The notes under the pieces are model-generated. The model had not been told where the DNA came from. It was given only the letters and a program-made list of their open reading frames with translations, and ran no database searches. The position numbers were made by a program, and so were the translations under genes. A DNA stretch of 64,000 nucleotides from Mucilaginibacter rubeus (lineage in GTDB: Bacteria > Bacteroidota > Bacteroidia > Sphingobacteriales > Sphingobacteriaceae): contig NZ_BMKD01000003.1 in NCBI RefSeq assembly GCF_014643835.1, positions 620,001 to 684,000 on the forward strand, read 5' to 3'. Positions 1 to 64,000 of the stretch are shown one piece after another. Position 1 is the stretch's first letter; each line of letters starts with the position of its first letter.

Positions 1-40
1 GTTTTCTTTTCAGGAGCAGGCACGGGGTAAAAATAGCAAA

Positions 41-180
41 TCTGAACCGGGATTTGAACCTTGATTTTTAGGATTAATGGATTCCCCTGATAGCAGGTTG
101 TTTACCATTAAAATTATTGAGCAGTATCCAAAACCTAAATCAGGAAATCTTCAAATCAAGAAAATCAAGGTTTACATTCC
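41..180. repeat. Degenerate inverted-repeat element upstream of the MarR gene
   Basis: The stretch starts with CTGAACCGGGATTTGAACC and a TTGATTTTTAGGATT segment and ends with AATCAAGAAAATCAAGG, so its two ends are partly complementary. This resembles the short palindromic repeats elsewhere in the window (for example near 62.8 kb) but is decayed. No gene was seen in positions 1-197; the left edge is cut by the window. Confidence 0.4.
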
Positions 181-197
181 CTTAACAAAATAATCTC

Positions 198-205
198 TAT
201 ATTTG
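198..205 (+). promoter_or_regulatory. Bacteroidota -7 box for the MarR-MFS operon
   Basis: TATATTTG matches the Bacteroidota -7 consensus TAnnTTTG exactly and sits 35 bases before the MarR start codon. The -33 region around 171-175 (GTTTAC) is a weak match. The box overlaps the palindrome at 203-221. Confidence 0.55.
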
Positions 206-221
206 TAAGGTAAACTTACAA
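203..221. promoter_or_regulatory. 19-bp palindrome, likely MarR operator
   Basis: TTGTAAG-GTAAA-CTTACAA is a perfect 7-bp inverted repeat around a 5-bp spacer. It overlaps the end of the -7 box and the expected transcription start of the MarR gene. MarR-family dimers usually bind palindromes of this size over their own promoter, so autorepression is the natural reading; binding itself is inferred. Confidence 0.55.
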
Positions 222-239
222 GTTTAACTGATTAATTGT

Positions 240-677
240 ATGAGCGACGAAAAAGAGATCCAACTGGCTTCCGAATTGAGGTTTATCATTGGCAGGCTTA
301 GTAAAAAGATCAGGAAGACTTCGGCTACTGCCGAAAAGCTTTCGCTTACCGAGCGGTCAACCATGGCACTGATCTTTCAGCATGAGGAGATCCTGCCTAA
401 CGAGTTGGCAGCTATGGAGAAGATCACCACACAATCCATGTCGCAGGTATTAAGTAACCTGCTCAATCTCGGGCTGATCAAAAGGCGCATCTCCGAGCTG
501 GATAAACGCAAGGTGATCATTTCACTTTCGGAAGAGGGGATCAGCCTCATCCATAAATCAAGAAGTGAAAAAGATGAATGGCTTAACCGCGCCCTCGAAG
601 CCACCTGCACTGCCGAAGAGCAGGAGATCCTGAAAAAAGCGCTGGCACCTCTGGCCAAACTTGTTGACTTTGATTAA
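240..677 (+). CDS. MarR-family transcriptional regulator
   Basis: A 145-residue winged-helix protein of typical MarR length. The recognition helix region is around residues 62-80 (TTQSMSQVLSNLLNLGLI). It is followed by a beta wing with the D-K-R-K motif (residues 85-95), which in this family contacts the DNA minor groove. Flanking helices at both ends would form the dimer interface. There is no signal peptide or membrane segment, so it acts in the cytosol. It is the first gene of an apparent operon, 23 bases ahead of an MFS exporter and then an isochorismatase-like hydrolase. In the family this arrangement usually means a repressor released by a small aromatic or toxic compound that induces its own exporter. 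The palindrome at 203-221 is the likely binding site. The ligand cannot be told from sequence. Confidence 0.9.
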   Translation: MSDEKEIQLASELRFIIGRLSKKIRKTSATAEKLSLTERSTMALIFQHEEILPNELAAMEKITTQSMSQVLSNLLNLGLIKRRISELDKRKVIISLSEEGISLIHKSRSEKDEWLNRALEATCTAEEQEILKKALAPLAKLVDFD

Positions 678-700
678 TAAAAACTGACAGAAAGGGATAA

Positions 701-1960
701 ATGAGTAAGCTAAGTACATTCAACGCTTTTAAAAGCCGCAACTACCGGCTGTATTTTGCCGGGCAATCCGTTTCATTGTTGGGTACCTGGATGCAGAAAA
801 CCGCTGTAAGCTGGGTGATCTATTCGCAAACGCACTCCAAGTTTATGTTGGGGCTAACCTTGTTTGCAAGTTTGTTCCCCTCGTTTCTTTTTTCGTTTTT
901 GGGCGGTGTGGTTTCTGACAGGTATAACCGCTTTAAAGTATTGTTGTTTACGCAAGTGGCTTCCATGGTACAAGCCATTTTGCTCACTGTGCTGGTGTTT
1001 TTCGGATATTATTCGGTTTGGGCTATCATGGCTTTGACTGCTGTTTTAGGACTGATTAACGCATTTGATGTTCCGGCAAGACAATCGTTGGTATATGAAA
1101 TGGTTGATGATAAATCCGACCTGCCTAATGCGCTTGCCCTTAACTCTTCCATGGTGAACCTGTCGCGGTTAATAGGGCCGGGGATAGCGGGCCTGATTAT
1201 TGAAAAATTTGGCGATTCGGTTTGTTTTGGGGCCAATGCTCTGAGCTTTATTCCGGTAATTGGCTCATTGCTGATGATGCGTTTGCCCGAATTTATGCCC
1301 AAGCCCCACGGTAAAAACGTATTTGCCGATCTGAAGGACGGCTTCGAATATATCCGGAATACTCCCACTATTATGTTTATGCTACTGATGCTTGCGTCGA
1401 TAAGCCTGTTTGTACTGCCATTCAGTACGCTGATACCGGTTTATGCTAAGGATATATTTAAAGGAACGGCGTCAACATTTGGGGTGATAGATAGTGTAAT
1501 AGGGCTTGGCGCTTTTAGCGGCGGCATTTTCCTGGCCTCATTAAGTGCCGGTACCGATCTTAAAAAGATCCTTGCAGTTAATACAGTAATATTTGCGGTG
1601 GGGCTGATAGCATTCTCACATATGCACAATTATCCTGTTGCGCTGTTTTTTTCAGCAATTATCGGTTTTGGCATGATGTCGCAGATCACTATAGGTAATA
1701 CTATTATCCAAACCACGGCAAGCCCGGAAATGCGCGGCCGGGTAATTAGCTTTTATGCTATGTCTTTTTTTGGAATGCAGCCGCTGGGCGGTCTGCTTAT
1801 TGGCGCGGTTTCGCAAAAGATAGGTGTGCCCGATACCGTTATGGCCGAAGGCATGATAGCACTGCTTTTAGGGGTTTTACATTTTGCTTTTTTAAGGCGC
1901 AGCAGGCTTAAAAAGAAAACTATGGAAGCCATGCAGCAGCCCGCCGAAGCAATTTCTTAA
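701..1960 (+). CDS. MFS transporter, EntS/MFS_3-like exporter
   Basis: A 419-residue polytopic inner-membrane protein with about 12 hydrophobic segments. The N-terminus NYRLYFAGQSVSLLGTWMQ followed by AVSWVIY is typical of the MFS_3 (enterobactin-exporter EntS-like) group, as is the DRYNRFKVLL loop between helices 2 and 3. These proteins export small molecules by proton antiport. The C-terminus is short and basic (RRSRLKKK), consistent with a cytosolic end. It lies 23 bases after the MarR gene and 19 bases before the isochorismatase-like gene, so one transcript is likely. The substrate is not predictable. Efflux of a compound sensed by the MarR protein is an inference from gene order. Confidence 0.88.
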   Translation: MSKLSTFNAFKSRNYRLYFAGQSVSLLGTWMQKTAVSWVIYSQTHSKFMLGLTLFASLFPSFLFSFLGGVVSDRYNRFKVLLFTQVASMVQAILLTVLVFFGYYSVWAIMALTAVLGLINAFDVPARQSLVYEMVDDKSDLPNALALNSSMVNLSRLIGPGIAGLIIEKFGDSVCFGANALSFIPVIGSLLMMRLPEFMPKPHGKNVFADLKDGFEYIRNTPTIMFMLLMLASISLFVLPFSTLIPVYAKDIFKGTASTFGVIDSVIGLGAFSGGIFLASLSAGTDLKKILAVNTVIFAVGLIAFSHMHNYPVALFFSAIIGFGMMSQITIGNTIIQTTASPEMRGRVISFYAMSFFGMQPLGGLLIGAVSQKIGVPDTVMAEGMIALLLGVLHFAFLRRSRLKKKTMEAMQQPAEAIS

Positions 1961-1979
1961 CATTAAACAATCAACTACC

Positions 1980-2540
1980 ATGATAACTACATTAGATCAA
2001 AATACAGCACTGGTGCTGATAGATTTGCAGAAATACATTGTACAACTTTCATGTGCTCATCCAATGGCCTGCATACTTGAAAAATCGGCTCAATTGGTTG
2101 AAGCCTTTCGCAAGGCCGGTAAGCCTATTGTCGTTGTTCATGTAGAACCAACCGGTGCGGCTTTTAAAACCAGGCGCGACAACAATAGAAACAGCATGAC
2201 CGAACTCCCCGCCGACTGGAACGAAATAGCTACCGAAATTAAAACCGAACCAACAGATATTTTTATCACCAAAAAAACCTGGGGCGCTTTTTATAATACA
2301 GGGCTGCACGAAGAACTGCAAAAAAGAGGCGTTACACAAATTGTACTGGCCGGAGTAGCCACCAGCATAGGTGTTGAAGCTACTGCCCGCTCGGCCAACG
2401 AGTATGCCTACAATATAGCCTTTGCCAGTGATGCCATGACCGATATGTTTGCCGAAGCGCATGCCCACAGCTTCAAATACATTTTCCCGAGAATAGGGCA
2501 GGTGGGTACTACCGCCGAGATTATTGAGAAGTTGGGATAA
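1980..2540 (+). CDS. Isochorismatase-family hydrolase lacking the nucleophilic cysteine
   Basis: A 186-residue cytosolic alpha/beta protein of the isochorismatase-like superfamily. The conserved Asp is in LVLIDLQ (D15) and the conserved Lys is K98, ahead of the WGAF motif. In the third motif (AGVATSIGVEATARSA) the position that holds the catalytic Cys in cysteine hydrolases such as nicotinamidase is Gly131. The same substitution is known in EntB and PhzD, which hydrolyse the vinyl ether of isochorismate-type substrates without a covalent intermediate. The protein is therefore unlikely to be an amidase; a vinyl-ether hydrolase or another non-cysteine chemistry fits better. It is the third gene of the MarR-MFS operon. 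No isochorismate pathway genes are nearby, so the substrate is unknown. Confidence 0.85.
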   Translation: MITTLDQNTALVLIDLQKYIVQLSCAHPMACILEKSAQLVEAFRKAGKPIVVVHVEPTGAAFKTRRDNNRNSMTELPADWNEIATEIKTEPTDIFITKKTWGAFYNTGLHEELQKRGVTQIVLAGVATSIGVEATARSANEYAYNIAFASDAMTDMFAEAHAHSFKYIFPRIGQVGTTAEIIEKLG

Positions 2541-2904
2541 TTTTAATCGTGTCATGCTGCATCTTCGAACCTAGTGACTCTGAAGGTAAAATACAATTAA
2601 ACAAAGAGGGGCTGTCTCCCTGAGCTTGTCGAAGGGTCGCGTGCAGAGGCCCTGCACGCCATGCTTCGAGAACCTCAGCATGACACCCATTTTATTTACT
2701 TCATAGATGAATTGCTTCGGCATCCCACAGCAATAGTGAGGTGACTTGATTAGAACCCAGACTTACGAAGTTTTTGAAACTTCGTAAGTCTTATTCATAT
2801 GGTCATCTATTGTTCGTGCTTTTACTCCCAAGCACACAAACAATCTCCACGCAATAGGTATTTATAGCTAAATTAGCGGTACATCTTTTACAGATCAATC
2901 GCCT
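2541..2904. other. Repeat-bearing intergenic region
   Basis: No gene was seen in these 364 bases. They hold a GAGCTTGTCGAAGGG / CTTCGAGAACCTCAGC type palindromic repeat (about 2618-2690) and the strong hairpin at 2759-2791. The last 100 bases are AT-rich and would hold the promoter of the PAP2 gene; no clear -7 box was recognised. Confidence 0.6.
2759..2791. repeat. 15-bp perfect hairpin
   Basis: The arms at 2759-2773 (AGACTTACGAAGTTT) and 2777-2791 are perfectly complementary around a TTG loop. There is no poly-T tail on either strand, so it is better read as a short palindromic repeat than as a classical terminator, although it may stop transcripts of the upstream operon. Confidence 0.6.
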
Positions 2905-3561
2905 ATGAAAAAAATCTCCCCGCTTAAATCCCTGGTAGTTTTAATTCATTTGCAGTGCTTATTTATTTGCTTCACAAACAAAGCTTTCGCTCAGGCGGAT
3001 TCGGCGAAAGTCACCGTAAATAGTCCTGCATTTATTCCCCCCGCTGTTCAGCGCTGGGACGACCGTGTCATGATCGATCTGCAAAATCAACGCACACCCG
3101 GCCAAACAGGTTTTTTCATGTTCCTGAGCAAGAATGTTTTGTACGGCGATATCGGGATCCCGGCGGGCTTACTGGTAGGAGGTATTGCAAGCAATAATAA
3201 AGAAATGCGCCAAAACGCAGGTTATGTAGCCAGCAGCACGGCCATATCATATGGTTTTATGCTGCTGATCAAGCATCTGGTGAAAAGGCCGCGGCCATTT
3301 ATTCAAAATATCAATATCACGCCGGTTTACCAAGCGGGCGGTACCTCGTTCCCCTCGGGGCATACTTCATCAAGCTTCGCTACGGCTACGGCTTTATCGG
3401 CGGCTTATCCTAAATGGTATGTGATAGCGCCATCTTTCTTTTGGGCGGGCGCCACCAGCTATTCAAGAATGTATCTCGGTGTTCATTATCCAACCGATGT
3501 GGCAGCCGGGCTAACAGTAGGGGCGGGAAGTGCGGCGGCTATGTCGTTTTTGAAAAAGTAG
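2905..3561 (+). CDS. PAP2-family phosphatase, exported
   Basis: A 218-residue membrane-associated acid phosphatase of the PAP2 superfamily. An N-terminal signal or anchor segment (residues 9-30, ending AFAQ) precedes a mature region with several hydrophobic helices. All three catalytic blocks are present: K123-(x6)-R130-P131 (KHLVKRPRP), P150-S-G-H153, and S187-R188-(x5)-H194-(x3)-D198. H153 and H194 are the acid and nucleophile of the family. Such enzymes dephosphorylate lipid phosphates such as phosphatidic acid or undecaprenyl pyrophosphate on the periplasmic side. It stands alone, with an unrelated leftward gene downstream. The exact lipid substrate is not predictable. Confidence 0.9.
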   Translation: MKKISPLKSLVVLIHLQCLFICFTNKAFAQADSAKVTVNSPAFIPPAVQRWDDRVMIDLQNQRTPGQTGFFMFLSKNVLYGDIGIPAGLLVGGIASNNKEMRQNAGYVASSTAISYGFMLLIKHLVKRPRPFIQNINITPVYQAGGTSFPSGHTSSSFATATALSAAYPKWYVIAPSFFWAGATSYSRMYLGVHYPTDVAAGLTVGAGSAAAMSFLKK

Positions 3562-3633
3562 AGGTAATTTATCGCCTGAAAGTCTTTTAGTTATGATTTA
3601 ATCGCTATCTTTAGTTATCAATTTGTCAGATAT

Positions 3634-3720
3634 ATGATTGCCATACTTGATTTTTTAGCTGGATTATTACTCACCGACTGGAAGCGTATCCACAGGCTTA
3701 AATGGAACCGCAACAGCTAA
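3634..3720 (+). CDS. Possible 28-residue small membrane peptide
   Basis: A short ORF begins ATG at 3634 and ends TAA at 3718-3720. Its first 14 residues are hydrophobic (IAILDFLAGLLLTDW) and its tail is basic (KRIHRLKWNRN). This is the pattern of a single-pass or amphipathic small protein with a positive-inside end. It lies 73 bases after the PAP2 gene and ends just before the stop of the convergent gene. No homology can be claimed and the ORF could be chance. Confidence 0.3.
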   Translation: MIAILDFLAGLLLTDWKRIHRLKWNRNS

Positions 3721-3728
3721 GTATACAC

Positions 3729-5138
3729 TTAGCTTCCCGGCATTTTCCAACTATCTTCGGTTAAAACAGGATTAAACTCGATAGAGGTCGTGTTTGACAC
3801 CAGTTTGTTTTTTCCGTCGGATGATTCGGTGGTAGCAGGATAGGTGATGCCATTGGCTTTTGTGAAATCTTTGTAGATAGAAATATTAGCAGGCGCTGAA
3901 TTGATGGAGTAAGCATTTCCTTTCAGGCTATAATCACTACCAATCAGGTACAACAGTTTATTCTTACTTCTGTAAAAAGTGACGATATAATCATCGCCCG
4001 ATGCGGATACTGTGCCTGTAAGGAAAGAGCTGTTTAGTTTTTTATGCAAGCCCAGGATCCCCTGGTACAGGCTTAAGGTTAGTTCGTCTTTTTCATCCTG
4101 CGTTAAAGGCTTTTTTGTGCCGTTCATCCATTGCCAGCCTTCGTTTCCGTCCAGCTGTTTTACCAGTAGTAACTTCCCGTTCTGTCTTACTTCTGCACGG
4201 ATCCTGTTATTAAGGATATCGGTTAAAGCGATAATTTGCATGTTACCTGTTACTGTGGCCGTTTCCCTAACAGTTGTTAACTTGTCTATGTTTTCGCCAC
4301 CATAGTGTGCCCTGAGTTGGGTAAGCAGACTGGCTGGCGCAGGCAGGCCAGTTGTTGCAGGTTTACTTGTATTTGTCTTTGAACTAACGGTGGTTCCTTG
4401 TGTAATTGCTGGCTTTTCTTTGTCATCCTCGTTTCTGAAATAGAATTCACCATTCAACAAAATCAGGTCTTCTTCATTTGGCGGACTGTAAAAGAAGCTT
4501 TGTTTGGCAACAGTGCCATTACCAAATGTTAAAGTTATTTCTCCATCGCCCAATTTATAAGTTCCACTGGTTTTACCGTTTTTTTCAAATTTACCACCTA
4601 TAGTACCGCCCACTGCGTCACCCGTTACACCAACAACGCTCGACCGTTCTGTTGAAAAATTACCTTTACCATCAAAATAAATTAAATCAGAAGAAAAAGC
4701 GCCCACCGCCGGCATTCCCGTACCTATTCCCCCACTGGTGGAAGCGCTTCTTTTTTCATATAGCCCGGCAGGGATAACAGTTACTTTTTTAACCTTATAC
4801 AAGGTATGTTTTATCCCTGCTGTACTTTCAAGGCGTCCATTAGCTGCCAGTTTATATTTTTTGCTTTCGTCGCCGTTTTTAAATGTGAGTTGTACAAGGT
4901 TGTTCTTAACTGTGTAAGAACCGCTGGATTTGGTTTTCCAGTCTGCCTGGTTCAATGCGTTATTGAAAGTGCCATCGCTCCGGAAACTGATCACGATATT
5001 GTTGATCTGCATGCCGTTAAAAGGCGTGTTGTATAACTCTGCACCAATGTATACGCCATTGAGCGTTGGTGATTGTGCGCACACTAAAGAGGTTTTTACA
5101 ATAAACAGGCACAGGAAGAGGAGAAGGTTTTTTGTCAT
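3729..5138 (-). CDS. Secreted beta-rich protein with LolA-like C-terminal domain
   Basis: A 469-residue protein with a signal peptide (residues 1-21, ending VCAQ). Residues about 24-120 and 122-240 look like two diverged copies of a beta-rich lipocalin-like module, each with a G-x-Y start, an S-G-(S/T)-Y-x-(V/L) strand and an L-T-F-x-N-G strand. A Thr/Ser/Lys linker follows (about 243-262). Residues about 270-469 resemble the LolA/outer-membrane-lipoprotein-sorting-like domain common in Bacteroidota (AHYGGENIDKLTTVRETATV, then an LDGNEGWQW motif). The substrate or partner is unknown; location is periplasm or cell surface. It is transcribed alone and leftward, convergent with the PAP2 region. 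Function is not assigned. Confidence 0.75.
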   Translation of the reverse strand: MTKNLLLFLCLFIVKTSLVCAQSPTLNGVYIGAELYNTPFNGMQINNIVISFRSDGTFNNALNQADWKTKSSGSYTVKNNLVQLTFKNGDESKKYKLAANGRLESTAGIKHTLYKVKKVTVIPAGLYEKRSASTSGGIGTGMPAVGAFSSDLIYFDGKGNFSTERSSVVGVTGDAVGGTIGGKFEKNGKTSGTYKLGDGEITLTFGNGTVAKQSFFYSPPNEEDLILLNGEFYFRNEDDKEKPAITQGTTVSSKTNTSKPATTGLPAPASLLTQLRAHYGGENIDKLTTVRETATVTGNMQIIALTDILNNRIRAEVRQNGKLLLVKQLDGNEGWQWMNGTKKPLTQDEKDELTLSLYQGILGLHKKLNSSFLTGTVSASGDDYIVTFYRSKNKLLYLIGSDYSLKGNAYSINSAPANISIYKDFTKANGITYPATTESSDGKNKLVSNTTSIEFNPVLTEDSWKMPGS

Positions 5139-5461
5139 CAGGTAAAGAACCCGAAAAACTGTACCAAAGAACCTGTAGTAAAATTAATTTTCCGTTAAAT
5201 CTTTAAAAGATATGATGTTTTCTTCGGTGAGATAAATACGTATATGATGTATTGATTGTATTCTTAATTGATAACAAAAAACAAGGGCGGCACCATTTGG
5301 ACAGTTGATGTATAGAAATTATGCCATCTGTCGTCCGGCGAATAAGATTAATAAAGTTGATCATTAAAAAAATTAACATTATTTAAATTAAAAAAGTAAT
5401 ATCTTGACCTCAACGGTCCGATGATTTTCCCGGGTAACGGACTGGTGGTAATCTATATAAA
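5139..5461. other. AT-rich divergent promoter region
   Basis: These 323 bases separate the leftward secreted protein and the rightward patatin gene and should hold both promoters. The sequence is AT-rich, especially 5340-5400. No exact -7 consensus, strong hairpin or small ORF was recognised. Confidence 0.5.
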
Positions 5462-6283
5462 ATGAATACAAATATTGATCAAAACGGCTCAAGAAAGATA
5501 GGATTAGTGTTGTCTGGCGGGGGGGTAAGAGGGGTGGCCCATTTGGGGGTGATGCAGGCCCTAACCGATTATGGTATCAAATTCTCGCATATCTCGGGCA
5601 CAAGTGCAGGCGCAATAGCTGCGGCTTTTTTTGCAGAGGGATATACCCCAAAAGAAATTTTACGCGTCATCAAAGACAACAGCCTGCTCAAATTGCTGCG
5701 CCCGGCATTTGGCAGCAACGGTTTGATCTCAATAACACATGCCAGGGTATTGATCAATAAATATATTCCGCATAATTCATTTCAAAGCCTCAAAACACGT
5801 GTTACCATTCCGGCGGTCGACATTGGAGAAGCAAAACTGGTTTATTTTACCGAGGGCGAGTTGGATATAGCAATTTTAGCGTCATGCTGTTTGCCAGGTA
5901 TTTTTAGGCCCATCATCATTAACGATCATATGTTTGTTGATGGCGGCATACTCAATAATTTTCCGGTTGAACCATTGGTGGGTAATTGTGACCTTATCAT
6001 AGGTTCATGCTGTAACCATTTACCTGTTGTTTCAACAATTAAATCATTTGTGAACCTGGTTGACAGGGCGGCCATGATAACGATTAATTCGGGCCTCAAT
6101 GCGCATAAAATGTTGTGCGATATAGTTATCGAGCCGCGTGGCTTGGGTGGTTATGGTATTTTTGATACCGATGCCGCCGAAGAAATTTATATGATAGGGT
6201 ATGAAGAGGGTTTAAAAACCATCAACAGCAACGAAAAGTTAAAAGAGGTTATACAGGCTCTAAAAAGTAAAAAACCTATCTGA
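5462..6283 (+). CDS. Patatin-like phospholipase
   Basis: A 273-residue patatin-family serine acyl hydrolase. The oxyanion-hole loop SGGGVRGVAHLG is at residues 18-29. The nucleophile elbow G46-T-S48-A-G50 and the D160-G-G motif complete the Ser-Asp catalytic dyad. There is no signal peptide and no C-terminal beta barrel, so this is the short cytosolic type rather than a PlpD-like secreted form. Members release fatty acids from phospholipids or other acyl esters. It is a single gene. Its position just before a lipase/FadL/beta-oxidation region may be meaningful, because it would feed free fatty acids to that pathway, but co-regulation is not shown. Confidence 0.9.
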   Translation: MNTNIDQNGSRKIGLVLSGGGVRGVAHLGVMQALTDYGIKFSHISGTSAGAIAAAFFAEGYTPKEILRVIKDNSLLKLLRPAFGSNGLISITHARVLINKYIPHNSFQSLKTRVTIPAVDIGEAKLVYFTEGELDIAILASCCLPGIFRPIIINDHMFVDGGILNNFPVEPLVGNCDLIIGSCCNHLPVVSTIKSFVNLVDRAAMITINSGLNAHKMLCDIVIEPRGLGGYGIFDTDAAEEIYMIGYEEGLKTINSNEKLKEVIQALKSKKPI

Positions 6284-6482
6284 AAACGATACAGCACTGT
6301 AACGAAAGATTGACAAAGTAGTGGGCAAAAATCTGAAAACGGATTTGGTAATGTTTTAAAATAGATGGAAATTGCTCAAAACGTTGTACATCATAAAGTA
6401 TTTAATTGATGTTAATAATCTTTAAGATGTGTACAAATTTCTCTGTGTTATAGCACCTTAATCATACAAACAGAATTAAACT

Positions 6483-6887
6483 ATGAAAAAAGTAACGGGC
6501 CTTGGAGGCGTATTTTTTAAATGCGACGATCCGAAAGGTATGAACGAATGGTATGTCAAAAACCTTGGACTGCCTTCCGGCCAATACGGGACAACGTTTG
6601 AGTGGCGGCATGCAGATGATCCGTCGAAAATAGGGTCCACCTCCTGGTGTACGTTCCCGCAGGATACCAAATATTTTAATCCGTCGACTAAGCCTTTTAT
6701 GATTAATTACCGGGTAGAAAATCTTGTTGCACTGGTAGACGAATTAAAAAAAGATGGCGTAACCATTATTGACGAGATTGCCGAGTATGATTATGGCAAA
6801 TTTGTTCATATTCTCGATCCGGAAGGGAACATTATTGAGCTTTGGGAGCCAGGCGATGAATCGGAACCGGATAGTGCTGCGGGATAA
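6483..6887 (+). CDS. VOC (glyoxalase/bleomycin-resistance fold) protein
   Basis: A 134-residue protein made of one vicinal-oxygen-chelate module. The N-terminal GGVFFKCDDPKGMNEWYVKN segment and the C-terminal ILDPEGNIIELWEPG segment are the two characteristic beta-alpha-beta ends. Metal ligand candidates are H792-type residues in KFVHILDPEGN and the E of IELWEP. The chemistry (lyase, isomerase, dioxygenase or binding only) cannot be told from the fold. It is cytosolic and transcribed alone. An inverted repeat lies between its end and the convergent lipase gene. Confidence 0.82.
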   Translation: MKKVTGLGGVFFKCDDPKGMNEWYVKNLGLPSGQYGTTFEWRHADDPSKIGSTSWCTFPQDTKYFNPSTKPFMINYRVENLVALVDELKKDGVTIIDEIAEYDYGKFVHILDPEGNIIELWEPGDESEPDSAAG

Positions 6888-6902
6888 TTTAGTTCTAAGT
6901 TG

Positions 6903-6958
6903 AAAGTCTTGAGTTCTAAGTTAGGATTTATCCCTATCGACTTAGAAATCAAGACTTT
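6903..6958. terminator. Inverted repeat between convergent genes
   Basis: The arms at 6903-6921 (AAAGTCTTGAGTTCTAAGT) and 6940-6958 are complementary at 18 of 19 positions. They lie between two convergent genes, so a bidirectional stop is plausible. The loop is 18 bases and T-runs are poor, so a simple repeat is the alternative. Confidence 0.45.
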
Positions 6959-6982
6959 CGACTTAAGACTTCTGACTAATGA

Positions 6983-8302
6983 TCAGGGAAACTTAACCCC
7001 GTTATAATCTGATATATTCACCTGTGGTATTGATGAGTTGTATTTATCATTAATGGCTTTGATAAATTCATTGGCCACAATTGCATAGCCCCGCGGTGTA
7101 AGGTGCACTCCATCCAATGAGAACAGACCGCCGCTGATGTAATTTGAGTTAACGCTTACACCGTCAACCACCATCCCGTTCAGTTTAATATTTTGCAGAA
7201 AGGTATATGCATCAAATACAGCCAGGCCTTTTGCCGCCGCTACAGATTTTATGGTGGTGTTATAAGAAGTTACATAATCCCCGGTAAGGGCAACTTCCTT
7301 TTCGTCAAGTACATATTGGTTATCTATCGGCGTATATGGCGTTAAACCGTAAGGCAGGTTGCCAACAGGAGTTGCAACCAGCTGCCCGATCTTGCTTGTG
7401 GGGAAGGTCAGTACGATAAGATCATTAGGCGTCGCTACGCGCGGCGCATAAGTACTGCCAGAAACCAGCGCGTTGATATACAATGCTTTTGCATTCGGGT
7501 TGGCTTTTTGCACGCCGGCCAGTATTGCAGAAACGGTGATGGTATTAAAATAAGGTATGGAAGTTACATCGGGTACGGTTGCAACCACGCCTTTTTGCCC
7601 CTTGGCAGTGAGGGTGTTGATCAATACATTATATAGGGCAGCAAAAGTATTTTTATCTGTCAGCACGTCGCCGGCCCCACCGGATGTGGCGTAGCTTAAA
7701 GCGTCATTGTTCCCCAGCCAGTTTGAGAAGAAAGTGAATGGCTTCGACATTACAAAATCAAGATAGGTGGTGGAGTTTGTTGGCGCGTTACCAGGCAGCA
7801 GTCGTTCAAAATACCCGTTAAGGTTGCCATAAGGTGCGTAGGTGATATGCATCAGCTTAATGCCGGGCACACCGTAATTATTGATATCGCCGGTATATTT
7901 GGTATATAAAGTTACGTTTCCGAAGCCGGGTACTGGCAATAAGCCGCGTACTGCCAGATTGGTAGTTACAGGAGTTGTAATCGGTGTGCCATCGGCATTA
8001 AAGCCGGTAAGTGATAAATACCCGGACCCATTTGCCTGGGCCGTGCTGAATAGCGGCTGCGTAAATGCGCCCCCGCCCACCGACTGCATTTGCTTGCCGA
8101 TGATGCTGGGATAAGATACCTGCTGACCTGCAAGGTATAAGCCACCATCGGCATACCCGGCGGTGAGCGAATTACCCAACGCAATGTATCGTGAAAAATC
8201 AACAGATCCTGCGGATGGTTTTGGTGTATGGATTTCGGGCTTGCAGGCACCTAATAACAGTAACCCTGCAACAATATAAATATGTAGTTTAAACGTTTTC
8301 AT
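6983..8302 (-). CDS. SGNH/GDSL-family lipoprotein hydrolase
   Basis: A 439-residue esterase/lipase-type protein. The first 20 residues are a lipoprotein signal ending LGAC (C20). Block I is ALGNSLTAGYADGG with the nucleophile S45; the usual GDS is GNS here. The C-terminal DGVHLTPRGYAI holds the Asp-His of the catalytic triad near residue 400. Lipid anchoring suggests action in the periplasm or on the outer-membrane surface. It starts 19 bases after the FadL gene ends, on the same strand, so the two form one operon. A surface esterase releasing fatty acids beside a fatty-acid channel is a logical pair. The exact ester substrate is unknown. Confidence 0.88.
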   Translation of the reverse strand: MKTFKLHIYIVAGLLLLGACKPEIHTPKPSAGSVDFSRYIALGNSLTAGYADGGLYLAGQQVSYPSIIGKQMQSVGGGAFTQPLFSTAQANGSGYLSLTGFNADGTPITTPVTTNLAVRGLLPVPGFGNVTLYTKYTGDINNYGVPGIKLMHITYAPYGNLNGYFERLLPGNAPTNSTTYLDFVMSKPFTFFSNWLGNNDALSYATSGGAGDVLTDKNTFAALYNVLINTLTAKGQKGVVATVPDVTSIPYFNTITVSAILAGVQKANPNAKALYINALVSGSTYAPRVATPNDLIVLTFPTSKIGQLVATPVGNLPYGLTPYTPIDNQYVLDEKEVALTGDYVTSYNTTIKSVAAAKGLAVFDAYTFLQNIKLNGMVVDGVSVNSNYISGGLFSLDGVHLTPRGYAIVANEFIKAINDKYNSSIPQVNISDYNGVKFP

Positions 8303-8321
8303 GAACTGATTTCTTTAAGGA

Positions 8322-9545
8322 TTACCAATGATAGGCTAATGAGATACCTGGTATGTAAACATCGGTTTTAAATGTTCCCGATAATTGCGATTCGATATTG
8401 GTTTGCGTGCGCTTCATTAGGTGCTCATACTCAAAGGAGATATCTATATCCAGGCGTTTGGCTACGGTATAACCTAAGCCCAGGGTACCATAAACCCGGT
8501 TGGCATCTGGCACTTCGGGAGTTACATAGCCATCCAAAACAGCGGTGCCGCCATAACCGCCGCCAAAACGCAGGGCCAGTTTATCGGTAGCCTTATATTG
8601 AGCGCCCCCGCGTAAGCTAAACGCCTGTTGGTAGTTCCGGGCGGAGTGGGTGTCCTGTAATACAGCCGTATTGTTTTTATAATCAAACGATAGCGTTTTA
8701 TAACTATCCCAGTTAACCAGATTAACATCCATGGCCAATATCCATTTGCTGCTGGGGTAAAAGCCGAAACCGATGGAGTTAGTGGCCGGTAAGGGTATGG
8801 TTGAACTAAAGGTATTGGGCTGAGGGAAACTACTTTGCAGCGATGCAGGTACAGTAAAAATAGCGTTCCCTGCCGAAATAGTGGTATTTACCTGCGAGCG
8901 GTGTGTGATCCCTATGGTAATACCTGCTTCTGTTTTGAAGTAAACGCCCGCGTTCCACCCGTAGCCCTTGCCGCCGCCTTTCAACCGGGCCTGCCCTGGG
9001 TCGCCGCTGCTGTTTGCAAGTGGGATAGCCCGCGTCAGATCAACGCTGCCGTGGTTGTAAACGAAGCCTCCGCCGATACTCATCCAGTCGGCCAGTTTTA
9101 TACTTAATGTTGGTTGAATATAAATAGCTTTCAGGTCGAGGCTTTCCAACACATATTTGCCCTGCCAGGTATTGCCCCAGTCGGTTAAGCCGCCAAAAGG
9201 AGTATAAACGCCAAGTCCCAGTTTCCAGAAGGAAGATTTGGGCCCCCATACCGCATAAGCATGGAACGGGGTAGCAACTTTGTTGGAAGTATGGTTCTGT
9301 ATTGAGGTTCCGGCGGGGTTGAAAACAGATTTGAACAGTAAAGGGCTTATTCCTCCCTGTATGTAATTTTCGGGCAGCATGGCTACCGCGCCCGGGTTAA
9401 AAAATACGGAAGCGCCATCCTGTACGATACCCGTACCTGTATGGCCCATTCCTATTTGCTTTTGCCCCCCCAGGTTCACCTGGAAACCCTGGGAAAAAGC
9501 TAACAGCGGTGCTGCGGTGAGCACCAATAGTAGAATTTTTCTCAT
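8322..9545 (-). CDS. fadL: FadL/OmpP1-family outer-membrane fatty-acid channel
   Basis: A 407-residue outer-membrane beta barrel with a signal peptide (residues 1-18, ending AFSQ). The mature N-terminus (GFQVNLGGQKQIGMGHTGTG, then a DGASVFFNPGAVAML segment) is the conserved hatch region of FadL/TodX proteins. The rest alternates polar and hydrophobic residues in strands and ends in an aromatic residue (YHW), as barrel proteins do. It imports long-chain fatty acids or other hydrophobic compounds. It heads a leftward operon with the GDSL lipoprotein. Its upstream region carries the 29-bp motif at 9645-9673, which is repeated before the acyl-CoA dehydrogenase gene, so shared control with beta-oxidation is likely. 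Confidence 0.88.
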   Translation of the reverse strand: MRKILLLVLTAAPLLAFSQGFQVNLGGQKQIGMGHTGTGIVQDGASVFFNPGAVAMLPENYIQGGISPLLFKSVFNPAGTSIQNHTSNKVATPFHAYAVWGPKSSFWKLGLGVYTPFGGLTDWGNTWQGKYVLESLDLKAIYIQPTLSIKLADWMSIGGGFVYNHGSVDLTRAIPLANSSGDPGQARLKGGGKGYGWNAGVYFKTEAGITIGITHRSQVNTTISAGNAIFTVPASLQSSFPQPNTFSSTIPLPATNSIGFGFYPSSKWILAMDVNLVNWDSYKTLSFDYKNNTAVLQDTHSARNYQQAFSLRGGAQYKATDKLALRFGGGYGGTAVLDGYVTPEVPDANRVYGTLGLGYTVAKRLDIDISFEYEHLMKRTQTNIESQLSGTFKTDVYIPGISLAYHW

Positions 9546-9644
9546 AAAAATATAATTGGTTCGTGACAGGAAATTGCTTGTAGGTTACAATTTGAAACTG
9601 TCAGGGATAAAATTAGTTTGGATTAAAAAGAAAAAAAGGGCTAT

Positions 9645-9673
9645 AATGCGGAGATATTAGTCAAAAAGTCGGA
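9645..9673 (-). promoter_or_regulatory. Shared operator copy 1, upstream of fadL
   Basis: This 29-bp sequence recurs exactly, inverted, at 10859-10887. Read toward fadL it begins TCCGACTTTTTGACTAATAT. With its flank (9631-9641, AAAAAAAGGGC) the similarity extends to about 42 bp. It lies about 100 bases before the fadL start. Direct half-sites TCCGAC and TCCGCA are 21 bp apart, two helical turns, as expected for an AraC-type dimer. The AraC gene lies between the two copies. Confidence 0.7.
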
Positions 9674-9760
9674 TAAAGCTTATTTTTAATATCAGATAAG
9701 AAAATTGCTTTACAACCGTCTTTAATAAATACAATAGTTAAAATTATATATCTAAACTAT

Positions 9761-10648
9761 ATGAATAATAAAGTTGGACAATTAAGCCTGTCGAAATTTG
9801 CAGATCTTTATGCAGACAAGCTGGCTGGTGCCGATTTTTTTGTTGTTGACGAAAAGCAATTATTGAGCCTGAGCGAATATCCTTATCGTTCGGACGGTTA
9901 TATTATAGGCATTTGTACCAGGGGCACAGCCAAAGTAGAAGTAAACCTGCAGGTTTACGATGCCCGGCCGGATGCCATGCTTCTGGCAACCCCCTTTCAT
10001 GTTTTGAGGATTTACGATAGCAGTGCCGATTTTTTATGCCGGTTTGTTGTTTTCAGCAAAGCCTTTTTAATCGAAAATAACGCCAATAGCCATTTCCTTG
10101 AATCATTCAGTTATTTTAACAGCGCATCTATCCCGGTAATTTATCCGGGCAATGCCGATGCCAAAATGATCCTGGAAATTTATTTATTGATCCAGCAAAA
10201 ATTAGCGCGCGAAGGGCATCCTTATGATGTTGAAATATCCAGGAGCATTTTGATGACACTGCTTTATGAAATACAGGCCATTTACGAAAAGCAACACCTG
10301 ATAATAAAAGGTAAACAAACCAGGAAACAGGAACTAAACGTGCTTTTCCAATCCCTCATTTTCCATCATTATAAAGAACATCGGAGCGTGCAATACTATG
10401 CCGACGCGCTGTATGTATCTCCCAAACATTTAACCGAAACCATTAAGGAAGTAACCGGGAGAACCGCGGGGGAATGGATAGACGACGCGGTAATATTGGA
10501 AGCCAAAGTATTACTGCGAAATCATGAGATCAGCATTGCACGCGCGGCCGAGAGCATCCATTTCCCCGACCAATCATCGTTTGGTAAATATTTTAAGAAA
10601 CATACCGGCATGTCGCCTTCTGATTATAGGGCGATATCTGCGCATTGA
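9761..10648 (+). CDS. AraC-family transcriptional regulator of the lipid locus
   Basis: A 295-residue regulator. The N-terminal half (residues 1-180) is a cupin-like sensing domain. The C-terminal 100 residues hold two helix-turn-helix units: ADALYVSPKHLTETIKEVTG and IARAAESIHFPDQSSFGKYF, followed by the family signature HTGMSPSDYR. It has no signal peptide. It sits between the leftward fadL-lipase operon and the rightward beta-oxidation genes. The only two copies of the 29-bp motif seen in the window flank it. It is therefore the best candidate to bind those sites and tune fatty-acid uptake and breakdown together. The ligand (fatty acid, acyl-CoA or other) is not predictable. Confidence 0.9.
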   Translation: MNNKVGQLSLSKFADLYADKLAGADFFVVDEKQLLSLSEYPYRSDGYIIGICTRGTAKVEVNLQVYDARPDAMLLATPFHVLRIYDSSADFLCRFVVFSKAFLIENNANSHFLESFSYFNSASIPVIYPGNADAKMILEIYLLIQQKLAREGHPYDVEISRSILMTLLYEIQAIYEKQHLIIKGKQTRKQELNVLFQSLIFHHYKEHRSVQYYADALYVSPKHLTETIKEVTGRTAGEWIDDAVILEAKVLLRNHEISIARAAESIHFPDQSSFGKYFKKHTGMSPSDYRAISAH

Positions 10649-10680
10649 TTGTTTATTAGTTAATTAAGTAATAAAAAAAT

Positions 10681-10775
10681 ATGTCATTGCGAGCGCAGCG
10701 TGGCAATCTCGTAGCCAATGCATGTCCATCTGCATAGCTACGAGATTGCTTCGTCGTTCCTCCTCGCAATGACAT
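10681..10775. repeat. REP-like palindrome of the GTCATTGCGAG family
   Basis: The element starts ATGTCATTGCGAG and ends with the exact reverse complement at 10763-10775. Inner arms GCAATCTCGTAG and CTACGAGATTGC pair as well. Related copies are at 53832, 54879 and 58898. It sits between the AraC gene and the second operator copy. Confidence 0.75.
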
Positions 10776-10858
10776 GGGTTTTTAAACCATCATTCCCAGT
10801 CGATCTTCAGGTTTCGGACACCAACAGCCTTTTTCCACCCTCCCATTCTCATCTTCTT

Positions 10859-10887
10859 TCCGACTTTTTGACTAATATCTCCGCATT
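10859..10887 (+). promoter_or_regulatory. Shared operator copy 2, upstream of the acyl-CoA dehydrogenase
   Basis: This is the exact counterpart of the site at 9645-9673, in the same orientation relative to its target gene and about 65 bases before the acyl-CoA dehydrogenase start. Half-sites TCCGAC (10859-10864) and TCCGCA (10880-10885) are 21 bp apart. The following CCCTTTCTTT (10892-10901) is also nearly the same in both copies. Confidence 0.7.
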
Positions 10888-10952
10888 GCTGCCCTTTCTT
10901 TGGCTTCATAATGCCTCTAATTTTACTCCTGATTATAAACCAATAAAACTTT

Positions 10953-12749
10953 ATGAATGCCACAGAACCGATGAAAGCCATAAAAGGAGGGGAGTTTCTG
11001 ATCAGGGAAACTTCTGCGGAAAGCGTTTTTATTCCTGAAGAATGGAATGAAGAGCAGTTGATGATCGCCGAAACATGTACCAATTTTTTGGCACAGCAGG
11101 TAACACCAAACCTGCAGCGTATTGACGAGCAGGAGGAGGGGTTAATGCGCCATTTAATGGACGAAGCCGGTGCGCTTGGATTGTTAGGTATATCTGTACC
11201 GGAAGAGTATGGCGGTTTTGGTAAAGATTTCAAAACGGCCATGCTGGTTACAGAAAAGTTAGGTGCAGGCCATTCATTTTCGGTTGCTTTTTCGGCGCAT
11301 ACAGGTATAGGTACCCTGCCTATATTATACTACGGCAATGATGCCCAAAAGCAAAAGTACGTCCCCAAACTGGCCAGCGGCGAATGGAAGGGGGCTTATT
11401 GCCTTACTGAACCTGCTGCGGGCTCAGATGCTAATTCGGGTAAAACCAGGGCAAAGCTTTCTGCAGATGGTAAGTATTATCTTATCACCGGGCAAAAAAT
11501 GTGGATCACCAATGCTGGTTTTGCCGATGTGTTTACGGTTTTTGCCAAGATAGATGACGATGAAAACTTGAGCGCGTTTATTGTTGAAAAGGATTTTGAG
11601 GGTCTTTCGTTAAATACGGAAGAACATAAAATGGGGATCAAAGGGAGCTCAACGCGCCAGGTTTTTTTTAATGATTGCAAAGTGCCGGTTGAAAACCTCC
11701 TTTCTGAAAGGCAAAACGGTTTTAAGATAGCCGTTAACATTCTTAATCTTGGCCGCATTAAATTAGGAGGTGGAACAGTTGGGGCCAGTAAGGATGTGAT
11801 CACCTCATCGGTACGTTACGCCAATGAGCGGGAACAGTTCGGTCGCGCTATTTCCAAATACGGAGCGATAAAATATAAACTGGCCGAACAGGCCATCCGT
11901 ACTTATGCTGCTGAATCGGCTGTGTACAGGGCCAGTCAGAACATGGAGGAGGCTACAGAAATGTTAATTGCATCGGGCATTGATGAAAACAAAGCCAAAC
12001 TGAAAGGCACTGAGCAATTTGCCATCGAAGCTGCAATTTTAAAAGTTCATGCTTCTGAGGTTTTGGACTATGTAACCGATGAAGGTGTGCAGATCTATGG
12101 TGGTATGGGATATAGTGCCGAGGCACCGATGGACAGGTCGTACCGCGATTCAAGGATCAACCGGATCTTTGAGGGCACCAATGAAATCAACAGGTTGTTA
12201 ACAGTTGATATGATGCTGAAGCGTGCTATGAAGGGCGAGCTCGACCTGATGGGACCGGCCCAGAAAGTAGCCGGTGAATTGGTAAGCATCCCTGATTTCG
12301 GCGCTGCTGAAGAGGAGGGTCTGTTCACTAAAGAGAAGAAATACATAGCCAATTTTAAAAAGGCCATATTGATGGTAGCCGGTGCGGCTGTTCAAAAACT
12401 AATGATGCAATTGAGCAAAGAGCAGGAAGTATTGATGAACCTGGCCGATATGCTGATAGAGCTGTATGTAAGCGAATCGCTGCAATTGAGGGTAGAGAAA
12501 TTGGTTGGCTTAAGGGGCGAAGAAGCGTGTAAAGAACAATTGGACATGATGCGGGTGTACATCAATGACGCGGCCGAACATATTGCCAAATCGGGTAAAG
12601 AAGCACTGAACTCATTTGCCGAAGGCGATGAAAGAAGGATGATGCTCATGGGACTTAAGCGTTTCACCAAAACCGAAGATATTAATACTACCCAGGCACG
12701 CAGAAATGTCGCAGCCAAATTGATCTCCGAAAATAAATATTGTTTTTAG
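10953..12749 (+). CDS. Acyl-CoA dehydrogenase, VLCAD/ACAD9-like length
   Basis: A 598-residue FAD enzyme that makes the first double bond in acyl-CoA beta-oxidation and passes electrons to ETF. The N-terminal helical domain, the middle beta domain (AYCLTEPAAGSDANSG, KMWITNAGFADVF) and the C-terminal helical domain (ANEREQFGRAI) are all present. The catalytic Glu lies in RINRIFEGTNEINR, as in VLCAD. About 170 extra C-terminal residues match the long VLCAD/ACAD9 architecture rather than the 380-residue short-chain type, which suggests long-chain substrates. It follows the 29-bp operator and is the first gene of the beta-oxidation run. A repeat element separates it from etfB. Confidence 0.93.
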   Translation: MNATEPMKAIKGGEFLIRETSAESVFIPEEWNEEQLMIAETCTNFLAQQVTPNLQRIDEQEEGLMRHLMDEAGALGLLGISVPEEYGGFGKDFKTAMLVTEKLGAGHSFSVAFSAHTGIGTLPILYYGNDAQKQKYVPKLASGEWKGAYCLTEPAAGSDANSGKTRAKLSADGKYYLITGQKMWITNAGFADVFTVFAKIDDDENLSAFIVEKDFEGLSLNTEEHKMGIKGSSTRQVFFNDCKVPVENLLSERQNGFKIAVNILNLGRIKLGGGTVGASKDVITSSVRYANEREQFGRAISKYGAIKYKLAEQAIRTYAAESAVYRASQNMEEATEMLIASGIDENKAKLKGTEQFAIEAAILKVHASEVLDYVTDEGVQIYGGMGYSAEAPMDRSYRDSRINRIFEGTNEINRLLTVDMMLKRAMKGELDLMGPAQKVAGELVSIPDFGAAEEEGLFTKEKKYIANFKKAILMVAGAAVQKLMMQLSKEQEVLMNLADMLIELYVSESLQLRVEKLVGLRGEEACKEQLDMMRVYINDAAEHIAKSGKEALNSFAEGDERRMMLMGLKRFTKTEDINTTQARRNVAAKLISENKYCF

Positions 12750-12770
12750 TGCTTCATTTAAGATAAAAAA

Positions 12771-12884
12771 AATCCCCTCTTGAGAGGGGGTGCGAAGGAA
12801 CGAGTGATAGCAGGGGTGTGTTTATGCTGTATGCTTATCAAAGCAGAGACACACCCCTCCACCCCTCTCAAGAGGGGAATCGCA
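12771..12884. repeat. MITE-like inverted repeat between the acyl-CoA dehydrogenase and etfB
   Basis: TCCCCTCTTGAGAGGGG at 12773-12789 is mirrored by its reverse complement at 12862-12878. Inner arms AGGGGTGTGT and ACACACCCCT also pair. Each end is itself a hairpin. Diverged relatives occur at about 57850 and 58243-58372. No function is evident; it lies inside the operon. Confidence 0.65.
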
Positions 12885-12968
12885 CAATCCCCTGCCTTTT
12901 ACGTTAACGGCAACAATCCCCTCGCTTATTTTTCAAATAACATCAACCTAAAAAACAAAATTCTGATA

Positions 12969-13712
12969 ATGAAAATATTAGTGTGTATAAGCCAGGTGCC
13001 CGACACCAGCACCAAAATTGTATTAAAAAATAATAATACTTCTGTTAACAGCGATGGGGTTACTTATGTGATCAACCCGTATGATGAATGGTACGCGTTG
13101 ATTAGGGCTATCGAATTAAAAGAAAGCGGTATCGCCACCGAAATTCATTTGATAACTGTAGGTAAGGCCGATGTTGAGCCCGTGATCAGGAAAGCGTTGG
13201 CGTTGGGTGGCGATGAAGCTATCCGTATTGATGCTGAGAGCAATGACCCTTATGAAACGGCTCATTATATAGCCGAATATGCCGCCGGGGTTGGTTATGA
13301 CCTTATTTTATGCGGCAAAGAATCTATCGATTACAATAACGGAACTACAGGTGCCATGCTGGCCGAATTGCTTGATCTCGATTATATTGGTTTTGCAACC
13401 GGGATCAGCATAGAGGCCAATGCTGCTGTGGTAAATCGTGAAATAGAGGGCGGTGAAGAAACAGATGCCTGTAATTTACCGCTGGTTATTTCCTGCCAGA
13501 AAGGTGTTGCCGAAGCCCGCATTCCCAATATGCGCGGCATCATGGCAGCACGTACGCGTCCGTTAAAGGTCATTACGCCTTCAGGAATAGCTGCAGTAAC
13601 CGAAATACTGTCGTATGAATTGCCGCCTGCCAAGGCCGGTATCAAGCTGGTAAGCCCGGATGATATGGATGAACTGGTAGAGCTGTTGCATACAGAGGCT
13701 AAGGTTATATAA
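12969..13712 (+). CDS. etfB: Electron transfer flavoprotein beta subunit
   Basis: A 247-residue protein starting MKILVCISQVPDTSTKIVLK, the typical EtfB N-terminus. An in-frame upstream extension to 12780 would translate the repeat element, so ATG 12969 is chosen. The AMP-binding region is formed by DGVTYVINPYDEWYALIRAI and by LILCGKESIDYNNGTTGAMLAE. With EtfA it carries FAD and moves electrons from acyl-CoA dehydrogenases to the respiratory chain through ETF:quinone oxidoreductase, which is not in this window. It is flanked on both sides by palindromic elements (12771-12884 and 13731-13830). Confidence 0.93.
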   Translation: MKILVCISQVPDTSTKIVLKNNNTSVNSDGVTYVINPYDEWYALIRAIELKESGIATEIHLITVGKADVEPVIRKALALGGDEAIRIDAESNDPYETAHYIAEYAAGVGYDLILCGKESIDYNNGTTGAMLAELLDLDYIGFATGISIEANAAVVNREIEGGEETDACNLPLVISCQKGVAEARIPNMRGIMAARTRPLKVITPSGIAAVTEILSYELPPAKAGIKLVSPDDMDELVELLHTEAKVI

Positions 13713-13730
13713 TGTCAATTATTATTAAAT

Positions 13731-13830
13731 GTAGAGACGCATAATTGCGTCTCCCGAATGCAAATTATGGCAATTGAAAAAGATAAGTAAAGCCGCTTGT
13801 CCTGCGGGAGACGCAATTATGCGTCTCTAC
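13731..13830. repeat. 100-bp element with perfect 26-bp terminal inverted repeats, between etfB and etfA
   Basis: The left arm (13731-13756) begins GTAGAGACGCATAATTGCGT and the right arm (13805-13830) is its perfect reverse complement. Each arm is also a hairpin by itself (GAGACGCA-TAAT-TGCGTCTC), so the whole can form a cruciform. There is no ORF inside. It is a MITE/REP-type element sitting between two subunit genes. Confidence 0.8.
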
Positions 13831-13885
13831 CCGAAAAACTTAAATAGTTTTTAAACAGTTAACTTCTAACTAAAAAAACAAAAAA

Positions 13886-14863
13886 ATGTCTGTAATAGTA
13901 TTGGTGGAACATACCGGAGGAATTATAAAAAAGCAAAGCTTTGAGGCTGTGCAATATGCCGCTCAAATAGCCCCAAAAATGGGCACTACGGTAACTGCCG
14001 TTGCTTTAGGCAGCGTTACCGAAGCTGAAATGGAAAACCTTGGCCAGTACGGTGCTCAAAAAGTGCTGCACGTTGCCGATAGCCGGTTGGACGAGTTACA
14101 CTCAAGGGCATATGCCAGCGCGTTAATAGCCGCAGCACAAAAGGAGAATAGTAAAGTAGTTGTAACCCTTCATGATATCAGGGGCAGGGCGGTAGCGCCG
14201 CGGATAGCTGTAAAATTAAAAGCAGGCCTGGTAGCCGGGGCGCTTTCTTACCCCGATACGGAAAAAGGCTTTGTGGTCAAAAAAGCCGTGTTTTCGGGCA
14301 AGGCATTTGCGTATGTAAATATTTTAAGTGAGGTAAAGGTGATTATGCTGATGCCTAACACTTTCCCGGCGAAAAAGGAGGAGGGTAAGGCGATTGTTGA
14401 GCAATTGGATGTTAGCTTTAGCGAAAAGGATTTTGGCGTAAAAGTGAAATCGGTAAATAAAGTGACCGGCGAGGTGCCGCTTGCCGATGCCGAGCTGGTT
14501 GTTTCGGGAGGCAGGGGTTTAAAAGGCCCGGAAAACTGGGGCATACTGGAAGACCTGGCGAAAGAACTGGGCGCCGCTACGGCCTGCTCGCGCCCGGTAG
14601 CCGATTCGCACTGGCGACCGCATCACGAGCATGTGGGCCAAACAGGTGGCACCGTTCGCCCAAATCTGTATATCGCAGTGGGAATATCCGGGGCTATCCA
14701 GCACCTGGCCGGGGTTAACGGTTCAAAAACTATTGTAGTGATCAATAAAGATCCCGAAGCCCCATTTTTTAAAGCAGCCAATTATGGTGTAGTTGGTGAC
14801 GCGTTGGAGATTCTGCCACGACTGACTGCTGCTGTAAAAAAGTTTAAGGAACATCATCAATAA
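13886..14863 (+). CDS. etfA: Electron transfer flavoprotein alpha subunit
   Basis: A 325-residue EtfA. The N-terminal domain runs to about residue 190. The C-terminal FAD-binding domain has the family motifs [14 protein letters not shown] and [26 protein letters not shown], then [20 protein letters not shown] and [12 protein letters not shown]. These bind the isoalloxazine and the pyrophosphate of FAD. It forms the heterodimer with EtfB encoded 173 bases upstream; the gap is filled by the inverted-repeat element at 13731-13830. It serves the acyl-CoA dehydrogenase of the same cluster. The next gene, a thioesterase, starts 12 bases later. Confidence 0.94.
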
Positions 14864-14875
14864 ATAATCAGGGCT

Positions 14876-15319
14876 ATGGAGTTTTTTTATGAAGGACAGG
14901 TGCTGTGGTCGCAGATAGACTCGAACCAGCACATGCGGCATTCTGCATATGCCGATCTTGCAGCACAGGCACGCATCACCATGCTTGAAAGCCTGGGTTT
15001 AAAACTGCCTACACTTTATGAATACAAAATAGGGCCTGTATTATTCAGGGAAGAAATGATTTACCTGAGAGAGATCGGGATCAATGAGCAGATCAGGGTA
15101 ACCTGCCAGCTTACCAAATCCAGGCCTGATGGTTCCCGCTGGGCAATCAGGCATGAGCTGTACCGGGGTGACGGTGTTAAAGCCGCAATCGTAAATGCCG
15201 AAGGTTCATGGATAGATATGGAAAAGCGTAAGCTGGCCGTATTGCCTTCAAAACTAAGCCAGATGTTTATGAAGGCGCCCCGGAGCAGTGATTATGTGGA
15301 AGAGGCCAATCCAGCCTGA
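14876..15319 (+). CDS. Hotdog-fold acyl-CoA thioesterase, 4HBT-like
   Basis: A 147-residue cytosolic hotdog protein. The N-terminal VLWSQIDSNQHMRHSAYADL is the 4-hydroxybenzoyl-CoA-thioesterase-type active-site loop, with Asp20-type acid followed by N-x-H-M. Such enzymes hydrolyse acyl-CoA to free acid and CoA, often as an overflow valve in fatty-acid metabolism. It starts 12 bases after etfA and precedes an acyl-CoA-binding protein, so it belongs to the beta-oxidation run. Chain-length preference cannot be seen from sequence. Confidence 0.85.
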   Translation: MEFFYEGQVLWSQIDSNQHMRHSAYADLAAQARITMLESLGLKLPTLYEYKIGPVLFREEMIYLREIGINEQIRVTCQLTKSRPDGSRWAIRHELYRGDGVKAAIVNAEGSWIDMEKRKLAVLPSKLSQMFMKAPRSSDYVEEANPA

Positions 15320-15398
15320 AATAATTAAATAGTGTTGAATATCAGTTTATAAGCTTTGGGCTTTATGCCTTCTGTTTTTAGCTTTAAATAATTTATCT

Positions 15399-15668
15399 AT
15401 GACCGATCTGAAAGGCACTTTTGAAAGGGCCGTTAAAGAGAGTAAGGAACTACCCTCAAAACCTGATAATGAAACATTATTACGCCTGTACAGTTTATAT
15501 AAGCAAGCAACGGAAGGCGATATAAATACAGAAAACCCTCCGGGTATGTTTGATTTTGTAGCTAAAGCAAAATATGATGCCTGGCTAAAACAGAAGGGCA
15601 CTACCGCCGATAATGCCATGCAGCAATATATCCAGCTTGTAACGCAATTATCAAATAAAACCAGCTAA
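15399..15668 (+). CDS. Acyl-CoA-binding protein
   Basis: An 89-residue four-helix ACBP, matching the family's usual 86-90 residues. Signature segments are LLRLYSLYKQATEGD in helix 2, with the Tyr and Lys that hold the CoA moiety, and KAKYDAWLKQKGTT in helix 3. It binds long-chain acyl-CoA esters in the cytosol, protecting and ferrying them between the ligase and the beta-oxidation enzymes. ACBP is far commoner in eukaryotes than in bacteria, but it is found in Bacteroidota. Its place inside this locus supports the role. Confidence 0.92.
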   Translation: MTDLKGTFERAVKESKELPSKPDNETLLRLYSLYKQATEGDINTENPPGMFDFVAKAKYDAWLKQKGTTADNAMQQYIQLVTQLSNKTS

Positions 15669-15988
15669 CTTTAATTCCGAAATATTGACAAATGTTTCCG
15701 CCGTTTAGACCTTTATAAAGCACCGCAGAAATAGATATTTGTTATTATAAACCATCCCGGTATCGGGGATATGATTAGAATCTATTAATTCACATAGATA
15801 ATTAAATAATAATAACCAGGCTATTAGCTTTAAGCCTTGTGCATGCTGCTTTTAGCTTTATATAAACCATTTTATAATTCTACTCTGTCTCTTTTTAGGT
15901 GGCTTCCAATACCCGTATTGATATTGGGTAAGTGCGACAGATGACCTAAAAACCGACTTGTTTTTAACTATAAAAAACACCTAAGGCA
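15669..15988. other. Intergenic region with hairpins before the DUF2147 gene
   Basis: No gene was seen in these 320 bases. A small ATCCCG-GTAT-CGGGGAT-type hairpin lies near 15754-15770. The nested inverted repeat at 15892-15952 lies directly upstream of the DUF2147 gene. The rest is AT-rich. Confidence 0.5.
15892..15952. repeat. Nested inverted repeat before the DUF2147 gene
   Basis: Outer arms TTTTTAGGT (15892-15900) and ACCTAAAAA (15944-15952) enclose inner arms CCAATA (15906-15911) and TATTGG (15922-15927). It lies 36 bases before the start codon, so it could be an operator or a leader structure; a remnant repeat is the alternative. Confidence 0.45.
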
Positions 15989-16441
15989 ATGTCAGCATCA
16001 AAAAAACATTTCACCCGTTTTGTATTAATCCTGCTAACCATTGTGGCGGCAAGCATCAACGCAAAAGCGCAAACCGATAAAATTGAAGGTTTATGGTACA
16101 ACGATGTAAAAACCGCCAAAATCCAGATCACTAAAGAAAGCAACGGTAAATTTTATGGTAAGGTGGTATGGCTTAAGGAACCATTAAAAGATGGGAAGCC
16201 GAAAGTTGACGAAATGAATAGTGACGAAAAATTACGTTCAAGGCCGAGGCTGGGCTTACCCGTACTGGCTGATTTTGTGAAAGATGGGGATAACAAATAC
16301 TCGGGCGGAACAATTTACGATCCTAATAACGGCAAAACGTACTCCTGTAAAATGACCTATAAAGGTAAAACCCTGGATATCCGCGGATACATTGGTATTT
16401 CGCTTTTCGGGCGGACAACAACCTGGTCGCGGGCAGAGTAA
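15989..16441 (+). CDS. Exported DUF2147 protein
   Basis: A 150-residue protein with a signal peptide (residues 1-28, ending NAKAQ). The mature part is one DUF2147 domain, beginning IEGLWYNDVKTAKIQI and ending with GYIGISLFGRTTTWSR. These conserved ends are typical of this lipocalin-like beta-barrel family. Its function is unknown; some relatives are linked to membrane-lipid or stress genes. It is embedded between the acyl-CoA-binding protein and the FadB-like gene, which hints at a lipid role, but it has its own upstream structured region and may be a separate unit. Confidence 0.85.
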   Translation: MSASKKHFTRFVLILLTIVAASINAKAQTDKIEGLWYNDVKTAKIQITKESNGKFYGKVVWLKEPLKDGKPKVDEMNSDEKLRSRPRLGLPVLADFVKDGDNKYSGGTIYDPNNGKTYSCKMTYKGKTLDIRGYIGISLFGRTTTWSRAE

Positions 16442-16480
16442 ATTAAAGATAAAGAGTTTTAATAACACAAGCAGATACTA

Positions 16481-18859
16481 ATGAATGCTAAACGAATTAT
16501 AAAAAAGGTTGCAGTATTGGGGTCGGGAGTAATGGGCAGTCGTATCGCCTGTCACTTTGCAAATATCGGCGTACAGGTACTGTTGCTTGATATTGTACCC
16601 AAGGATGCTCCGGCAGATAAAAAAGCGCGGAATAAAATTGTTAATGACGCGCTGGACTTCGCGTTAAAGTCAAACCCTTCGCCCATCTATCTCAAATCTT
16701 TCGCAAAACGTATTACAACCGGCAATTTTGAAGATGATATGCCCAAAATTGCGGATTGCGACTGGGTTATAGAGGTAGTTGTGGAACGGTTGGATATTAA
16801 ACAACATGTGTTTGAAACAGTAGAAAAGTACCGTAAACCCGGCACACTGATCACTTCCAATACATCCGGTATCCCAATACATTTAATGGCCGAAGGCAGG
16901 AGCGATGACTTTAAAAAATATTTCTGTGGAAGCCATTTCTTTAACCCTCCCCGGTATTTAAAATTACTGGAGATCATTCCCACAAAAGACACCTTAGCGG
17001 ACGTTGTTGATTTTTTGATGGACTATGGCGCAAAATACCTGGGAAAAACCACAGTGTTAGCCAAAGATACGCCGGCATTTATCGGTAACCGTATCGGGGT
17101 TTTCAGCATCATGAGTGTGCTGCATTATGTGGAGCAAACCGGTATGACGGTTGAAGAGGTTGATAAACTGACAGGGCCTGTAATAGGTCACCCAAAATCG
17201 GCCACCTTCCGCACCAATGATGTGGTGGGTTTAGATACGATGGTACATGTTGCCAACGGTCTTTACAAAAACGCACCCGATGATGAGGCAAGGGAGTTAT
17301 TCAAAATTCCTTCATTTGTTGAGGGAATGCTAAAAAATAACTGGCTGGGCAGTAAAACCGGGCAGGGTTTTTATAAAAAAGAAAAAGGCGAAGGTGGAAA
17401 CCAGTTTTATGCGCTCGATCTGAAAATGCTTGATTACAAGCCCTCTCAAAAAGTAAAATTTGCCTCGCTGGAAACTACAAAGGCGGTTGATAACTTAAAA
17501 GATAGGCTCAGGATCCTGGTTGCAGCAAAAGACAAAGCCGGTGATTTTTACAGGGCTACCTTTTATCAGTTATTTGCCTATGCCAGTAACCGCATCCCCG
17601 AAATAGCCGACGAACTTTATAAAATAGACGCAGCCACCAATGCGGGCTTCGGCTGGGAACTGGGCCCATTTGAAAAATGGGACGCGCTTGGTGTTGAGGA
17701 TACGGTAAAAGCCATGGAAGCGGCAGGGCACAAACCGGCCCAATGGGTATATGATATGCTTGCGGCGGGTGCAAAAAGCTTTTATAAAATAGAAGATGGC
17801 AAACGCCTGTATTATGATATTCCGTCGAAAAGCTACAAGGTGATTCCTGGTACCGAAGGCCTTATTTTGCTCGGTAATATCCGGGAAACAAATACGGTGT
17901 GGAAAAATAGCGGTACTACCATTACCGATATTGGTGATGGTATCCTGAACCTTGAGTTTCATACCAAAATGAATACAATAGGCGGTGAGGTGATTGAAGG
18001 CATCAATAAAGCCATCACCCTTGCCGAGGCAAGCTATAAAGGCTTAGTTATATCAAACGAGGGCGCAAATTTTAGCGCAGGGGCCAATGTGGGTATGATA
18101 TTTATGATGGCCGTTGAGCAGGAGTTTGACGAGCTCAATATGGTGATCAAGGCTTTCCAGAACACGATGATGAGGATCCGTTATTCATCAGTTCCAGTGG
18201 TTATAGCACCTCATCAAATGGCCCTGGGTGGCGGCTGCGAAATGTGCCTGCATGCCGATAAGGTAGTGGCACATGCCGAGCTATACATGGGTTTGGTTGA
18301 GTTTGGTGTTGGCTTGATTCCCGGAGGCGGGGGCACAAAGGAATTTGCCCTGCGCCTTTCAGACGAACTACAGGAAGGTGACGTAGAACTCAATAATTTC
18401 CGCGACCGTTTTTTAACCATCGGCCAGGCCAAAGTATCTACTTCGGCTTATGAGGCTTTTGAATTTGGCTATCTTAAAAAGGGCAGGGACATAGTGGTAG
18501 TATCGCGCGAGAGGCTCCTTGCCGAAGCTAAACAGCAATGCCTGCAGATGGCGAACGAAGGGTACATACAGCCTATTCCGCGCGGTGATATCAGGGTACT
18601 GGGTAAGCAGGCCCTGGGTTTAGGTTATGTAGGGGCCAATACTATGTACAGCGGTAATTACATCAGCGAGCACGATGTGAAAATTTCGCAAAAGCTGGCT
18701 TATGTGCTTTCGGGCGGTGATCTGTCCCAGCCTTCCATAGTGAGCGAGGAATATTTGCTGGGGTTGGAACGTGAAGCCTTTGTTTCGCTTTGTACCGAAA
18801 AGAAAACGCTTGAACGGATCCAATCGATTTTAACCGGTGGTAAAGTGTTAAGGAACTAA
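16481..18859 (+). CDS. 3-hydroxyacyl-CoA dehydrogenase / enoyl-CoA hydratase fusion (FadB/FadN type)
   Basis: A 792-residue bifunctional beta-oxidation enzyme. The NAD-binding Rossmann domain comes first (VLGSGVMGSRIACHFANIG, residues 12-30). The 3-hydroxyacyl-CoA dehydrogenase C-terminal domains follow, with the SHFFNPP motif and KDTPAFIGNRIGVF. The crotonase domain is at residues about 490-700, with NFSAGANVGMI forming the oxyanion hole and EFGVGLIPGGGGTKE carrying a catalytic Glu. This order (dehydrogenase first) matches the FadN group of Gram-positives and Bacteroidota, not E. coli FadB. It hydrates enoyl-CoA and oxidises 3-hydroxyacyl-CoA. It is followed 26 bases later by the thiolase, with which it probably works as a complex. 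Confidence 0.93.
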   Translation: MNAKRIIKKVAVLGSGVMGSRIACHFANIGVQVLLLDIVPKDAPADKKARNKIVNDALDFALKSNPSPIYLKSFAKRITTGNFEDDMPKIADCDWVIEVVVERLDIKQHVFETVEKYRKPGTLITSNTSGIPIHLMAEGRSDDFKKYFCGSHFFNPPRYLKLLEIIPTKDTLADVVDFLMDYGAKYLGKTTVLAKDTPAFIGNRIGVFSIMSVLHYVEQTGMTVEEVDKLTGPVIGHPKSATFRTNDVVGLDTMVHVANGLYKNAPDDEARELFKIPSFVEGMLKNNWLGSKTGQGFYKKEKGEGGNQFYALDLKMLDYKPSQKVKFASLETTKAVDNLKDRLRILVAAKDKAGDFYRATFYQLFAYASNRIPEIADELYKIDAATNAGFGWELGPFEKWDALGVEDTVKAMEAAGHKPAQWVYDMLAAGAKSFYKIEDGKRLYYDIPSKSYKVIPGTEGLILLGNIRETNTVWKNSGTTITDIGDGILNLEFHTKMNTIGGEVIEGINKAITLAEASYKGLVISNEGANFSAGANVGMIFMMAVEQEFDELNMVIKAFQNTMMRIRYSSVPVVIAPHQMALGGGCEMCLHADKVVAHAELYMGLVEFGVGLIPGGGGTKEFALRLSDELQEGDVELNNFRDRFLTIGQAKVSTSAYEAFEFGYLKKGRDIVVVSRERLLAEAKQQCLQMANEGYIQPIPRGDIRVLGKQALGLGYVGANTMYSGNYISEHDVKISQKLAYVLSGGDLSQPSIVSEEYLLGLEREAFVSLCTEKKTLERIQSILTGGKVLRN

Positions 18860-18885
18860 ATTTTTTAAGTATAAATCTCAATAAA

Positions 18886-20061
18886 ATGAACGCATATATA
18901 GTGGCAGCCAGCCGCAGCGCTGTTGGAAAAGCTACCCGGGGCGGGTTTAGGTTTACCCGTCCGGATACGCTTGCGGCGGATGTGATCAGGCATCTGCTGG
19001 CATCAGTGCCTAATGTTGATAAAGAGCAGATTGATGATGTAATTGTAGGCAATGCTACACCCGAAGCCGAACAGGGATTGAATGTTGCGAGACTGATTTC
19101 ATTAATGGCGCTTGATACCGATAAAGTACCCGGCATGACGGTGAACCGTTATTGCTCATCGGGACTGGAAACAATTGCCATAGCATCAGCAAAAATACAC
19201 AGCGGTATTGCCGATTGTATTATCGCGGGTGGTGTGGAAAGCATGAGCCTGATCCCGATGGGGGGCTGGCGCATTGTGCCTAACGCCGATATTGCCCTTG
19301 CACATCCCGATTATTACTGGGGCATGGGCCTCACTGCCGAAGCTGTAGCTAAAGAATATCATATCGGCCGCGAAGAGCAGGATCAGTTTGCTTACAATTC
19401 GCATCAAAAAGCCATCAATGCTATTAAAGAAGGCAAGTTTAAAGAAGAAATAGCGCCGGTAAATATTGTGGAAACCTATGTAGATGAGAGCGGCAAAAAA
19501 GCGAAAAGGGAATTTAAGGTAGATACAGATGAAGGTCCGCGCAGCGATACCTCAATTGACGCGCTGGCAAAGCTTAAACCGGTATTTGATGTAAAGGGCG
19601 TGGTAACTGCAGGCAATTCGTCACAAACCAGTGATGGGGCGGCTTTTGTGATGGTGGTTAGCAAACGTTTTATGAAACAGAACAACCTTAAACCCATAGC
19701 CCGGCTGGTTAATTACGCCGTTGCAGGTGTGCCGCCGCGGATCATGGGGATAGGCCCGCTGGTGGCTATCCCCAAAGTGTTAAAAATGGCAGGGATGAAA
19801 CAGCAGGATATTGATCTGATAGAATTGAATGAAGCTTTTGCTTCACAATCACTGGCGATAATAAAGGGGCTGGAGCTTAATCCCGAAATTGTAAATGTAA
19901 ACGGAGGGGCTATATCGCTCGGCCATCCGCTTGGTTGTACCGGGGCCAAACTTTCTGTTCAGCTTTTTAACGAATTGAAAAGGCGCGAAAAAAAGTATGG
20001 CATGGTTACCATGTGTGTAGGCACCGGGCAGGGCGCGGCGGGTGTATTTGAACTGTTGTAG
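18886..20061 (+). CDS. fadA: Acetyl-CoA acyltransferase (3-ketoacyl-CoA thiolase)
   Basis: A 391-residue thiolase. The acyl-accepting Cys is in VNRYCSSGLETIAIAS (about residue 88). The second active-site region is GGAISLGHPLGCTGAKL with its His. The third is TMCVGTGQGAAGVFE with the proton-shuttling Cys; the usual GGGQG is GTGQG here. It cleaves 3-ketoacyl-CoA with CoA, giving acetyl-CoA and a chain two carbons shorter. It lies directly after the FadB-like gene, the classical fadBA pairing, and before the acyl-CoA ligase. Length and motifs favour a degradative rather than a biosynthetic thiolase. Confidence 0.93.
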   Translation: MNAYIVAASRSAVGKATRGGFRFTRPDTLAADVIRHLLASVPNVDKEQIDDVIVGNATPEAEQGLNVARLISLMALDTDKVPGMTVNRYCSSGLETIAIASAKIHSGIADCIIAGGVESMSLIPMGGWRIVPNADIALAHPDYYWGMGLTAEAVAKEYHIGREEQDQFAYNSHQKAINAIKEGKFKEEIAPVNIVETYVDESGKKAKREFKVDTDEGPRSDTSIDALAKLKPVFDVKGVVTAGNSSQTSDGAAFVMVVSKRFMKQNNLKPIARLVNYAVAGVPPRIMGIGPLVAIPKVLKMAGMKQQDIDLIELNEAFASQSLAIIKGLELNPEIVNVNGGAISLGHPLGCTGAKLSVQLFNELKRREKKYGMVTMCVGTGQGAAGVFELL

Positions 20062-20091
20062 GAATTTACCTTTATCTAAACCATTGCAAGC

Positions 20092-21906
20092 ATGGAAAAG
20101 GCGACAAGATTGTTTGATTGCATGATTACCCAGGCTAAGGAGCCTAAGGTGGATCTTTTGAATGCGAAGGAGAATGGTTCCTGGAGGTCATACAGCACCC
20201 AAGAAGTGCATGCCATGATCAACCAGCTATCCGCAGCCTTGTTGGCCCTGGGCGTTTCGGGCGGTGACGGCACTACCGAAGGCCGCGATAAAATAGGTTT
20301 GATAAGCAACGGCAGACCCGAGTGGATCATAACCGATCTGGCAGTACAGCAAACGGGAGCCATACTGGTCCCGCTATACCCTAATACAGGGACTAAAGAA
20401 ATTGAGCAGATCCTGAACGAGGCCGAAGTGAAATATGTATTTGTAAGCAGCAAAGATTTATGCGATAAGGTTAAGGAAGTTCATTTAAATATACCCTCGT
20501 TAAAAGGCATATTTACTTTCGATAACATCGACGGCTGTGATTATTGGGGCACATTGCTTAAGCCTTTGCAAGAAGGTTATCAGCAAAAAATGCAGCAGAT
20601 CAATGATCAGATTACTGAAGACGATGTGGCAACCATCATTTATACTTCGGGCACTACGGGCCGGCCAAAAGGGGTAATGATTACACATAAAAACATCATG
20701 ACCAATGCCTCGGCATCCGGCGACATTCTCAGCCGGATCCCCGTTACAGAAAAGCGCGCTTTGAGCTTTTTGCCGCTGAACCACATTTTTGAAAAGATGT
20801 GTACCTATGTTTATCTGTACTACGGTTTTTCTATTTATTACGCCGAAAGTATGGACACCATCGGCGCAAATATGAAAGAGGTAAAGCCGTCCCTTTTTAC
20901 CGCGGTTCCCCGCTTGCTCGAAAAAGTATTTGAGAAAATTATGGTGCAGGGGCAGAAACTAACCGGTATTAAAAGGAAGATCTTTTTCTGGTCGGTAAAA
21001 CTGGCCGAAGCTTATGAAATTAATAATACCAGTCTGCGGTATAAGATCAAACTGGCCATAGCCGATAAATTGGTTTACAGCAAATGGCGTGCTGCTATAG
21101 GCGGAAATATAAAAGCCATCGTAGTCGGCAGTTCGGCCTGCCCCATTAAGCTGGAAAGAATTTTTACCGCTGCCGATATTGTTATTATGGAAGGTTATGG
21201 GCTTACCGAAACATCGCCTGTAATTGCTGTTAACTGTTATGAAAAAAGCGGAAGGAAATTTGGCACCGTAGGTCGTTTGCTGAGCGGTGTACAGGTGAAG
21301 ATAGCCGCTGATGGCGAGATCCTCTGCAAAGGCCCGAATGTGATGCTGGGCTATTATAAAAACCCTGAACTAACGGCAGATGTACTGGAAGACGGCTGGT
21401 TCCATACCGGGGATATAGGCGAACTGGACCGGGATGGGTTCCTGAAAATAACGGATCGGAAAAAAGAGATCTTTAAAACTTCGGGCGGTAAATACGTGGC
21501 CCCGCTACCCATCGAAAATAAGATGAAGGAAAATTATTTTATTGAGCAGATGATGGTTGTTGGTGCGGAAAAGAAATTTGTCGCGGCGCTCATTGTACCA
21601 TCCTACACTCATTTAAAGCCTTGGTGTAAGGACAATGACATCACTTTTTCATCCAATAGTGAATTGGTTAAAAATGCGAAGGTTATTGAGCTTTATCAAT
21701 CCATTATCAATAACTATAATCCCGAATTTAACCATGTTGAACAGGTGAAGAAGATCACCTTGCTTCCTAATGAATGGTCGATAGATAGCGGTGAGCTTAC
21801 CCCAACAGGTAAAATGAAACGGAAAGTGATCACCGAAAAATACAAAACCGAAATAGATAAAATGTATCCCTGCGAAGTAAGCGAAGATCCAACCCTTGTA
21901 AATTAA
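20092..21906 (+). CDS. Long-chain acyl-CoA synthetase (FadD15-like AMP-forming ligase)
   Basis: A 604-residue ANL-superfamily ligase that activates fatty acids to acyl-CoA using ATP. The P-loop-like motif IIYTSGTTGRPKGVM is near residue 182. The YGLTETSPV motif A5 is near 363. The hinge GWFHTGDIGELDRDGFLKIT is followed by DRKKEIFKTSGGKYVAP. The length and the late ENYFIEQ motif match the FadD15/long-chain group. It is cytosolic or peripheral at the membrane. It starts 30 bases after the thiolase and ends 3 bases before the enoyl-CoA isomerase gene, so tight co-transcription is expected. It supplies substrate for the upstream enzymes. Confidence 0.93.
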   Translation: MEKATRLFDCMITQAKEPKVDLLNAKENGSWRSYSTQEVHAMINQLSAALLALGVSGGDGTTEGRDKIGLISNGRPEWIITDLAVQQTGAILVPLYPNTGTKEIEQILNEAEVKYVFVSSKDLCDKVKEVHLNIPSLKGIFTFDNIDGCDYWGTLLKPLQEGYQQKMQQINDQITEDDVATIIYTSGTTGRPKGVMITHKNIMTNASASGDILSRIPVTEKRALSFLPLNHIFEKMCTYVYLYYGFSIYYAESMDTIGANMKEVKPSLFTAVPRLLEKVFEKIMVQGQKLTGIKRKIFFWSVKLAEAYEINNTSLRYKIKLAIADKLVYSKWRAAIGGNIKAIVVGSSACPIKLERIFTAADIVIMEGYGLTETSPVIAVNCYEKSGRKFGTVGRLLSGVQVKIAADGEILCKGPNVMLGYYKNPELTADVLEDGWFHTGDIGELDRDGFLKITDRKKEIFKTSGGKYVAPLPIENKMKENYFIEQMMVVGAEKKFVAALIVPSYTHLKPWCKDNDITFSSNSELVKNAKVIELYQSIINNYNPEFNHVEQVKKITLLPNEWSIDSGELTPTGKMKRKVITEKYKTEIDKMYPCEVSEDPTLVN

Positions 21907-21909
21907 CCG

Positions 21910-22686
21910 ATGAATACATTTCAAACAACAATACAAGGGCGGTTGATAGTGATTTCGCTCGATAGGGGGAGGTCGAACGCCATCAATCATGAAATGGTTA
22001 AAGAGCTGACCTCTTGTATCAAAACGCTGGAGCATGATGATAACGTAGGCGGGGTTATTTTAACCGGCAAGGAAGGTTTTTTCTCGTCGGGGATCGACCT
22101 GATTGAGGCTTATGATTATGATGAGGCACAAAGCCGCGAGTTTTGGGTGGATTTTTTAGCCCTGCAAAGTGCCTTGGCTGGTTTCAGGAAACCTTTGGTA
22201 GCTGCCATTAGCGGTCACAGCCCGGCGGGCGGCTGCATATTAGCTATTTGCTGCGATTATCGGGTGATGATTGAAGGAGCATTTATCATCGGCTTAAATG
22301 AAGTTCCGGTTGGTATTATCGTTCCTGATAGTGTTTTTAGCTTATATGCATTTTGGCTTGGCCAGCGTAAAGCTTATCAATATTTGATGGAAGGGAAGCT
22401 GCTTAAGGTAAACGAAGCTTTAGAAGCCGGGCTTATCGATGACGTTGTTTCACCGGATAGGTTAATGAACGCTGCAATAGAAAAGGTGACAGCCTTTATG
22501 AAACTGAACCCGGTTACCTGGACGGAAAGTAAATTGAATTTGCGAAAGGAGTTGATAGGGAAACTCAAAGCCGACCAAACCGATACCCTGGACAAAATGC
22601 TGAAGCAATGGTGGGCACCCGAAACCAGGCAAGGTCTTCAAATGATGATCCAAAATTTAAAATCAAAAAATACAGATGTTAAATAA
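21910..22686 (+). CDS. Enoyl-CoA isomerase/hydratase, ECI1-like
   Basis: A 258-residue crotonase-fold protein. The oxyanion-hole motifs are GKEGFFSSGIDLIEAYD and SGHSPAGGCILAICCDYRVM. The second, together with GLNEVPVGIIVP, closely resembles mitochondrial delta3,delta2-enoyl-CoA isomerase (ECI1) rather than the standard hydratase. An isomerase moves double bonds of unsaturated fatty acids into the position the hydratase can use. The next gene is a dienoyl-CoA reductase-like SDR, the partner auxiliary enzyme, which supports the isomerase reading. It begins 3 bases after the ligase. Plain hydratase activity remains possible. Confidence 0.85.
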   Translation: MNTFQTTIQGRLIVISLDRGRSNAINHEMVKELTSCIKTLEHDDNVGGVILTGKEGFFSSGIDLIEAYDYDEAQSREFWVDFLALQSALAGFRKPLVAAISGHSPAGGCILAICCDYRVMIEGAFIIGLNEVPVGIIVPDSVFSLYAFWLGQRKAYQYLMEGKLLKVNEALEAGLIDDVVSPDRLMNAAIEKVTAFMKLNPVTWTESKLNLRKELIGKLKADQTDTLDKMLKQWWAPETRQGLQMMIQNLKSKNTDVK

Positions 22687-22692
22687 TTGACG

Positions 22693-23604
22693 ATGACAGA
22701 TCCTAAAATTTCAAATGATGCTGCAAATCCAAACGCCGCGACTGCCGGTGGAATGTTAAGAGATGACGCTTTAAAAGGAAAAACCATCATTGTAACGGGC
22801 GGCGGAACAGGTTTAGGCAAGGCCATGGGGACTTACTTTTTGCATTTGGGTGCTAACCTGGTAATTACCAGTCGCAAATTGGATGTGCTGCAACAAACTG
22901 CAGCCGAAATGGAAGCCGAAACCGGGCGTAAAGTATTGCCAATAGCCTGCGACGTGCGGAAGTACGACCAGGTTGAAGCAATGTTGCAGCAAGCTATTGA
23001 AACATTTGGGCAGGTTGATGCACTATTGAATAACGCGGCAGGTAATTTTATTTCGCCTACGGAGCGTTTATCGGCAAACGCGTTTTCGGCTATCATTGAT
23101 ATTGTTTTAAAAGGTTCGGCCAATTGTTCGCTGGCTTTGGGCAAATATTGGATCAGAGAGAAAATGCCCGGAAACATCCTGAATATCATAACCACTTATG
23201 CTTTTACAGGTTCGGCTTATGTTGTGCCCTCGGCCTGTGCAAAAGGCGGTGTGCTGGCCATGACCAGATCCTTAGCCGTTGAGTGGGGCAGGCATGGCAT
23301 CCGTGCCAATGCCATTGCGCCGGGGCCCTTTCCTACCAAAGGCGCATGGGAAAGATTATTGCCCGGAGATATGGCCCAAAAGTTTGATTTCAAAAACAGG
23401 GTGCCGCTTAAACGTGTAGGCGAACACCAGGAGCTGGCTAACCTGGCCGCTTTTTTGGTATCCGATTATTCAGGATACATTAATGGCGAGGTGATTACCA
23501 TCGATGGGGGAGAGTGGCTGCAGGGTGCCGGTCAGTTCAGCGGGCTCGAAATGATACCAGATGAAATGTGGGATGATATTGAGAAGGCTACGAGGTCGGC
23601 GTAG
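22693..23604 (+). CDS. 2,4-dienoyl-CoA reductase-like SDR (DECR type)
   Basis: A short-chain dehydrogenase of 303 residues from ATG 22693; an in-frame TTG at 22687 directly abuts the previous stop but is less likely. The cofactor motif is TGGGTGLGKAMG. The LNNAAGNF motif and the segment YVVPSACAKGGVLAMTRSL replace the classical S-Y-K triad spacing. The same pattern, with the Lys in S-A-x-A-K and the Tyr placed elsewhere, is known from mitochondrial and peroxisomal DECR. The following IAPGPFPTKGAWERL also fits. It reduces dienoyl-CoA with NADPH during breakdown of polyunsaturated fatty acids. It is the last enzyme of the cluster. Confidence 0.88.
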   Translation: MTDPKISNDAANPNAATAGGMLRDDALKGKTIIVTGGGTGLGKAMGTYFLHLGANLVITSRKLDVLQQTAAEMEAETGRKVLPIACDVRKYDQVEAMLQQAIETFGQVDALLNNAAGNFISPTERLSANAFSAIIDIVLKGSANCSLALGKYWIREKMPGNILNIITTYAFTGSAYVVPSACAKGGVLAMTRSLAVEWGRHGIRANAIAPGPFPTKGAWERLLPGDMAQKFDFKNRVPLKRVGEHQELANLAAFLVSDYSGYINGEVITIDGGEWLQGAGQFSGLEMIPDEMWDDIEKATRSA

Positions 23605-23762
23605 GGTGGTCGGTAGTTAATAAATAGATTTTTTCAAAAAAACTCCGTGTAATTTGTTAATTGCTCCCAATATATTTCTTCATGCAAGTATGTTAGGTAA
23701 TGTTTGTCAACTTGGAAAAGTTTAGGGTAATGGCTAAGTTTATAGTCACCAAGCTAAATCAC

Positions 23763-24278
23763 ATGAGAAAAACTTTACTCTTAATCTTTTTATGTATTCC
23801 GCAATTATTATTGGCTCAAATTCCGGGCGGCAAGTGGGATGGCCCCTTGATTACGAAATACGGCACATTTCACAAGGGAGATACGCTAAAAGTGGGTTTG
23901 GGTTCTGATCCGAATGGCGATTTTAAATTTATCTATCAACCTGCAAACGATTTGCTTGGAACTGATCAAGTGAACTTCCAAAAAATGTATGCAAGTACAA
24001 GGCTTATCGTAAAATATTTTAAAGAATGGGAATCTCACAAATTCGGGCTTAAACAATTTACCGTTGTAAGTTTCCCGTCAAGAAATGGTGTAGTCGAATT
24101 AGAAGCAGCTATCGAAGCTGGAGAGATAATCGTGCCAAATTTCAAGCCTAAACAATTAAATCAGGTCCCACAATTCAGTGTCGCCGACGAGTTAACAAAA
24201 CTTAAAAGACTATTGGACGATGGTGTTTTAACGAAAGATGAATACGAATCGCAAAAGAAAAAGTTATTGGGAAATTAA
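23763..24278 (+). CDS. Exported protein with C-terminal SHOCT domain
   Basis: A 171-residue protein from ATG 23763, where a signal peptide starts (MRKTLLLIFLCIPQLLLAQ). The in-frame upstream ATG at 23700 would bury the signal and is rejected. The middle region is unrecognised. The last 34 residues (ELTKLKRLLDDGVLTKDEYE, then QKKKLLGN) are a SHOCT short helical module, which usually mediates oligomer or membrane-partner contacts. It is the last gene before the tRNA-derived repeat at 24340 and so marks the left chromosomal flank of the candidate island. No function is assigned. Confidence 0.75.
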   Translation: MRKTLLLIFLCIPQLLLAQIPGGKWDGPLITKYGTFHKGDTLKVGLGSDPNGDFKFIYQPANDLLGTDQVNFQKMYASTRLIVKYFKEWESHKFGLKQFTVVSFPSRNGVVELEAAIEAGEIIVPNFKPKQLNQVPQFSVADELTKLKRLLDDGVLTKDEYESQKKKLLGN

Positions 24279-24310
24279 AAAATCCAGTCTTTTTAACAGC
24301 TCATTCTAAC

Positions 24311-24343
24311 AATGAAAAAGCCCGCCGCTCAACGGAAGACTTT
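24311..24343 (-). terminator. Weak terminator-like hairpin beside the tRNA-Gln fragment
   Basis: AAAG and CTTT outer arms and CCG/CGG inner arms form an imperfect hairpin. On the minus strand it is followed by a short T-run (A-run 24315-24319). It stands where a terminator would follow the 3' end of a tRNA-Gln gene read leftward. This fits displaced original sequence at an island end. Confidence 0.35.
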
Positions 24344-24385
24344 CCAAAACAAGTTTTCCTACAAGGGCTCGAACCTCAATCTTCA
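24340..24385 (-). repeat. Orphan 3' half of tRNA-Gln (candidate att site, left)
   Basis: These 46 bases are identical to 50215-50260. They cover the tRNA-Gln(CTG) gene from the 3' strand of the anticodon stem, through the T-arm (GAGGTTCGAGCCC on the minus strand) and acceptor strand, to 14 bases past the 3' end. The 5' half of a tRNA is absent. Identity stops abruptly at 24386. This is the classical footprint of site-specific integration into a tRNA 3' end. Confidence 0.8.
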
Positions 24386-24884
24386 AACATAGTGGCAAAA
24401 CCTTTCAGATCATCTAAAAATTGGTTCGTGGGAGTGTCGGGCTTGCGTACTATTTTGGGTAAGTTGTCAACTCAACTGACAACTTTTTTCTATGGAATGA
24501 ACTTTAGCTCCTCACACGCGCCTTACTTTTCCCTGTTACATCAATTCGGTTTGATCGGTGCTCAATTGAAAATGATAACCTTTTTTAATTGAGATTTTTC
24601 TCGTTTTTATTTGAATTATATACTTGTTATACAGGCGTTTGTATTTATTTGTTGTGAGATTTTTTGTGGATGCCGGTCGCGATTGTGTATTGGGGATTAC
24701 TAACTTTCTAATTTCACAACGTACCAATTTGCGCTTTGCCAATACCTGGCGGCCATCAAAATCTCACTTTATGAAAACAGAAAACCGGGCTCATTCGCCG
24801 CCTTAATGGCACTCATTTTCGTCGTGGCCGGAGACCTTATTGCGCGGCCAATTAACCTCAAAAATCAATCTATAATTTCTTTTT
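24386..24884. other. Gene-free left end of the candidate island
   Basis: Only weak ORFs of up to about 84 codons without recognisable features occur here. A perfect terminator hairpin is at 24461-24489. The rest is AT-rich and would hold the promoter of the first SusC-like gene. No remnant of an integrase was recognised. Confidence 0.5.
24461..24489 (+). terminator. Intrinsic terminator
   Basis: AAGTTGTCA (24461-24469) and TGACAACTT (24477-24485) form a perfect 9-bp stem with a 7-base loop, followed by a T-run to 24489. It would stop rightward transcription entering from the SHOCT gene across the island boundary. Confidence 0.75.
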
Positions 24885-27872
24885 ATGTACAAGAAACTTT
24901 TACTCAGGCTAAGTGCCATAGTGCTCTGTTGTATTTTTACCGGGACGGCGCTGGCACAAAACAGAACTATATCCGGTACTGTTACGGATGCTGCCGACGG
25001 TTCGCCTTTACCAGGCGTAAGTGTTGTGGTAACCGGGATGTCGGTAGGTACTACATCTAATGCTAAGGGCGTTTATACGCTTAGCGTTCCCGCATCTGCT
25101 AAAACGATCTCTTTTTCATATATCGGCTACACATCCAAACAAATGCCGTTAACTGCCGACGCCACATTAAACGTAGCCCTTTCTGCGGCAAATAATTCAT
25201 TGCAGGAGGTGGTTGTTGTAAGCGTTGGCTATGGCACGCTTGATAAACGTGAAGTATCGAGCGCTATTACACACGTTTCCTCAAAAGATCTGCTTCCGGT
25301 AGCCTCAAACAGCCCCCTAATGTCGTTACAGGGAAAGGTTGCAGGACTTAGTATTACCAATACTTCCGGTGCAGATCCCAATTCATCGCCCAGTGTTCAG
25401 TTGCGGGGCGTTTCATCGCGTAACGCGGGTTTAGGGCCGTTGTATGTGGTGAATGGTGTGCCCGGCGGCAACATTGATAATATCAACCAAAATGATATTG
25501 AAAGTATCGATGTGCTTAAAGGCGGTGCCGCGTCGGCTATTTACGGTACACGCGGAAGCAACGGCGTTATCATCATCACCACAAAAAAAGGCTCATCGCA
25601 GGCGCGTACGTTTTATGAAGGTTATGCCAGTTTTGACTATTTAACTAATCAACTGCAAAACCTTACACCCGAACAGTTTATTGCCGACAGGGTAAAAAAT
25701 AGTCAGGGACAGGATTACGGCGCTAAAACAAACTGGATGGATGCGGTTACCAATTCGCCGGCATTTGCTCAAAAACATACGGTTCAATTGTCGGGTGGTT
25801 CTGGTAAAACGAATTACTTCGCATCGGCCGACTACCGCAATGCGGATGGAATTGACCTGCGGGCGCATAAAAAGGAATATGGCGCGAGGATCAACGTAAA
25901 CCATACATCAGACAATGGCGTTTTCGTGGCTTCCTTGAATATCGCGCCCAGGTATATGAATACCAAAAACTCTGATCAGGGTAATTTCAACAACGCGCTC
26001 ACTTTAAACCCGACTTATCCAATTTACGATAACCCAGGAAGGTACAACTATATCAATACCGGCTTTTTCTCCAATAACCCGGTTGAGAACGCTAATGTGA
26101 TCAAATCTGAAGCGCAAATCAAAGAAATGGATCTTAACGGATCGTTAAAGGTAAATATTCTTAAAAGCCTGAGCACAACGGTAACGATATCTGAAATCAG
26201 TAAATCGACCAGGAGTTTCAATTTTACCCCTTCAACATTATCATCCATTTTGCACGCGGGCAAAATAACCCAAACCAATTTCGCATCGCAGCGGCAGGAA
26301 GAGAATGACCAGAAAAACGTGGAATGGACAGGAAATTATTCGCTCAATCTCGGTCAACATCACCTCAAAGCCTTAGGCGGTTATTCATATACCCTTTACA
26401 ACTATAATACCTTTTACGCCCAGAATTATGATTTTCCATTCGATTCATACCTGTGGAACAATCTTGGCTCGGGTTTATACAACGGTGGTGCCGCCGGGCA
26501 GGGCCAATCTGCCGTAAGTTCAACGCAGAATGGCTCAACATTGATCTCATTCTTCGGTCGTTTGAATTATGATTTTAACAATCGTTATATTCTTACGGCA
26601 AGCTTGCGCAGGGAAGGATCGTCCAAATTTGGTATAAAAAACAAATGGGGTAATTTTCCTGCAGCTTCGGCTGCCTGGCGTGTATCCGAAGAAAGTTTCA
26701 TGAAAGGCGCGCTGCCATGGGTAAACGATCTTAAACTACGTGCAGATTACGGCGTTACAGGTAACCAGGATTTCGATAGTTATCTTTCATTGCTGCTATA
26801 TGGTGGTGCGGGCTATTTTCCGTACAACGGCCAAACTTACCAGGTTTATGGCCCTACATCAAACGTAAACCCCGATTTAAAATGGGAGAAATCGATCAAT
26901 TTTAACGCTGGTATTGATTTTTCTATCCTGGATAACCGCATCTCTGGTTCACTTGATTATTACATCCGCAAAAACAAGGATTTGCTTGGTTATTATAACG
27001 TGCCCTTGCCGCCAAACTCCCAATCGCAAACCTTTGCCAACGTAGGTACTATGAAAAACTACGGCCTGGAATTGGCGTTGAATGGCAGCGTAATCAGTCA
27101 GCCGGATTTCAGTTATAACATAACCGCGGCGTTGGCTTATAACCGTAACAAGTTCATTTCCTTCTCTAACGATGTTTACAAAGGCGCGCCATTTGTTGAA
27201 TTGGCCGGTTTGCCTGCTCCGGGATCGCCGGGTAATATACAGCGTATCCAGGAAGGACGTAGCATTGGCGAGTTTTATACGCTGCGCTCGGCAGGGGTGA
27301 ATAAGGATGGGGCTTTGCAGGTTTATAAAAAAGATGGCACCATAGTTCAGGCCAACCAGGCATCATCAGATGATAAACAATTTGTAGGGAACGGTTTACC
27401 AAAGTTTATCGGTTCCATTGGCAATACTTTCAGGTACAAAAGGTTTGATCTGGGGATTTTTCTACGCGGCACATTTGGTTATAAAATATTCAATACCGCG
27501 GCTTTCTACATAGGTACGCCATCAAGCCAAAGCGATGCTAACGTGCTGCGATCGGCCTATGATGGTAAAAGTAAATACTCGTTGTTAACTAATTCGGCAA
27601 CAACAGCTATCGCTTCCGATTATTTCCTGGAAAATGGCTCGTTCGTAAAAATAGATAACGTGGCTTTAGGTTATACCCAGCCGTTTAAAACCAAATACCT
27701 TAAATCAATACGTATTTACGCCACCGGCAGAAACCTGCACACCTTTACAAGCTTTACCGGCGGCGATCCTGACCTGGTACAGGTTAACGGACTTACCCCG
27801 GGCGTGAACACCTCGCTTAATTATTATCCGGCTACACTTCAACTAATCCTTGGCCTGCAGGCAACCTTTTAA
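24885..27872 (+). CDS. SusC-like TonB-dependent outer-membrane receptor
   Basis: A 995-residue SusC/RagA-type transporter. A signal peptide (to about residue 24, TALAQ) is followed by a carboxypeptidase-like regulatory domain (RTISGTVTDAADGSPLPGVS). The plug starts with VVVVSVGYGTLDKREVSSAI, and a 22-strand barrel follows. Together with the SusD lipoprotein encoded 12 bases later it forms a lidded pore that imports glycan fragments, powered by TonB. It begins about 500 bases from the candidate left att site. The N-terminal domain contains no STN/FecR-signalling segment, so control by an anti-sigma partner is not expected. The glycan is unknown; an alpha-glucosidase gene downstream suggests an alpha-glucan. 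Confidence 0.93.
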   Translation: MYKKLLLRLSAIVLCCIFTGTALAQNRTISGTVTDAADGSPLPGVSVVVTGMSVGTTSNAKGVYTLSVPASAKTISFSYIGYTSKQMPLTADATLNVALSAANNSLQEVVVVSVGYGTLDKREVSSAITHVSSKDLLPVASNSPLMSLQGKVAGLSITNTSGADPNSSPSVQLRGVSSRNAGLGPLYVVNGVPGGNIDNINQNDIESIDVLKGGAASAIYGTRGSNGVIIITTKKGSSQARTFYEGYASFDYLTNQLQNLTPEQFIADRVKNSQGQDYGAKTNWMDAVTNSPAFAQKHTVQLSGGSGKTNYFASADYRNADGIDLRAHKKEYGARINVNHTSDNGVFVASLNIAPRYMNTKNSDQGNFNNALTLNPTYPIYDNPGRYNYINTGFFSNNPVENANVIKSEAQIKEMDLNGSLKVNILKSLSTTVTISEISKSTRSFNFTPSTLSSILHAGKITQTNFASQRQEENDQKNVEWTGNYSLNLGQHHLKALGGYSYTLYNYNTFYAQNYDFPFDSYLWNNLGSGLYNGGAAGQGQSAVSSTQNGSTLISFFGRLNYDFNNRYILTASLRREGSSKFGIKNKWGNFPAASAAWRVSEESFMKGALPWVNDLKLRADYGVTGNQDFDSYLSLLLYGGAGYFPYNGQTYQVYGPTSNVNPDLKWEKSINFNAGIDFSILDNRISGSLDYYIRKNKDLLGYYNVPLPPNSQSQTFANVGTMKNYGLELALNGSVISQPDFSYNITAALAYNRNKFISFSNDVYKGAPFVELAGLPAPGSPGNIQRIQEGRSIGEFYTLRSAGVNKDGALQVYKKDGTIVQANQASSDDKQFVGNGLPKFIGSIGNTFRYKRFDLGIFLRGTFGYKIFNTAAFYIGTPSSQSDANVLRSAYDGKSKYSLLTNSATTAIASDYFLENGSFVKIDNVALGYTQPFKTKYLKSIRIYATGRNLHTFTSFTGGDPDLVQVNGLTPGVNTSLNYYPATLQLILGLQATF

Positions 27873-27884
27873 AATTGAAAAGAC

Positions 27885-29615
27885 ATGAAAAAATATAAAG
27901 TATATATCAGCGGTATTTTACTGTCGGCCATGCTGACTGCCAGCTGTACAAAACTCGACGAGCACGTGTATGATAAGGTAGATGCCGCGAGTTTTCTGAG
28001 CAGGAGGGATGATGTGATCAGGGATTTTTTACGCCCATTTGAACACGCGTACTGGAGTATCCAGGGCAACGATGTTTATGCTGCAGGCGAAGATTGTACC
28101 GACGAGATGGCTACCTACAACCGCCAGGGCGATTGGCAGGATGGTGGCTACTATCAACGTATGCATTACCATACCTGGACTATTACAGATGGCTTTACAA
28201 GCGGTGCATGGACAAACTTTTACCAGGGCATTGTGCTGGCAACCAACTCGCTTACCGATATGGAAGGCATCAAAGACCCGGCAAAACTCAGTGTTACCGA
28301 TGCAGAATTAACCGATTTTAAATCAGAACTGCATACCTTACGGGCTTGGTTTTATTTACGGGCATTTGATTTTTATCGCAATATTGAAATTGTTACCGAT
28401 GTAAAAACAGCTACACACGGTAACCCGCAATCTACCCCGCAGGAAATGTTTAATTACATCGAATCGGAATTGAAAGGCGCTATCGATGGATTGCCCACCC
28501 GGCAACAGCTTGGAGCAGCAGGTATAGGGCGCTGGACCAAAGCTGGTGCTGCATCATTGCTGGCCCGACTTTATCTCAACGCCAAAGTTTATACCGGTAC
28601 CGATAAATATGCCGAATGCGAAGCTGTTTGCCGTGACATCATTAGCGGTAAATATGGCGCTTATCAACTTGATACGCGATGGGATGCCCCTTTCGATTAT
28701 ACCAACACCACATTAAACTCGGAAGTGATCTACGGTTTTCCAGGCTCACTGGCGCGCACACACTGGCAGTACGATGGCGGGATGTTTTTTTGGGGAATGA
28801 CTTACGACGCAGCTCCGCTATACTGCGGATTTACAGATTTCGGGCAGGCTAACCCGCGCTATGCATTACAACCCGGGCACGATATAGATAGCGTTGAGTA
28901 CGCTTTCCAGTTGGGCAAACCTTATGTTAAATTTCATAAATACCCCGATGACCTGCGGTTAAAGAAATATAAAAACCTGGGCAACAGTACTCGCGAGGGT
29001 ATGTTTTTATATGGCTATCTGCCTTATACGCATTTGGTAAACGGTGTAAGCCGTACCGATACTGTTAAAGGCAATAAAGGCCCTTATCCACTTTACATCC
29101 GCGACCAGGTGGGAATGTTCCTCGGCGCAAAACCGGGAACCAAAATTGCAGATAAGGAGTCGGATATGAATCATGCCGACCATAACTCCGGCATTTTCAT
29201 GGTGAAATATCCTATTTATCCAACACCAGATCCTAACAGGATCACTTCAGCTTACGCGGAGATCAGGTTATCAGAAATTTATTATACCCTGGCCGAGTGC
29301 CGTTATAGGGCGGGTGATAAAGCCAGTGCCGCCAATTATCTGAACCAGGTAAGGCGACGCAACTATCCTGATGGGTCTTCAAGCCTTTATAAACCGGATG
29401 GTAGCCAGCTCACCGACCAGGAAATGCTTGACGAGTGGGGCCGGGAATTTCTTGGTGAAAACCGGAGACGTACCGACCTGATCCGTTGGGGAGTGTTCAA
29501 CACCGGTACCTGGTGGGATAAGAAACCTGATGGAGACAAGCATACCGAGATATTTCCTATCGGGCGGGATATTATGAACGTTAATCCGCAATTCAAACAA
29601 AACCCCGGCTATTAA
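27885..29615 (+). CDS. SusD/RagB-family glycan-binding lipoprotein
   Basis: A 576-residue SusD-like protein. The signal ends in a lipobox (LTASC, Cys about 21), so it is anchored on the outer-membrane surface. Helical TPR-like repeats and a C-terminal segment (EWGREFLGENRRRTDLIRWG, then PIGRDIMNVNPQFKQNPGY) are hallmarks of the family. It forms the lid of the SusC-like transporter encoded just upstream and binds the incoming oligosaccharide. A strong terminator follows at 29634-29667, so the SusCD pair is probably its own transcript. Confidence 0.93.
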   Translation: MKKYKVYISGILLSAMLTASCTKLDEHVYDKVDAASFLSRRDDVIRDFLRPFEHAYWSIQGNDVYAAGEDCTDEMATYNRQGDWQDGGYYQRMHYHTWTITDGFTSGAWTNFYQGIVLATNSLTDMEGIKDPAKLSVTDAELTDFKSELHTLRAWFYLRAFDFYRNIEIVTDVKTATHGNPQSTPQEMFNYIESELKGAIDGLPTRQQLGAAGIGRWTKAGAASLLARLYLNAKVYTGTDKYAECEAVCRDIISGKYGAYQLDTRWDAPFDYTNTTLNSEVIYGFPGSLARTHWQYDGGMFFWGMTYDAAPLYCGFTDFGQANPRYALQPGHDIDSVEYAFQLGKPYVKFHKYPDDLRLKKYKNLGNSTREGMFLYGYLPYTHLVNGVSRTDTVKGNKGPYPLYIRDQVGMFLGAKPGTKIADKESDMNHADHNSGIFMVKYPIYPTPDPNRITSAYAEIRLSEIYYTLAECRYRAGDKASAANYLNQVRRRNYPDGSSSLYKPDGSQLTDQEMLDEWGREFLGENRRRTDLIRWGVFNTGTWWDKKPDGDKHTEIFPIGRDIMNVNPQFKQNPGY

Positions 29616-29633
29616 GCGGTTGGTTTAACCCAT

Positions 29634-29667
29634 AGCCACCGGATATTTCAGGATCCGGTGGCTGTTT
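29634..29667 (+). terminator. Intrinsic terminator after the first SusCD pair
   Basis: AGCCACCGGAT (29634-29644) and ATCCGGTGGCT (29653-29663) form a perfect 11-bp stem with an 8-base loop, followed by GTTTGC. It lies between the convergent SusD and regulator genes and may act in both directions. Confidence 0.65.
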
Positions 29668-29678
29668 GCTTTGGCACC

Positions 29679-31319
29679 TTAGGTCAATAACGATGCACCG
29701 ACAGGTTGCAGATCATCTATAAATTTGATCTCCATTATTTTTCGCTCAAAATCCTCGGCAGGTACCATTGCCTTTACTTTTACCCGGTTTTTGTAGGTGT
29801 ACACGGTGCTTACGCTATAATCAAGTATTTGGGCAATAGTTTCTAATTCGCTTACCCCCAGGCGCATCAAAGCAAAGATCCGGAGGGTGGCATTCAGCAT
29901 TTCACCGCTTTTAGGCCAGATCTGGTCTTCGGTTTTTAACAGGGCATTGAAAGATGTTATAAAATTTGGGAAGAGCGTTAAAAACATGGTATCCAGAGTG
30001 TCATACAATTGATCTTTTTCTTTGTCTACCTGTACTTTGTCAAGCACCGCGTTGGCTTCATTGTATTTGCCAAGCTTAATGTTGTGCTGCGTACGGCGTT
30101 TAACTTTATCAAGTGTTTCGATATAAGATGAACAGGTTTTAAAAAACAAGCCAATAAATTCTTCTTTAATTCTTGATGATTCCCAGAGCTTGTCGTTAAT
30201 GCTTTTTAGGTCGTTGTTAATTTCCTTAATTACACGCTCGTTATTTTTAATGCGTTCAATCTGCTTCCGGTAAATCACCAGTAAAAAGAAAAGTACTACA
30301 GCAACAATCAAAAATATCAGGAAGCCTATCAGTAATTTATCCCTTTCGTGTTGTTTCTGGTCGATAACCTTACCGGCAACAAGTGGTAATATGGATTCTA
30401 TCTGCACCTCCCGGCTCCGGGCTCCGTAAAACTTTGCATTTTTTACAGCGTGCTGCATCATAATATATGCGTCTTCGGTTTTGCTCCGCTTAAACAGTTC
30501 CTGCCCCAGCAGAAATATCGCCAGTGTTTCTTTGGTTGACGATCGAATATCGTTTATCGCGGCAAGTGCCAGGAACAAGATCCGGTTATCGCCGGTGTAG
30601 GCAAAACTGAGCCTGGTGGCAACCATCGCCACTTTGTGTTCGGGCAGGTTCTCACTAATGATAAAGTCATAGTAAAAATCGGGGGTTAGTTTTTTGTCCC
30701 TGATCGAGTCGGGTTGAAATGCCATGTTGATGGTTTTTTCAAACTCATTTGATGGCGTTGCGACCTCGGCATTTTTAAAATCTTCTTCAGATCGCTGGCG
30801 ATAGATCTTCGAGAAATAAGCGTCATCATCATAATCACCAATCCCCGCGTTTAGCCTTGCGCGGAGGTTAAAATAATCTGCTTTCAACGAATCGGATAAG
30901 CCATGAATATTAATGGCCTCAACAGCATCAAAAGCCTCTTTATAAAAACCGGAGTTAAGCAACGTGCTGCCGAGCTGTACCTGGCTCCTGATTAGTTTGT
31001 TGGTATTGTTAAACTTTTCTGAAAGGGTGATCATCTTCCTCGCGTACATAAATGCCGAATCAAACTTAAAGGAATGGTATTCATCAAAAATCTGGCTGCA
31101 AAGGGCGTATTGGGCATTAAAGTTCTTTTTGTCGCTGAGGTTAAGCTGAATGCGGAGCTGTTTTATGCGGTCTTCTTTTTTAAGATCGTACGAGTTCTCT
31201 TTTTCGAGTTCAGATTTCAGAACAGCTAATATTTTATCAGATCTCAGTTCCTGCGAATAACAGCGAACTACCAGGGATAATGAGATAATAACAAGCAGTA
31301 AATTTTTCTTCATTTTCAA
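29679..31319 (-). CDS. Membrane-spanning regulator with TPR-like sensor and HTH output (DUF6377-like)
   Basis: A 546-residue protein. A signal peptide (to about residue 22) precedes a helical, TPR-like periplasmic region (about 60-320). One transmembrane segment follows (LLIGFLIFLIVAVVLFFLLV, about 327-346), then a coiled-coil linker. The C-terminal region carries a LuxR-like helix-turn-helix (LGVSELETIAQILDYSVSTV, then YTYKNRVKVKA, about 490-525). The layout is that of membrane-bound Bacteroidota glycan regulators with a C-terminal DUF6377-type region; that assignment is from memory of the family. It lies between the first SusCD pair and the alpha-glucosidase gene, so it probably senses a sugar in the periplasm and controls these genes. 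Confidence 0.75.
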   Translation of the reverse strand: MKMKKNLLLVIISLSLVVRCYSQELRSDKILAVLKSELEKENSYDLKKEDRIKQLRIQLNLSDKKNFNAQYALCSQIFDEYHSFKFDSAFMYARKMITLSEKFNNTNKLIRSQVQLGSTLLNSGFYKEAFDAVEAINIHGLSDSLKADYFNLRARLNAGIGDYDDDAYFSKIYRQRSEEDFKNAEVATPSNEFEKTINMAFQPDSIRDKKLTPDFYYDFIISENLPEHKVAMVATRLSFAYTGDNRILFLALAAINDIRSSTKETLAIFLLGQELFKRSKTEDAYIMMQHAVKNAKFYGARSREVQIESILPLVAGKVIDQKQHERDKLLIGFLIFLIVAVVLFFLLVIYRKQIERIKNNERVIKEINNDLKSINDKLWESSRIKEEFIGLFFKTCSSYIETLDKVKRRTQHNIKLGKYNEANAVLDKVQVDKEKDQLYDTLDTMFLTLFPNFITSFNALLKTEDQIWPKSGEMLNATLRIFALMRLGVSELETIAQILDYSVSTVYTYKNRVKVKAMVPAEDFERKIMEIKFIDDLQPVGASLLT

Positions 31320-31703
31320 CTATATAAATTTGAATGATTTCGGCAGATGTTGTGTTTGCATGATAATATACTAAGGCGGCAAAAACCAATTTCGAAAACA
31401 AAAGAGGGATGCTTTATGCAAACGGGGATAAAATTACATCTAAAATTTACAAGCTCTGTTTTAAGGAAAGGGATATTCGCTCGAAAAACGCGGTTTTTTA
31501 AGCTATGCATTGGCTGGTTGCGCGATTTTTATGAGATTTTTTTCATGCGGGTTCTATTTAAATGGCTGAATATTAAATTGTTGATTAAATATGTCGCTGG
31601 ATTTTTCGACCTGTAGAAACAACTTGTTGCTCACGGTGCTGCCTTCATGTTTTACTTTGATCCTGTAATGTTCAGGATTAAAATTCATCAACTAAAACTT
31701 TAT
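31320..31703. other. Divergent promoter region between the regulator and GH31 gene
   Basis: No supported gene lies in these 384 bases. The ORFs inside are AT-rich and featureless. TTG (31627-31629) and TTACTTTG (31652-31659) roughly match the Bacteroidota -33/-7 pattern. This would place the transcript start near 31667 and supports the GH31 start at 31704 rather than 31647. Confidence 0.4.
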
Positions 31704-33869
31704 ATGACAACCTCTATCAGGTATTATCTGATTCTCTTTTTTCTGCTGGTCTTTTCTTCGGTCGATGCAAAAAATATCCCTATCCGGCAATCGGGCCTCA
31801 TCGGCAAATCCATTGTCGAATTTGTTCCTGAAGGTTTCAATCAATCTAAAGTTCCATCTCTGATGCTCCAAAGGGAACCTTCTATTAAAAAAGCTGTTCC
31901 GGCAGGATGGCGTATTTTTCCTGAGTTTAATTTGAATGAGGGGAAGGCAAGCGCTGTTGTTCATTTGGAGGGCGACATTAGCCTATATGGCGGTGGAGAA
32001 GTCACTGGCCCGCTATTAAGGAACGGCCAAACTATAAAACTTTGGAATACCGATAACGGTGCTTATGGCACAGATAATGGAAAACGCCTTTATCAAACCC
32101 ATCCCTGGGTAATGGGTGTACGGAAAGACGGCACCGCTTTCGGAATTCTTTTTGATAGCTATTGGAAAGCGGAGCTGAAAACGGATTCGAAAGAAATAAC
32201 CTACAATACCGAAGGTCCGTTATTTCGTGTCTTTGTGATCGATCGTCAATCACCGCAAGAGGTGGTTAAGGGGCTGGCCGAAATGACCGGCACTATAGAA
32301 ATGCCGCCAAGGTGGGCTTTAGGTTATCAGCAGTGCCGTTTTTCATACGTTTCAGAGCAACGTGTGAGGGAAATAGCCAACACCTTCAGGGAAAAGCAAA
32401 TACCTTGCGATGCCATTTGGATGGATATTGATTACATGGAAGGTTTCCGTGTTTTTACCTTCAATAAAAATAATTTTCCAAATCCTAAGCAACTGAACGA
32501 TGATCTGCATGCCAAAGGTTTTCATTCTGTTTTTATGATAGATCCAGGTGTTAAGGCTGATAGTGCATATGCGGTTTATCAATCCGGATCAGCCAACGAT
32601 ATTTGGGTTAAAGACGCTGGCGGCAGGGAATATCACGGCAAAGTTTGGCCTGGCGATTGTGCTTTCCCTGATTTTACCATGCCTGCAGCGCGTAGCTGGT
32701 GGGCGGATTTGTATCATCAATTTATGGCTACCGGGGTTGACGGTGTATGGAACGATATGAACGAGCCGGCAGTAAATGACGAGGCTTTACCGAAAGAGCA
32801 GAGATTAGGTACCATGCCTTATAATAACCAACACAGGGGTGGAGATGCACTCCCCACCGGGCCGCATTTGTTATACCATAACGCTTATGGGCGGTTGATG
32901 GTTCAGGCTACCCGACAGGGTGTGATGGAGGCCAATCCAAATAAGCGGCCATTTATTTTAACAAGAGCCAATTTGCTGGGTGGCCAGCGCTTCGCCGCAA
33001 CCTGGACGGGAGATAATTTAGCCGACGAACGGTTTATGAAAGTATCAGTACCGATGTCCCTTACCCTTGGTTTGTCAGGTCAGCCTTTCAGTGGGCCCGA
33101 TATTGGCGGCTTTTTGGGTAATACCAGTCCTGATCTGTGGGCCAAATGGCTCGGCTTCGGTGTGTTTTTGCCGTTTGCCCGCGGGCACGCCTGCGCGGGT
33201 ACTAATAACAAAGAGCCATGGGCATTTGGCGATGCCGTTGAAACAACTTCGAAGATAGCCATTAGTCGTCGGTATCGCTTATTGCCATTGTTTTATACGC
33301 TGTTTTACAATGCCCACAAAACAGGCTTGCCGGTAATGCAACCATCTTTTTTTGCCGATCCGAAAGATTTAAGTTTAAGAAGTGAAGAGCAGTCATTTTT
33401 ATTAGGCAACAACCTTCTGGTAGTTCCATCTTTTGCTAAAGATATCAAACTGCCTGCCGGAAAATGGGAGAAGGTAACGCTTGTTGATGGCGAAGAATCA
33501 GATCCTTATCAGGCTAAATTATTGCTGAAAAGCGGTGCTATTATTCCTGCCGGAAACGTTATCCAAAATACAGGTGAGAAATCGTTGAACACTTTAACGC
33601 TATATATTAATCCAGATGCAAAAGGCAACGCTACGGGCGAACTTTACTGGGATAGGGGCGAAGGTTGGGAATTTAAGAAAAAGCAGTACAGCAAAATCAA
33701 ATTCAAGGCAACAAAAAGCGGCCACGAAATCATGTTGCGTGTGGTTGCCCGGGAGGGCAATTATCCCATTAATAAGGAGGTTGCCCATTTAAAAGTTGTC
33801 GTCCTTAAAGATGGCAAAGAATATTTTGGAGCAGGCAATTTGAAAAAGGGCGTTTCTGTGCAAATGTAA
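31704..33869 (+). CDS. GH31-family alpha-glucosidase, exported
   Basis: A 721-residue glycoside hydrolase. ATG 31704 begins a signal peptide (TTSIRYYLILFFLLVFSSVDA). An N-terminal beta domain precedes the catalytic barrel. WNDMNEP carries the nucleophile D351, and TWTGDN carries the acid/base D437. RWALGYQQCRFSY and DIDYMEGFRVFTF are further GH31 motifs. Typical activity is release of glucose from alpha-glucans; alpha-xylosidases share the fold, so specificity is not certain. Export puts it in the periplasm. It is divergent from the membrane-bound regulator and near the SusCD pair, forming one small glycan locus. A CCGGT-GTTC / GAAC-ACCGG hairpin (33892-33919) follows the gene. Confidence 0.9.
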   Translation: MTTSIRYYLILFFLLVFSSVDAKNIPIRQSGLIGKSIVEFVPEGFNQSKVPSLMLQREPSIKKAVPAGWRIFPEFNLNEGKASAVVHLEGDISLYGGGEVTGPLLRNGQTIKLWNTDNGAYGTDNGKRLYQTHPWVMGVRKDGTAFGILFDSYWKAELKTDSKEITYNTEGPLFRVFVIDRQSPQEVVKGLAEMTGTIEMPPRWALGYQQCRFSYVSEQRVREIANTFREKQIPCDAIWMDIDYMEGFRVFTFNKNNFPNPKQLNDDLHAKGFHSVFMIDPGVKADSAYAVYQSGSANDIWVKDAGGREYHGKVWPGDCAFPDFTMPAARSWWADLYHQFMATGVDGVWNDMNEPAVNDEALPKEQRLGTMPYNNQHRGGDALPTGPHLLYHNAYGRLMVQATRQGVMEANPNKRPFILTRANLLGGQRFAATWTGDNLADERFMKVSVPMSLTLGLSGQPFSGPDIGGFLGNTSPDLWAKWLGFGVFLPFARGHACAGTNNKEPWAFGDAVETTSKIAISRRYRLLPLFYTLFYNAHKTGLPVMQPSFFADPKDLSLRSEEQSFLLGNNLLVVPSFAKDIKLPAGKWEKVTLVDGEESDPYQAKLLLKSGAIIPAGNVIQNTGEKSLNTLTLYINPDAKGNATGELYWDRGEGWEFKKKQYSKIKFKATKSGHEIMLRVVAREGNYPINKEVAHLKVVVLKDGKEYFGAGNLKKGVSVQM

Positions 33870-34004
33870 ACGTTTCTGGCGACTGCAAACCCCGGTAGTT
33901 CAAGTTGTGGAACAACCGGCAATTCTGGCAGCTGCAAAAAAACGGGTCAACTATTATCTGCCAAACGTGTAATTATTAAAATGATAGCGGATAACAGTAA
34001 GTTG

Positions 34005-34925
34005 TCAATTAAAAGATTTCCTGAATTCCAGCGGCGAGAGATTCGTCCTGGTCTTAAATAGCTTACTGAACGACTGTGAATGCTCAAAACCTAAAGCATA
34101 GGCCACCTCGCTGACCGACAGGTTGGTGGTGGACAATTTTTCCTTCGCTTTTTCAATGAGATGGTCATGAATGTGCTGCTGGGCGCTTTGTCCGGTCAGT
34201 GATCGCAGCATGTCACTCAGGTAGTTAGGCGAAAGGTTCAGTTTTTCGGCCAGATACGCAACAGTAGGGATGCCGCGGCTCAACGTCAGTTCATCATTGA
34301 AATACGCATCCAGGGTTTCCTCCAACCGTTGCAGGATATCGGTGCTGGCCGCTTTGCGCGTCAGGAACTGCCGCTTATAAAAACGGTTGGCATAACTGAG
34401 CAGCAGTTCAATCTGGGAGATCATCACCTCCTGGCTAAAGTCGTCGATCCGGCCGTCGAGTTCCTTTTCCATAAAGCTAAAGATAGCCAGGACCGTGTTT
34501 TTTTCTTCTTCCGAGAGATGCAGTGTTTCGTTGGTGCTGTAGGAAAAGAAGCCATATTGCTTGATCTTTTTGGCCAGTGGGTACCCCAAAAAGAAATCCG
34601 GGTGGATGATCAGGGTGTACTCTGAGCATACTGTACCCTCCAGGTCGTTACCGCCGATGATCTGCCCCGGTGCGGCGAATAACAAACCGCCGTTATCAAA
34701 ATCATAATAACCCTGGCCATATTTCAACTTACCGCCCAGCCTGGGCTTGTAAGCGATCTTGTAATAGGCCAGCACATGCCGGGTGGGCAATTTGCCTTCC
34801 AACAAGGTGTGTGCGCCGTTAATCAGGCTGATCAGTGGGTGTTTAGGCTGCGGCAAGCCGAACATCCGGTGCGCCTCGGTCAGCGACTCCAGTTTCAAGG
34901 GCGGGTTCTCATCCTTTTTCATCAT
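34005..34925 (-). CDS. AraC-family transcriptional regulator
   Basis: A regulator of 306 residues from the Met-Met pair at 34925. An in-frame ATG at 34988 overlaps the upstream SDR stop (ATGA) and would give 327 residues. The shorter start is preferred because relatives begin close to the K-K-D-E segment and a 9-bp hairpin lies just upstream. The N-terminal half is a cupin-like sensor. The C-terminal HTH pair is PTVAYLAEKLNLSPNYLSDM and SVSEVAYALGFEHSQSFSKL. The SDR gene is immediately upstream on the same strand, so the pair is probably co-expressed and the SDR may be its target. Confidence 0.88.
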   Translation of the reverse strand: MMKKDENPPLKLESLTEAHRMFGLPQPKHPLISLINGAHTLLEGKLPTRHVLAYYKIAYKPRLGGKLKYGQGYYDFDNGGLLFAAPGQIIGGNDLEGTVCSEYTLIIHPDFFLGYPLAKKIKQYGFFSYSTNETLHLSEEEKNTVLAIFSFMEKELDGRIDDFSQEVMISQIELLLSYANRFYKRQFLTRKAASTDILQRLEETLDAYFNDELTLSRGIPTVAYLAEKLNLSPNYLSDMLRSLTGQSAQQHIHDHLIEKAKEKLSTTNLSVSEVAYALGFEHSQSFSKLFKTRTNLSPLEFRKSFN

Positions 34926-34936
34926 AGCTAAGTTAA

Positions 34937-34971
34937 GGACACCAGGCCGTAATTTGCAGTGGCTGGTGTCC
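34937..34971. promoter_or_regulatory. 9-bp inverted repeat ahead of the AraC start
   Basis: GGACACCAG (34937-34945) and CTGGTGTCC (34963-34971) are perfectly complementary over 17 bases of loop. It lies 12 bases upstream of the preferred AraC start, at the SDR-AraC junction. It may be an operator or a leader hairpin. Confidence 0.4.
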
Positions 34972-34984
34972 GTATTTTGTAATT

Positions 34985-35812
34985 TCATTGCGCCGAGCGC
35001 GAAACTTCATCCCAGGCTTCCCAGGTGGCAATGCGCTCCGTATAGGCAGCTTTCAGGCCGGTGAGGTTATGGCTACCAAGGTTAAAACGTAGCGGCGGGT
35101 TTTCAGAGTCCACCACTTTGAACAGCGCCTGCGGGGTAGCGGCCGGGTTGCCTCTCTCCATGCCTTTTAGTCCCTCCATGAATTTCGCTTTAAAATCGTG
35201 ATAGACCGGATTTCCTTCGAAAACCTTCGGGATCTGATCGCTACCAAATTCTGTTGCATATGCGCCCGGTTCAATGATGGTGACTTTGATACCGAACTGC
35301 GCCACTTCCAGGGCCAGGCTTTCATGGATCGCTTCAAACGCCCATTTGGACGAGCAGTAATAGCCCAGGATCGGCATGGCCAGATGCCCCAGGTTACTGG
35401 AAGTACCCAAAATATGTCCGTAACCTTGCCCACGCAGCAGCGGCAAAGCCGCCTGGATAACACTAACAGGGCCTATCACGTTGGTTTCGTACAGGGCGCG
35501 GATATCGCCGGCACTGCCGTCCTCGATCGTCCCGATCAGTGGATACCCCGCGTTATTCAACACGATGTCCAACCGGCCAAAATGCTCATGCGCTTTATTT
35601 ACGACTTCTTTAACCTGAGCAGGGTTAGTTACGTCGAGCTCCAGTGCCAATACCCGATCGCCATATTGTTCTTTTAATGCAGCGATGCTGCTCAGATCGC
35701 GGGCCGTCGCGGCCACCTGATCTCCGCGCTCCAATGCCGCTTCTGTCCATATACGTCCCAGGCCGCGCGAAGCGCCAGTGATGAACCATATTTTATTCGT
35801 TTGCTGTGTCAT
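34985..35812 (-). CDS. Short-chain dehydrogenase/reductase
   Basis: A 275-residue classical SDR from ATG 35812 (TQQTNKIWFITGASRGLG). The 13 residues before it in frame are not typical and are excluded. The cofactor motif TGASRGLG, the LNNAGYP motif and the active-site Y-C-S-S-K (in ILGYYCSSKWAFEA) with the preceding Ser are intact. A basic residue after the glycine motif (ARD at the second strand) favours NADP(H). It is cytosolic. It is followed by the AraC gene with little or no gap. The substrate is unknown; AraC-SDR pairs in Bacteroidota usually act on aldehydes or ketones. Confidence 0.9.
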   Translation of the reverse strand: MTQQTNKIWFITGASRGLGRIWTEAALERGDQVAATARDLSSIAALKEQYGDRVLALELDVTNPAQVKEVVNKAHEHFGRLDIVLNNAGYPLIGTIEDGSAGDIRALYETNVIGPVSVIQAALPLLRGQGYGHILGTSSNLGHLAMPILGYYCSSKWAFEAIHESLALEVAQFGIKVTIIEPGAYATEFGSDQIPKVFEGNPVYHDFKAKFMEGLKGMERGNPAATPQALFKVVDSENPPLRFNLGSHNLTGLKAAYTERIATWEAWDEVSRSAQ

Positions 35813-36022
35813 ATTATATTTTATTTGATGAAAGCAAAGTTCGGGGAACAAGCCTTTTGCTTTGTAGCCTAATTACGGTTCTTTGTAGGCTGATCTCTGT
35901 ATTAGTTCAGGTAATCCGGGACGTAGCCAGAAGTATCTCAAAAAAACGCCGGGACATCTTTACTTTATTTATAATTATTATATAATTTCTATAGAATTAG
36001 TAGTATTTATCAAATCTTTTTT

Positions 36023-36030
36023 TACATTTG
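36023..36030 (+). promoter_or_regulatory. -7 box for the cysteine-rich leader and sulfatase-maturation operon
   Basis: TACATTTG is an exact match to TAnnTTTG. A transcript starting near 36036 would carry about 40 bases before the leader ATG at 36078. The region upstream is very AT-rich and includes the perfect palindrome TTCTATAGAA (35987-35996), a possible regulator site. No good -33 TTG was seen. Confidence 0.6.
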
Positions 36031-36077
36031 CTTCAGAAAATTAATCACAATAATTAAATCACTTAAAAGCACCCACC

Positions 36078-36173
36078 ATGCAACCCGAACTTTTACCTAA
36101 ATACGGCTTTGCTAATCATCAGTTAAATACTGCTGCTTTTACTTCTTGTTGTTATTCTTGTTGCTGCTGTTAA
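36078..36173 (+). CDS. Cysteine-rich 31-residue leader peptide
   Basis: A short ORF starts ATG 36078 and ends TAA 36171-36173. The first 21 residues are unremarkable (MQPELLPKYG start). The tail is TSCCYSCCCC, with six Cys in the last eight codons, using TGT and TGC. It has no signal peptide or membrane segment. It sits behind an exact -7 box and just ahead of a terminator-like hairpin. Consecutive regulatory codons at the end of a short peptide before a hairpin are the design of amino-acid attenuators such as trp and his leaders. Cys-rich leader peptides upstream of sulfur genes are known in Actinobacteria. A metal-binding small protein is the alternative. The likely role is sensing Cys-tRNA supply to control the operon that follows. 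Confidence 0.7.
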   Translation: MQPELLPKYGFANHQLNTAAFTSCCYSCCCC

Positions 36174-36240
36174 GGCTACGTCACAAGGGGTAATCCCTCC
36201 TCCATAATCGTGCGTTGATCGCACGGTACTCAATTTTTCA
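36174..36240 (+). terminator. Putative cysteine-responsive attenuator
   Basis: CGTGCG (36209-36214) and CGCACG (36220-36225) form a perfect stem with a TTGAT loop, extendable to 8 bp, and a TTTTT run follows at 36234-36238. Right after the leader stop codon, ACG-T-CAC (36178-36184) can pair with GTGCGT (36210-36215) with one bulged base. That competes with the terminator stem. A ribosome at the stop codon would cover the first segment and allow termination. A ribosome stalled on the Cys codons would leave it free. A small AGGG/CCCT hairpin lies between. The T-run is 8 bases from the stem, so the terminator is not ideal. Confidence 0.55.
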
Positions 36241-36258
36241 ATTCATTACATTATTTAC

Positions 36259-36298
36259 CAGGCATTGCTGCTTTATGCGGATTGCTATGCAACGCCTG
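36259..36298 (+). promoter_or_regulatory. Second leader hairpin
   Basis: CAGGC-A-TTGC (36259-36268) pairs with GCAA-C-GCCTG (36289-36298), 9 pairs with one A-C mismatch. It ends 29 bases before the first structural gene of the operon and has no T-run. It may stabilise the transcript or take part in leader folding. Confidence 0.45.
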
Positions 36299-36327
36299 CA
36301 TTGTTAATCACTTAATATAAGTTCATT

Positions 36328-36504
36328 ATGACCATTAACGACGTTTCCCTGATTGGGAAAAAGGTGTTGGTAGGCGTTATAGTAACCCTCATACCTTTTG
36401 TTATCATTTTTGGCGGGCTGTGGCTTGGCCGTAAGCTATTGGAAAAAGGCTCTGCAACTAAAACAGCGCAAATTGTTCAACCTCAAAACAGTACACCTTT
36501 ATGA
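36328..36504 (+). CDS. Small single-pass membrane protein, 58 residues
   Basis: The ORF runs from ATG 36328 to TGA 36502-36504. One strongly hydrophobic segment is at residues about 13-34 (VLVGVIVTLIPFVIIFGGLW), followed by a basic GRKLLEK and a polar Gln/Thr-rich tail. Its stop overlaps the next start in ATGA, which supports translation. It is the first structural gene behind the attenuator. Together with the following 65-residue protein it could be a membrane partner of the hydroxylase or of the maturation factor. No family was recognised. Confidence 0.65.
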   Translation: MTINDVSLIGKKVLVGVIVTLIPFVIIFGGLWLGRKLLEKGSATKTAQIVQPQNSTPL

Positions 36505-36698
36505 AACTGGATCAATCAACCAAAAAGCAGATTATCAAAAACGCTTCATTGAGCCTGCTGCTTTATATCCTGCCTATCGCGCTCATGTTTGGCACTTTCG
36601 CCATCACCGGTCAGCGCCCATGGGAAAAGAAGCAACATCAGCATAAACAGGAAAACACCATAAAAACTAAAACATCAAACTCGCCAGACAATGATTGA
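36501..36698 (+). CDS. Small single-pass membrane protein, 65 residues
   Basis: A basic N-terminus (MKLDQSTKKQIIK) is followed by a hydrophobic helix (ASLSLLLYILPIALMFGTFA) and a charged, His/Lys/Gln-rich tail. The start overlaps the stop of the previous small gene (ATGA) and the end overlaps the start of the hydroxylase gene by 8 bases. Translation of the three is therefore probably coupled. The basic start suggests an N-in orientation with the tail outside. No family was recognised; a structural or anchoring role beside the membrane hydroxylase is only a guess from gene order. Confidence 0.7.
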   Translation: MKLDQSTKKQIIKNASLSLLLYILPIALMFGTFAITGQRPWEKKQHQHKQENTIKTKTSNSPDND

Positions 36699-37656
36699 TC
36701 AGATAAAGCAAATAATAGAAAACCTTAACGGCTATGGCTTTTCCGTTTTGGTATTGGTACTCGGTGTATTGGAATTTTCGTTCGGCCTTTATAAAAAGCG
36801 CTGGAACAAAAATGAAAAATGGGTGGATATTGCCTGCTTTACCATCCCTAAACTGGTGGTAAAACCAATGGTGGCCTATTACGGATTAAAAGTGCTGCCG
36901 GTTGTATTACCAGGATTAAAGAACACCTTTGATTGGGTTCCATTTTTCTGGGGATTCATCATCATCGCGGTGGCCGATGATCTTACCCAATACTGGTATC
37001 ATCGTTTGCACCATCAGGTGCCCTGGCTATGGCGTTTTCACCGTACACACCACTCGGCATCATACATGGGTATGGCAATGGCCAGCAGGCAAAATATCAT
37101 TTATACCATCTTTTTTTCGCAAACCTATTTAACCACAGCTTTGGTTTACCTTGGTTTGGGGATCCCTGCGGTAGTGGTGAAAGGTATTAAAGGTACCATT
37201 ACCACACTGGCGCATTCAAGCATTCCATGGGATAAACCATTTTATCAGTATAAAATATTACACCCCCTGGCCTGGATCCTTGAACGTACCATTTCAACGC
37301 CTGCAACGCATCATGCGCACCATGCAGCTACTACCGATGACGGGGTAGGCTATTATAAAGGTAATTTTGGTAATATGTTCTTTTGGTGGGACATTATTTT
37401 CGGTACGGCTCATATCTCGCGTCAGTATCCTAAAGCTTATGGTATTTCGCATTATGAAGGCGACCAATGGTACGCACAGCTGGCCTGGCCTTTATTTAAA
37501 TCAAAGATACCCGGAAGTGAACTTGCAGCCGGTGGCCCGATGATTAGAGAAGATGTGCCTTTGCAGCCTCATCACTTATACAGACCCGATGTTGCAGTGC
37601 AGCCCGAAGCTGAACAGGTTGACACAGCATTTCAGTTACAGCCTGTAAAAGCGTAA
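36691..37656 (+). CDS. Sterol desaturase/fatty acid hydroxylase-superfamily membrane protein
   Basis: A 321-residue integral membrane protein with the three His clusters that bind two irons: H104-RL-HH108, H117-RT-HH121 and HHAHH (207-211). Hydrophobic segments lie at about 17-33, 50-75, 84-98 and 136-165. Members hydroxylate or desaturate lipids with O2. The gene is locked into the operon by an 8-base overlap upstream and a 1-base TAATG overlap with the sulfatase-maturation gene downstream. Its link to sulfatases is unclear. Hydroxylation of a sulfated or sulfonated lipid is one thought, since sulfonolipids occur in Bacteroidota, but nothing in the sequence proves it. Confidence 0.85.
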   Translation: MIDQIKQIIENLNGYGFSVLVLVLGVLEFSFGLYKKRWNKNEKWVDIACFTIPKLVVKPMVAYYGLKVLPVVLPGLKNTFDWVPFFWGFIIIAVADDLTQYWYHRLHHQVPWLWRFHRTHHSASYMGMAMASRQNIIYTIFFSQTYLTTALVYLGLGIPAVVVKGIKGTITTLAHSSIPWDKPFYQYKILHPLAWILERTISTPATHHAHHAATTDDGVGYYKGNFGNMFFWWDIIFGTAHISRQYPKAYGISHYEGDQWYAQLAWPLFKSKIPGSELAAGGPMIREDVPLQPHHLYRPDVAVQPEAEQVDTAFQLQPVKA

Positions 37657-38798
37657 TGAAAAAGATTGTACTTATACTTTTTAGTACCGTATGGTTAGCA
37701 TCATGTAAACAACCGGCGAAACCAGTGGCGGGTATTGCGGTTGCCACGGTTCCCGGTGCTAAAAAGAAACTTTGCTGCGAATCAAATATCCCCAACAGGT
37801 TTAAAGCAGCGGGGTTAAGCGGTGCGGCGCTTGCTCTGCCCGATACGGGTAATACCCAAACCAGCCATGCGGGGATGGTTTGGGTACCGGCCGGAACTTT
37901 CAGAATGGGAGCCGATAACCAGCAGGCTGAACCTGATGAATACCCCAAACACGACGTAAGTGTCGATGGTTTTTGGATAGATAAAACCGAGGTTACCAAT
38001 GCCCAGTTCGAAAAATTTGTGAAAGCCACAGGCTATATCACCACAGCCGAGCGTAAGCCCGACTGGAACGAGCTCAAAAAGCAAATGCCCCCGGGTACCG
38101 AAAAGCCTGCTGATAGTTTGCTGGTCGCGGCCTCGCTGATATTTGTGCCGGCAAATAAACCGGTTAACCTGAACGATTACAGCCAATGGTGGGCGTGGAA
38201 AACAGGTGCCAGCTGGAAACACCCACATGGGCCGGGCAGCGATATCAAGGGTAAAGATAATTACCCGGTAGTGCAGGTGTCATGGTACGATGCCGTAGCT
38301 TACAGCAAATGGGCAGGCAAACGTTTACCAACTGAAGCCGAATGGGAGCGGGCCGCGAGAGGCGGACTGGAAGATAAGATCTATCCCTGGGGAAATGAGA
38401 AGGTGAATGAGGGGCTGCCCAAAGCAAATACCTGGGAGGGGAGTTTTCCCTATAAAAACACCCAACGTGATCATTATTATTACCTGGCCCCGGTTAGCTC
38501 GTTTGCACCCAATGGTTACGGCCTGTATGATATGGCCGGTAATGTATGGGAGTGGTGTGCCGATTTGTATAATAATAACTATTACAAAACAGTAAACAAC
38601 CCGGGGGGAGTTAAAAACCCCAAAGGCGCTTCAAAATCATATGACCCGGACGAGCCTTATGCCATTAAAAGGGTAGTGCGGGGCGGCTCATTTTTGTGTA
38701 ACGACAGCTACTGCTCCGGTTACCGCGTATCGCGCCGGATGAAAACTACCGAAGATAGCGGTATGGAGCACCTTGGTTTCCGTTGTGTAAGCAATTAA
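37656..38798 (+). CDS. Formylglycine-generating enzyme (SUMF1-type), lipoprotein
   Basis: A 380-residue FGE-sulfatase domain protein with a lipoprotein signal (LASC, C17). Conserved blocks are MVWVPAGTFRMGADNQ, FWIDKTEVTNAQFEKFV, YPVVQVSWYDAVAYSKWAGK with RLPTEAEWE, GLYDMAGNVWEWCADLY and VVRGGSFLCNDSYC. Cys348 and Cys353 in SFLCNDSYC match the copper-binding catalytic pair of human FGE (SYMCHRSYC). It is therefore probably a true oxygen-dependent enzyme and not an EgtB/PvdO-type relative. It converts the Cys of the C-x-P-S/T-R motif in exported sulfatases to formylglycine. Lipid anchoring puts it in the periplasm, where the three sulfatases encoded downstream fold. The start overlaps the hydroxylase stop. 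Confidence 0.92.
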   Translation: MKKIVLILFSTVWLASCKQPAKPVAGIAVATVPGAKKKLCCESNIPNRFKAAGLSGAALALPDTGNTQTSHAGMVWVPAGTFRMGADNQQAEPDEYPKHDVSVDGFWIDKTEVTNAQFEKFVKATGYITTAERKPDWNELKKQMPPGTEKPADSLLVAASLIFVPANKPVNLNDYSQWWAWKTGASWKHPHGPGSDIKGKDNYPVVQVSWYDAVAYSKWAGKRLPTEAEWERAARGGLEDKIYPWGNEKVNEGLPKANTWEGSFPYKNTQRDHYYYLAPVSSFAPNGYGLYDMAGNVWEWCADLYNNNYYKTVNNPGGVKNPKGASKSYDPDEPYAIKRVVRGGSFLCNDSYCSGYRVSRRMKTTEDSGMEHLGFRCVSN

Positions 38799-38990
38799 AT
38801 AATACCCCTAAAATAAATGATTGATCGGCCTGCTTCAACAGGCATAACCAGAAAGGAACATGAAAAAGTAAACAATTACATTCTTCAAATAAGGGAAAAG
38901 CAAAGCCTTTCCCTCAGTCATTAAAACAACGAAACAGGGATCGATTGGCGTTGAGCCTGTTTCAATGGTGTCATTTTAATATTCAAATCT
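38799..38990 (+). promoter_or_regulatory. Structured leader between FGE and the second SusC gene
   Basis: Three hairpins follow one another: GCCTG/CAGGC (38828-38843), AGGGAAA/TTTCCCT (38892-38914) and GAAACAGG/CCTGTTTC (38931-38963). None has a clear T-run. They may be processing or stabilising signals between the maturation and import parts of the locus. A minimal ATG-AAA-AAG-TAA lies at 38860-38871. Confidence 0.45.
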
Positions 38991-39167
38991 ATGCAAAATA
39001 TTGCAAATGCAGGGGTTGGCTATGCGTTGCCTTCTCCGCTGCACGCAGCATCCTTTACGCTGCAAATTATTGAGGATGCCTTTCATCCGCAGCAATTATA
39101 CATGTCGTTTAATACGGTTACTGATCAGTTGTCCGGTTTTTCATCTTCTAAAAACCTGTCGACATGA
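38991..39167 (+). CDS. Possible 58-residue ORF coupled to the SusC gene
   Basis: An ORF starts ATG 38991 (MQNIANAGVGYALPSPLHAA) and its TGA overlaps the SusC start in ATGA at 39164-39167. It has no signal peptide, no membrane helix and no Cys. The overlap suggests translational coupling, as with the small genes upstream of the hydroxylase. No family was recognised and an accidental ORF is possible. Confidence 0.4.
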   Translation: MQNIANAGVGYALPSPLHAASFTLQIIEDAFHPQQLYMSFNTVTDQLSGFSSSKNLST

Positions 39168-42100
39168 AAAAACTACTATTAATCCCATTTCTGTTGCTTA
39201 TTGCTTTTCCGTTGTTAACCATCGCGCAGCAAACGCAGCCTACCATCAATTCGCACCTGGTTGGCCGTGTAATTGACAGCACAACCCGCGAGCCATTACC
39301 CGGTGCCGTGGTCAAGATCCAGGGTACCACGCACGTAGTTTCAACCGATATTGAAGGTAAATTCAGCTTTATAACCGGCCAGAAATTTCCATACAAACTC
39401 ATTATCACCTTCACCGGCTACGAAAAGAAAGAGTTTATTGCCGATGGCAGCCCTGTTGAAATTAAACTTAAAGACGCTCAAACCCAGCTAAACCAGGTGG
39501 TTGTGGTGGGTTACGGTTCCCAAAAACGTAAGGATATCACCGGTTCGGTAGCCTCGGTACCTGCGCTTGCTTTGAAGCAGCCGGTTCCTTCGCTCGACAG
39601 GGCCTTGCAGGGCTCTGTTTCGGGCATCCAGGTAACACAGGCTACCGGGCAGCCTGGGGCAGGCGTAACCGTGCAGATCCGCGGTGTAAACTCTATCAAC
39701 GCTGTTGCCGAACCATTGTATATTATTGATGGTTTTCCTACTTCAAACAGCAACTCACTTACCGATGCCGGTGTAACCAATGGCCCAAAGATCAATCCGC
39801 TGGCATCTATCAATACCTCGGACATTGAAAGCATTGAGGTTTTGAAAGATGCTTCGGCCACGGCTATTTATGGTACACGCGGCGCCAATGGTGTAATCAT
39901 TATCACCACTAAAAAAGGTAAAGCTGGCGTATCATCTATCAATTATGATGGCAGCTTCGGTAAACAGGAGGTAATTAAAAACTTGTCGCTGCTTAACACT
40001 TCTCAATGGGAAGCTTTGCGTAACGATGCTTTGGTAAACACCGGTAAAACCGCCCAAACAGAAGCGCAGCTTAATCCATACAATGCCAATACCGACTGGC
40101 AAGGTGCCGCTTTCCGTAAAGGGACTTCACAAAATCATAGTCTTTCGATATTTTCAGGTACCGAGCGTACAAGACTTGCCTTTTCCGGCAATTACTTTAA
40201 ACAGGACGGGATCTTGCAAAATACCAACTTTGAGCGTTACGCAGGCAGGGTAAATGTAGAGCACGATTATAACGATAAGTTTAAGATCTCTTCATTCATT
40301 ACCGGTAGCCGCACCACCGCGCAAATTGCACCCCAGGGTGTCGTTCCTGCCATTTTGCTAATGACGCCAACCACCCCGGTTTACAATAGCGATGGTTCAT
40401 TCTTTATCAAAAACGTATTTGAGGGCACCTACGGAAACCCGATCAATACGCTATATAACCAAACCAATACAACTACCACAAGCCGCATTTTAGGCAATAT
40501 CGCAGGTGATTATAAGATCACCGAAAACCTTACCGCAAGAGTATTGGCCGGTGTGGATATCATCGACAATAAACAAAACCGCTACCTGCCGTCTACCGTT
40601 TATGAGGGATCAGGTTATTCGGGCCTTGGCGAGGTTGGTACGCTAAACTCATTTAACTGGCTTAATGAAAACACGCTTACCTATAACAAAAAGTTTGGTA
40701 AACATTCATTAAATGTGCTGGCAGGGTTTACCCAGCAGCAGTTTAAGGCCGAAGGCGCCATAACAGGTTCATCGGGCTTTGTTAGTGATTACGATACCTT
40801 TAACAACCTCGGTTCGGGCAGTGTTACTTCGGTATCGGGCAGTGGGTTTGCTATAGCGCCATCTTCATCGTCAAATACCTGGGCTTTAAAATCATACCTG
40901 GGTAGGATCAATTATGGTTTTAACAGCAAATACCTGTTAACGTTAACCTTGCGTGCCGATGGTTCATCGAAGTTTGCACCGGGGCATCAATGGGCATCAT
41001 TCCCATCGGCTGCTATTGCCTGGAATGCATCGAGCGAAGATTTCCTGAAAAATGTAACGGCTATCAGCCAGTTGAAACTGAGGTTGAGTGCGGGACAAAC
41101 AGGTAACAGCGATATCCCGGCTTACCAGTCGTACTCGCAGTTAGGTTATTATCGTTACAATTTTGGTAACTCAACAGTTGCTGGTTTCGCGCCAAATAGT
41201 TTATACAATCCCAACCTAACCTGGGAAAAAACAAGCCAGTATGATTTTGGTTTCGACCTGGGCTTGTTTAAAGATAGGGTTACTGTAACAGCCGATGTAT
41301 ACTACAAGAAAACAACCAACCTGTTGTTGTACCTGCCTTTACCGGCAACAAGCGGTTTAACCATCATTACCAACACTGCTATTACCAACCCGCAGCAGTA
41401 TGAAAATGTAGGTTCGGTGCAAAACAAGGGTTTTGAATTGGGTATTAACTCGCGCAATATTGTTGGCAGTTTTGTATGGAACACCAACCTGGTATTTGCA
41501 GTTAACCGTAATAAAGTGCTGAGCCTTGGCGGTAACGGCGTTAACCAGTTCATCCCAGATTCGTCGCTGCCATCCATCATTAAAGTTGGCGAACCTATAG
41601 GTTCATTTATCGGTTACAAAACCAATGGCCTCATCCAGGCCGGCGGACCGGTACTTACCCCGGCTGCCAATACTTCGCCGGGAGGTCAAAACTATCAGGA
41701 TATTAACGGCGATGGTAAAATAACACAAAGCGGCGACCGGGTAATTCTTGGTAACTCGCAGCCTAAATTTACCGGAGGTATCACTAACACTTTTGCCTAT
41801 AAAGGCTTTGACTTGAGTGTGTTTTTGCAAGGATCATATGGCAACAAGATCTACAATCAGCAAAGAGGTGTTTTGGAATTAGGAACAGGCTATACCAATG
41901 CTACAACTACCTTGCTAAACCGCTGGACGCCGACCAACACTAACACCGATGTACATAGCGCATACCAGGACCCTGCACCAACTATATCGGATAGATTTGT
42001 GGAGAATGGCTCATACCTGCGCCTTAAAAGCCTTGGTTTTGGTTACACTTTTCCGCAGTCGGTACTTTCCAGGTCGCCTATCAAGAAAGTCAGGATATAC

Positions 42101-42253
42101 CTGAGTGCCCAAAACCTGGCAACCTGGACCAAATATACCGGTTACGACCCTGAAGTAAGCAGCAACGAGCAATCGGCCATTACATCAGGAGTTGATAACG
42201 GTGCTTACCCGAACAATAAATCTGTAATAGTTGGCATAGGGCTTACCCTGTAA
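39164..42253 (+). CDS. SusC-like TonB-dependent receptor of the sulfatase locus
   Basis: A 1029-residue outer-membrane transporter. Signal peptide (to about residue 22, LTIAQ), carboxypeptidase-like domain (HLVGRVIDSTTREPLPGAVV), plug beginning NQVVVVGYGSQKRKDITGSV, then the barrel. IEVLKDASATAIYGTRGANG is the strongly conserved SusC plug motif. It pairs with the SusD protein encoded 26 bases later. Its place between the maturation factor and the sulfatases implies import of a sulfated glycan or another sulfate ester. The TonB energy system is not in this window. Confidence 0.93.
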   Translation: MKKLLLIPFLLLIAFPLLTIAQQTQPTINSHLVGRVIDSTTREPLPGAVVKIQGTTHVVSTDIEGKFSFITGQKFPYKLIITFTGYEKKEFIADGSPVEIKLKDAQTQLNQVVVVGYGSQKRKDITGSVASVPALALKQPVPSLDRALQGSVSGIQVTQATGQPGAGVTVQIRGVNSINAVAEPLYIIDGFPTSNSNSLTDAGVTNGPKINPLASINTSDIESIEVLKDASATAIYGTRGANGVIIITTKKGKAGVSSINYDGSFGKQEVIKNLSLLNTSQWEALRNDALVNTGKTAQTEAQLNPYNANTDWQGAAFRKGTSQNHSLSIFSGTERTRLAFSGNYFKQDGILQNTNFERYAGRVNVEHDYNDKFKISSFITGSRTTAQIAPQGVVPAILLMTPTTPVYNSDGSFFIKNVFEGTYGNPINTLYNQTNTTTTSRILGNIAGDYKITENLTARVLAGVDIIDNKQNRYLPSTVYEGSGYSGLGEVGTLNSFNWLNENTLTYNKKFGKHSLNVLAGFTQQQFKAEGAITGSSGFVSDYDTFNNLGSGSVTSVSGSGFAIAPSSSSNTWALKSYLGRINYGFNSKYLLTLTLRADGSSKFAPGHQWASFPSAAIAWNASSEDFLKNVTAISQLKLRLSAGQTGNSDIPAYQSYSQLGYYRYNFGNSTVAGFAPNSLYNPNLTWEKTSQYDFGFDLGLFKDRVTVTADVYYKKTTNLLLYLPLPATSGLTIITNTAITNPQQYENVGSVQNKGFELGINSRNIVGSFVWNTNLVFAVNRNKVLSLGGNGVNQFIPDSSLPSIIKVGEPIGSFIGYKTNGLIQAGGPVLTPAANTSPGGQNYQDINGDGKITQSGDRVILGNSQPKFTGGITNTFAYKGFDLSVFLQGSYGNKIYNQQRGVLELGTGYTNATTTLLNRWTPTNTNTDVHSAYQDPAPTISDRFVENGSYLRLKSLGFGYTFPQSVLSRSPIKKVRIYLSAQNLATWTKYTGYDPEVSSNEQSAITSGVDNGAYPNNKSVIVGIGLTL

Positions 42254-42278
42254 CGGCTAAACCTTGATTTTTTAAGAT

Positions 42279-43835
42279 ATGAAGACGAAAAATATTAAAT
42301 ACCTTATTATACTGGTTGCTTTTGCCGCTGTTTCATGCGCCAAACTTAAGGAAGACCCTCGGTCGTTCATCCCGGCAAGCCAGTTTTATAAAACCCAGGC
42401 AGACGCCGTGGCAGCAGTCACAGCTGCTTATTCGTTATTGAACGCCGGGGCAAATAGTGTTCAAACACCGTACAACACCCTTTTTAACACGGGTATGAAT
42501 TTTATGGGCGATGATGAAGGTCCCGGCCCCGGTGCTACCAATGCCGACGTACGCTCACAGTCTGTATTAGGCCATTCAGCTTCCGGCCTAAGGATCCTGC
42601 AGATCTGGCAACAGCATTATGCAGCTATTAAAAAGGCTAATATCGCCATTGATACCATTCCTGATATCAAATTTGATGCTACGCTAAATAAAAGGCTTGT
42701 TGCCGAGGCGAAGTTTTTGAGGGCATTGTATTATTTTAATTTAGTGCGTTTGTATGGCGATGTGCCTCTGGTATTGCACGATCAAACATCAATTAATCTA
42801 TCTGATCTGCAAATTCAGAGAACAGCCGCGGCTACCGTTTATGCACAAATAGAAACCGATTTAACCAATGCTGCTGCCGATTTGCCAAATAACTATACCG
42901 GTCCGGATGTAGGCAGGGCTACAGCGGGTGCAGCCAACTCCTTACTGGCTAAGGTTTATCTTACCGAACGTAAATGGGATAAGGCCGTAGCGCAGGCAGA
43001 AGCTGTAATTAATGGCCCATACGGCTATGACCTGTTTGCCAACTATGCCGATGTGTTTTTGCCTGCGACCAAAAATGGAAAGGAGCATATTTTTTCGGCG
43101 CAGTTTAAATCAAACTCACAGGGACAGGGCAACAACCAGGCTCCGCGATCAATATTGAACGGTATCCCGGGTATAGTGGGCAGCTATGCCGATCAGGTGG
43201 TGTTTTACCCGGTGCCCGATGCTACCAAACCCGGCGGCGTAGATAAGTTTTTCAGCATTTATAAGTTGTATCCGGCCAATGATAAGCGTAAGCGGGTGAG
43301 TTTTGTAACGCGCTTTCAAAGTCCTGCAACTAATCTGTGGTATGGTAAGCTGAATGACGCTACTATTCCCAACGACTCTATCCCTTTCTTTAATAAATAT
43401 TATGATCCGGGCGTGGCATCTAACGAAGCCGAGTCGGGCGCCAATGTGCCTATCATCCGCTTTTCGGATGTATTGCTGATCCATGCTGAAGCAGAAAATG
43501 AATTAAACGGGCCAACTGCCAAAGCATATGCTTCTATCAACAGGGTGAGAAAACGTGCCGGGCTGGACGATCTTGCCGGGCTTGACCAGGCTTCATTTCG
43601 TAACGCGGTTTATTTAGAGCGTAGGCTGGAGTTTGTATTTGAATACCAGCGTTGGTTTGACTTGATCCGCGAGCGGGATGCTTCGGGCAATGGAATATTG
43701 GAGGCAAGCCTGCTTAAAGTTGGTAAAACCAATGTAAGCAAAGGCGCGGCAGGCAAATTTTACCTGTTCCCGATACCTCAGCAGGAAATTGATAACAGCA
43801 ATGGTAAGCTTACGCAAAACCCCGGCTGGCAGTAA
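42279..43835 (+). CDS. SusD/RagB-family lipoprotein of the sulfatase locus
   Basis: A 518-residue SusD-like surface lipoprotein. The signal ends in AVSC (Cys about 20). The N-terminal region has the family's SFIPASQFYKTQADAVAAVT segment. The C-terminal part has INRVRKRAGLDDL, YLERRLEFVFEYQRWFDLIR and FPIPQQEIDNSNGKLTQNPG, all classical. It binds substrate and caps the SusC-like channel. It is followed 90 bases later by the first sulfatase gene, without a visible terminator, so one long transcript is likely. Confidence 0.93.
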   Translation: MKTKNIKYLIILVAFAAVSCAKLKEDPRSFIPASQFYKTQADAVAAVTAAYSLLNAGANSVQTPYNTLFNTGMNFMGDDEGPGPGATNADVRSQSVLGHSASGLRILQIWQQHYAAIKKANIAIDTIPDIKFDATLNKRLVAEAKFLRALYYFNLVRLYGDVPLVLHDQTSINLSDLQIQRTAAATVYAQIETDLTNAAADLPNNYTGPDVGRATAGAANSLLAKVYLTERKWDKAVAQAEAVINGPYGYDLFANYADVFLPATKNGKEHIFSAQFKSNSQGQGNNQAPRSILNGIPGIVGSYADQVVFYPVPDATKPGGVDKFFSIYKLYPANDKRKRVSFVTRFQSPATNLWYGKLNDATIPNDSIPFFNKYYDPGVASNEAESGANVPIIRFSDVLLIHAEAENELNGPTAKAYASINRVRKRAGLDDLAGLDQASFRNAVYLERRLEFVFEYQRWFDLIRERDASGNGILEASLLKVGKTNVSKGAAGKFYLFPIPQQEIDNSNGKLTQNPGWQ

Positions 43836-43925
43836 TCTCAATTATCGTTATACATACTAACCAAAGAAAACGGCCGCTGGGGTGTGAAATTCCGCTCCAG
43901 CTATGCCGAATAAACCAACATACAA

Positions 43926-45761
43926 ATGAAAACAAAGAAAATAACATTGTTCCTGTCGCTTGGCTTGCTTGCAGCATTTACAGCCAAAGCACAAAACGGA
44001 CAAACGCCGGTATTTGGCGGCACGGTGGGCAAAACGCTTGATGATTCGAAGGAGTGGTGGCCTGAGCCTCATAAAGCGCCCACCGGTGCGCCAAACGTAT
44101 TATGGATCATTTTAGATGATGTTGGCTTCGGCGCTACAAGCACTTTTGGCGGCGTCATCAAGACCCCCAATTTTGATACGCTGGCTAATAATGGCCTGCG
44201 TTATACTAATTTTCATACAGCAGGGATCTGCGCGCCGACGCGATCAGCTTTATTAACCGGACGTAACCATCATTATGTTCATGAAGGTGGTTTTTCGCAT
44301 GTTACCTTATCGGCAGGTTTTCCTGGTTATGATGGGCGCATTCCATCTGATAAGGGGACTATAGCGGAGATCTTGCGCGAAAATGGCTACAACACCTTCG
44401 CGGTTGGTAAATATGGTTTGACACCTGATGAAGATGCTACCGATGCAGGGCCGTTTGACCGCTGGCCTACGGGCAAAGGCTTTGACCATTTCTTTGGATT
44501 TTTAGGATCGGCAACAGATCAATACAAGCCTGATTTGGTTGAGGACAATGCCCACGTAACCCCGGATGGTCGCCACCTTACTGATCAGATCACCGATAAG
44601 GCCATTTTCTACCTTACACGCCAGCATAAAGTAGCTCCTGATAAACCATTCTTTTTATACTATGCGCCGGGTGCAACGCATTCGCCTCACCAGGTTGCGA
44701 AGGAGTGGAGCGACCTGTACAAAGGCCAGTTTGACAGCGGCTGGGACGATTTCAGGGAAAAGGTCATCGCAAGGCAAAAGCAATTGGGTATTATCCCGGC
44801 CTACGCCAAACTACCCGAGCGTAACTCACGCATCCCGGCCTGGAAATCACTACCAGATGCTGAGAAAAAACTGTATGCCCGCTTTATGGAAGTATATGCC
44901 GGCTATCTTACCTACACCGATCATGAGGTTGGCAGGCTCATCAATCACCTGAAACAAAGCGGTCAGCTGGATAATACGCTGGTGTTCGTGATCATTGGTG
45001 ATAACGGGGCCAGTAAAGAAGGGACGGTTCACGGTGTTATCAACCCTAAAAAGAACTCGGCTAAACTTGTTGCAGAAGACGCTTACCTAAAAACCAATAT
45101 TGAAGACATTGACGATATCGGTACACCACAGGCCAGCACTAACTACCCGTTAGGCTGGGCACAGGCGGCCAATACACCATTTAAATATTGGAAACAGGAT
45201 GCCAACTCCGAAGGAGGTACCCGTAACCCACTGATAGTTTACTATCCAAAAGGCATTAAAGACAAAGGCACTATCCGCACCCAATACGGGCATGTGATTG
45301 ACGTATTGCCTACTACATTGGAGTATACCGGTATTAAACTGCCCGAGTATATCCGCGGCATTAAGCAGGATACTTTGCAGGGCACTTCTTTGGTGTATTC
45401 ATTTGATCATCCCGAAGCAAAATCAAAACATGTTTTGCAGCACTACTACATTTTTGGGTCGAGATCGATTTATAGCGATGGCTGGAAAGCTGAAGCTGCA
45501 CACCACCCCGATAACGTAGAATTGGGCGATTTTAAAGTTGGCCAAAACGTGCCCGATAAAAGCTTTGATGAGGATACCTGGGAGTTATACAACCTGAATG
45601 AGGATTTCAACGAACGGGTTGACCTCGCCAAAAAATATCCTGAAAAGTTAAAGGAGCTGAAAGCAGTTTTTGAGGCACAAGCTCAAAAAAATAATCTGTA
45701 TCCATTTATCGACTGGTATGATGTTTATCACCAGCGCATCCACAAAAACTATAAAAAGTAA
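43926..45761 (+). CDS. Type I sulfatase (arylsulfatase family), exported
   Basis: A 611-residue alkaline-phosphatase-fold sulfatase with a signal peptide (ending FTAKAQ, about residue 23). The formylglycine site is C102-A-P-T-R106, followed by SALLTGRNHH; T in place of S is tolerated in the family. Metal ligands are seen in WIILDDVGFGA (Asp-Asp) and in VIIGDNGASKEG (Asp-Asn). It hydrolyses sulfate esters in the periplasm after activation by FGE. It is close in sequence to the next gene along nearly its whole length, so the two arose by tandem duplication. The substrate is unknown. Confidence 0.92.
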   Translation: MKTKKITLFLSLGLLAAFTAKAQNGQTPVFGGTVGKTLDDSKEWWPEPHKAPTGAPNVLWIILDDVGFGATSTFGGVIKTPNFDTLANNGLRYTNFHTAGICAPTRSALLTGRNHHYVHEGGFSHVTLSAGFPGYDGRIPSDKGTIAEILRENGYNTFAVGKYGLTPDEDATDAGPFDRWPTGKGFDHFFGFLGSATDQYKPDLVEDNAHVTPDGRHLTDQITDKAIFYLTRQHKVAPDKPFFLYYAPGATHSPHQVAKEWSDLYKGQFDSGWDDFREKVIARQKQLGIIPAYAKLPERNSRIPAWKSLPDAEKKLYARFMEVYAGYLTYTDHEVGRLINHLKQSGQLDNTLVFVIIGDNGASKEGTVHGVINPKKNSAKLVAEDAYLKTNIEDIDDIGTPQASTNYPLGWAQAANTPFKYWKQDANSEGGTRNPLIVYYPKGIKDKGTIRTQYGHVIDVLPTTLEYTGIKLPEYIRGIKQDTLQGTSLVYSFDHPEAKSKHVLQHYYIFGSRSIYSDGWKAEAAHHPDNVELGDFKVGQNVPDKSFDEDTWELYNLNEDFNERVDLAKKYPEKLKELKAVFEAQAQKNNLYPFIDWYDVYHQRIHKNYKK

Positions 45762-45853
45762 CCAATGATATAAAAGCTAAAAGCGGAAGGCACAAAGCCC
45801 AAAGCTATAGCTTTGATTGGATTAATTAAAAAACTTATATAACCATTACAATT

Positions 45854-47734
45854 ATGAAATCCGTTTATCAACGAATTGTCGCCATGTCGGCAATGGCCGT
45901 TGCGTTCAGCGCGCCTGTGGTTGCGCAATTGCCGCAGGTAAAGGTGACGCCGGCAAACATAGCGCCAATTGATCCCGCCAATTATAAAGGCGTAGAAGGC
46001 AAAACACTTGCCGAATCAAAAGAGTGGTGGAATAAACCACTCAAAGCGCCAAAAGGCGCTCCAAACATTGTTTGGATTTTGCTGGATGACGTAGGCTTCG
46101 GCGCCTCAGGAACCTTTGGTGGTTTGATCAGTACTCCAAATTTTGATACGCTGGCCAACAACGGCTTGCGTTATACCAATTTTCACACGGCTGGTATTTG
46201 CGCGCCAACACGTTCATCCCTGCTTACCGGGCGTAATCATCACTATGTACACATGGGTAACTTTGCCCACGCTTCAACCGCTGCCGGTTTCCCGGGATAT
46301 GATGGTCGCATTCCGCCTGATAAAGGCACCATTGCCGAGGCGCTTCGTGCTAACGGCTACAGCACCTTTGCTGTAGGTAAATGGGGAGTAACGCCTGATG
46401 AGGACACCACAGCCGTCGGTCCGTTTGACCGCTGGCCTACCGGTAAGGGTTTTGACCATCATTTCGGCTTCCTGGAATCGGCTACCGATCAGTATAACCC
46501 GCCGCATTTGGTAGAGGATAACTTCCATATCAAACCCGACGGCCGCAACCTGAACGAGCAGATCACTGATAAAGCCATTGCTTATATTGATGCTGCGCAC
46601 AAGGCAGCACCTGATCAACCTTTCTTTTTATACTATGCGCCGGGAGCAACCCATGCCCCGCACCAGGTGAGCCATGAATGGAGCGACCTGTATAAAGGCA
46701 AGTTTGATGAAGGCTGGGATGCTTACCGCCAAAAGGTATTTGAAAATCAAAAAAAAGCCGGTTACATTCCTGCTTATGCCAAACTGCCTGAGCGTAACGA
46801 GCGGATCCAGGCCTGGAACAGCCTGCCTGCCGATCAGAAAAAATTGTATGCCCGGTTTATGGAGGTTTATGCAGGATATCTGACTTACATCGATCACCAG
46901 GTTGGCCGCGTGATCAGCTATCTGAAAGCTTCGGGCCAGTTTGATAATACTTTGGTTTTTGTGATGATAGGGGATAACGGAGCGAGTAAGGAAGGAACTG
47001 TACATGGCGTTATCAATCCTAAAAACTCGGCAGCAACCACACCCGAGGCTGATTATATTAAAAAGAACGAAAGCGATTACGAAACCATTGGTACGCCAGA
47101 GGCTTCAACCAACTATCCTTTAGGCTGGGCACAGGCAGCTAATACACCGTTCAAATATTGGAAATCGGATGCTGACGCTGAGGGAGGCACCCATAACCCG
47201 CTGATAGTTTATTATCCAAAACTGATCACAGAAAAAGGCGGCATCCGTACGCAGTACAGCCATGTATCAGACGTATTTCCGACCACTATTGAGGCGGCCG
47301 GTTTAAAACTACCGGAGTACGTTAAGGGCATTAAGCAGGATACGTTGCAAGGTAAGTCATTCTTTAGCTCGTTCAACAATGCGCAGGCGAAAACATTGCA
47401 TACGCAGCAGTACTATTACATTTTCACTTCCCGCTCCATCTACAAAGATGGCTGGAAGGCCGAAGCCGCACACCGACCGGATAATGTGGACTTGCTGAAC
47501 TTTCCGAAAGAGAAAACCATCCCTGAGCGTAATTACGATAAGGATGTTTGGAAGCTTTACAACCTGAACGAGGATTTTAATGAGCGTGTTGATCTCGCCA
47601 AAAAATATCCTGAAAAATTAAAAGAGCTGAAAGATCTGTTTGACGCGGAAGCCAAAAAGAATCACATCTATCCTTTTATTGATCGTGATGATATCAATAA
47701 CAAACGGATCCACAAACTCGAAAACAATAATTAA
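45854..47734 (+). CDS. Type I sulfatase, tandem paralogue of the preceding gene
   Basis: A 626-residue exported sulfatase (signal to about residue 24, PVVAQ). The activation site is C116-A-P-T-R120 with SSLLTGRNHH. Metal-binding segments are WILLDDVGFGA and VMIGDNGASKEG. Long stretches match the previous sulfatase almost word for word, for instance NYPLGWAQAANTPFKYWK and LYNLNEDFNERVDLAKKYPE. The two differ most in the N-terminal 60 residues and in loops around residue 300, so different specificities are likely. The next gene starts 2 bases after its stop. Confidence 0.92.
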   Translation: MKSVYQRIVAMSAMAVAFSAPVVAQLPQVKVTPANIAPIDPANYKGVEGKTLAESKEWWNKPLKAPKGAPNIVWILLDDVGFGASGTFGGLISTPNFDTLANNGLRYTNFHTAGICAPTRSSLLTGRNHHYVHMGNFAHASTAAGFPGYDGRIPPDKGTIAEALRANGYSTFAVGKWGVTPDEDTTAVGPFDRWPTGKGFDHHFGFLESATDQYNPPHLVEDNFHIKPDGRNLNEQITDKAIAYIDAAHKAAPDQPFFLYYAPGATHAPHQVSHEWSDLYKGKFDEGWDAYRQKVFENQKKAGYIPAYAKLPERNERIQAWNSLPADQKKLYARFMEVYAGYLTYIDHQVGRVISYLKASGQFDNTLVFVMIGDNGASKEGTVHGVINPKNSAATTPEADYIKKNESDYETIGTPEASTNYPLGWAQAANTPFKYWKSDADAEGGTHNPLIVYYPKLITEKGGIRTQYSHVSDVFPTTIEAAGLKLPEYVKGIKQDTLQGKSFFSSFNNAQAKTLHTQQYYYIFTSRSIYKDGWKAEAAHRPDNVDLLNFPKEKTIPERNYDKDVWKLYNLNEDFNERVDLAKKYPEKLKELKDLFDAEAKKNHIYPFIDRDDINNKRIHKLENNN

Positions 47735-47736
47735 CT

Positions 47737-48468
47737 ATGAAAAACTTAAAAATTGTATTACTCGCCTTACTGGTAGTTTTTACCGGCGGGGTGAAAGCCC
47801 AATCACCTGCTTTATTATCGCTTGAAGCCTTTGCAGCCAAACTAAAACAGGCAAAAGAACCGCAGATCTTAGATGCCCGTTCGGCAGAAGAGTTTGCGCA
47901 AAATCATATTAAAGGTGCAGTAAATGTTGACGCAAAAGCAGCAGATTACCAGCAAAAACTGGATGGTTTGGATAAGGAAAAGCCGACATTTGTTTACTCA
48001 ATAGCTAATGGCCGTAGCACCGTACTTTCGCGCGAGCTGAGGGCTAAAGGATTTAAGGATGTAGAGGAATTGCCCGGTGGTTTAGCCAATTGGATAGGTT
48101 CGGGTTATCCTATCATTTCTACAACCAAAAAAGGCGTTTCACTATCAAAAGCCCAATTTGATGAGCTGGCGGCTTCATCACAATTAGTGTTGGTTGATTT
48201 TGGGTCGAAGTATTGCGGGGCCTGCAAAAAGCTGGTACCTGTATTGGATTCGCTCAAAGCAAATTCGGCTTTTACCCCTAAAGTGATCAGTATTGAAGTT
48301 TATGACAACACTGATCTGGCTAAAGAGCTAAAGGTAAATGTATTGCCAACGCTGGTGCTGTATAAAAACGGTAAGGAAGTTTGGAAAAAGCAGGGCTTTT
48401 CATCAACAACCCAGGTTATTGCCGAAACCGAACTGGCCAAAAGCGGATTGGCCGCCAATAATAAATAA
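47737..48468 (+). CDS. Exported rhodanese-like/thioredoxin fusion, rhodanese cysteine missing
   Basis: A 243-residue protein with a signal peptide (to about residue 21, GGVKAQ). Residues about 25-127 are a rhodanese-like domain (ILDARSAEEFAQNHIKGAVN, then GGLANWIGSGYPI). The loop that should carry the sulfur-binding Cys reads VYSIANGRS, with Ser88 at that place. Residues about 135-240 are a thioredoxin domain with the active site C160-G-A-C163 and the cis-Pro in NVLPTLVLY. The rhodanese half is thus probably a binding module, while the thioredoxin half can do redox work. Set between sulfatases and near FGE, it may keep FGE or sulfatase Cys residues reduced in the periplasm; this is inference. 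Confidence 0.87.
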   Translation: MKNLKIVLLALLVVFTGGVKAQSPALLSLEAFAAKLKQAKEPQILDARSAEEFAQNHIKGAVNVDAKAADYQQKLDGLDKEKPTFVYSIANGRSTVLSRELRAKGFKDVEELPGGLANWIGSGYPIISTTKKGVSLSKAQFDELAASSQLVLVDFGSKYCGACKKLVPVLDSLKANSAFTPKVISIEVYDNTDLAKELKVNVLPTLVLYKNGKEVWKKQGFSSTTQVIAETELAKSGLAANNK

Positions 48469-48477
48469 AACCGGAAC

Positions 48478-50061
48478 ATGATCAAATACATTGGCTACCT
48501 ACTGGTAGCTCTATTTTGCACGGGGCCTGTATTTGGGCAGGCCCCAAAGCAAAAGCCCAATATCGTTGTCATTTTGGCCGACGATATGGGCTTTTCTGAT
48601 ATAGGCTGCTTTGGCTCAGAGATCAACACGCCTAATATTGACAGACTTGCCCGGGAAGGTTTAAAAATGACCCAGTTTTATAACGCGGGCAGGTGCTGTC
48701 CGTCACGTGCGGCATTGCTTACCGGTTTGTATCCGCACCAGGCAGGTGTGGGTGATATGGTAAAATACAAAGGTTCTCCGGCATACCAGGGATACCTGAA
48801 TGAGCATAGCGCCACCATCGCCGAATTGCTGAAAGATGAGGCGGGTTATAACACCATCGTATCGGGTAAATGGCATGTTGGGTTGCAGCAATCTGCACTG
48901 GCCTATAACCGCGGGTTTGATCAATCATTCACCATGCTGAACAACGGGAGTAGTTATTTCAACTCGGCACCGCTTTATAATGATGGCAGCAAGATCACTT
49001 TTATGCTGAATGATAAAGAGATCACCCGCAGCGATACTTCAAAATATCTTACGCAAGCTATTACCGATTTCGCGATCAGATCATTGTATGAGATCAAAGA
49101 TCAGCAGAAACCATTCTTTATGTATGTAGCTTACAATGCCCCGCACTGGCCTATTCAGGCACTGCCACAGGATATTGCAAAGTTTAAAGGCCAATACCTT
49201 AAGGGCTGGGATGTTTTGCGGAAACAGCGGTATGTGAAACAATTAGCTACAGGTATCATTAAAAAACAATGGCAGCTATCAACCCGAGATAAACGTGCCC
49301 CTGCATGGGATTCATTATCTCCCGATGAAAAAGATAAATGGGATACCCGGATGGCTATTTATGCCGCCATGGTTTACCGCATGGATGCCTGCATAGGTGA
49401 GATTATGACCAAATTGAAGCAACTGGGAAAAGACAAAAATACCATTGTCCTTTTTGCATCAGACAATGGAGGCAGCGCCGATGAGGTTAAAAGCCTGGCA
49501 ACAGTAATACAAAAGAACGGCCCCCCCGGCTCCGTAAATTCGATCGACAGTTATGAGATACCCTGGGCAAATCTGAGCAATACACCATTTAAGTTGTTTA
49601 AACGCAACACACATGAAGGTGGTATAGCCACTCCGTTGATTGCCTGGTATCCGGGACATATCAAAGCCGGGACTACCAATAGCAGCACTGGCCACTTGAT
49701 CGATCTGATGCCTACCTGTTTGGAACTGGCCGGGGTAACTTATCCGGCTCTGTTTAAAAACAGGCGCCTTACAACATTGGCCGGTACCAGTTTGCTTAAT
49801 GTTTTTAAAGGCAAAGCTGCGTCAGGTAATGAAACTTTATTTTGGGAGCATGAAGGTAGCAGGGCCATAAGAAAAGGCCAATGGAAGCTCGTAGCCGAAC
49901 CGAAGCAACCCTGGGAGTTATATGATCTGGAAGCAGACCGATCTGAAACGAAGGACCTGGCTACGAAATATCGCGCAAAGGTTATTAAACTGGAAAAGGA
50001 ATACCTGGCCTGGGCAAATAAAGTTGGCGTGGTTGACTGGGAAACAATAAAGAATTTGTAA
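48478..50061 (+). CDS. Type I sulfatase, third of the locus
   Basis: A 527-residue exported sulfatase (signal ends GPVFGQ, about residue 21). The formylglycine site is C73-C-P-S-R77 followed by AALLTGLYPHQAG. The first Cys is the expected target; an additional Cys directly follows it. Metal-binding segments are VVILADDMGFSD and VLFASDNGGSAD. It is shorter and clearly from another subfamily than the two tandem sulfatases, nearer to the large arylsulfatase group that includes AtsA-like enzymes. It is the last gene before the tRNA-Gln that bounds the candidate island, 9 bases after the thioredoxin fusion. Confidence 0.92.
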   Translation: MIKYIGYLLVALFCTGPVFGQAPKQKPNIVVILADDMGFSDIGCFGSEINTPNIDRLAREGLKMTQFYNAGRCCPSRAALLTGLYPHQAGVGDMVKYKGSPAYQGYLNEHSATIAELLKDEAGYNTIVSGKWHVGLQQSALAYNRGFDQSFTMLNNGSSYFNSAPLYNDGSKITFMLNDKEITRSDTSKYLTQAITDFAIRSLYEIKDQQKPFFMYVAYNAPHWPIQALPQDIAKFKGQYLKGWDVLRKQRYVKQLATGIIKKQWQLSTRDKRAPAWDSLSPDEKDKWDTRMAIYAAMVYRMDACIGEIMTKLKQLGKDKNTIVLFASDNGGSADEVKSLATVIQKNGPPGSVNSIDSYEIPWANLSNTPFKLFKRNTHEGGIATPLIAWYPGHIKAGTTNSSTGHLIDLMPTCLELAGVTYPALFKNRRLTTLAGTSLLNVFKGKAASGNETLFWEHEGSRAIRKGQWKLVAEPKQPWELYDLEADRSETKDLATKYRAKVIKLEKEYLAWANKVGVVDWETIKNL

Positions 50062-50184
50062 CTCAACTGTCAGATTAAATCGTGCCTATCTCACGTTAAT
50101 AGATATAAGTTTTTTGTTTTACATAATTTTCAAATGATATAGGCATGTTTTCTTTATAATGTCTTTAATAAAGGCTACAAAATG

Positions 50185-50217
50185 CAAAAAAAGCCCTTAG
50201 CGATACGCTAAGAGCTT
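50185..50217 (-). terminator. Intrinsic terminator of tRNA-Gln
   Basis: CTTAGCG and CGCTAAG (50196-50202 and 50206-50212) form a perfect stem with an ATA loop, extended by AAGC/GCTT around one mismatch. On the minus strand it is followed by seven T (50186-50192). It lies 12 bases past the tRNA 3' end. Confidence 0.8.
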
Positions 50218-50260
50218 TCCAAAACAAGTTTTCCTACAAGGGCTCGAACCTCAATCTTCA
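50215..50260 (-). repeat. tRNA-Gln 3' half, direct-repeat partner (candidate att site, right)
   Basis: Exact 46-bp match to 24340-24385. Here it is part of the complete tRNA-Gln gene. It is the right boundary of the candidate island; identity ends at the 3' strand of the anticodon stem. Confidence 0.8.
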
Positions 50261-50299
50261 GAGCCAGAATCTGACGTGCTACCATTACACCATAGGAAA
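50229..50299 (-). tRNA. tRNA-Gln (anticodon CTG)
   Basis: The 71-base gene folds fully: acceptor TTTCCTA/TAGGAAA (7 pairs), D-arm GTGT/GCAC with loop AATGGTA, anticodon stem TCAGA/TCTGA with loop TTCTGGC, and T-arm TGAGG/CCTTG (two wobble pairs) with loop TTCGAGC. The anticodon at the middle of the loop is CTG, reading CAG for glutamine. CCA is not encoded, as usual in Bacteroidota. A terminator follows at 50185-50217, and a TATATTTG -7 box precedes it. Confidence 0.9.
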
Positions 50300-50345
50300 A
50301 TAAACAGAACATCTGCCACTTAAAGTGATGGCATTTTGTTTAGTG

Positions 50346-50353
50346 CAAATATA
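50346..50353 (-). promoter_or_regulatory. -7 box for tRNA-Gln
   Basis: On the minus strand the sequence is TATATTTG, an exact TAnnTTTG match, 46 bases before the tRNA 5' end. A GTTTAC at about 25 bases upstream could serve as the -33 element. Confidence 0.55.
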
Positions 50354-50385
50354 CGAAATATGCAAACCGGTGTAAACCTCGTTTT

Positions 50386-50426
50386 AAAAAAAGCCACATC
50401 CGGATTGTCCGTGATGTGGCTTTTTT
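50386..50426. terminator. Bidirectional intrinsic terminator after dps
   Basis: GCCACATC (50393-50400) pairs with GATGTGGC (50413-50420), with an inner CGGA/TCCG extension. Seven A precede and six T follow, so it works on both strands. It ends the leftward dps transcript. Confidence 0.85.
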
Positions 50427-50446
50427 ACAGTAAGATTATGTGCGGG

Positions 50447-50926
50447 TTAGTCCTCGTTCACGAATGAACGCAGCATCCAGGTGTTTTTTTCGTTGAATTG
50501 CATGAAGCGGTTGATCATGTCGTTAGTGCCATCGTCTCCAGCATCGGCGGTGATGGTCAATATCTCGCGTTCCATTTTTATCAGCGCAGCCAGGTCCTCA
50601 ATAATAGCTTTCACCATCAGGGTATCCTTTAGGCCGATGGTCTGGATCTCTTTGATGCTTGATGTTTCAATATAATCTTTAAAAGTACTGATAGGAGGTT
50701 TGCCAAGGCTCAGGATCCTTTCGGCAAGCTCATCAATAGTAACCAGCGCGGCAGTGTACAGCTCTTCAAATTTCAGGTGCAGGGTAAAAAAACTTGTGCC
50801 TTTAACGTTCCAGTGGCAGCCGCGCAGTTTTTGGTAATGGATATGGTAATTAGCCAGCAGGTCGTTCAGGTGGTCAACTACGGGTTTTACTTTAACTTCT
50901 TCGAGGCTTATTTCTTTAGCATTCAT
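50447..50926 (-). CDS. dps: Dps-family ferritin-like DNA-protection protein
   Basis: A 159-residue protein from ATG 50926 (MNAKEISLEEVKVKP); the longer in-frame start at 50956 adds residues atypical of the family. The signature region YHIHYQKLRGCHWNVKG followed by FFTLHLKFEELY holds the ferroxidase ligands (His-Trp, Asp/Glu) shared across the dimer interface. Dps forms 12-mers that oxidise and store iron using peroxide and can cover DNA under stress. It is single-gene, with a strong terminator 20 bases downstream. It lies just outside the right island boundary. Confidence 0.92.
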   Translation of the reverse strand: MNAKEISLEEVKVKPVVDHLNDLLANYHIHYQKLRGCHWNVKGTSFFTLHLKFEELYTAALVTIDELAERILSLGKPPISTFKDYIETSSIKEIQTIGLKDTLMVKAIIEDLAALIKMEREILTITADAGDDGTNDMINRFMQFNEKNTWMLRSFVNED

Positions 50927-51021
50927 AAATAAATTTGATGTTTTTAAGTGTAACATGCCTTTGCGGGCAATGTTTGGTAAAGGTAAACAGTTTTAATTTT
51001 AATGAGCATATTTGCAACTTT

Positions 51022-51786
51022 ATGACTTCGCTTTTACCCTTCATCATCAAAAATTACCAAGCCCCGGTTTGGCGTATGGAAATTGACGAAAGCAGCCAAA
51101 CGCTGTTTCTGGAGATCAGGGACCATGCCGATAAGCAGGTTAGTTTTTCGGCCCTGAACCTGCAAACCGGTGAGGTTTATTTTGAAGGTTTAACTACCCC
51201 CGAGCGCTGGCTTACTGGTATTGAAGCTGCTTATGGTGGCGTATTACTACTCCATAATTACCAATCGGCCACAGGGCCGGTACATAAGGGCTTGACAGCT
51301 ATTGAAGCTACAACGGGCAAGGCATTATGGAGTAATTTTACTTTAGCTTTTGATCATCTGTCGGTAAATGGCCCTGTAGTTTACAATGCCCAGCTACAAC
51401 CAAAGAAATTATTTTTACTTGATGTTAAAACCGGCAATACACTAAGAGGATACGAGCCGGTTCCTGATCAACCGCTGAATAATCAGATCATTAGCCCTGA
51501 ACTGTTGCCCTCAGCGGAAGTAAATAGTTTATATTTACCGCTCAGCGTATATGCAAATGCGGTTCATTATATCAGCTACAATAGATTCAGAATTGTATCT
51601 TTGCACACGCTTTTGCAGGAGCATCTTGAACAGCACTTGTTTGTATTTAACGAGGAGGGTACCCTTTTGTATCACGATTTGTTACATAACGCTATACAAA
51701 AAATGCAGCCCGAGGCGTTTGTACTACATAATAATCAGCTCATCTATTTAAAAAACAGATCGGGCTTAATAGTGTTGAACTTGTAA
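51022..51786 (+). CDS. DUF4905-type protein
   Basis: A 254-residue protein from ATG 51022 (MTSLLPFIIKNYQAPVWRME). The in-frame start at 50935 would run through the dps promoter and is rejected. The sequence has repeated beta-strand patterns such as VSFSALNLQTGEVYFEGLTT and FLLDVKTGNTLRGYEPV, suggesting a WD40/PQQ-like beta-propeller. No signal peptide is present. It resembles the DUF4905 family seen in Sphingobacteriaceae; function unknown. A LysM protein gene follows 21 bases later on the same strand. Confidence 0.72.
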   Translation: MTSLLPFIIKNYQAPVWRMEIDESSQTLFLEIRDHADKQVSFSALNLQTGEVYFEGLTTPERWLTGIEAAYGGVLLLHNYQSATGPVHKGLTAIEATTGKALWSNFTLAFDHLSVNGPVVYNAQLQPKKLFLLDVKTGNTLRGYEPVPDQPLNNQIISPELLPSAEVNSLYLPLSVYANAVHYISYNRFRIVSLHTLLQEHLEQHLFVFNEEGTLLYHDLLHNAIQKMQPEAFVLHNNQLIYLKNRSGLIVLNL

Positions 51787-51807
51787 ATTACTGTATTATA
51801 ATTTATT

Positions 51808-52821
51808 ATGAAATTTAAGATTTTATTATTGGTCGCTCCCTTACTCACACTCTCCATATCGCTTTTTGCAAACCCAGTTGTTGATTCAATTGGTGTTGAA
51901 AACCTGAACGGCAAAAAAGTGATCGTTCACAAGCTTGATCCCAAAGACAATTACTACTCTATAGGCCGTCGCTACAACGTCAGCCCTAAAGCTATTATAC
52001 AGTTTAATAATAACGCCCCGCTTAAAATTGGCGGCATTGTTAAAGTACCTACCGAATTACCTTTTTCAGGTGAAGCTGCTGCACAGCCTGCCGTAACTGC
52101 GCCTGCAAAACAGGTAGCAACTACTTCTGCGCCTGTACAACAAAAGCCGGTTACCCAGGCCCCTGTTCAGCAAAACAAACCACAGGTACAAGCTCCGGTT
52201 AGCTCACCTGCGCCTGTAGCCCAAGCTACAGTAAATAAAACACAGCAAGCAGCTGCCGATACCGTTAAAAAAGTAAGCATGCTTAATGTGCAGCAATACA
52301 AAGTATCGGCGGGCGAAACCTTGTTTTCTATCGCCAAGCGTTTTAATACATCTGTTGAGGATATCAAAGCACTTAATAAACTAAGCTCTGATTCATTAGC
52401 ACCTAACCAGGTGATTAATGTGCGCAGCGGTTTACCTCCCGAAGAGGTTAAACAGCCAGTAATGCAGCGCGATTCAACTTCTGTTGCTGCGCAGCAGGAC
52501 ACCACCGGCGACCATGGCAAAGCTAACCGTTTTGGTTTATACGAGAAAGTTGAAAAAGGCGTGGCTACCTGGATGGATGACGCCGGTTTAGATCCTAAAA
52601 AGGAGTTGGTGCTGCACCGTACAGCACCAATAGGCACCATCATTAAAATTACCAACCCTATGAACAATCATACCACCTTTGCAAAGGTTGTTGGCCGTTT
52701 TACCGATAACGAAACAAACAAAAATGTTTTGATCATCATGACCAAGAACACTGCCGATGCTTTAGGTGCTTTAGATAAACGTTTCCAGGTAAATATCAGC
52801 TACGGCAGCCCGAATGAATAA
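51808..52821 (+). CDS. LysM protein with RlpA-like C-terminal domain
   Basis: A 337-residue exported protein (signal to about residue 22, LFANP). The first LysM lies at about residues 36-75 (NYYSIGRRYNVSPKAIIQFN). A Pro/Ala/Gln/Val-rich linker (about 85-150) joins it to a second LysM (about 158-203, YKVSAGETLFSIAKRFNTSV). The C-terminal 100 residues (GVATWMDD, LHRTAPIGTIIKITNP, FAKVVGRF) resemble the double-psi beta-barrel of RlpA. LysM binds peptidoglycan; RlpA relatives act on or bind naked glycan strands at the septum. The gene overlaps the uridine kinase start by 8 bases. Confidence 0.85.
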   Translation: MKFKILLLVAPLLTLSISLFANPVVDSIGVENLNGKKVIVHKLDPKDNYYSIGRRYNVSPKAIIQFNNNAPLKIGGIVKVPTELPFSGEAAAQPAVTAPAKQVATTSAPVQQKPVTQAPVQQNKPQVQAPVSSPAPVAQATVNKTQQAAADTVKKVSMLNVQQYKVSAGETLFSIAKRFNTSVEDIKALNKLSSDSLAPNQVINVRSGLPPEEVKQPVMQRDSTSVAAQQDTTGDHGKANRFGLYEKVEKGVATWMDDAGLDPKKELVLHRTAPIGTIIKITNPMNNHTTFAKVVGRFTDNETNKNVLIIMTKNTADALGALDKRFQVNISYGSPNE

Positions 52822-53446
52822 ACCTTATATTATTGGAATTGCCGGCGGAAGCGGCTCAGGCAAAACCTTTTTTTTAAAGTGCTTTTTAGAACATTTTACT
52901 GCCGACGAGGTGAGCCTCGTATCGCAGGATGATTATTACATCCCGGTAGCACATAACATGACCAAGGAGGAGAACAAAGAATATAATTTTGATCTTCCTT
53001 CAACTATTGATCATGAACATTTTCAGCAGGATATCAGCAAGCTTTTAAATAAGGAAGCTATCCTGAAACAAGAATACACTTTCAATAACCCCGATGCTAT
53101 CCCCAAAATGATAGAGATCAAGCCTGCACCTATTTTGATAGTGGAGGGCTTGTTTATCCTGCATTTTAAAGATATATCGGAGCTGCTTGATTTGAAAGTG
53201 TTTATTGATGCTGATGAAGACATCGCCCTGCAGCGCCGCCTTAAACGCGACCTGATAGAACGCGGCTATTCGCATGATGATGTGATGTACAAATGGATCA
53301 ACCACGTGGTGCCGGCCTACAAAGAATACCTGCTGCCCTACAAAGATGAATGCGATCGCGTGATCACCAATAACACCCACGTTGCCGAGGATATTATGGT
53401 GATAACAGAAGAAATTTCGGCTGATTTGAGGGGACGTTTATTTTAA
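52814..53446 (+). CDS. udk: Uridine kinase
   Basis: A 210-residue P-loop kinase of normal length. The Walker A motif is GIAGGSGSGKT at residues 8-18. SQDDYYIP carries the substrate Asp. The PSTIDHEHF motif, ILIVEGLFIL (Walker B) and RRLKRDLIERGYSHDD lid follow, all as in Udk. It phosphorylates uridine and cytidine with ATP or GTP in pyrimidine salvage. It overlaps the LysM gene by 8 bases upstream and the convergent SHOCT gene by 4 bases downstream. Confidence 0.93.
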   Translation: MNKPYIIGIAGGSGSGKTFFLKCFLEHFTADEVSLVSQDDYYIPVAHNMTKEENKEYNFDLPSTIDHEHFQQDISKLLNKEAILKQEYTFNNPDAIPKMIEIKPAPILIVEGLFILHFKDISELLDLKVFIDADEDIALQRRLKRDLIERGYSHDDVMYKWINHVVPAYKEYLLPYKDECDRVITNNTHVAEDIMVITEEISADLRGRLF

Positions 53447-53781
53447 GACAGATCGCCTAAAATCTCTTTCAGTGCTTTGTCGTAATCGGCTTTGGTAATA
53501 ACGCCGGCATCAAATTGTTTGTATAGTTCATGCAGCTTCAGCGCTTTTTCGGTTGTATAACCAGGATAGCCGGCTTTATAATAATCTAAAGGCGCTTTTT
53601 CCTTTTCAAACGACCAGATAAGCGCCCAAATCCAGCCGATAATAGTCCAGCCCAGAAACAGGTTTAACAGGAAGATTAATTTAAAGTCGGCTTTTTCGCG
53701 GGCAATTATAGCGGGTATAAAATACAGCAGTGCGCCAATTGCCATGCCCATCATTCCAGCAATGCCAAAGATGAAATTCAT
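53443..53781 (-). CDS. Small membrane protein with superinfection-immunity-like and SHOCT domains
   Basis: A 112-residue protein. Two hydrophobic helices (about 4-26 and 34-56) with the motif LFLGWTIIGWIWALIWSFE match the Immunity_Superinf fold, named after phage T4 Imm but widespread in bacteria as a housekeeping membrane domain. The C-terminal 35 residues (ALKLHELYKQFDAGVITKAD, then YDKALKEIL) are a SHOCT module. The role is unknown. It is convergent with the uridine kinase gene, overlapping by 4 bases. No phage genes are nearby, so immunity function is not implied. Confidence 0.78.
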   Translation of the reverse strand: MNFIFGIAGMMGMAIGALLYFIPAIIAREKADFKLIFLLNLFLGWTIIGWIWALIWSFEKEKAPLDYYKAGYPGYTTEKALKLHELYKQFDAGVITKADYDKALKEILGDLS

Positions 53782-54190
53782 GTTTTAAAGATAGGAGTTT
53801 CTTTGAGGGATGCTATAGCGTTTTACTAAATCGTCATTGCGAGGAACGAAGCAATCGCGAGCTATACAGAGCGGACTTGCTTATTGGGGATTATTAATAA
53901 TTGTAATTTGATTTTTATAGGTATTAATGAGCTCCCTACGGTCGGTTGTCTTCGTGCCTTATGATGACGTCATCGTAAATAATTGATTATCAAGTTGGTT
54001 TTTTGGGGCCTGTTTTGTGATATGGGCGTTGCCTGTGGCCCGCGCTATACGCTCATACTGCACGGGCATTAGCCACAAGGCCGGTATCCGCTACTATCGC
54101 TAACGCGCCCGGCGCACCATCGCTAAGATATATTTTATACGTCATCGCGGTGTTTTTCAGGGTTTCCTTGATGGTTACTCAATGACGTGA
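53782..54190. other. Repeat-filled intergenic region
   Basis: No gene was seen in these 409 bases. The first part is the GTCATTGCGAGG element (53832-53969). The rest (about 54000-54130) includes GGGCGTTGCCTGTGGCC and GGGCATTAGCCACAAGG, partly complementary, a second repeat type. Confidence 0.6.
53832..53969. repeat. GTCATTGCGAGG-family element, decayed right arm
   Basis: Left arm CGTCATTGCGAGGAACGAAG; the right end CTTCGTGCCTTATGATGACG is an imperfect mirror. The interior (TATTAATGAGCTCCCTACGG and flanks) is nearly the same as in the copy at 58898-59048, so both belong to one subfamily. Confidence 0.7.
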
Positions 54191-54847
54191 CTACAGAATT
54201 ATTTCCGGCACGTCGCCTTCAATAATAAGCTTCCCTGCCGTAGCCTGTTTTATTTCTTCAACACTTACTCCCGGAGCCCTTTCAATAAGCCTGAAGCCAC
54301 CTTCGGGCAAAACGTCAAATACACCCAGCTCCGTCACAATTTTTTTAACGCAGTGTACACCGGTGAGGGGCAGTGTACATTGAGGCAGCAGCTTTGATTC
54401 GCCTGCTTTGTTTACGTGCTGCATGGCTACAATGATGTTTTCGGCCGATGCTACAAGGTCCATAGCGCCGCCCATACCCTTAACCATTTTACCGGGGATT
54501 TTCCAGTTGGCAATGTCGCCGTTTTCGGATACTTCCATAGCACCCAGGATGGTAAGGTTTACCTTTTTAGCCCTGATCATCCCAAAGCTCATCGCCGAAT
54601 CAAATATTGCCGAGCCGGGTAGCATGGTAATGGTTTGTTTGCCTGCATTAATGGTATCAGGGTCTTCCTCCCCTTCAAATGGGAAAGGCCCCATACCCAA
54701 TAAACCATTTTCGGACTGTAATACCACATCCATAGTATCCGGTATATAATTGGCTACCAGCGTAGGGATCCCAATGCCAAGGTTAACGTAGTAACCGTCT
54801 TTTATTTCTTTTGCAATTCGCTTTGCGATGCCTTGTTTGTCTAACAT
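54191..54847 (-). CDS. scoB: 3-oxoacid CoA-transferase subunit B
   Basis: A 218-residue class I CoA-transferase beta subunit. The catalytic Glu lies in VLQSENGLLGMGP (E about 45), which forms the CoA thioester. LGIGIPTLVANY at the N-terminus and the KMVKGMGGAMDLV motif are conserved. With subunit A it transfers CoA from succinyl-CoA to acetoacetate, giving acetoacetyl-CoA for thiolase. This fits a cell that degrades fatty acids, but the cluster is 30 kb away. Subunit A lies upstream on the same strand, with a repeat element in the 142-base gap. Confidence 0.92.
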   Translation of the reverse strand: MLDKQGIAKRIAKEIKDGYYVNLGIGIPTLVANYIPDTMDVVLQSENGLLGMGPFPFEGEEDPDTINAGKQTITMLPGSAIFDSAMSFGMIRAKKVNLTILGAMEVSENGDIANWKIPGKMVKGMGGAMDLVASAENIIVAMQHVNKAGESKLLPQCTLPLTGVHCVKKIVTELGVFDVLPEGGFRLIERAPGVSVEEIKQATAGKLIIEGDVPEIIL

Positions 54848-54878
54848 AATTCAATTTGAAAATGTGTTTTGTAGCTCC

Positions 54879-54972
54879 CGTCATTGCGAGGAACGAAGCA
54901 ATCCCCAACAAGCGCAGCAGCGAAGCAAGTACCTCTGTATAGTTCGCGATTGCTTCGTTCCTCGCAATGACG
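54879..54972. repeat. GTCATTGCGAGG-family element between scoA and scoB
   Basis: Perfect 25-bp terminal inverted repeats at 54879-54903 (CGTCATTGCGAGGAACGAAG start) and 54948-54972 enclose 44 bases. It occupies the gap between the two subunit genes of one enzyme. Confidence 0.8.
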
Positions 54973-54989
54973 CGCGGCTAAGCATTATT

Positions 54990-55688
54990 TTATTGTTTAC
55001 TCCTTACCGTCGCATGCTCTATGCGTTTTTCATAGTTACTTCCTTTGAAAATCCTGTGTACATAAATACCCGGTGTATGGATATGATCCGGATCAAGTTC
55101 GCCGGGTTGTACCAGTTCTTCCACTTCGGCAATGGTTACCTTACCGGCCATAGCCATTACCGGGTTAAAATTGCGGGCGGTTGACCGGTATACCAGGTTG
55201 CCCATAGTATCGCCCTTCCAGGCTTTTACAATGGCGAAGTCGGCATTAAAAGCCATCTCCATTAAATAATCCTTACCATTAAAGTTGCGTACTTCTTTGC
55301 CTTCAGCTACCTCAGTTCCAATCCCGGCCGGGGTAAATATGGCCGGCATACCATAGCCTGCCGCCATGCAACGGGTAGCCAGCGTACCTTGTGGTATCAG
55401 TTCTACTTCAAGCTCGCCACTTAGTAACTGGCGTTCAAATTCGGCATTTTCGCCCACATACGATGAGATCATTTTTTTTACCTGGCGCTGCTTCAGCATT
55501 AAGCCGATACCAAAGTCATCAACCCCGGCATTATTGGAGATACAGGTGAGATGCTTAACCCCTTTTTTTACCAGGGCGGCAATACAATTTTCGGGCAATC
55601 CGCATAATCCGAATCCGCCGAGCATAAGGGTCATGCCGTCGGTAATATCGCGGATGGCCTCATCAGCACCACTAACTACTTTATTCAT
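54990..55688 (-). CDS. scoA: 3-oxoacid CoA-transferase subunit A
   Basis: A 232-residue class I CoA-transferase alpha subunit. The N-terminal [19 protein letters not shown] is the CoA-binding glycine-rich signature. [35 protein letters not shown] and [20 protein letters not shown] follow as in SCOT. It forms the enzyme with subunit B downstream, for acetoacetate activation. It is divergent from the disordered-protein gene at 55857; the intergenic region holds two palindromes. Confidence 0.92.
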
Positions 55689-55821
55689 ATATTATAATTG
55701 GTTGCTATAAATTTAAGTAAAATAAGCTTAATGCTTATTGTTATGTAGATAACTTCCTACCGCACGACTGTGTTTTTATAAATGATGTTTTATAGGTTTT
55801 ATAAAACAATTGGAAATTAAT

Positions 55822-55840
55822 TGTATTAATAATTAATACA
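55822..55840. promoter_or_regulatory. 19-bp perfect palindrome in a divergent promoter region
   Basis: TGTATTAAT-A-ATTAATACA, with 9-bp arms around one base, lies 17 bases before the gene at 55857. A second palindrome, GTTTTATAAAAC (55796-55807), lies upstream. Operators for the scoA or the 55857 gene are plausible; AT-rich chance palindromes are the alternative. Confidence 0.45.
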
Positions 55841-55856
55841 TCAAATATCAAAACCT

Positions 55857-56414
55857 ATGGAATTACGAGATGACGAGTTCAGGAGCGACGAGCTTAAACG
55901 CCCCGAACATGAAGGAAATAAACCCAATGCTTACCGGGTAGATGACGACAATAATGAGGATGAAAAAGACCTGAAACGAAGTTATTTGTTTGGCAGCTCA
56001 GAAATGAAAAGCCCAAATGACCCGGGTATGGAAGGAAACGGTATGGGAGGCCAAAACTTTGGCCAAAACAATATCACCCCGGCGGGTAATGATAAAGACA
56101 ACCCCTCGCAAATGGCGGGCAATAATAACGAATACTTTAACCGCACCCAGCCTGCCGAGGAACATCCCGAAAACAGCAATTTTAAAGATCCTAACCAGGC
56201 CGGTAACGCCAACTACAGCAATGTGATCAACGTGTCACAAAACGGCCGTTCGGATGAAGACAGCGGACAAACGGAAACCAGTAATAGCAAGCCCAACCCG
56301 CAGCAGCAATACCAGGAAGGAACTGCCGACGATGACGGGGATGCCAGCAAAAAGCAACAAACCAATATTCCCGGACCTAATGAGTTGCCTGATCAGCAGA
56401 GGGTAGGAGAGTAG
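55857..56414 (+). CDS. Hydrophilic, probably disordered protein
   Basis: A 185-residue protein of low complexity, dominated by Asn, Asp, Glu, Gln, Pro, Gly and Lys, with hardly any Trp, Cys or aliphatic residues. No signal peptide, helix or domain is visible. Its codon structure is coherent, and the start is preceded by palindromic AT-rich DNA. Such hydrophilic proteins in this group are sometimes stress- or desiccation-related, but this is only an analogy of composition. It is a single gene followed by a repeat element. Function not assigned. Confidence 0.7.
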   Translation: MELRDDEFRSDELKRPEHEGNKPNAYRVDDDNNEDEKDLKRSYLFGSSEMKSPNDPGMEGNGMGGQNFGQNNITPAGNDKDNPSQMAGNNNEYFNRTQPAEEHPENSNFKDPNQAGNANYSNVINVSQNGRSDEDSGQTETSNSKPNPQQQYQEGTADDDGDASKKQQTNIPGPNELPDQQRVGE

Positions 56415-56422
56415 GATAGAGT

Positions 56423-56527
56423 CTTGCGCTCGTTTGTAACGAGCGCTTAACCAGGGTTAGCGTTTATAACGCGACTGGCGATGCAATCGCCAAACCATAG
56501 TAAGCGCTCGTTGCAAACGAGCGCAAG
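56423..56527. repeat. Four-hairpin repeat element
   Basis: The left arm (56423-56449, CTTGCGCTCGTTTGTAACGA start) and right arm (56501-56527) are complementary at 26 of 27 positions. Each arm is a hairpin (GCGCTCGTT/AACGAGCGC). The interior adds GCGTT-TAT-AACGC and TGGCGAT-GCA-ATCGCCA. The single mismatch falls in a hairpin loop. This is a REP/MITE-type element, possibly mobilised by a REP-associated transposase elsewhere. Confidence 0.8.
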
Positions 56528-56544
56528 AAATAAGGATATTCATT

Positions 56545-57630
56545 TTACCACTTAACCGTCTTCTCCATAAAAGCGATCAAATCATCGGCCATAGCTTGCT
56601 GCTCTTTCAGGCTCGGGTGACCAGGGGTGTTTTTATACGGGATAAAATGGGTATATATTTCATTATCATTTAAAGCAGCAACGGCCTTCTCAATATAACC
56701 CGGCCATGGCGATCCTGCTTTGGTTGCATCCATGCTACCCAGCGCGCAAATGATCTGTGCTTTTGGATACGCTTTGCGGATATTTTTAACAAACTCTTTA
56801 TAAGCTTTAATGATCTGTTCCGGCTCGGGGGCTTTACTGCCAAAGCGCTCTTTAAACTGTGGATTGTTGGGTTGGTTTACAATCCACGAATCGTTTTGAA
56901 ACAAGTTGATCACTACTACATCGGGCGTATACTTTTTGAAATTCCAGGTGCTTGTTGGGTCTGTTGGATCAAGGCGGTTATACATTTCGGGCATAATGAG
57001 CGGGAACCAGCTCACGGTAATGCCGATCCCGCTTTTAGAGGTGCAAACATACTGTGCATTAAAGTGACGGGCAGTAAGGGCCGCGTAGCTAAGGTAGCCG
57101 TTTTCATAAGGGGCGCTGCCACGATCCTGCCCGGTGGTGTCCTCATCGGCATAACCGCAGGTAATGGAGTTACCGAAAAATTCGATCTTACGTTTTTTAG
57201 CCTCTGGTGCAGTTAATGCAGTAGCTTCTTTGGCCAAGGTGAACTGATAAAAAAGGGTTTTGCCTTTGTCCCATTCGGTACGTTTAAACAGTTCGAGGGT
57301 GTGCTTACCGCTCGGCAGGTTCTCAGCGAGTGTATAAGCCTGCTTGGTATTATCAAGGTGGATGGTGTTTACAACCTTGTCATCAACAATAATGGTAAAA
57401 TAGTTTTCGCCCCGTTCATCCTGCATCACAGCCGATGCGCCTGTTCCGTCAAAATTAATTTTTAGCGATGAGCCCGTCCAGTATAGTTCGGCAGCTTCAT
57501 CAGTTTGATTGATCCGCCCGGTGTAGCGGATGCGCTGATCTTTGCTCTTTAAAATAATATTTTGAGCGAAACAGCTTGTTATTGAACCGGTAAATGCAAT
57601 GAAAAGTACAAGAAAATATAATCTGCGCAT
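56545..57630 (-). CDS. SGNH-family carbohydrate esterase, CE2-like
   Basis: A 361-residue exported protein (signal to about residue 23, SCFAQ). The N-terminal about 120 residues are a beta-jelly-roll (YTGRINQTDEAAELYWTGSS). The C-terminal part is an SGNH hydrolase: FFGNSITCGYADED with the nucleophile Ser, VVINLFQNDSW as block III, and GHPSLKEQQAMADDL with the catalytic His. This two-domain order matches carbohydrate esterase family 2 acetyl-esterases, which remove acetyl groups from xylan or mannan. The Cys before the signal cleavage site (TSCFAQ) could be a lipobox instead. It is a single gene between repeat elements. Confidence 0.85.
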   Translation of the reverse strand: MRRLYFLVLFIAFTGSITSCFAQNIILKSKDQRIRYTGRINQTDEAAELYWTGSSLKINFDGTGASAVMQDERGENYFTIIVDDKVVNTIHLDNTKQAYTLAENLPSGKHTLELFKRTEWDKGKTLFYQFTLAKEATALTAPEAKKRKIEFFGNSITCGYADEDTTGQDRGSAPYENGYLSYAALTARHFNAQYVCTSKSGIGITVSWFPLIMPEMYNRLDPTDPTSTWNFKKYTPDVVVINLFQNDSWIVNQPNNPQFKERFGSKAPEPEQIIKAYKEFVKNIRKAYPKAQIICALGSMDATKAGSPWPGYIEKAVAALNDNEIYTHFIPYKNTPGHPSLKEQQAMADDLIAFMEKTVKW

Positions 57631-57660
57631 CTTTATTAGGGTTTGGCCGCCCTAAAAATA

Positions 57661-57859
57661 GGAAACTTATGCAAAATCAATGCAGCAAAAAAATCTCCTC
57701 TATGCCTGCCGTTGTTGGTGTTGTCACCAACAACTTCTAAATTATGTTTTTTAATTACGTTACCGTTAATAAAACTGGTAAGCAAATGTTGTTGGTGACA
57801 ACACCAACAACGGCGGGGGGAAACTTATACAAAATTAATGCAGCAAAAAAATCTCCTCT
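57661..57859. repeat. Composite repeat: inverted GTTGTTGGTG palindromes inside a 41-bp direct repeat
   Basis: The 24-bp palindromes at 57711-57734 and 57788-57811 (GTTGTTGGTG-N4-CACCAACAAC, loops TTGT and ACAA) are inverted copies of one another and enclose 53 bases. Outside them, 57661-57701 and 57819-57859 are direct repeats differing at two of 41 positions. A sequence related to the element at 12771 begins at 57850. Confidence 0.7.
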
Positions 57860-57988
57860 TGAGAGGGGGCGCGTAAGGAAGGTGTGTTGGCAGGGGTGTG
57901 CTTATGCGATTGACTTGCCAAAGCAAAACATACCCCTTTATGTCGTTGTTTGGTGTTGTTAGGAAACTATATACCTGTTAGATCATGG

Positions 57989-58171
57989 TTATCCAACTGA
58001 ATGATATTTTATAATGTGGAGTATTTCAAAAAATAACAACAATCCCACTAAAGTAATGCCCGCATAAATAATGAACCACCATATTTTTAGAGAGGTTGTC
58101 TTATTCGAAAGTTTTTTTCCATTTATTAAATACAAGATTGTTGCACCGATCAGTACGAGTATTAAGGCCAT
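57989..58171 (-). CDS. Possible 60-residue two-helix membrane protein
   Basis: The ORF encodes two hydrophobic segments (ALILVLIGATILYLI and WWFIIYAGITLVGLLLFFEI) joined by a basic loop (NGKKLSNKTTSLK). This hairpin topology with a charged connector is typical of real small membrane proteins. It stands alone among repeats. No family was recognised and it has no detectable promoter. Confidence 0.5.
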   Translation of the reverse strand: MALILVLIGATILYLINGKKLSNKTTSLKIWWFIIYAGITLVGLLLFFEILHIIKYHSVG

Positions 58172-58476
58172 AAGCTATTGCTTCTTAGGTTTGTCTGTGC
58201 CGTTGTTGGTGTTGTCACCATAGGTGTTCGGAAGATTTTTAATTCCCTCCCTTGGGAGGGGGGCGGCTGGATTTCGTGGTGGCAGGGAGGGGTTTATACG
58301 TCATTTCAGGCTAATAAGTCTGTGAATGAAACCCCTCCCTACACCCTCCCAGGGGAGGGAATCGCACAATCCCTCGCTTTTTTTATTTCTTCCGAACACT
58401 TCTGGTGTTGTCACCAACAACGGCGGGGAAGCGGATAAGTCATTGGCTTATCCGCTAAATATTTGTTAAGAAATTA
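58172..58476. other. Intergenic region filled by nested repeats
   Basis: These 305 bases contain the GTTGTTGGTG palindrome split by another element (58207-58416). No gene is seen. Confidence 0.7.
58221..58402. mobile_element. Non-coding element inserted in a palindrome with a 14-bp target duplication
   Basis: TGGTGTTGTCACCA occurs as an exact direct repeat at 58207-58220 and 58403-58416. Removing one copy plus the 182 bases between restores an intact GTTGTTGGTG palindrome. The inserted unit has 12-bp terminal inverted repeats GTGTTCGGAAGA (58224-58235) and TCTTCCGAACAC (58388-58399). Inside is a GGGAGGG/CCCTCCC palindrome related to the one at 12771. There is no transposase gene, so it is a MITE-like unit. 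Confidence 0.65.
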
Positions 58477-58839
58477 TCATTCAATCGGCATCCCAAACTG
58501 CAGCAGGTAGCCATTATAATCAAACACGCCGAATTCGCGCATGCCGTAATTGAAATCTTCAATGGGGTAGCAAATCACCGCCCTGTCTTTCAGTTCGCTC
58601 CACAATAGATCAACCTTATCCGTGCGGATATAAAATGAGCCGGTAAATTTAGGTACAGTGAACGATGCATTATCAACAGGCAAAGCAAACATGATCTCGA
58701 TATCATCACGGCTTACCGTGGCCCAGCCCCAGTCCTCATCATAGCCAATGCAGGTAAAACCAAGGTTATTAATATAAAAATCAACACTTTCCCGTACCTG
58801 CCGGGTGTATAACATAGGAGCAATAGATTTTAAAGACAT
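58477..58839 (-). CDS. VOC (glyoxalase/bleomycin-resistance fold) protein
   Basis: A 120-residue single VOC module starting LKSIAPMLYTRQVRESVDFY, with paired beta-alpha-beta-beta-beta halves. It ends with GVFDYNGYLLQFG, where a metal ligand Glu is often found but Gln is present here. This may mean a binding rather than catalytic role. It is cytosolic and single. The gene is bounded by repeats on both sides. Substrate unknown. Confidence 0.82.
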   Translation of the reverse strand: MSLKSIAPMLYTRQVRESVDFYINNLGFTCIGYDEDWGWATVSRDDIEIMFALPVDNASFTVPKFTGSFYIRTDKVDLLWSELKDRAVICYPIEDFNYGMREFGVFDYNGYLLQFGMPIE

Positions 58840-58897
58840 AGTTTATTTGAAATAAGTTAAGGTTGAATCGGTAAATTAATGCTAACCAATCGTGAAC

Positions 58898-59048
58898 CGT
58901 CATTGCGAGGTACGAAGCAATCCCCGATTGGCAGAGCGAATATGCAAATCCGCTTTGTATAGTTTGGGATTATTAATACTTATAATTTGTTTTTTATAGG
59001 TATTAATGAGCTCCCTCCGGTCGGTTGTCTTCGTACCTCGCAATGACG
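58898..59048. repeat. GTCATTGCGAGG-family element with a compensated base change
   Basis: Perfect 20-bp terminal inverted repeats CGTCATTGCGAGGTACGAAG (58898-58917) and its complement (59029-59048). Compared with the usual arm GGAACGAAG this copy has T for A, and the right arm has the matching change, so pairing is kept. The interior matches the copy at 53832-53969. Confidence 0.8.
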
Positions 59049-59084
59049 TTCCTTGTTATTTGGTTATTTATTTTAACCTTGCCG

Positions 59085-61448
59085 TTACTTCAAATATACA
59101 TAAGTTATTCCATCTCCGCCACGATCAGCATGCTCATCTTCCATGCGGTCAACCTGTTCATATTTTTTGAGGTATTGCCTGATCATTTTGCGTAAAATTC
59201 CATCGCCTTTACCGTGAATGATCTTGAGGTTGTTAAAGCCCATCATCAGTGCACGGTCAAACAGTTTTTCAATGGCGTGAAGCGCATCTTCGGTACGCTG
59301 GCCACGTACGTCAATCTCCGGACTAAAACTGGCCATGTCATTGGTGTGCGAACTGAAATTTCGCCTGATCTCTTTGGGAACAGACGATTTAGATACTTTA
59401 ATCACGCGTTTCTTTTTAGCAACGGTGCGTAAATCGCCAATGGCAATTACTACATTCTCTTTAATGATCTCTATCACCTGGCCTGTAGTTTCCGAATCGG
59501 TGAGTTTCACCCAGTCGCCGGGTTTTAATTCTTCATCGGCAGGGGCAGTAGGTTTTGGTGCCTCAGTTTTAACGGTGTTCTTTTTAAGCTCAACATTCAG
59601 ATTTTCGCGCAGCTGCTTTGTTTTTTCTTTATCGGCATTACTGCTCTTTATTTCGGATATAGTATTTTCAACCAGCTTGTTGGCGTTAAGGATAATATTC
59701 TTGGCCTGGTCTTTAGCTTCTTTAATGAGCGAGCGTTGGTTTTCTTCAAGATAACTTTTCAGTTTCTCGTTTTCGGCCAGCAATTCATTTACCTTGCGCT
59801 GCTGCTTATCCAGTTTTTGTTTGGTTTCAAAAATAGAACGTTTTTCACGCTCCAGATCAACCAGCAGGGTGTCCACCTTTTTTTGCCCTTCGCTTATTTT
59901 GTTTTTGGCGAGGTTAAGCACGTTGGCCGGTAATCCTATTTTTTGGGCAATTTCAAAAGCATATGAGCTGCCGGGTTTGCCAATCTCCAACTGGTACAGC
60001 GGCCTCATCTCAATGTTATTGAACAGCATAGAGGCATTTTCAATGCCCTCGGTATTGCTGGCAAATATTTTAAGGTTGGAGTAGTGCGTGGTTACCATTC
60101 CCTTAACTTTTTTTTGATTGAGTGATTCCAACACAGCTTCGGCAATTGGCCCGCCAAATTGCGGATCAGTACCGGTACCAAACTCATCTATCAGGATCAG
60201 GGTTTTGCCGTTGGCCTGCTCCACAAAATTTTTCATTTTGGACAGGTGGGCGCTATACGTACTCAAATCACTTTCTATCGACTGGTCATCGCCTATATCA
60301 ACAAAAAGTTGCTTGAACACACCTACGACACTGGCTTCATCCGCGGGGATGAGTAAGCCGGCCTGTACCATCATCTGTAATAAACCAACGGTTTTCATAC
60401 AAACAGATTTACCGCCGGCGTTGGGGCCCGATACCACGATGATGCGGGTACCTTCGTCTATCTGCATATTGAGTGGGACAACCGTTTTTTTCTCTGCCTT
60501 AAAATTCAGGAACAATAGCGGGTGACGGGCATTGTATAATTTAACCCTGGCCTCGTTTATCACCTGCGGCATTTCGGCCTCAATATCAATGGCAAACAGG
60601 GCTTTGGCGCGCACAAAATCAAGCTTGGTTAACAGGCCGTGATAGGAGAGCAGCAAAGGCACATAGGGCCTTAATTCGGTGGTTAAAGCGGTCAGAATTT
60701 TTACTGTTTCCCGGCGGCGTTCAAATTCCAGGTCGCGGATGCGGTTGTTGAGTACAAATACCTCTTCGGGCTCAATGTAAACTGTTTGGCCCGAGGCCGA
60801 CTCATCGTGTACAAAGCCTTTCAGCTTGCGTTTGTTTTCGGCCAGCAGGGGGATCACCAACCTGCCATCACGTACAGTTAATGAACCATCGGCAGCCCAA
60901 CCGTTTGATGTGGCATTTTTAAAAACCATATCAATTTTTTTGCGGGCTTCGTGTTCGGCTTTGGCAATGCCTGTGGTAATTTCCATCAGTTCGCGCGATG
61001 CATTGGGCCTGATCTTGCCTTTTTGGTCAATCACGGCGTCTATCTTTTTAAGGATCGCCTTTTCAATAGGCAGGTGCTCAAAAAGGGCTTCAAGGTTAGG
61101 GTACAGGCCTTCACGCTCGTTAAAATAAGCAATAACGGCAAATACCGTGGTTAACGAAGCCTGAACCTGGTAAAACTCTTCTTCGCTTAAAAAAACGCCC
61201 TCTATACGGGCTTTATTGGCAAGGGACTTTATATCGAAAAAATGCTGAATAGGCAGCGCCTCATCATTAACCAGGATATTCTTAAACTCGTTTGCCTGGC
61301 TCAGGAATTTATGGATCTGGTCGTAATTGCTCATCACCTGGATCTTGTCAACCATTTGTTGACCCATTTCGCTCAGGCAATGTGCTTTTATCAGTTCTTT
61401 TATCTCGGTAAAACCCAGCTTATCTACACTGTTTTGGGGGTAAAGCAT
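59085..61448 (-). CDS. mutS2: Endonuclease MutS2
   Basis: A 787-residue MutS2 of normal length. The core and clamp helices come first. The ATPase has Walker A SGPNAGGKSVCMKT and Walker B LILIDEFGTGTDPQFGG. A long charged coiled coil (about 515-640) follows. The C-terminal Smr nuclease domain has IDVRGQRTEDAL and KIIHGKGDGILRKMIRQYLK. MutS2 suppresses recombination and rescues collided ribosomes in other bacteria; it has no mismatch-binding domain I. It is followed by a DUF4296 lipoprotein gene upstream on the same strand with 4 bases between them. Confidence 0.94.
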   Translation of the reverse strand: MLYPQNSVDKLGFTEIKELIKAHCLSEMGQQMVDKIQVMSNYDQIHKFLSQANEFKNILVNDEALPIQHFFDIKSLANKARIEGVFLSEEEFYQVQASLTTVFAVIAYFNEREGLYPNLEALFEHLPIEKAILKKIDAVIDQKGKIRPNASRELMEITTGIAKAEHEARKKIDMVFKNATSNGWAADGSLTVRDGRLVIPLLAENKRKLKGFVHDESASGQTVYIEPEEVFVLNNRIRDLEFERRRETVKILTALTTELRPYVPLLLSYHGLLTKLDFVRAKALFAIDIEAEMPQVINEARVKLYNARHPLLFLNFKAEKKTVVPLNMQIDEGTRIIVVSGPNAGGKSVCMKTVGLLQMMVQAGLLIPADEASVVGVFKQLFVDIGDDQSIESDLSTYSAHLSKMKNFVEQANGKTLILIDEFGTGTDPQFGGPIAEAVLESLNQKKVKGMVTTHYSNLKIFASNTEGIENASMLFNNIEMRPLYQLEIGKPGSSYAFEIAQKIGLPANVLNLAKNKISEGQKKVDTLLVDLEREKRSIFETKQKLDKQQRKVNELLAENEKLKSYLEENQRSLIKEAKDQAKNIILNANKLVENTISEIKSSNADKEKTKQLRENLNVELKKNTVKTEAPKPTAPADEELKPGDWVKLTDSETTGQVIEIIKENVVIAIGDLRTVAKKKRVIKVSKSSVPKEIRRNFSSHTNDMASFSPEIDVRGQRTEDALHAIEKLFDRALMMGFNNLKIIHGKGDGILRKMIRQYLKKYEQVDRMEDEHADRGGDGITYVYLK

Positions 61449-61452
61449 CAGG

Positions 61453-62028
61453 TTATGACTTTAAGTTTTTTAACGAGTCGGCTTTGCGGGCTTTCTTGCT
61501 TTTGCGGGGATGGAATCTCCTTGCCGAGTCGGTTTTTAGTTTAGTTTTTAAATTTTTCAATGAGTCGGCTTTGCGGGCTTCCGTGTTTTCATGAGGATGC
61601 ATTTTTCTTGCCGAATCTATTTTAGTTTTAATATTTAAGTTTTTTAACGAATCGAGCTTACGCGTAGCCTTGCTCTGCTCTGTTTGCACTTTGGCAAGCG
61701 AATCGGTTTTACTTTTAATTTTTATATCCACCTGGTCATAAATGGCCAGCAGTTTATCGGGCTGCATGGCGTAGTACCGCATGCTGCGGTTAAAATGCGC
61801 GGTATCGGTATGCAGGCGCTGAAACATGGCAATGTATTTACCCGCGCCGTATTTATACAAACTATCGGGTATTTGCGTAGTATTATACAGGCTGCCGTCG
61901 ATGATGTGCATTTCGGTTAACACCGCTGCCATAGCGTCGGGTTTGAGGACGTCGTTGGGAATACTTTTGCCATTGCAGGCACATAAAAAAAGTGCTGCAG
62001 AAAAAAACAAGGTTATATATTTATGCAT
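61453..62028 (-). CDS. DUF4296 lipoprotein with C-terminal repeats
   Basis: A 191-residue lipoprotein (LCAC lipobox, Cys about 18). Residues about 20-110 match the DUF4296 family of Bacteroidota (LKPDAMAAVLTEMHIIDGSL). The last 75 residues are about three copies of a unit with the core RKADSLKNLK and then K-T-D-S-A-R-R-x-H-P, strongly basic. The repeats also show at DNA level. The unit is probably variable in number and may bind acidic polymers or nucleic acid. It precedes mutS2 by 4 bases. Function unknown. Confidence 0.8.
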   Translation of the reverse strand: MHKYITLFFSAALFLCACNGKSIPNDVLKPDAMAAVLTEMHIIDGSLYNTTQIPDSLYKYGAGKYIAMFQRLHTDTAHFNRSMRYYAMQPDKLLAIYDQVDIKIKSKTDSLAKVQTEQSKATRKLDSLKNLNIKTKIDSARKMHPHENTEARKADSLKNLKTKLKTDSARRFHPRKSKKARKADSLKNLKS

Positions 62029-62071
62029 TCAGTAATTTAGCGGCTGATTAATTAAGCAAATTTACGGATAA

Positions 62072-62761
62072 ATGAGCATTGCAGATAACATCAGAAGCTT
62101 AAAAAAGGAAACGGAAGCAGATAAGGTAATATTATTGGCCGTATCAAAAACAAAACCTGTTGCAGATGTACAGGAAGCCTATGATGCCGGACAGCGCCTT
62201 TTTGGCGAAAATATAGTGCAGGAAATGGTTGAGAAGTATGAGCAACTGCCTAAAGATATCGAATGGCATTTGATTGGTCACCTGCAAACCAATAAGGTAA
62301 AGTATATAGCGCCTTTTGTAAGTATGATCCAGTCTGTTGATAGCCTGAAGCTTTTGCACGAAATCAACAAACATGCTGAAAAAGCCGGAAGGGTAATTGA
62401 TTGCCTTTTGCAAATTTATATAGCCGACGAAGAAACCAAATACGGACTGGGCTTTGATGAAGCAATAGAATTGCTGCGCTCTGAAGAGTTTGCTGCAATG
62501 AAAAACGTTCGTATCCGTGGCTTGATGGGCATTGCTACAAACACCGATAACGAAAAGCAGATCAAGGAAGAATATTACGAGCTGAATACCTTTTTTGAAG
62601 GCATAAAATTGAGCTATTTCAGGAAGGAAGAAAGTTTTGATATTTTGTCGATGGGCATGTCGTCGGATTATAAACTGGCCATTGAGCAGGGCAGTAATAT
62701 GGTGCGTTTAGGCAGTACTATATTTGGCGGCAGGGTAATTAAGCATTGGAAAAATAATTGA
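62072..62761 (+). CDS. YggS-family pyridoxal-phosphate-binding protein
   Basis: A 229-residue PLP homeostasis protein. The PLP Lys is in LLAVSKTKPVADVQ (K about 29). The phosphate-binding and ring-stacking motifs RLFGENIVQEMVEKY, WHLIGHLQTNKVKY and LSMGMSSDYKLAIEQGSNMVRLGSTIFG are intact. The family carries PLP without known catalysis and balances vitamin B6 and amino-acid pools. It is divergent from the DUF4296 gene with 43 bases between starts, so the promoters overlap. A repeat element starts 10 bases after the stop. Confidence 0.93.
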   Translation: MSIADNIRSLKKETEADKVILLAVSKTKPVADVQEAYDAGQRLFGENIVQEMVEKYEQLPKDIEWHLIGHLQTNKVKYIAPFVSMIQSVDSLKLLHEINKHAEKAGRVIDCLLQIYIADEETKYGLGFDEAIELLRSEEFAAMKNVRIRGLMGIATNTDNEKQIKEEYYELNTFFEGIKLSYFRKEESFDILSMGMSSDYKLAIEQGSNMVRLGSTIFGGRVIKHWKNN

Positions 62762-62770
62762 CTGGAATTT

Positions 62771-62860
62771 GTCTGAACCGGAATTTATGGAATTAAAGAA
62801 TTGACAGAATGAAATTACCATTCAAATAACTCGCTTAATTCGATAAATTCCGGTTCAGAC
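62771..62860. repeat. Inverted-repeat element of the GTCTGAACCGG type
   Basis: Perfect 18-bp ends GTCTGAACCGGAATTTAT (62771-62788) and its complement (62843-62860). Its start resembles the decayed element at 41-180. It directly follows the YggS gene. Confidence 0.75.
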
Positions 62861-62882
62861 GAAAATCCCGCGCGTTCCGCCC

Positions 62883-63157
62883 GTTGTTGGTGTTGTCACC
62901 AACAACATGTTTTTTGAAATGAAATTAAGTGTTCAATTTTTTAAAAACGGGTGTTCAGTTTGTAAGATTGTGAAAAAGCTAAGTATTTGATTGTCAGTTA
63001 TTATGTGTTCATTTTGTTTGAATGGGCAATAATCCGTAAAATTAAATGGTTGATTATCAATTGATTTTTTTTGTGGAATATCTGTAAGTGTTCACACCTA
63101 AAAAAGTTGAACACCTGTTAAAATAAATAGAAAGTTGTTGGTGACAACACCAACAAC
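62883..63157. repeat. 275-bp unit bounded by inverted GTTGTTGGTG palindromes
   Basis: The 24-bp palindromes at 62883-62906 and 63134-63157 are exact reverse complements and identical to those at 57711 and 57788. They enclose 227 AT-rich bases with internal GGTGTTCA/TGAACACC complementarity and no ORF. This is the same design as at 57.7 kb but with another interior. Confidence 0.7.
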
Positions 63158-63236
63158 GGCGCAGAATTGACTGAATGTTTGCCAAATTCGATAAATTCTC
63201 TTAATTCGTTTAATTCGAGTTCAGACAATTAATAAC

Positions 63237-63749
63237 ATGAATAACACAGAAAATAAAATTGAAAGTCAGCACCCCCTTCAGGGGGAGGTTAATATTCGCT
63301 ACGCGGTTCAATCCGATTGTCCCCGTTTAATGGAGCTGGTACACGAATTGGCGTTATATGAAAAAGCGCCGGAAGAGGTTACCGTAACCCTGCAGCATTT
63401 TGAAGAAACCGGGTTTGGCCCTAACCCTGTCTGGAAAGCTTTTGTGGCCGAAGTTGACGGCGTTGTGGTTGGTTTTGCCTTGTACTATGTTCGCTACTCC
63501 ACCTGGAAAGGCTCCCGCATGTACCTGGAAGATCTGATTGTAACCGAAGAGATGCGCGGCAAGAAGATCGGCAAGCTACTTTTCGACAGGCTGCTCCGGG
63601 AAGCTAAAGAAAGAGGTTTCAGCGGTATGGTTTGGCAGGTGCTCGACTGGAATGAACCGGCCATTAACTTTTACAATAAGTACGGCGCGAATATTGAGGC
63701 GGGCTGGTTAAATGCTTCGCTTTCAAAAGAGCAGTTGTTAAACTACTAA
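63237..63749 (+). CDS. GNAT-family N-acetyltransferase
   Basis: A 170-residue acetyltransferase. Motif A, which binds the acetyl-CoA pyrophosphate, is DLIVTEEMRGKKIGKLLFDR (R/Q-x-x-G-x-G/A form, here RGKKIG). The C-terminal WQVLDWNEPAINFYNKYGAN is motif B. The arrangement matches the diamine/spermidine N-acetyltransferase-like branch (YLEDLIV and WNEPAI). Amines or amino acids are possible acceptors. A lipoprotein gene starts 11 bases later, perhaps in the same transcript. Confidence 0.88.
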   Translation: MNNTENKIESQHPLQGEVNIRYAVQSDCPRLMELVHELALYEKAPEEVTVTLQHFEETGFGPNPVWKAFVAEVDGVVVGFALYYVRYSTWKGSRMYLEDLIVTEEMRGKKIGKLLFDRLLREAKERGFSGMVWQVLDWNEPAINFYNKYGANIEAGWLNASLSKEQLLNY

Positions 63750-63759
63750 TACTATACCT

Positions 63760-64000
63760 ATGAAAAATCTGGGCCTGTTGTTTTTTATGGCGATGGGATT
63801 ATCATCGTGCCAGTGGGGCGTTCCTAATAAAATTCCCGAGAAGTCATTTGATACCCTGCGTTATGCTTATAAAGTCATCAAAGCACGGGCAGCAGATTGT
63901 GGCGTTAAATCTGATAGCGCCTGTACGGTGGTAAAAATTAATTACCCTGTTTTCGACAGCGCCAAAACTTTAAATGATACCATAACCCGTAAGCTTACAT
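63760..64000 (+). CDS. Lipoprotein, DUF3298/DUF4163-like, truncated by the window end
   Basis: Only the first 80 codons are present, starting ATG 63760. The signal ends in a lipobox (GLSSC, C16). The segment VVKINYPVFDSAKTLNDTIT resembles the start of DUF4163/DUF3298 proteins (RsiV-like), which are secreted and of unknown or signalling function. It follows the GNAT gene by 10 bases on the same strand. The C-terminus lies beyond position 64000. Confidence 0.65.
   Translation, partial: MKNLGLLFFMAMGLSSCQWGVPNKIPEKSFDTLRYAYKVIKARAADCGVKSDSACTVVKINYPVFDSAKTLNDTITRKLT

Follow-up and report, generated by a model that had tools for sequence, protein, structure and literature searches.

Candidate cysteine-sensing leader peptide genes before sulfur-related operons in Mucilaginibacter rubeus and other Bacteroidota

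In this study, we have analyzed a 64,000-nucleotide stretch of Mucilaginibacter rubeus DNA (the window) and conclude, from comparison of related loci, that a 31-codon open reading frame (ORF) in front of a sulfatase operon is probably a cis-acting, cysteine-sensing leader peptide gene; we put the probability of this reading at roughly 0.8. A search of relatives for short ORFs with Cys runs before sulfur genes, which had been proposed with the original prediction for this locus, found them before sulfatase/SusCD, O-acetylhomoserine sulfhydrylase (MetY) and AhpC/TSA genes.

We postulate that the leader would report the supply of cysteinyl-tRNA. When cysteine is plentiful, the ribosome would pass the Cys codons, stop and leave, and transcription would end short of the operon; under cysteine limitation, the ribosome would stall on the Cys run by the stop codon and transcription would reach the sulfatase operon. 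We infer three points: translation of the leader, stalling as its signal and an ON state at low cysteine. To our knowledge, little is known about how sulfur supply controls sulfatase operons in the Bacteroidota. If the proposal is true, sulfate-ester scavenging in this phylum, which contains major degraders of polysaccharides, would be tied to a direct readout of cysteine status, and many short genes would gain a testable function.

The candidate leader gene and its operon

The original prediction described a -7 promoter box followed by a 31-codon ORF with six Cys in its final eight codons, and both were confirmed (Table 1). The box has what we take to be the consensus of the Bacteroidota type, and the leader tail, CCYSCCCC, lies directly 5' of the TAA stop codon. 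The first gene of the operon starts 154 nt after the leader stop. The FGE-like protein of the operon carries the Cys pair CNDSYC, presumably the FGE motif, and the sulfatase sites read CAPTR in the first two sulfatases and CCPSR in the third. An Rfam scan of positions 35800 to 36700 gave two matches only, both far below the gathering score, which we took as chance.

Table 1. Positions of the candidate leader, its flanking elements and the downstream operon in the window
Feature	Position	Strand	Basis
Operator-like sequence CTATAGAATTAGTAG, 5' of the -7 box	35989..36003	+	Alignment of loci
-7 promoter box TACATTTG, Bacteroidota type	36023..36030	+	Read directly; 8/8 aligned loci
Leader ORF, 31 codons, MQPELLPKYGFANHQLNTAAFTSCCYSCCCC and stop	36078..36173	+	Read directly; compared across relatives
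Control codons Cys-Cys-Tyr-Ser-Cys-Cys-Cys-Cys, adjoining the stop	36147..36170	+	Codon differences in 8 leaders
Post-stop stretch with AAGGGGTAATCCCTCC and a small AGGG/CCCT-type hairpin	36174..36206	+	Possible Rho loading region, inferred
Hairpin AUCGUGCG/CGCACGGU	36207..36227	+	Weak covariation, 9 close relatives
Small ORF 1, 58 aa, at the head of the operon	36328..36504	+	7/7 syntenic loci; no Pfam match
Small ORF 2, 65 aa	36501..36698	+	7/7 syntenic loci; no Pfam match
Fatty-acid hydroxylase superfamily protein	36691..37656	+	PF04116, 81.9 bits
Formylglycine-generating-enzyme (FGE)-like protein, sulfatase-maturating	37656..38798	+	PF03781, 284.7 bits
SusC-like TonB-dependent receptor	39164..42253	+	PF07715, PF00593
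SusD-like lipoprotein	42279..43835	+	Named from position and sequence
Two sulfatases, rhodanese-thioredoxin protein, third sulfatase	43926..50061	+	PF00884 (first sulfatase); PF00581, PF00085 (rhodanese-thioredoxin); second and third sulfatases named from sequence

An operator-like block, CTATAGAAWTAGTAG, is present in 8/8 aligned loci, as is the -7 box; in leader-bearing Pedobacter and Dyadobacter loci it is absent or occurs with two mismatches at best. With one mismatch it is also found before SAM-riboswitch/thioredoxin-like and SusC genes and near argininosuccinate-lyase-like and glutamate-kinase-like genes (named from sequence), and a reversed-pattern control was commoner than the motif in four of six genomes. 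Because of the one-mismatch sites near apparently non-sulfur genes and the commoner control, the motif was dropped as a candidate sulfur operator.

Recurrence of Cys-run leaders before sulfur genes

We searched 100 genomes (61 of them congeneric with the nearest genome, that genome counted) and obtained seven homologues of the leader, six with E values from 5e-15 to 2e-7 and the seventh with 0.036; other matches, all above 0.05, were taken as chance. All seven precede the same hydroxylase/FGE/SusCD/sulfatase operon in related Mucilaginibacter. Pairwise comparison of the window's leader and those of seven relatives (the eight 31-codon members among 14 leaders of the MQP/MHP type) gave 22 synonymous and 7 non-synonymous codon differences at Cys codons 28 to 31, and each of the 7 involves L122, which has Tyr there. 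The remaining codons gave 28 synonymous and 257 non-synonymous differences, with no synonymous excess outside Cys. A separate observation concerns the first dozen codons (36078-36113, MQPELLPKYGFA): because codons 2 to 12 contain zero silent changes in the eight aligned leaders, they look conserved as RNA or DNA, not as peptide, and may have a role at that level.

Scanning the species-genome collection with a hydroxylase alignment gave 137 relatives, and the analysis covered the best 80. A short ATG-started ORF ending in CCC (plus at most one residue) lies within 1.2 kb upstream in 31 of these best 80 loci, which belong to Mucilaginibacter, Pedobacter, Dyadobacter and one Chitinophagaceae genome. 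Across genera, the peptides have little in common except the Cys tail. Loss of the Cys run in orthologous loci had been named as an outcome that would count against the original prediction; the run proved to be the most conserved part of otherwise unrelated peptides, and it is the Cys codons, more than the remaining sequence, that are kept.

When the best hit per locus was considered, SusC or SusD lay upstream of the hydroxylase module in 0/31 leader-bearing loci; among the 49 leaderless loci, SusD lay upstream in 40 and neither gene in 9. In most leaderless loci, the module therefore seems to sit inside an operon, and where that operon begins with SusC, a leader is predicted in front of SusC. 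The region before SusC was examined in 31 of the 40 loci with SusD upstream. In one group, a Cys-tail ORF was present 286 to 369 nt before SusC in all 21 orthologues, and five of eight additional SusC matches from these genomes also had a leader (26/29 in total), with roughly 230 to 270 nt between leader stop and SusC. In the other group (Chryseolinea, Larkinella, Spirosoma and others), a clear leader was found in 1 of 10 orthologues (Larkinella, L267) within the visible sequence of about 380 to 460 nt before SusC. The prediction thus holds in one group and, within the sequence visible, fails in the second. More Cys-tail leaders before SusC were noted at L059 and L102/L067 (..STCNTCCC, ..MQNMCCCC and ..MQNMHCYC), some of them behind an operator-like site or a SAM riboswitch.

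The link to other sulfur genes came from sites with four Cys codons followed by a stop codon, which number 86 in six genomes; all were examined in two genomes, G001 (12 sites) and G018 (16 sites), and many in the other four. Three sites in each of the two genomes have an in-frame ATG, and the six ORFs precede the FGE operon, an O-acetylhomoserine sulfhydrylase gene (TIGR01326, above cut-off) or an AhpC/TSA gene (PF00578). A scan for six His codons, used as a positive control for run-type leaders, gave two sites in one of the six genomes.

One rule was then applied to all sets: a short ATG-started ORF in which three or more of the last 8 residues are Cys. By this rule, a leader is present before 26/29 SusC genes, 27 of the 30 best-scoring MetY loci (matches in 119/151 genomes) and 27 of the 30 best-scoring AhpC/TSA loci (matches in 46/80 genomes), the last two sets being top-scoring loci and not a random draw; it is also present in 12 of 17 further MetY loci from the wider taxonomic class (matches in 19/119 genomes) and in 35/80 hydroxylase loci. 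Loci with no leader number 3/29, 3/30, 3/30 and 5/17 in the SusC, MetY, AhpC/TSA and wider-class sets, respectively. A looser rule gave 28/30 for AhpC/TSA and 13/17 for the wider class; the 9-residue ORF at L273 (MACPDCCTT) passes the loose rule and was left out of the leader count.

ORFs of this length are common, which would favor the reading that the window's ORF arose by chance or was mis-called; as a general account, however, this reading is refuted by the shuffle, reverse-strand and other-residue controls, and we consider its probability negligible. Dinucleotide shuffles of the five sets satisfied the rule in 7/600, 4/340, 6/600, 1/580 and 22/1600 cases (40/3720 in sum, about 1%), a separate test of 26 SusC upstream regions gave 12/1300 shuffles, and the reverse strands gave 1/30, 0/17, 0/30, 0/29 and 1/80 (2/186). 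The same rule applied to 15 other residues was satisfied in 0 to 5 loci per set in four gene sets, except for Met in the AhpC/TSA set (8/30); in the longer hydroxylase regions, the other residues gave 0 to 22 of 80, with Leu highest, compared with 35/80 for Cys. The combination of a short ORF, a Cys run and a place at the head of a sulfur operon therefore recurs far more often than chance would allow.

In many MetY, AhpC/TSA and SusC leaders, Met is mixed into the Cys run (CMCMCCCC, MMCMCCCC), and such tails point to both sulfur amino acids. The link of the AhpC/TSA gene to the sulfur pathway is looser. Tandem Cys-tail ORFs (..MCCCC, ..YRVIYGLCRCC) were seen by the loose rule in 15/30 AhpC/TSA loci (L304-L324); at L304 they lie at -317 and -159 from the AhpC/TSA gene.

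These comparisons bear on the suggestion that the peptide acts in trans as a Cys-rich binder of thiols or metals, for example as a copper sensor. A stretch of eight residues with six cysteines would suit that role, and FGE is a copper enzyme. However, apart from the Cys tail, the peptides found before this operon have little in common from genus to genus, their non-Cys codons are without excess synonymous change, and unrelated operons have their own peptides, two of them in tandem in half of the AhpC/TSA loci examined; we regard a role in trans as very improbable.

A second putative sensor lies next to the MetY leaders. The Rfam SAM-I aptamer was found in all 30 family sulfhydrylase loci scanned (20/20 and 10/10) and in 5 of the 7 wider-class loci scanned (of 17). 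In 27/27 leader-bearing loci (L206-L229 and L232-L234), the aptamer ends 6 to 11 nt before the first in-frame ATG of the leader; at L206, for example, it spans positions 1147-1257 and the ATG lies 7 nt further. Because the riboswitch abuts the leader start codon, SAM may gate translation of the Cys/Met leader, in which case SAM would be read first and Cys/Met charging second. The placement of a SAM-I riboswitch ending 6 to 11 nt before a leader start appears to be new, and the pair would form a composite sensor whose logic is testable with a single reporter.

Coupling of the leader to the operon

The step that couples the ribosome to the operon is the least certain part of our model. The original prediction proposed trp-type attenuation, in which the hairpin at 36207-36227 is an intrinsic terminator and a pairing of 36178-36184 with 36210-36215 is the antiterminator; a ribosome at the stop would mask 36178-36184 and one stalled at the Cys codons would free it. 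The competing pairing is present, with 6 bp and one bulged T, and so is the CGTGCG/CGCACG stem (36209-36214 with 36220-36225, extendable to 36207-36214/36220-36227). The T-run (TTTTT, 36234-36238), however, follows the extended stem after a 6-nt gap and is non-canonical, and the scan rule gave no terminator-like site within 130 nt downstream of the leader stop. The window thus shares with trp-type leaders a run of codons for one amino acid before the operon and an amino acid that fits the operon's pathway, and lacks a hairpin followed directly by a U-run. By the ribosome footprints that we assume, the geometry of the switch is possible.

Covariation of the two pairings, which had been put forward as a check on the original prediction, gave a mixed result in nine close relatives. 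In the window hairpin, 7 cells changed on both sides, compared with 4.0 in shuffles (24/500 shuffles reach 7), and 71.8% of cells were paired, compared with 67.7% (52/500 as high); the competing pairing was 66.7% paired, compared with 61.2% (54/500 as high). These values are weakly positive; the hairpin showed no excess over shuffles in pairs changed on both sides or in pair types (226 and 405 of 500). Both pairings lie above slid versions of themselves in percentage paired and covariation score, so a trp-type switch may still operate in this clade. The small AGGG/CCCT-type hairpin (88.9% paired in nine sequences, 83/500 shuffles as high) is not clearly above its shuffles or slid versions in the same sequences.

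Across the wider sets, the MetY leaders speak in favor of a trp-type switch, being strongly structured over the 50 nt that follow the stop (mean z of folding energy, -2.20; 14/27 at p<0.05). Terminator-like sites were found in 5/27 MetY leaders (9/135 shuffles) and in 18/33 hydroxylase-operon leaders (43/165 shuffles), many of them far from the stop; the sets were not dereplicated, and the 18 include five near-identical loci from Dyadobacter. For the hydroxylase set, the modestly low folding energy at +10 to +70 (z of -1.19) means little because the upstream control region is itself at -1.34, and SusC leaders show no excess structure after the stop (z of 0.37 and -0.25). We found no RNA structure common to all leader sets. 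Thus, terminator-like sites are not general, and of the attenuation model, the Cys-run leader before sulfur genes stands, whereas an intrinsic terminator with a competing antiterminator is weakly supported; we consider the trp-type switch rather unlikely. In 13 of the MetY loci L206-L219, a hairpin of the form ACACG-UUCCC-UUUUUC...CCUGAAAAA-UACGUG lies about 5 to 45 nt after the stop, and a second hairpin of varying sequence (GGAUA/UAUCC and others) comes next.

Our tentative preference, at somewhat less than even odds, is for Rho-dependent termination that would be blocked by a ribosome paused at the leader end; it is somewhat likelier than a switch between hairpins. The analogy is with tnaC of Escherichia coli, where tryptophan is sensed through an arrest peptide. 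As hypothesized here, the two would be alike in holding a ribosome at the leader end with a Rho site by the stop, but the signal would differ, being starvation at Cys codons in place of an arrest peptide. An untranslated C-rich, G-poor stretch fits termination of this kind because a paused ribosome could guard it. In the 60 nt after the stop, C exceeds G in 104/114 leaders (22/26, 26/27, 29/33 and 27/28), compared with 9/19 SusC regions without a leader and 16/26 regions further downstream; upstream of the leaders, the counts are 21/27, 16/33 and 5/28. The excess of C is suggestive of Rho, and with controls that are partly high, we do not claim it as proof.

A stalled ribosome might also act on the translation or stability of the downstream mRNA, by translational attenuation or protection of the 5' end. 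There is a tendency for the last Cys codons to base-pair with the sequence that directly follows the stop: a hairpin is visible by eye in many loci, and the fold-energy test favors it, with 7/27 hydroxylase-set and 3/26 MetY loci at p<0.05 (Fisher sums of 107.1 on 54 and 86.3 on 52 degrees of freedom, over loci that are not independent). The direct helix count hardly does so; its mean is above shuffles by 1.1 to 2.3 in four of five sets and below in the fifth, and 9/103 loci reach p<0.05. In the extracts of PMC13236596, Cys biosynthetic genes of Mycobacterium smegmatis are cited as being under translation attenuation, which also favors action on translation. However, the distance from leader stop to gene is long, both in the window and before SusC, and we judge this form of coupling to be unlikely.

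The broadest form of our proposal joins three elements: a wide Bacteroidota regulon of sulfur-amino-acid leaders, the gate of SAM and then Cys/Met before MetY, and termination by Rho and not by a hairpin. Such a regulon would cover sulfatase/SusCD uptake, homocysteine/cysteine synthesis and a peroxiredoxin-like gene, under fast-changing peptides with Cys (often Met) tails. That all three elements hold jointly is, in our view, an even bet.

Comparison with known leaders and further targets

Mycobacterial polycysteine leaderless short ORFs are reportedly cysteine-responsive attenuators, to judge by the title of a 2020 study from Canestrari and coworkers. They are like the present ORFs in being short, carrying Cys runs and preceding operons, and unlike them in being leaderless: if the TACATTTG promoter is used, the window's leader is not leaderless, since 47 nt separate the -7 box from its ATG.

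The actinobacterial Cys leaders were described in a 2005 paper that we take to be by Seliverstov. As given in the extracts of that paper (PMC1262725), candidate Cys-run leaders precede cys operons in Mycobacterium and Propionibacterium acnes and cbs in Bifidobacterium longum, and polyY motifs together with a Rho- or tna-like mechanism were suggested for them. The window's leader looks like these in its features, namely, a short ORF, a Cys run near the stop and no conserved terminator, and we claim no sequence relation. The differences lie in the phylum and in the genes controlled, which here are sulfatase/SusCD, O-acetylhomoserine sulfhydrylase and AhpC/TSA genes. In Rhodobacterales, the uORFC-8-2 motif before cysS, for which ribosome-mediated attenuation is proposed in PMC8632094, likewise has tandem Cys codons in an upstream ORF; there, however, two Cys codons lie in a stem with a 3' U-run, whereas here the Cys run is at the stop and a U-run terminator is not general.

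For the Bacteroidota themselves, the extracts of PMC9723704 report clues for leader-peptide attenuation of amino-acid operons in Flavobacterium psychrophilum, with cysteine not named there, and those of PMC7366714 report short ORFs reminiscent of leader peptides in Bacteroides thetaiotaomicron. A full-text literature search, covering few subscription papers and no preprints and hence weak as negative evidence, found no description of Cys-run leaders in this phylum. The original prediction had likewise regarded such leaders as known in the Actinobacteria and not described in the Bacteroidota, and in both respects it agrees with what that search and the extracts of PMC1262725 contain. The breadth of their use in the Bacteroidota appears to be new.

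Outside the sulfur sets, three ATG-started ORFs were found among the four-Cys sites examined in the other four genomes of the six (L089, L343 and L339). The ORFs at L089 and L343 lie opposite other long reading frames. At L339 (G023:C15), the ORF MRMPFARRVMVCCCCC, followed by a stop codon, lies 31 nt upstream of a gene for a PhyH-like dioxygenase (named from sequence; distance to its longest ATG-started frame), which is a possible further target.
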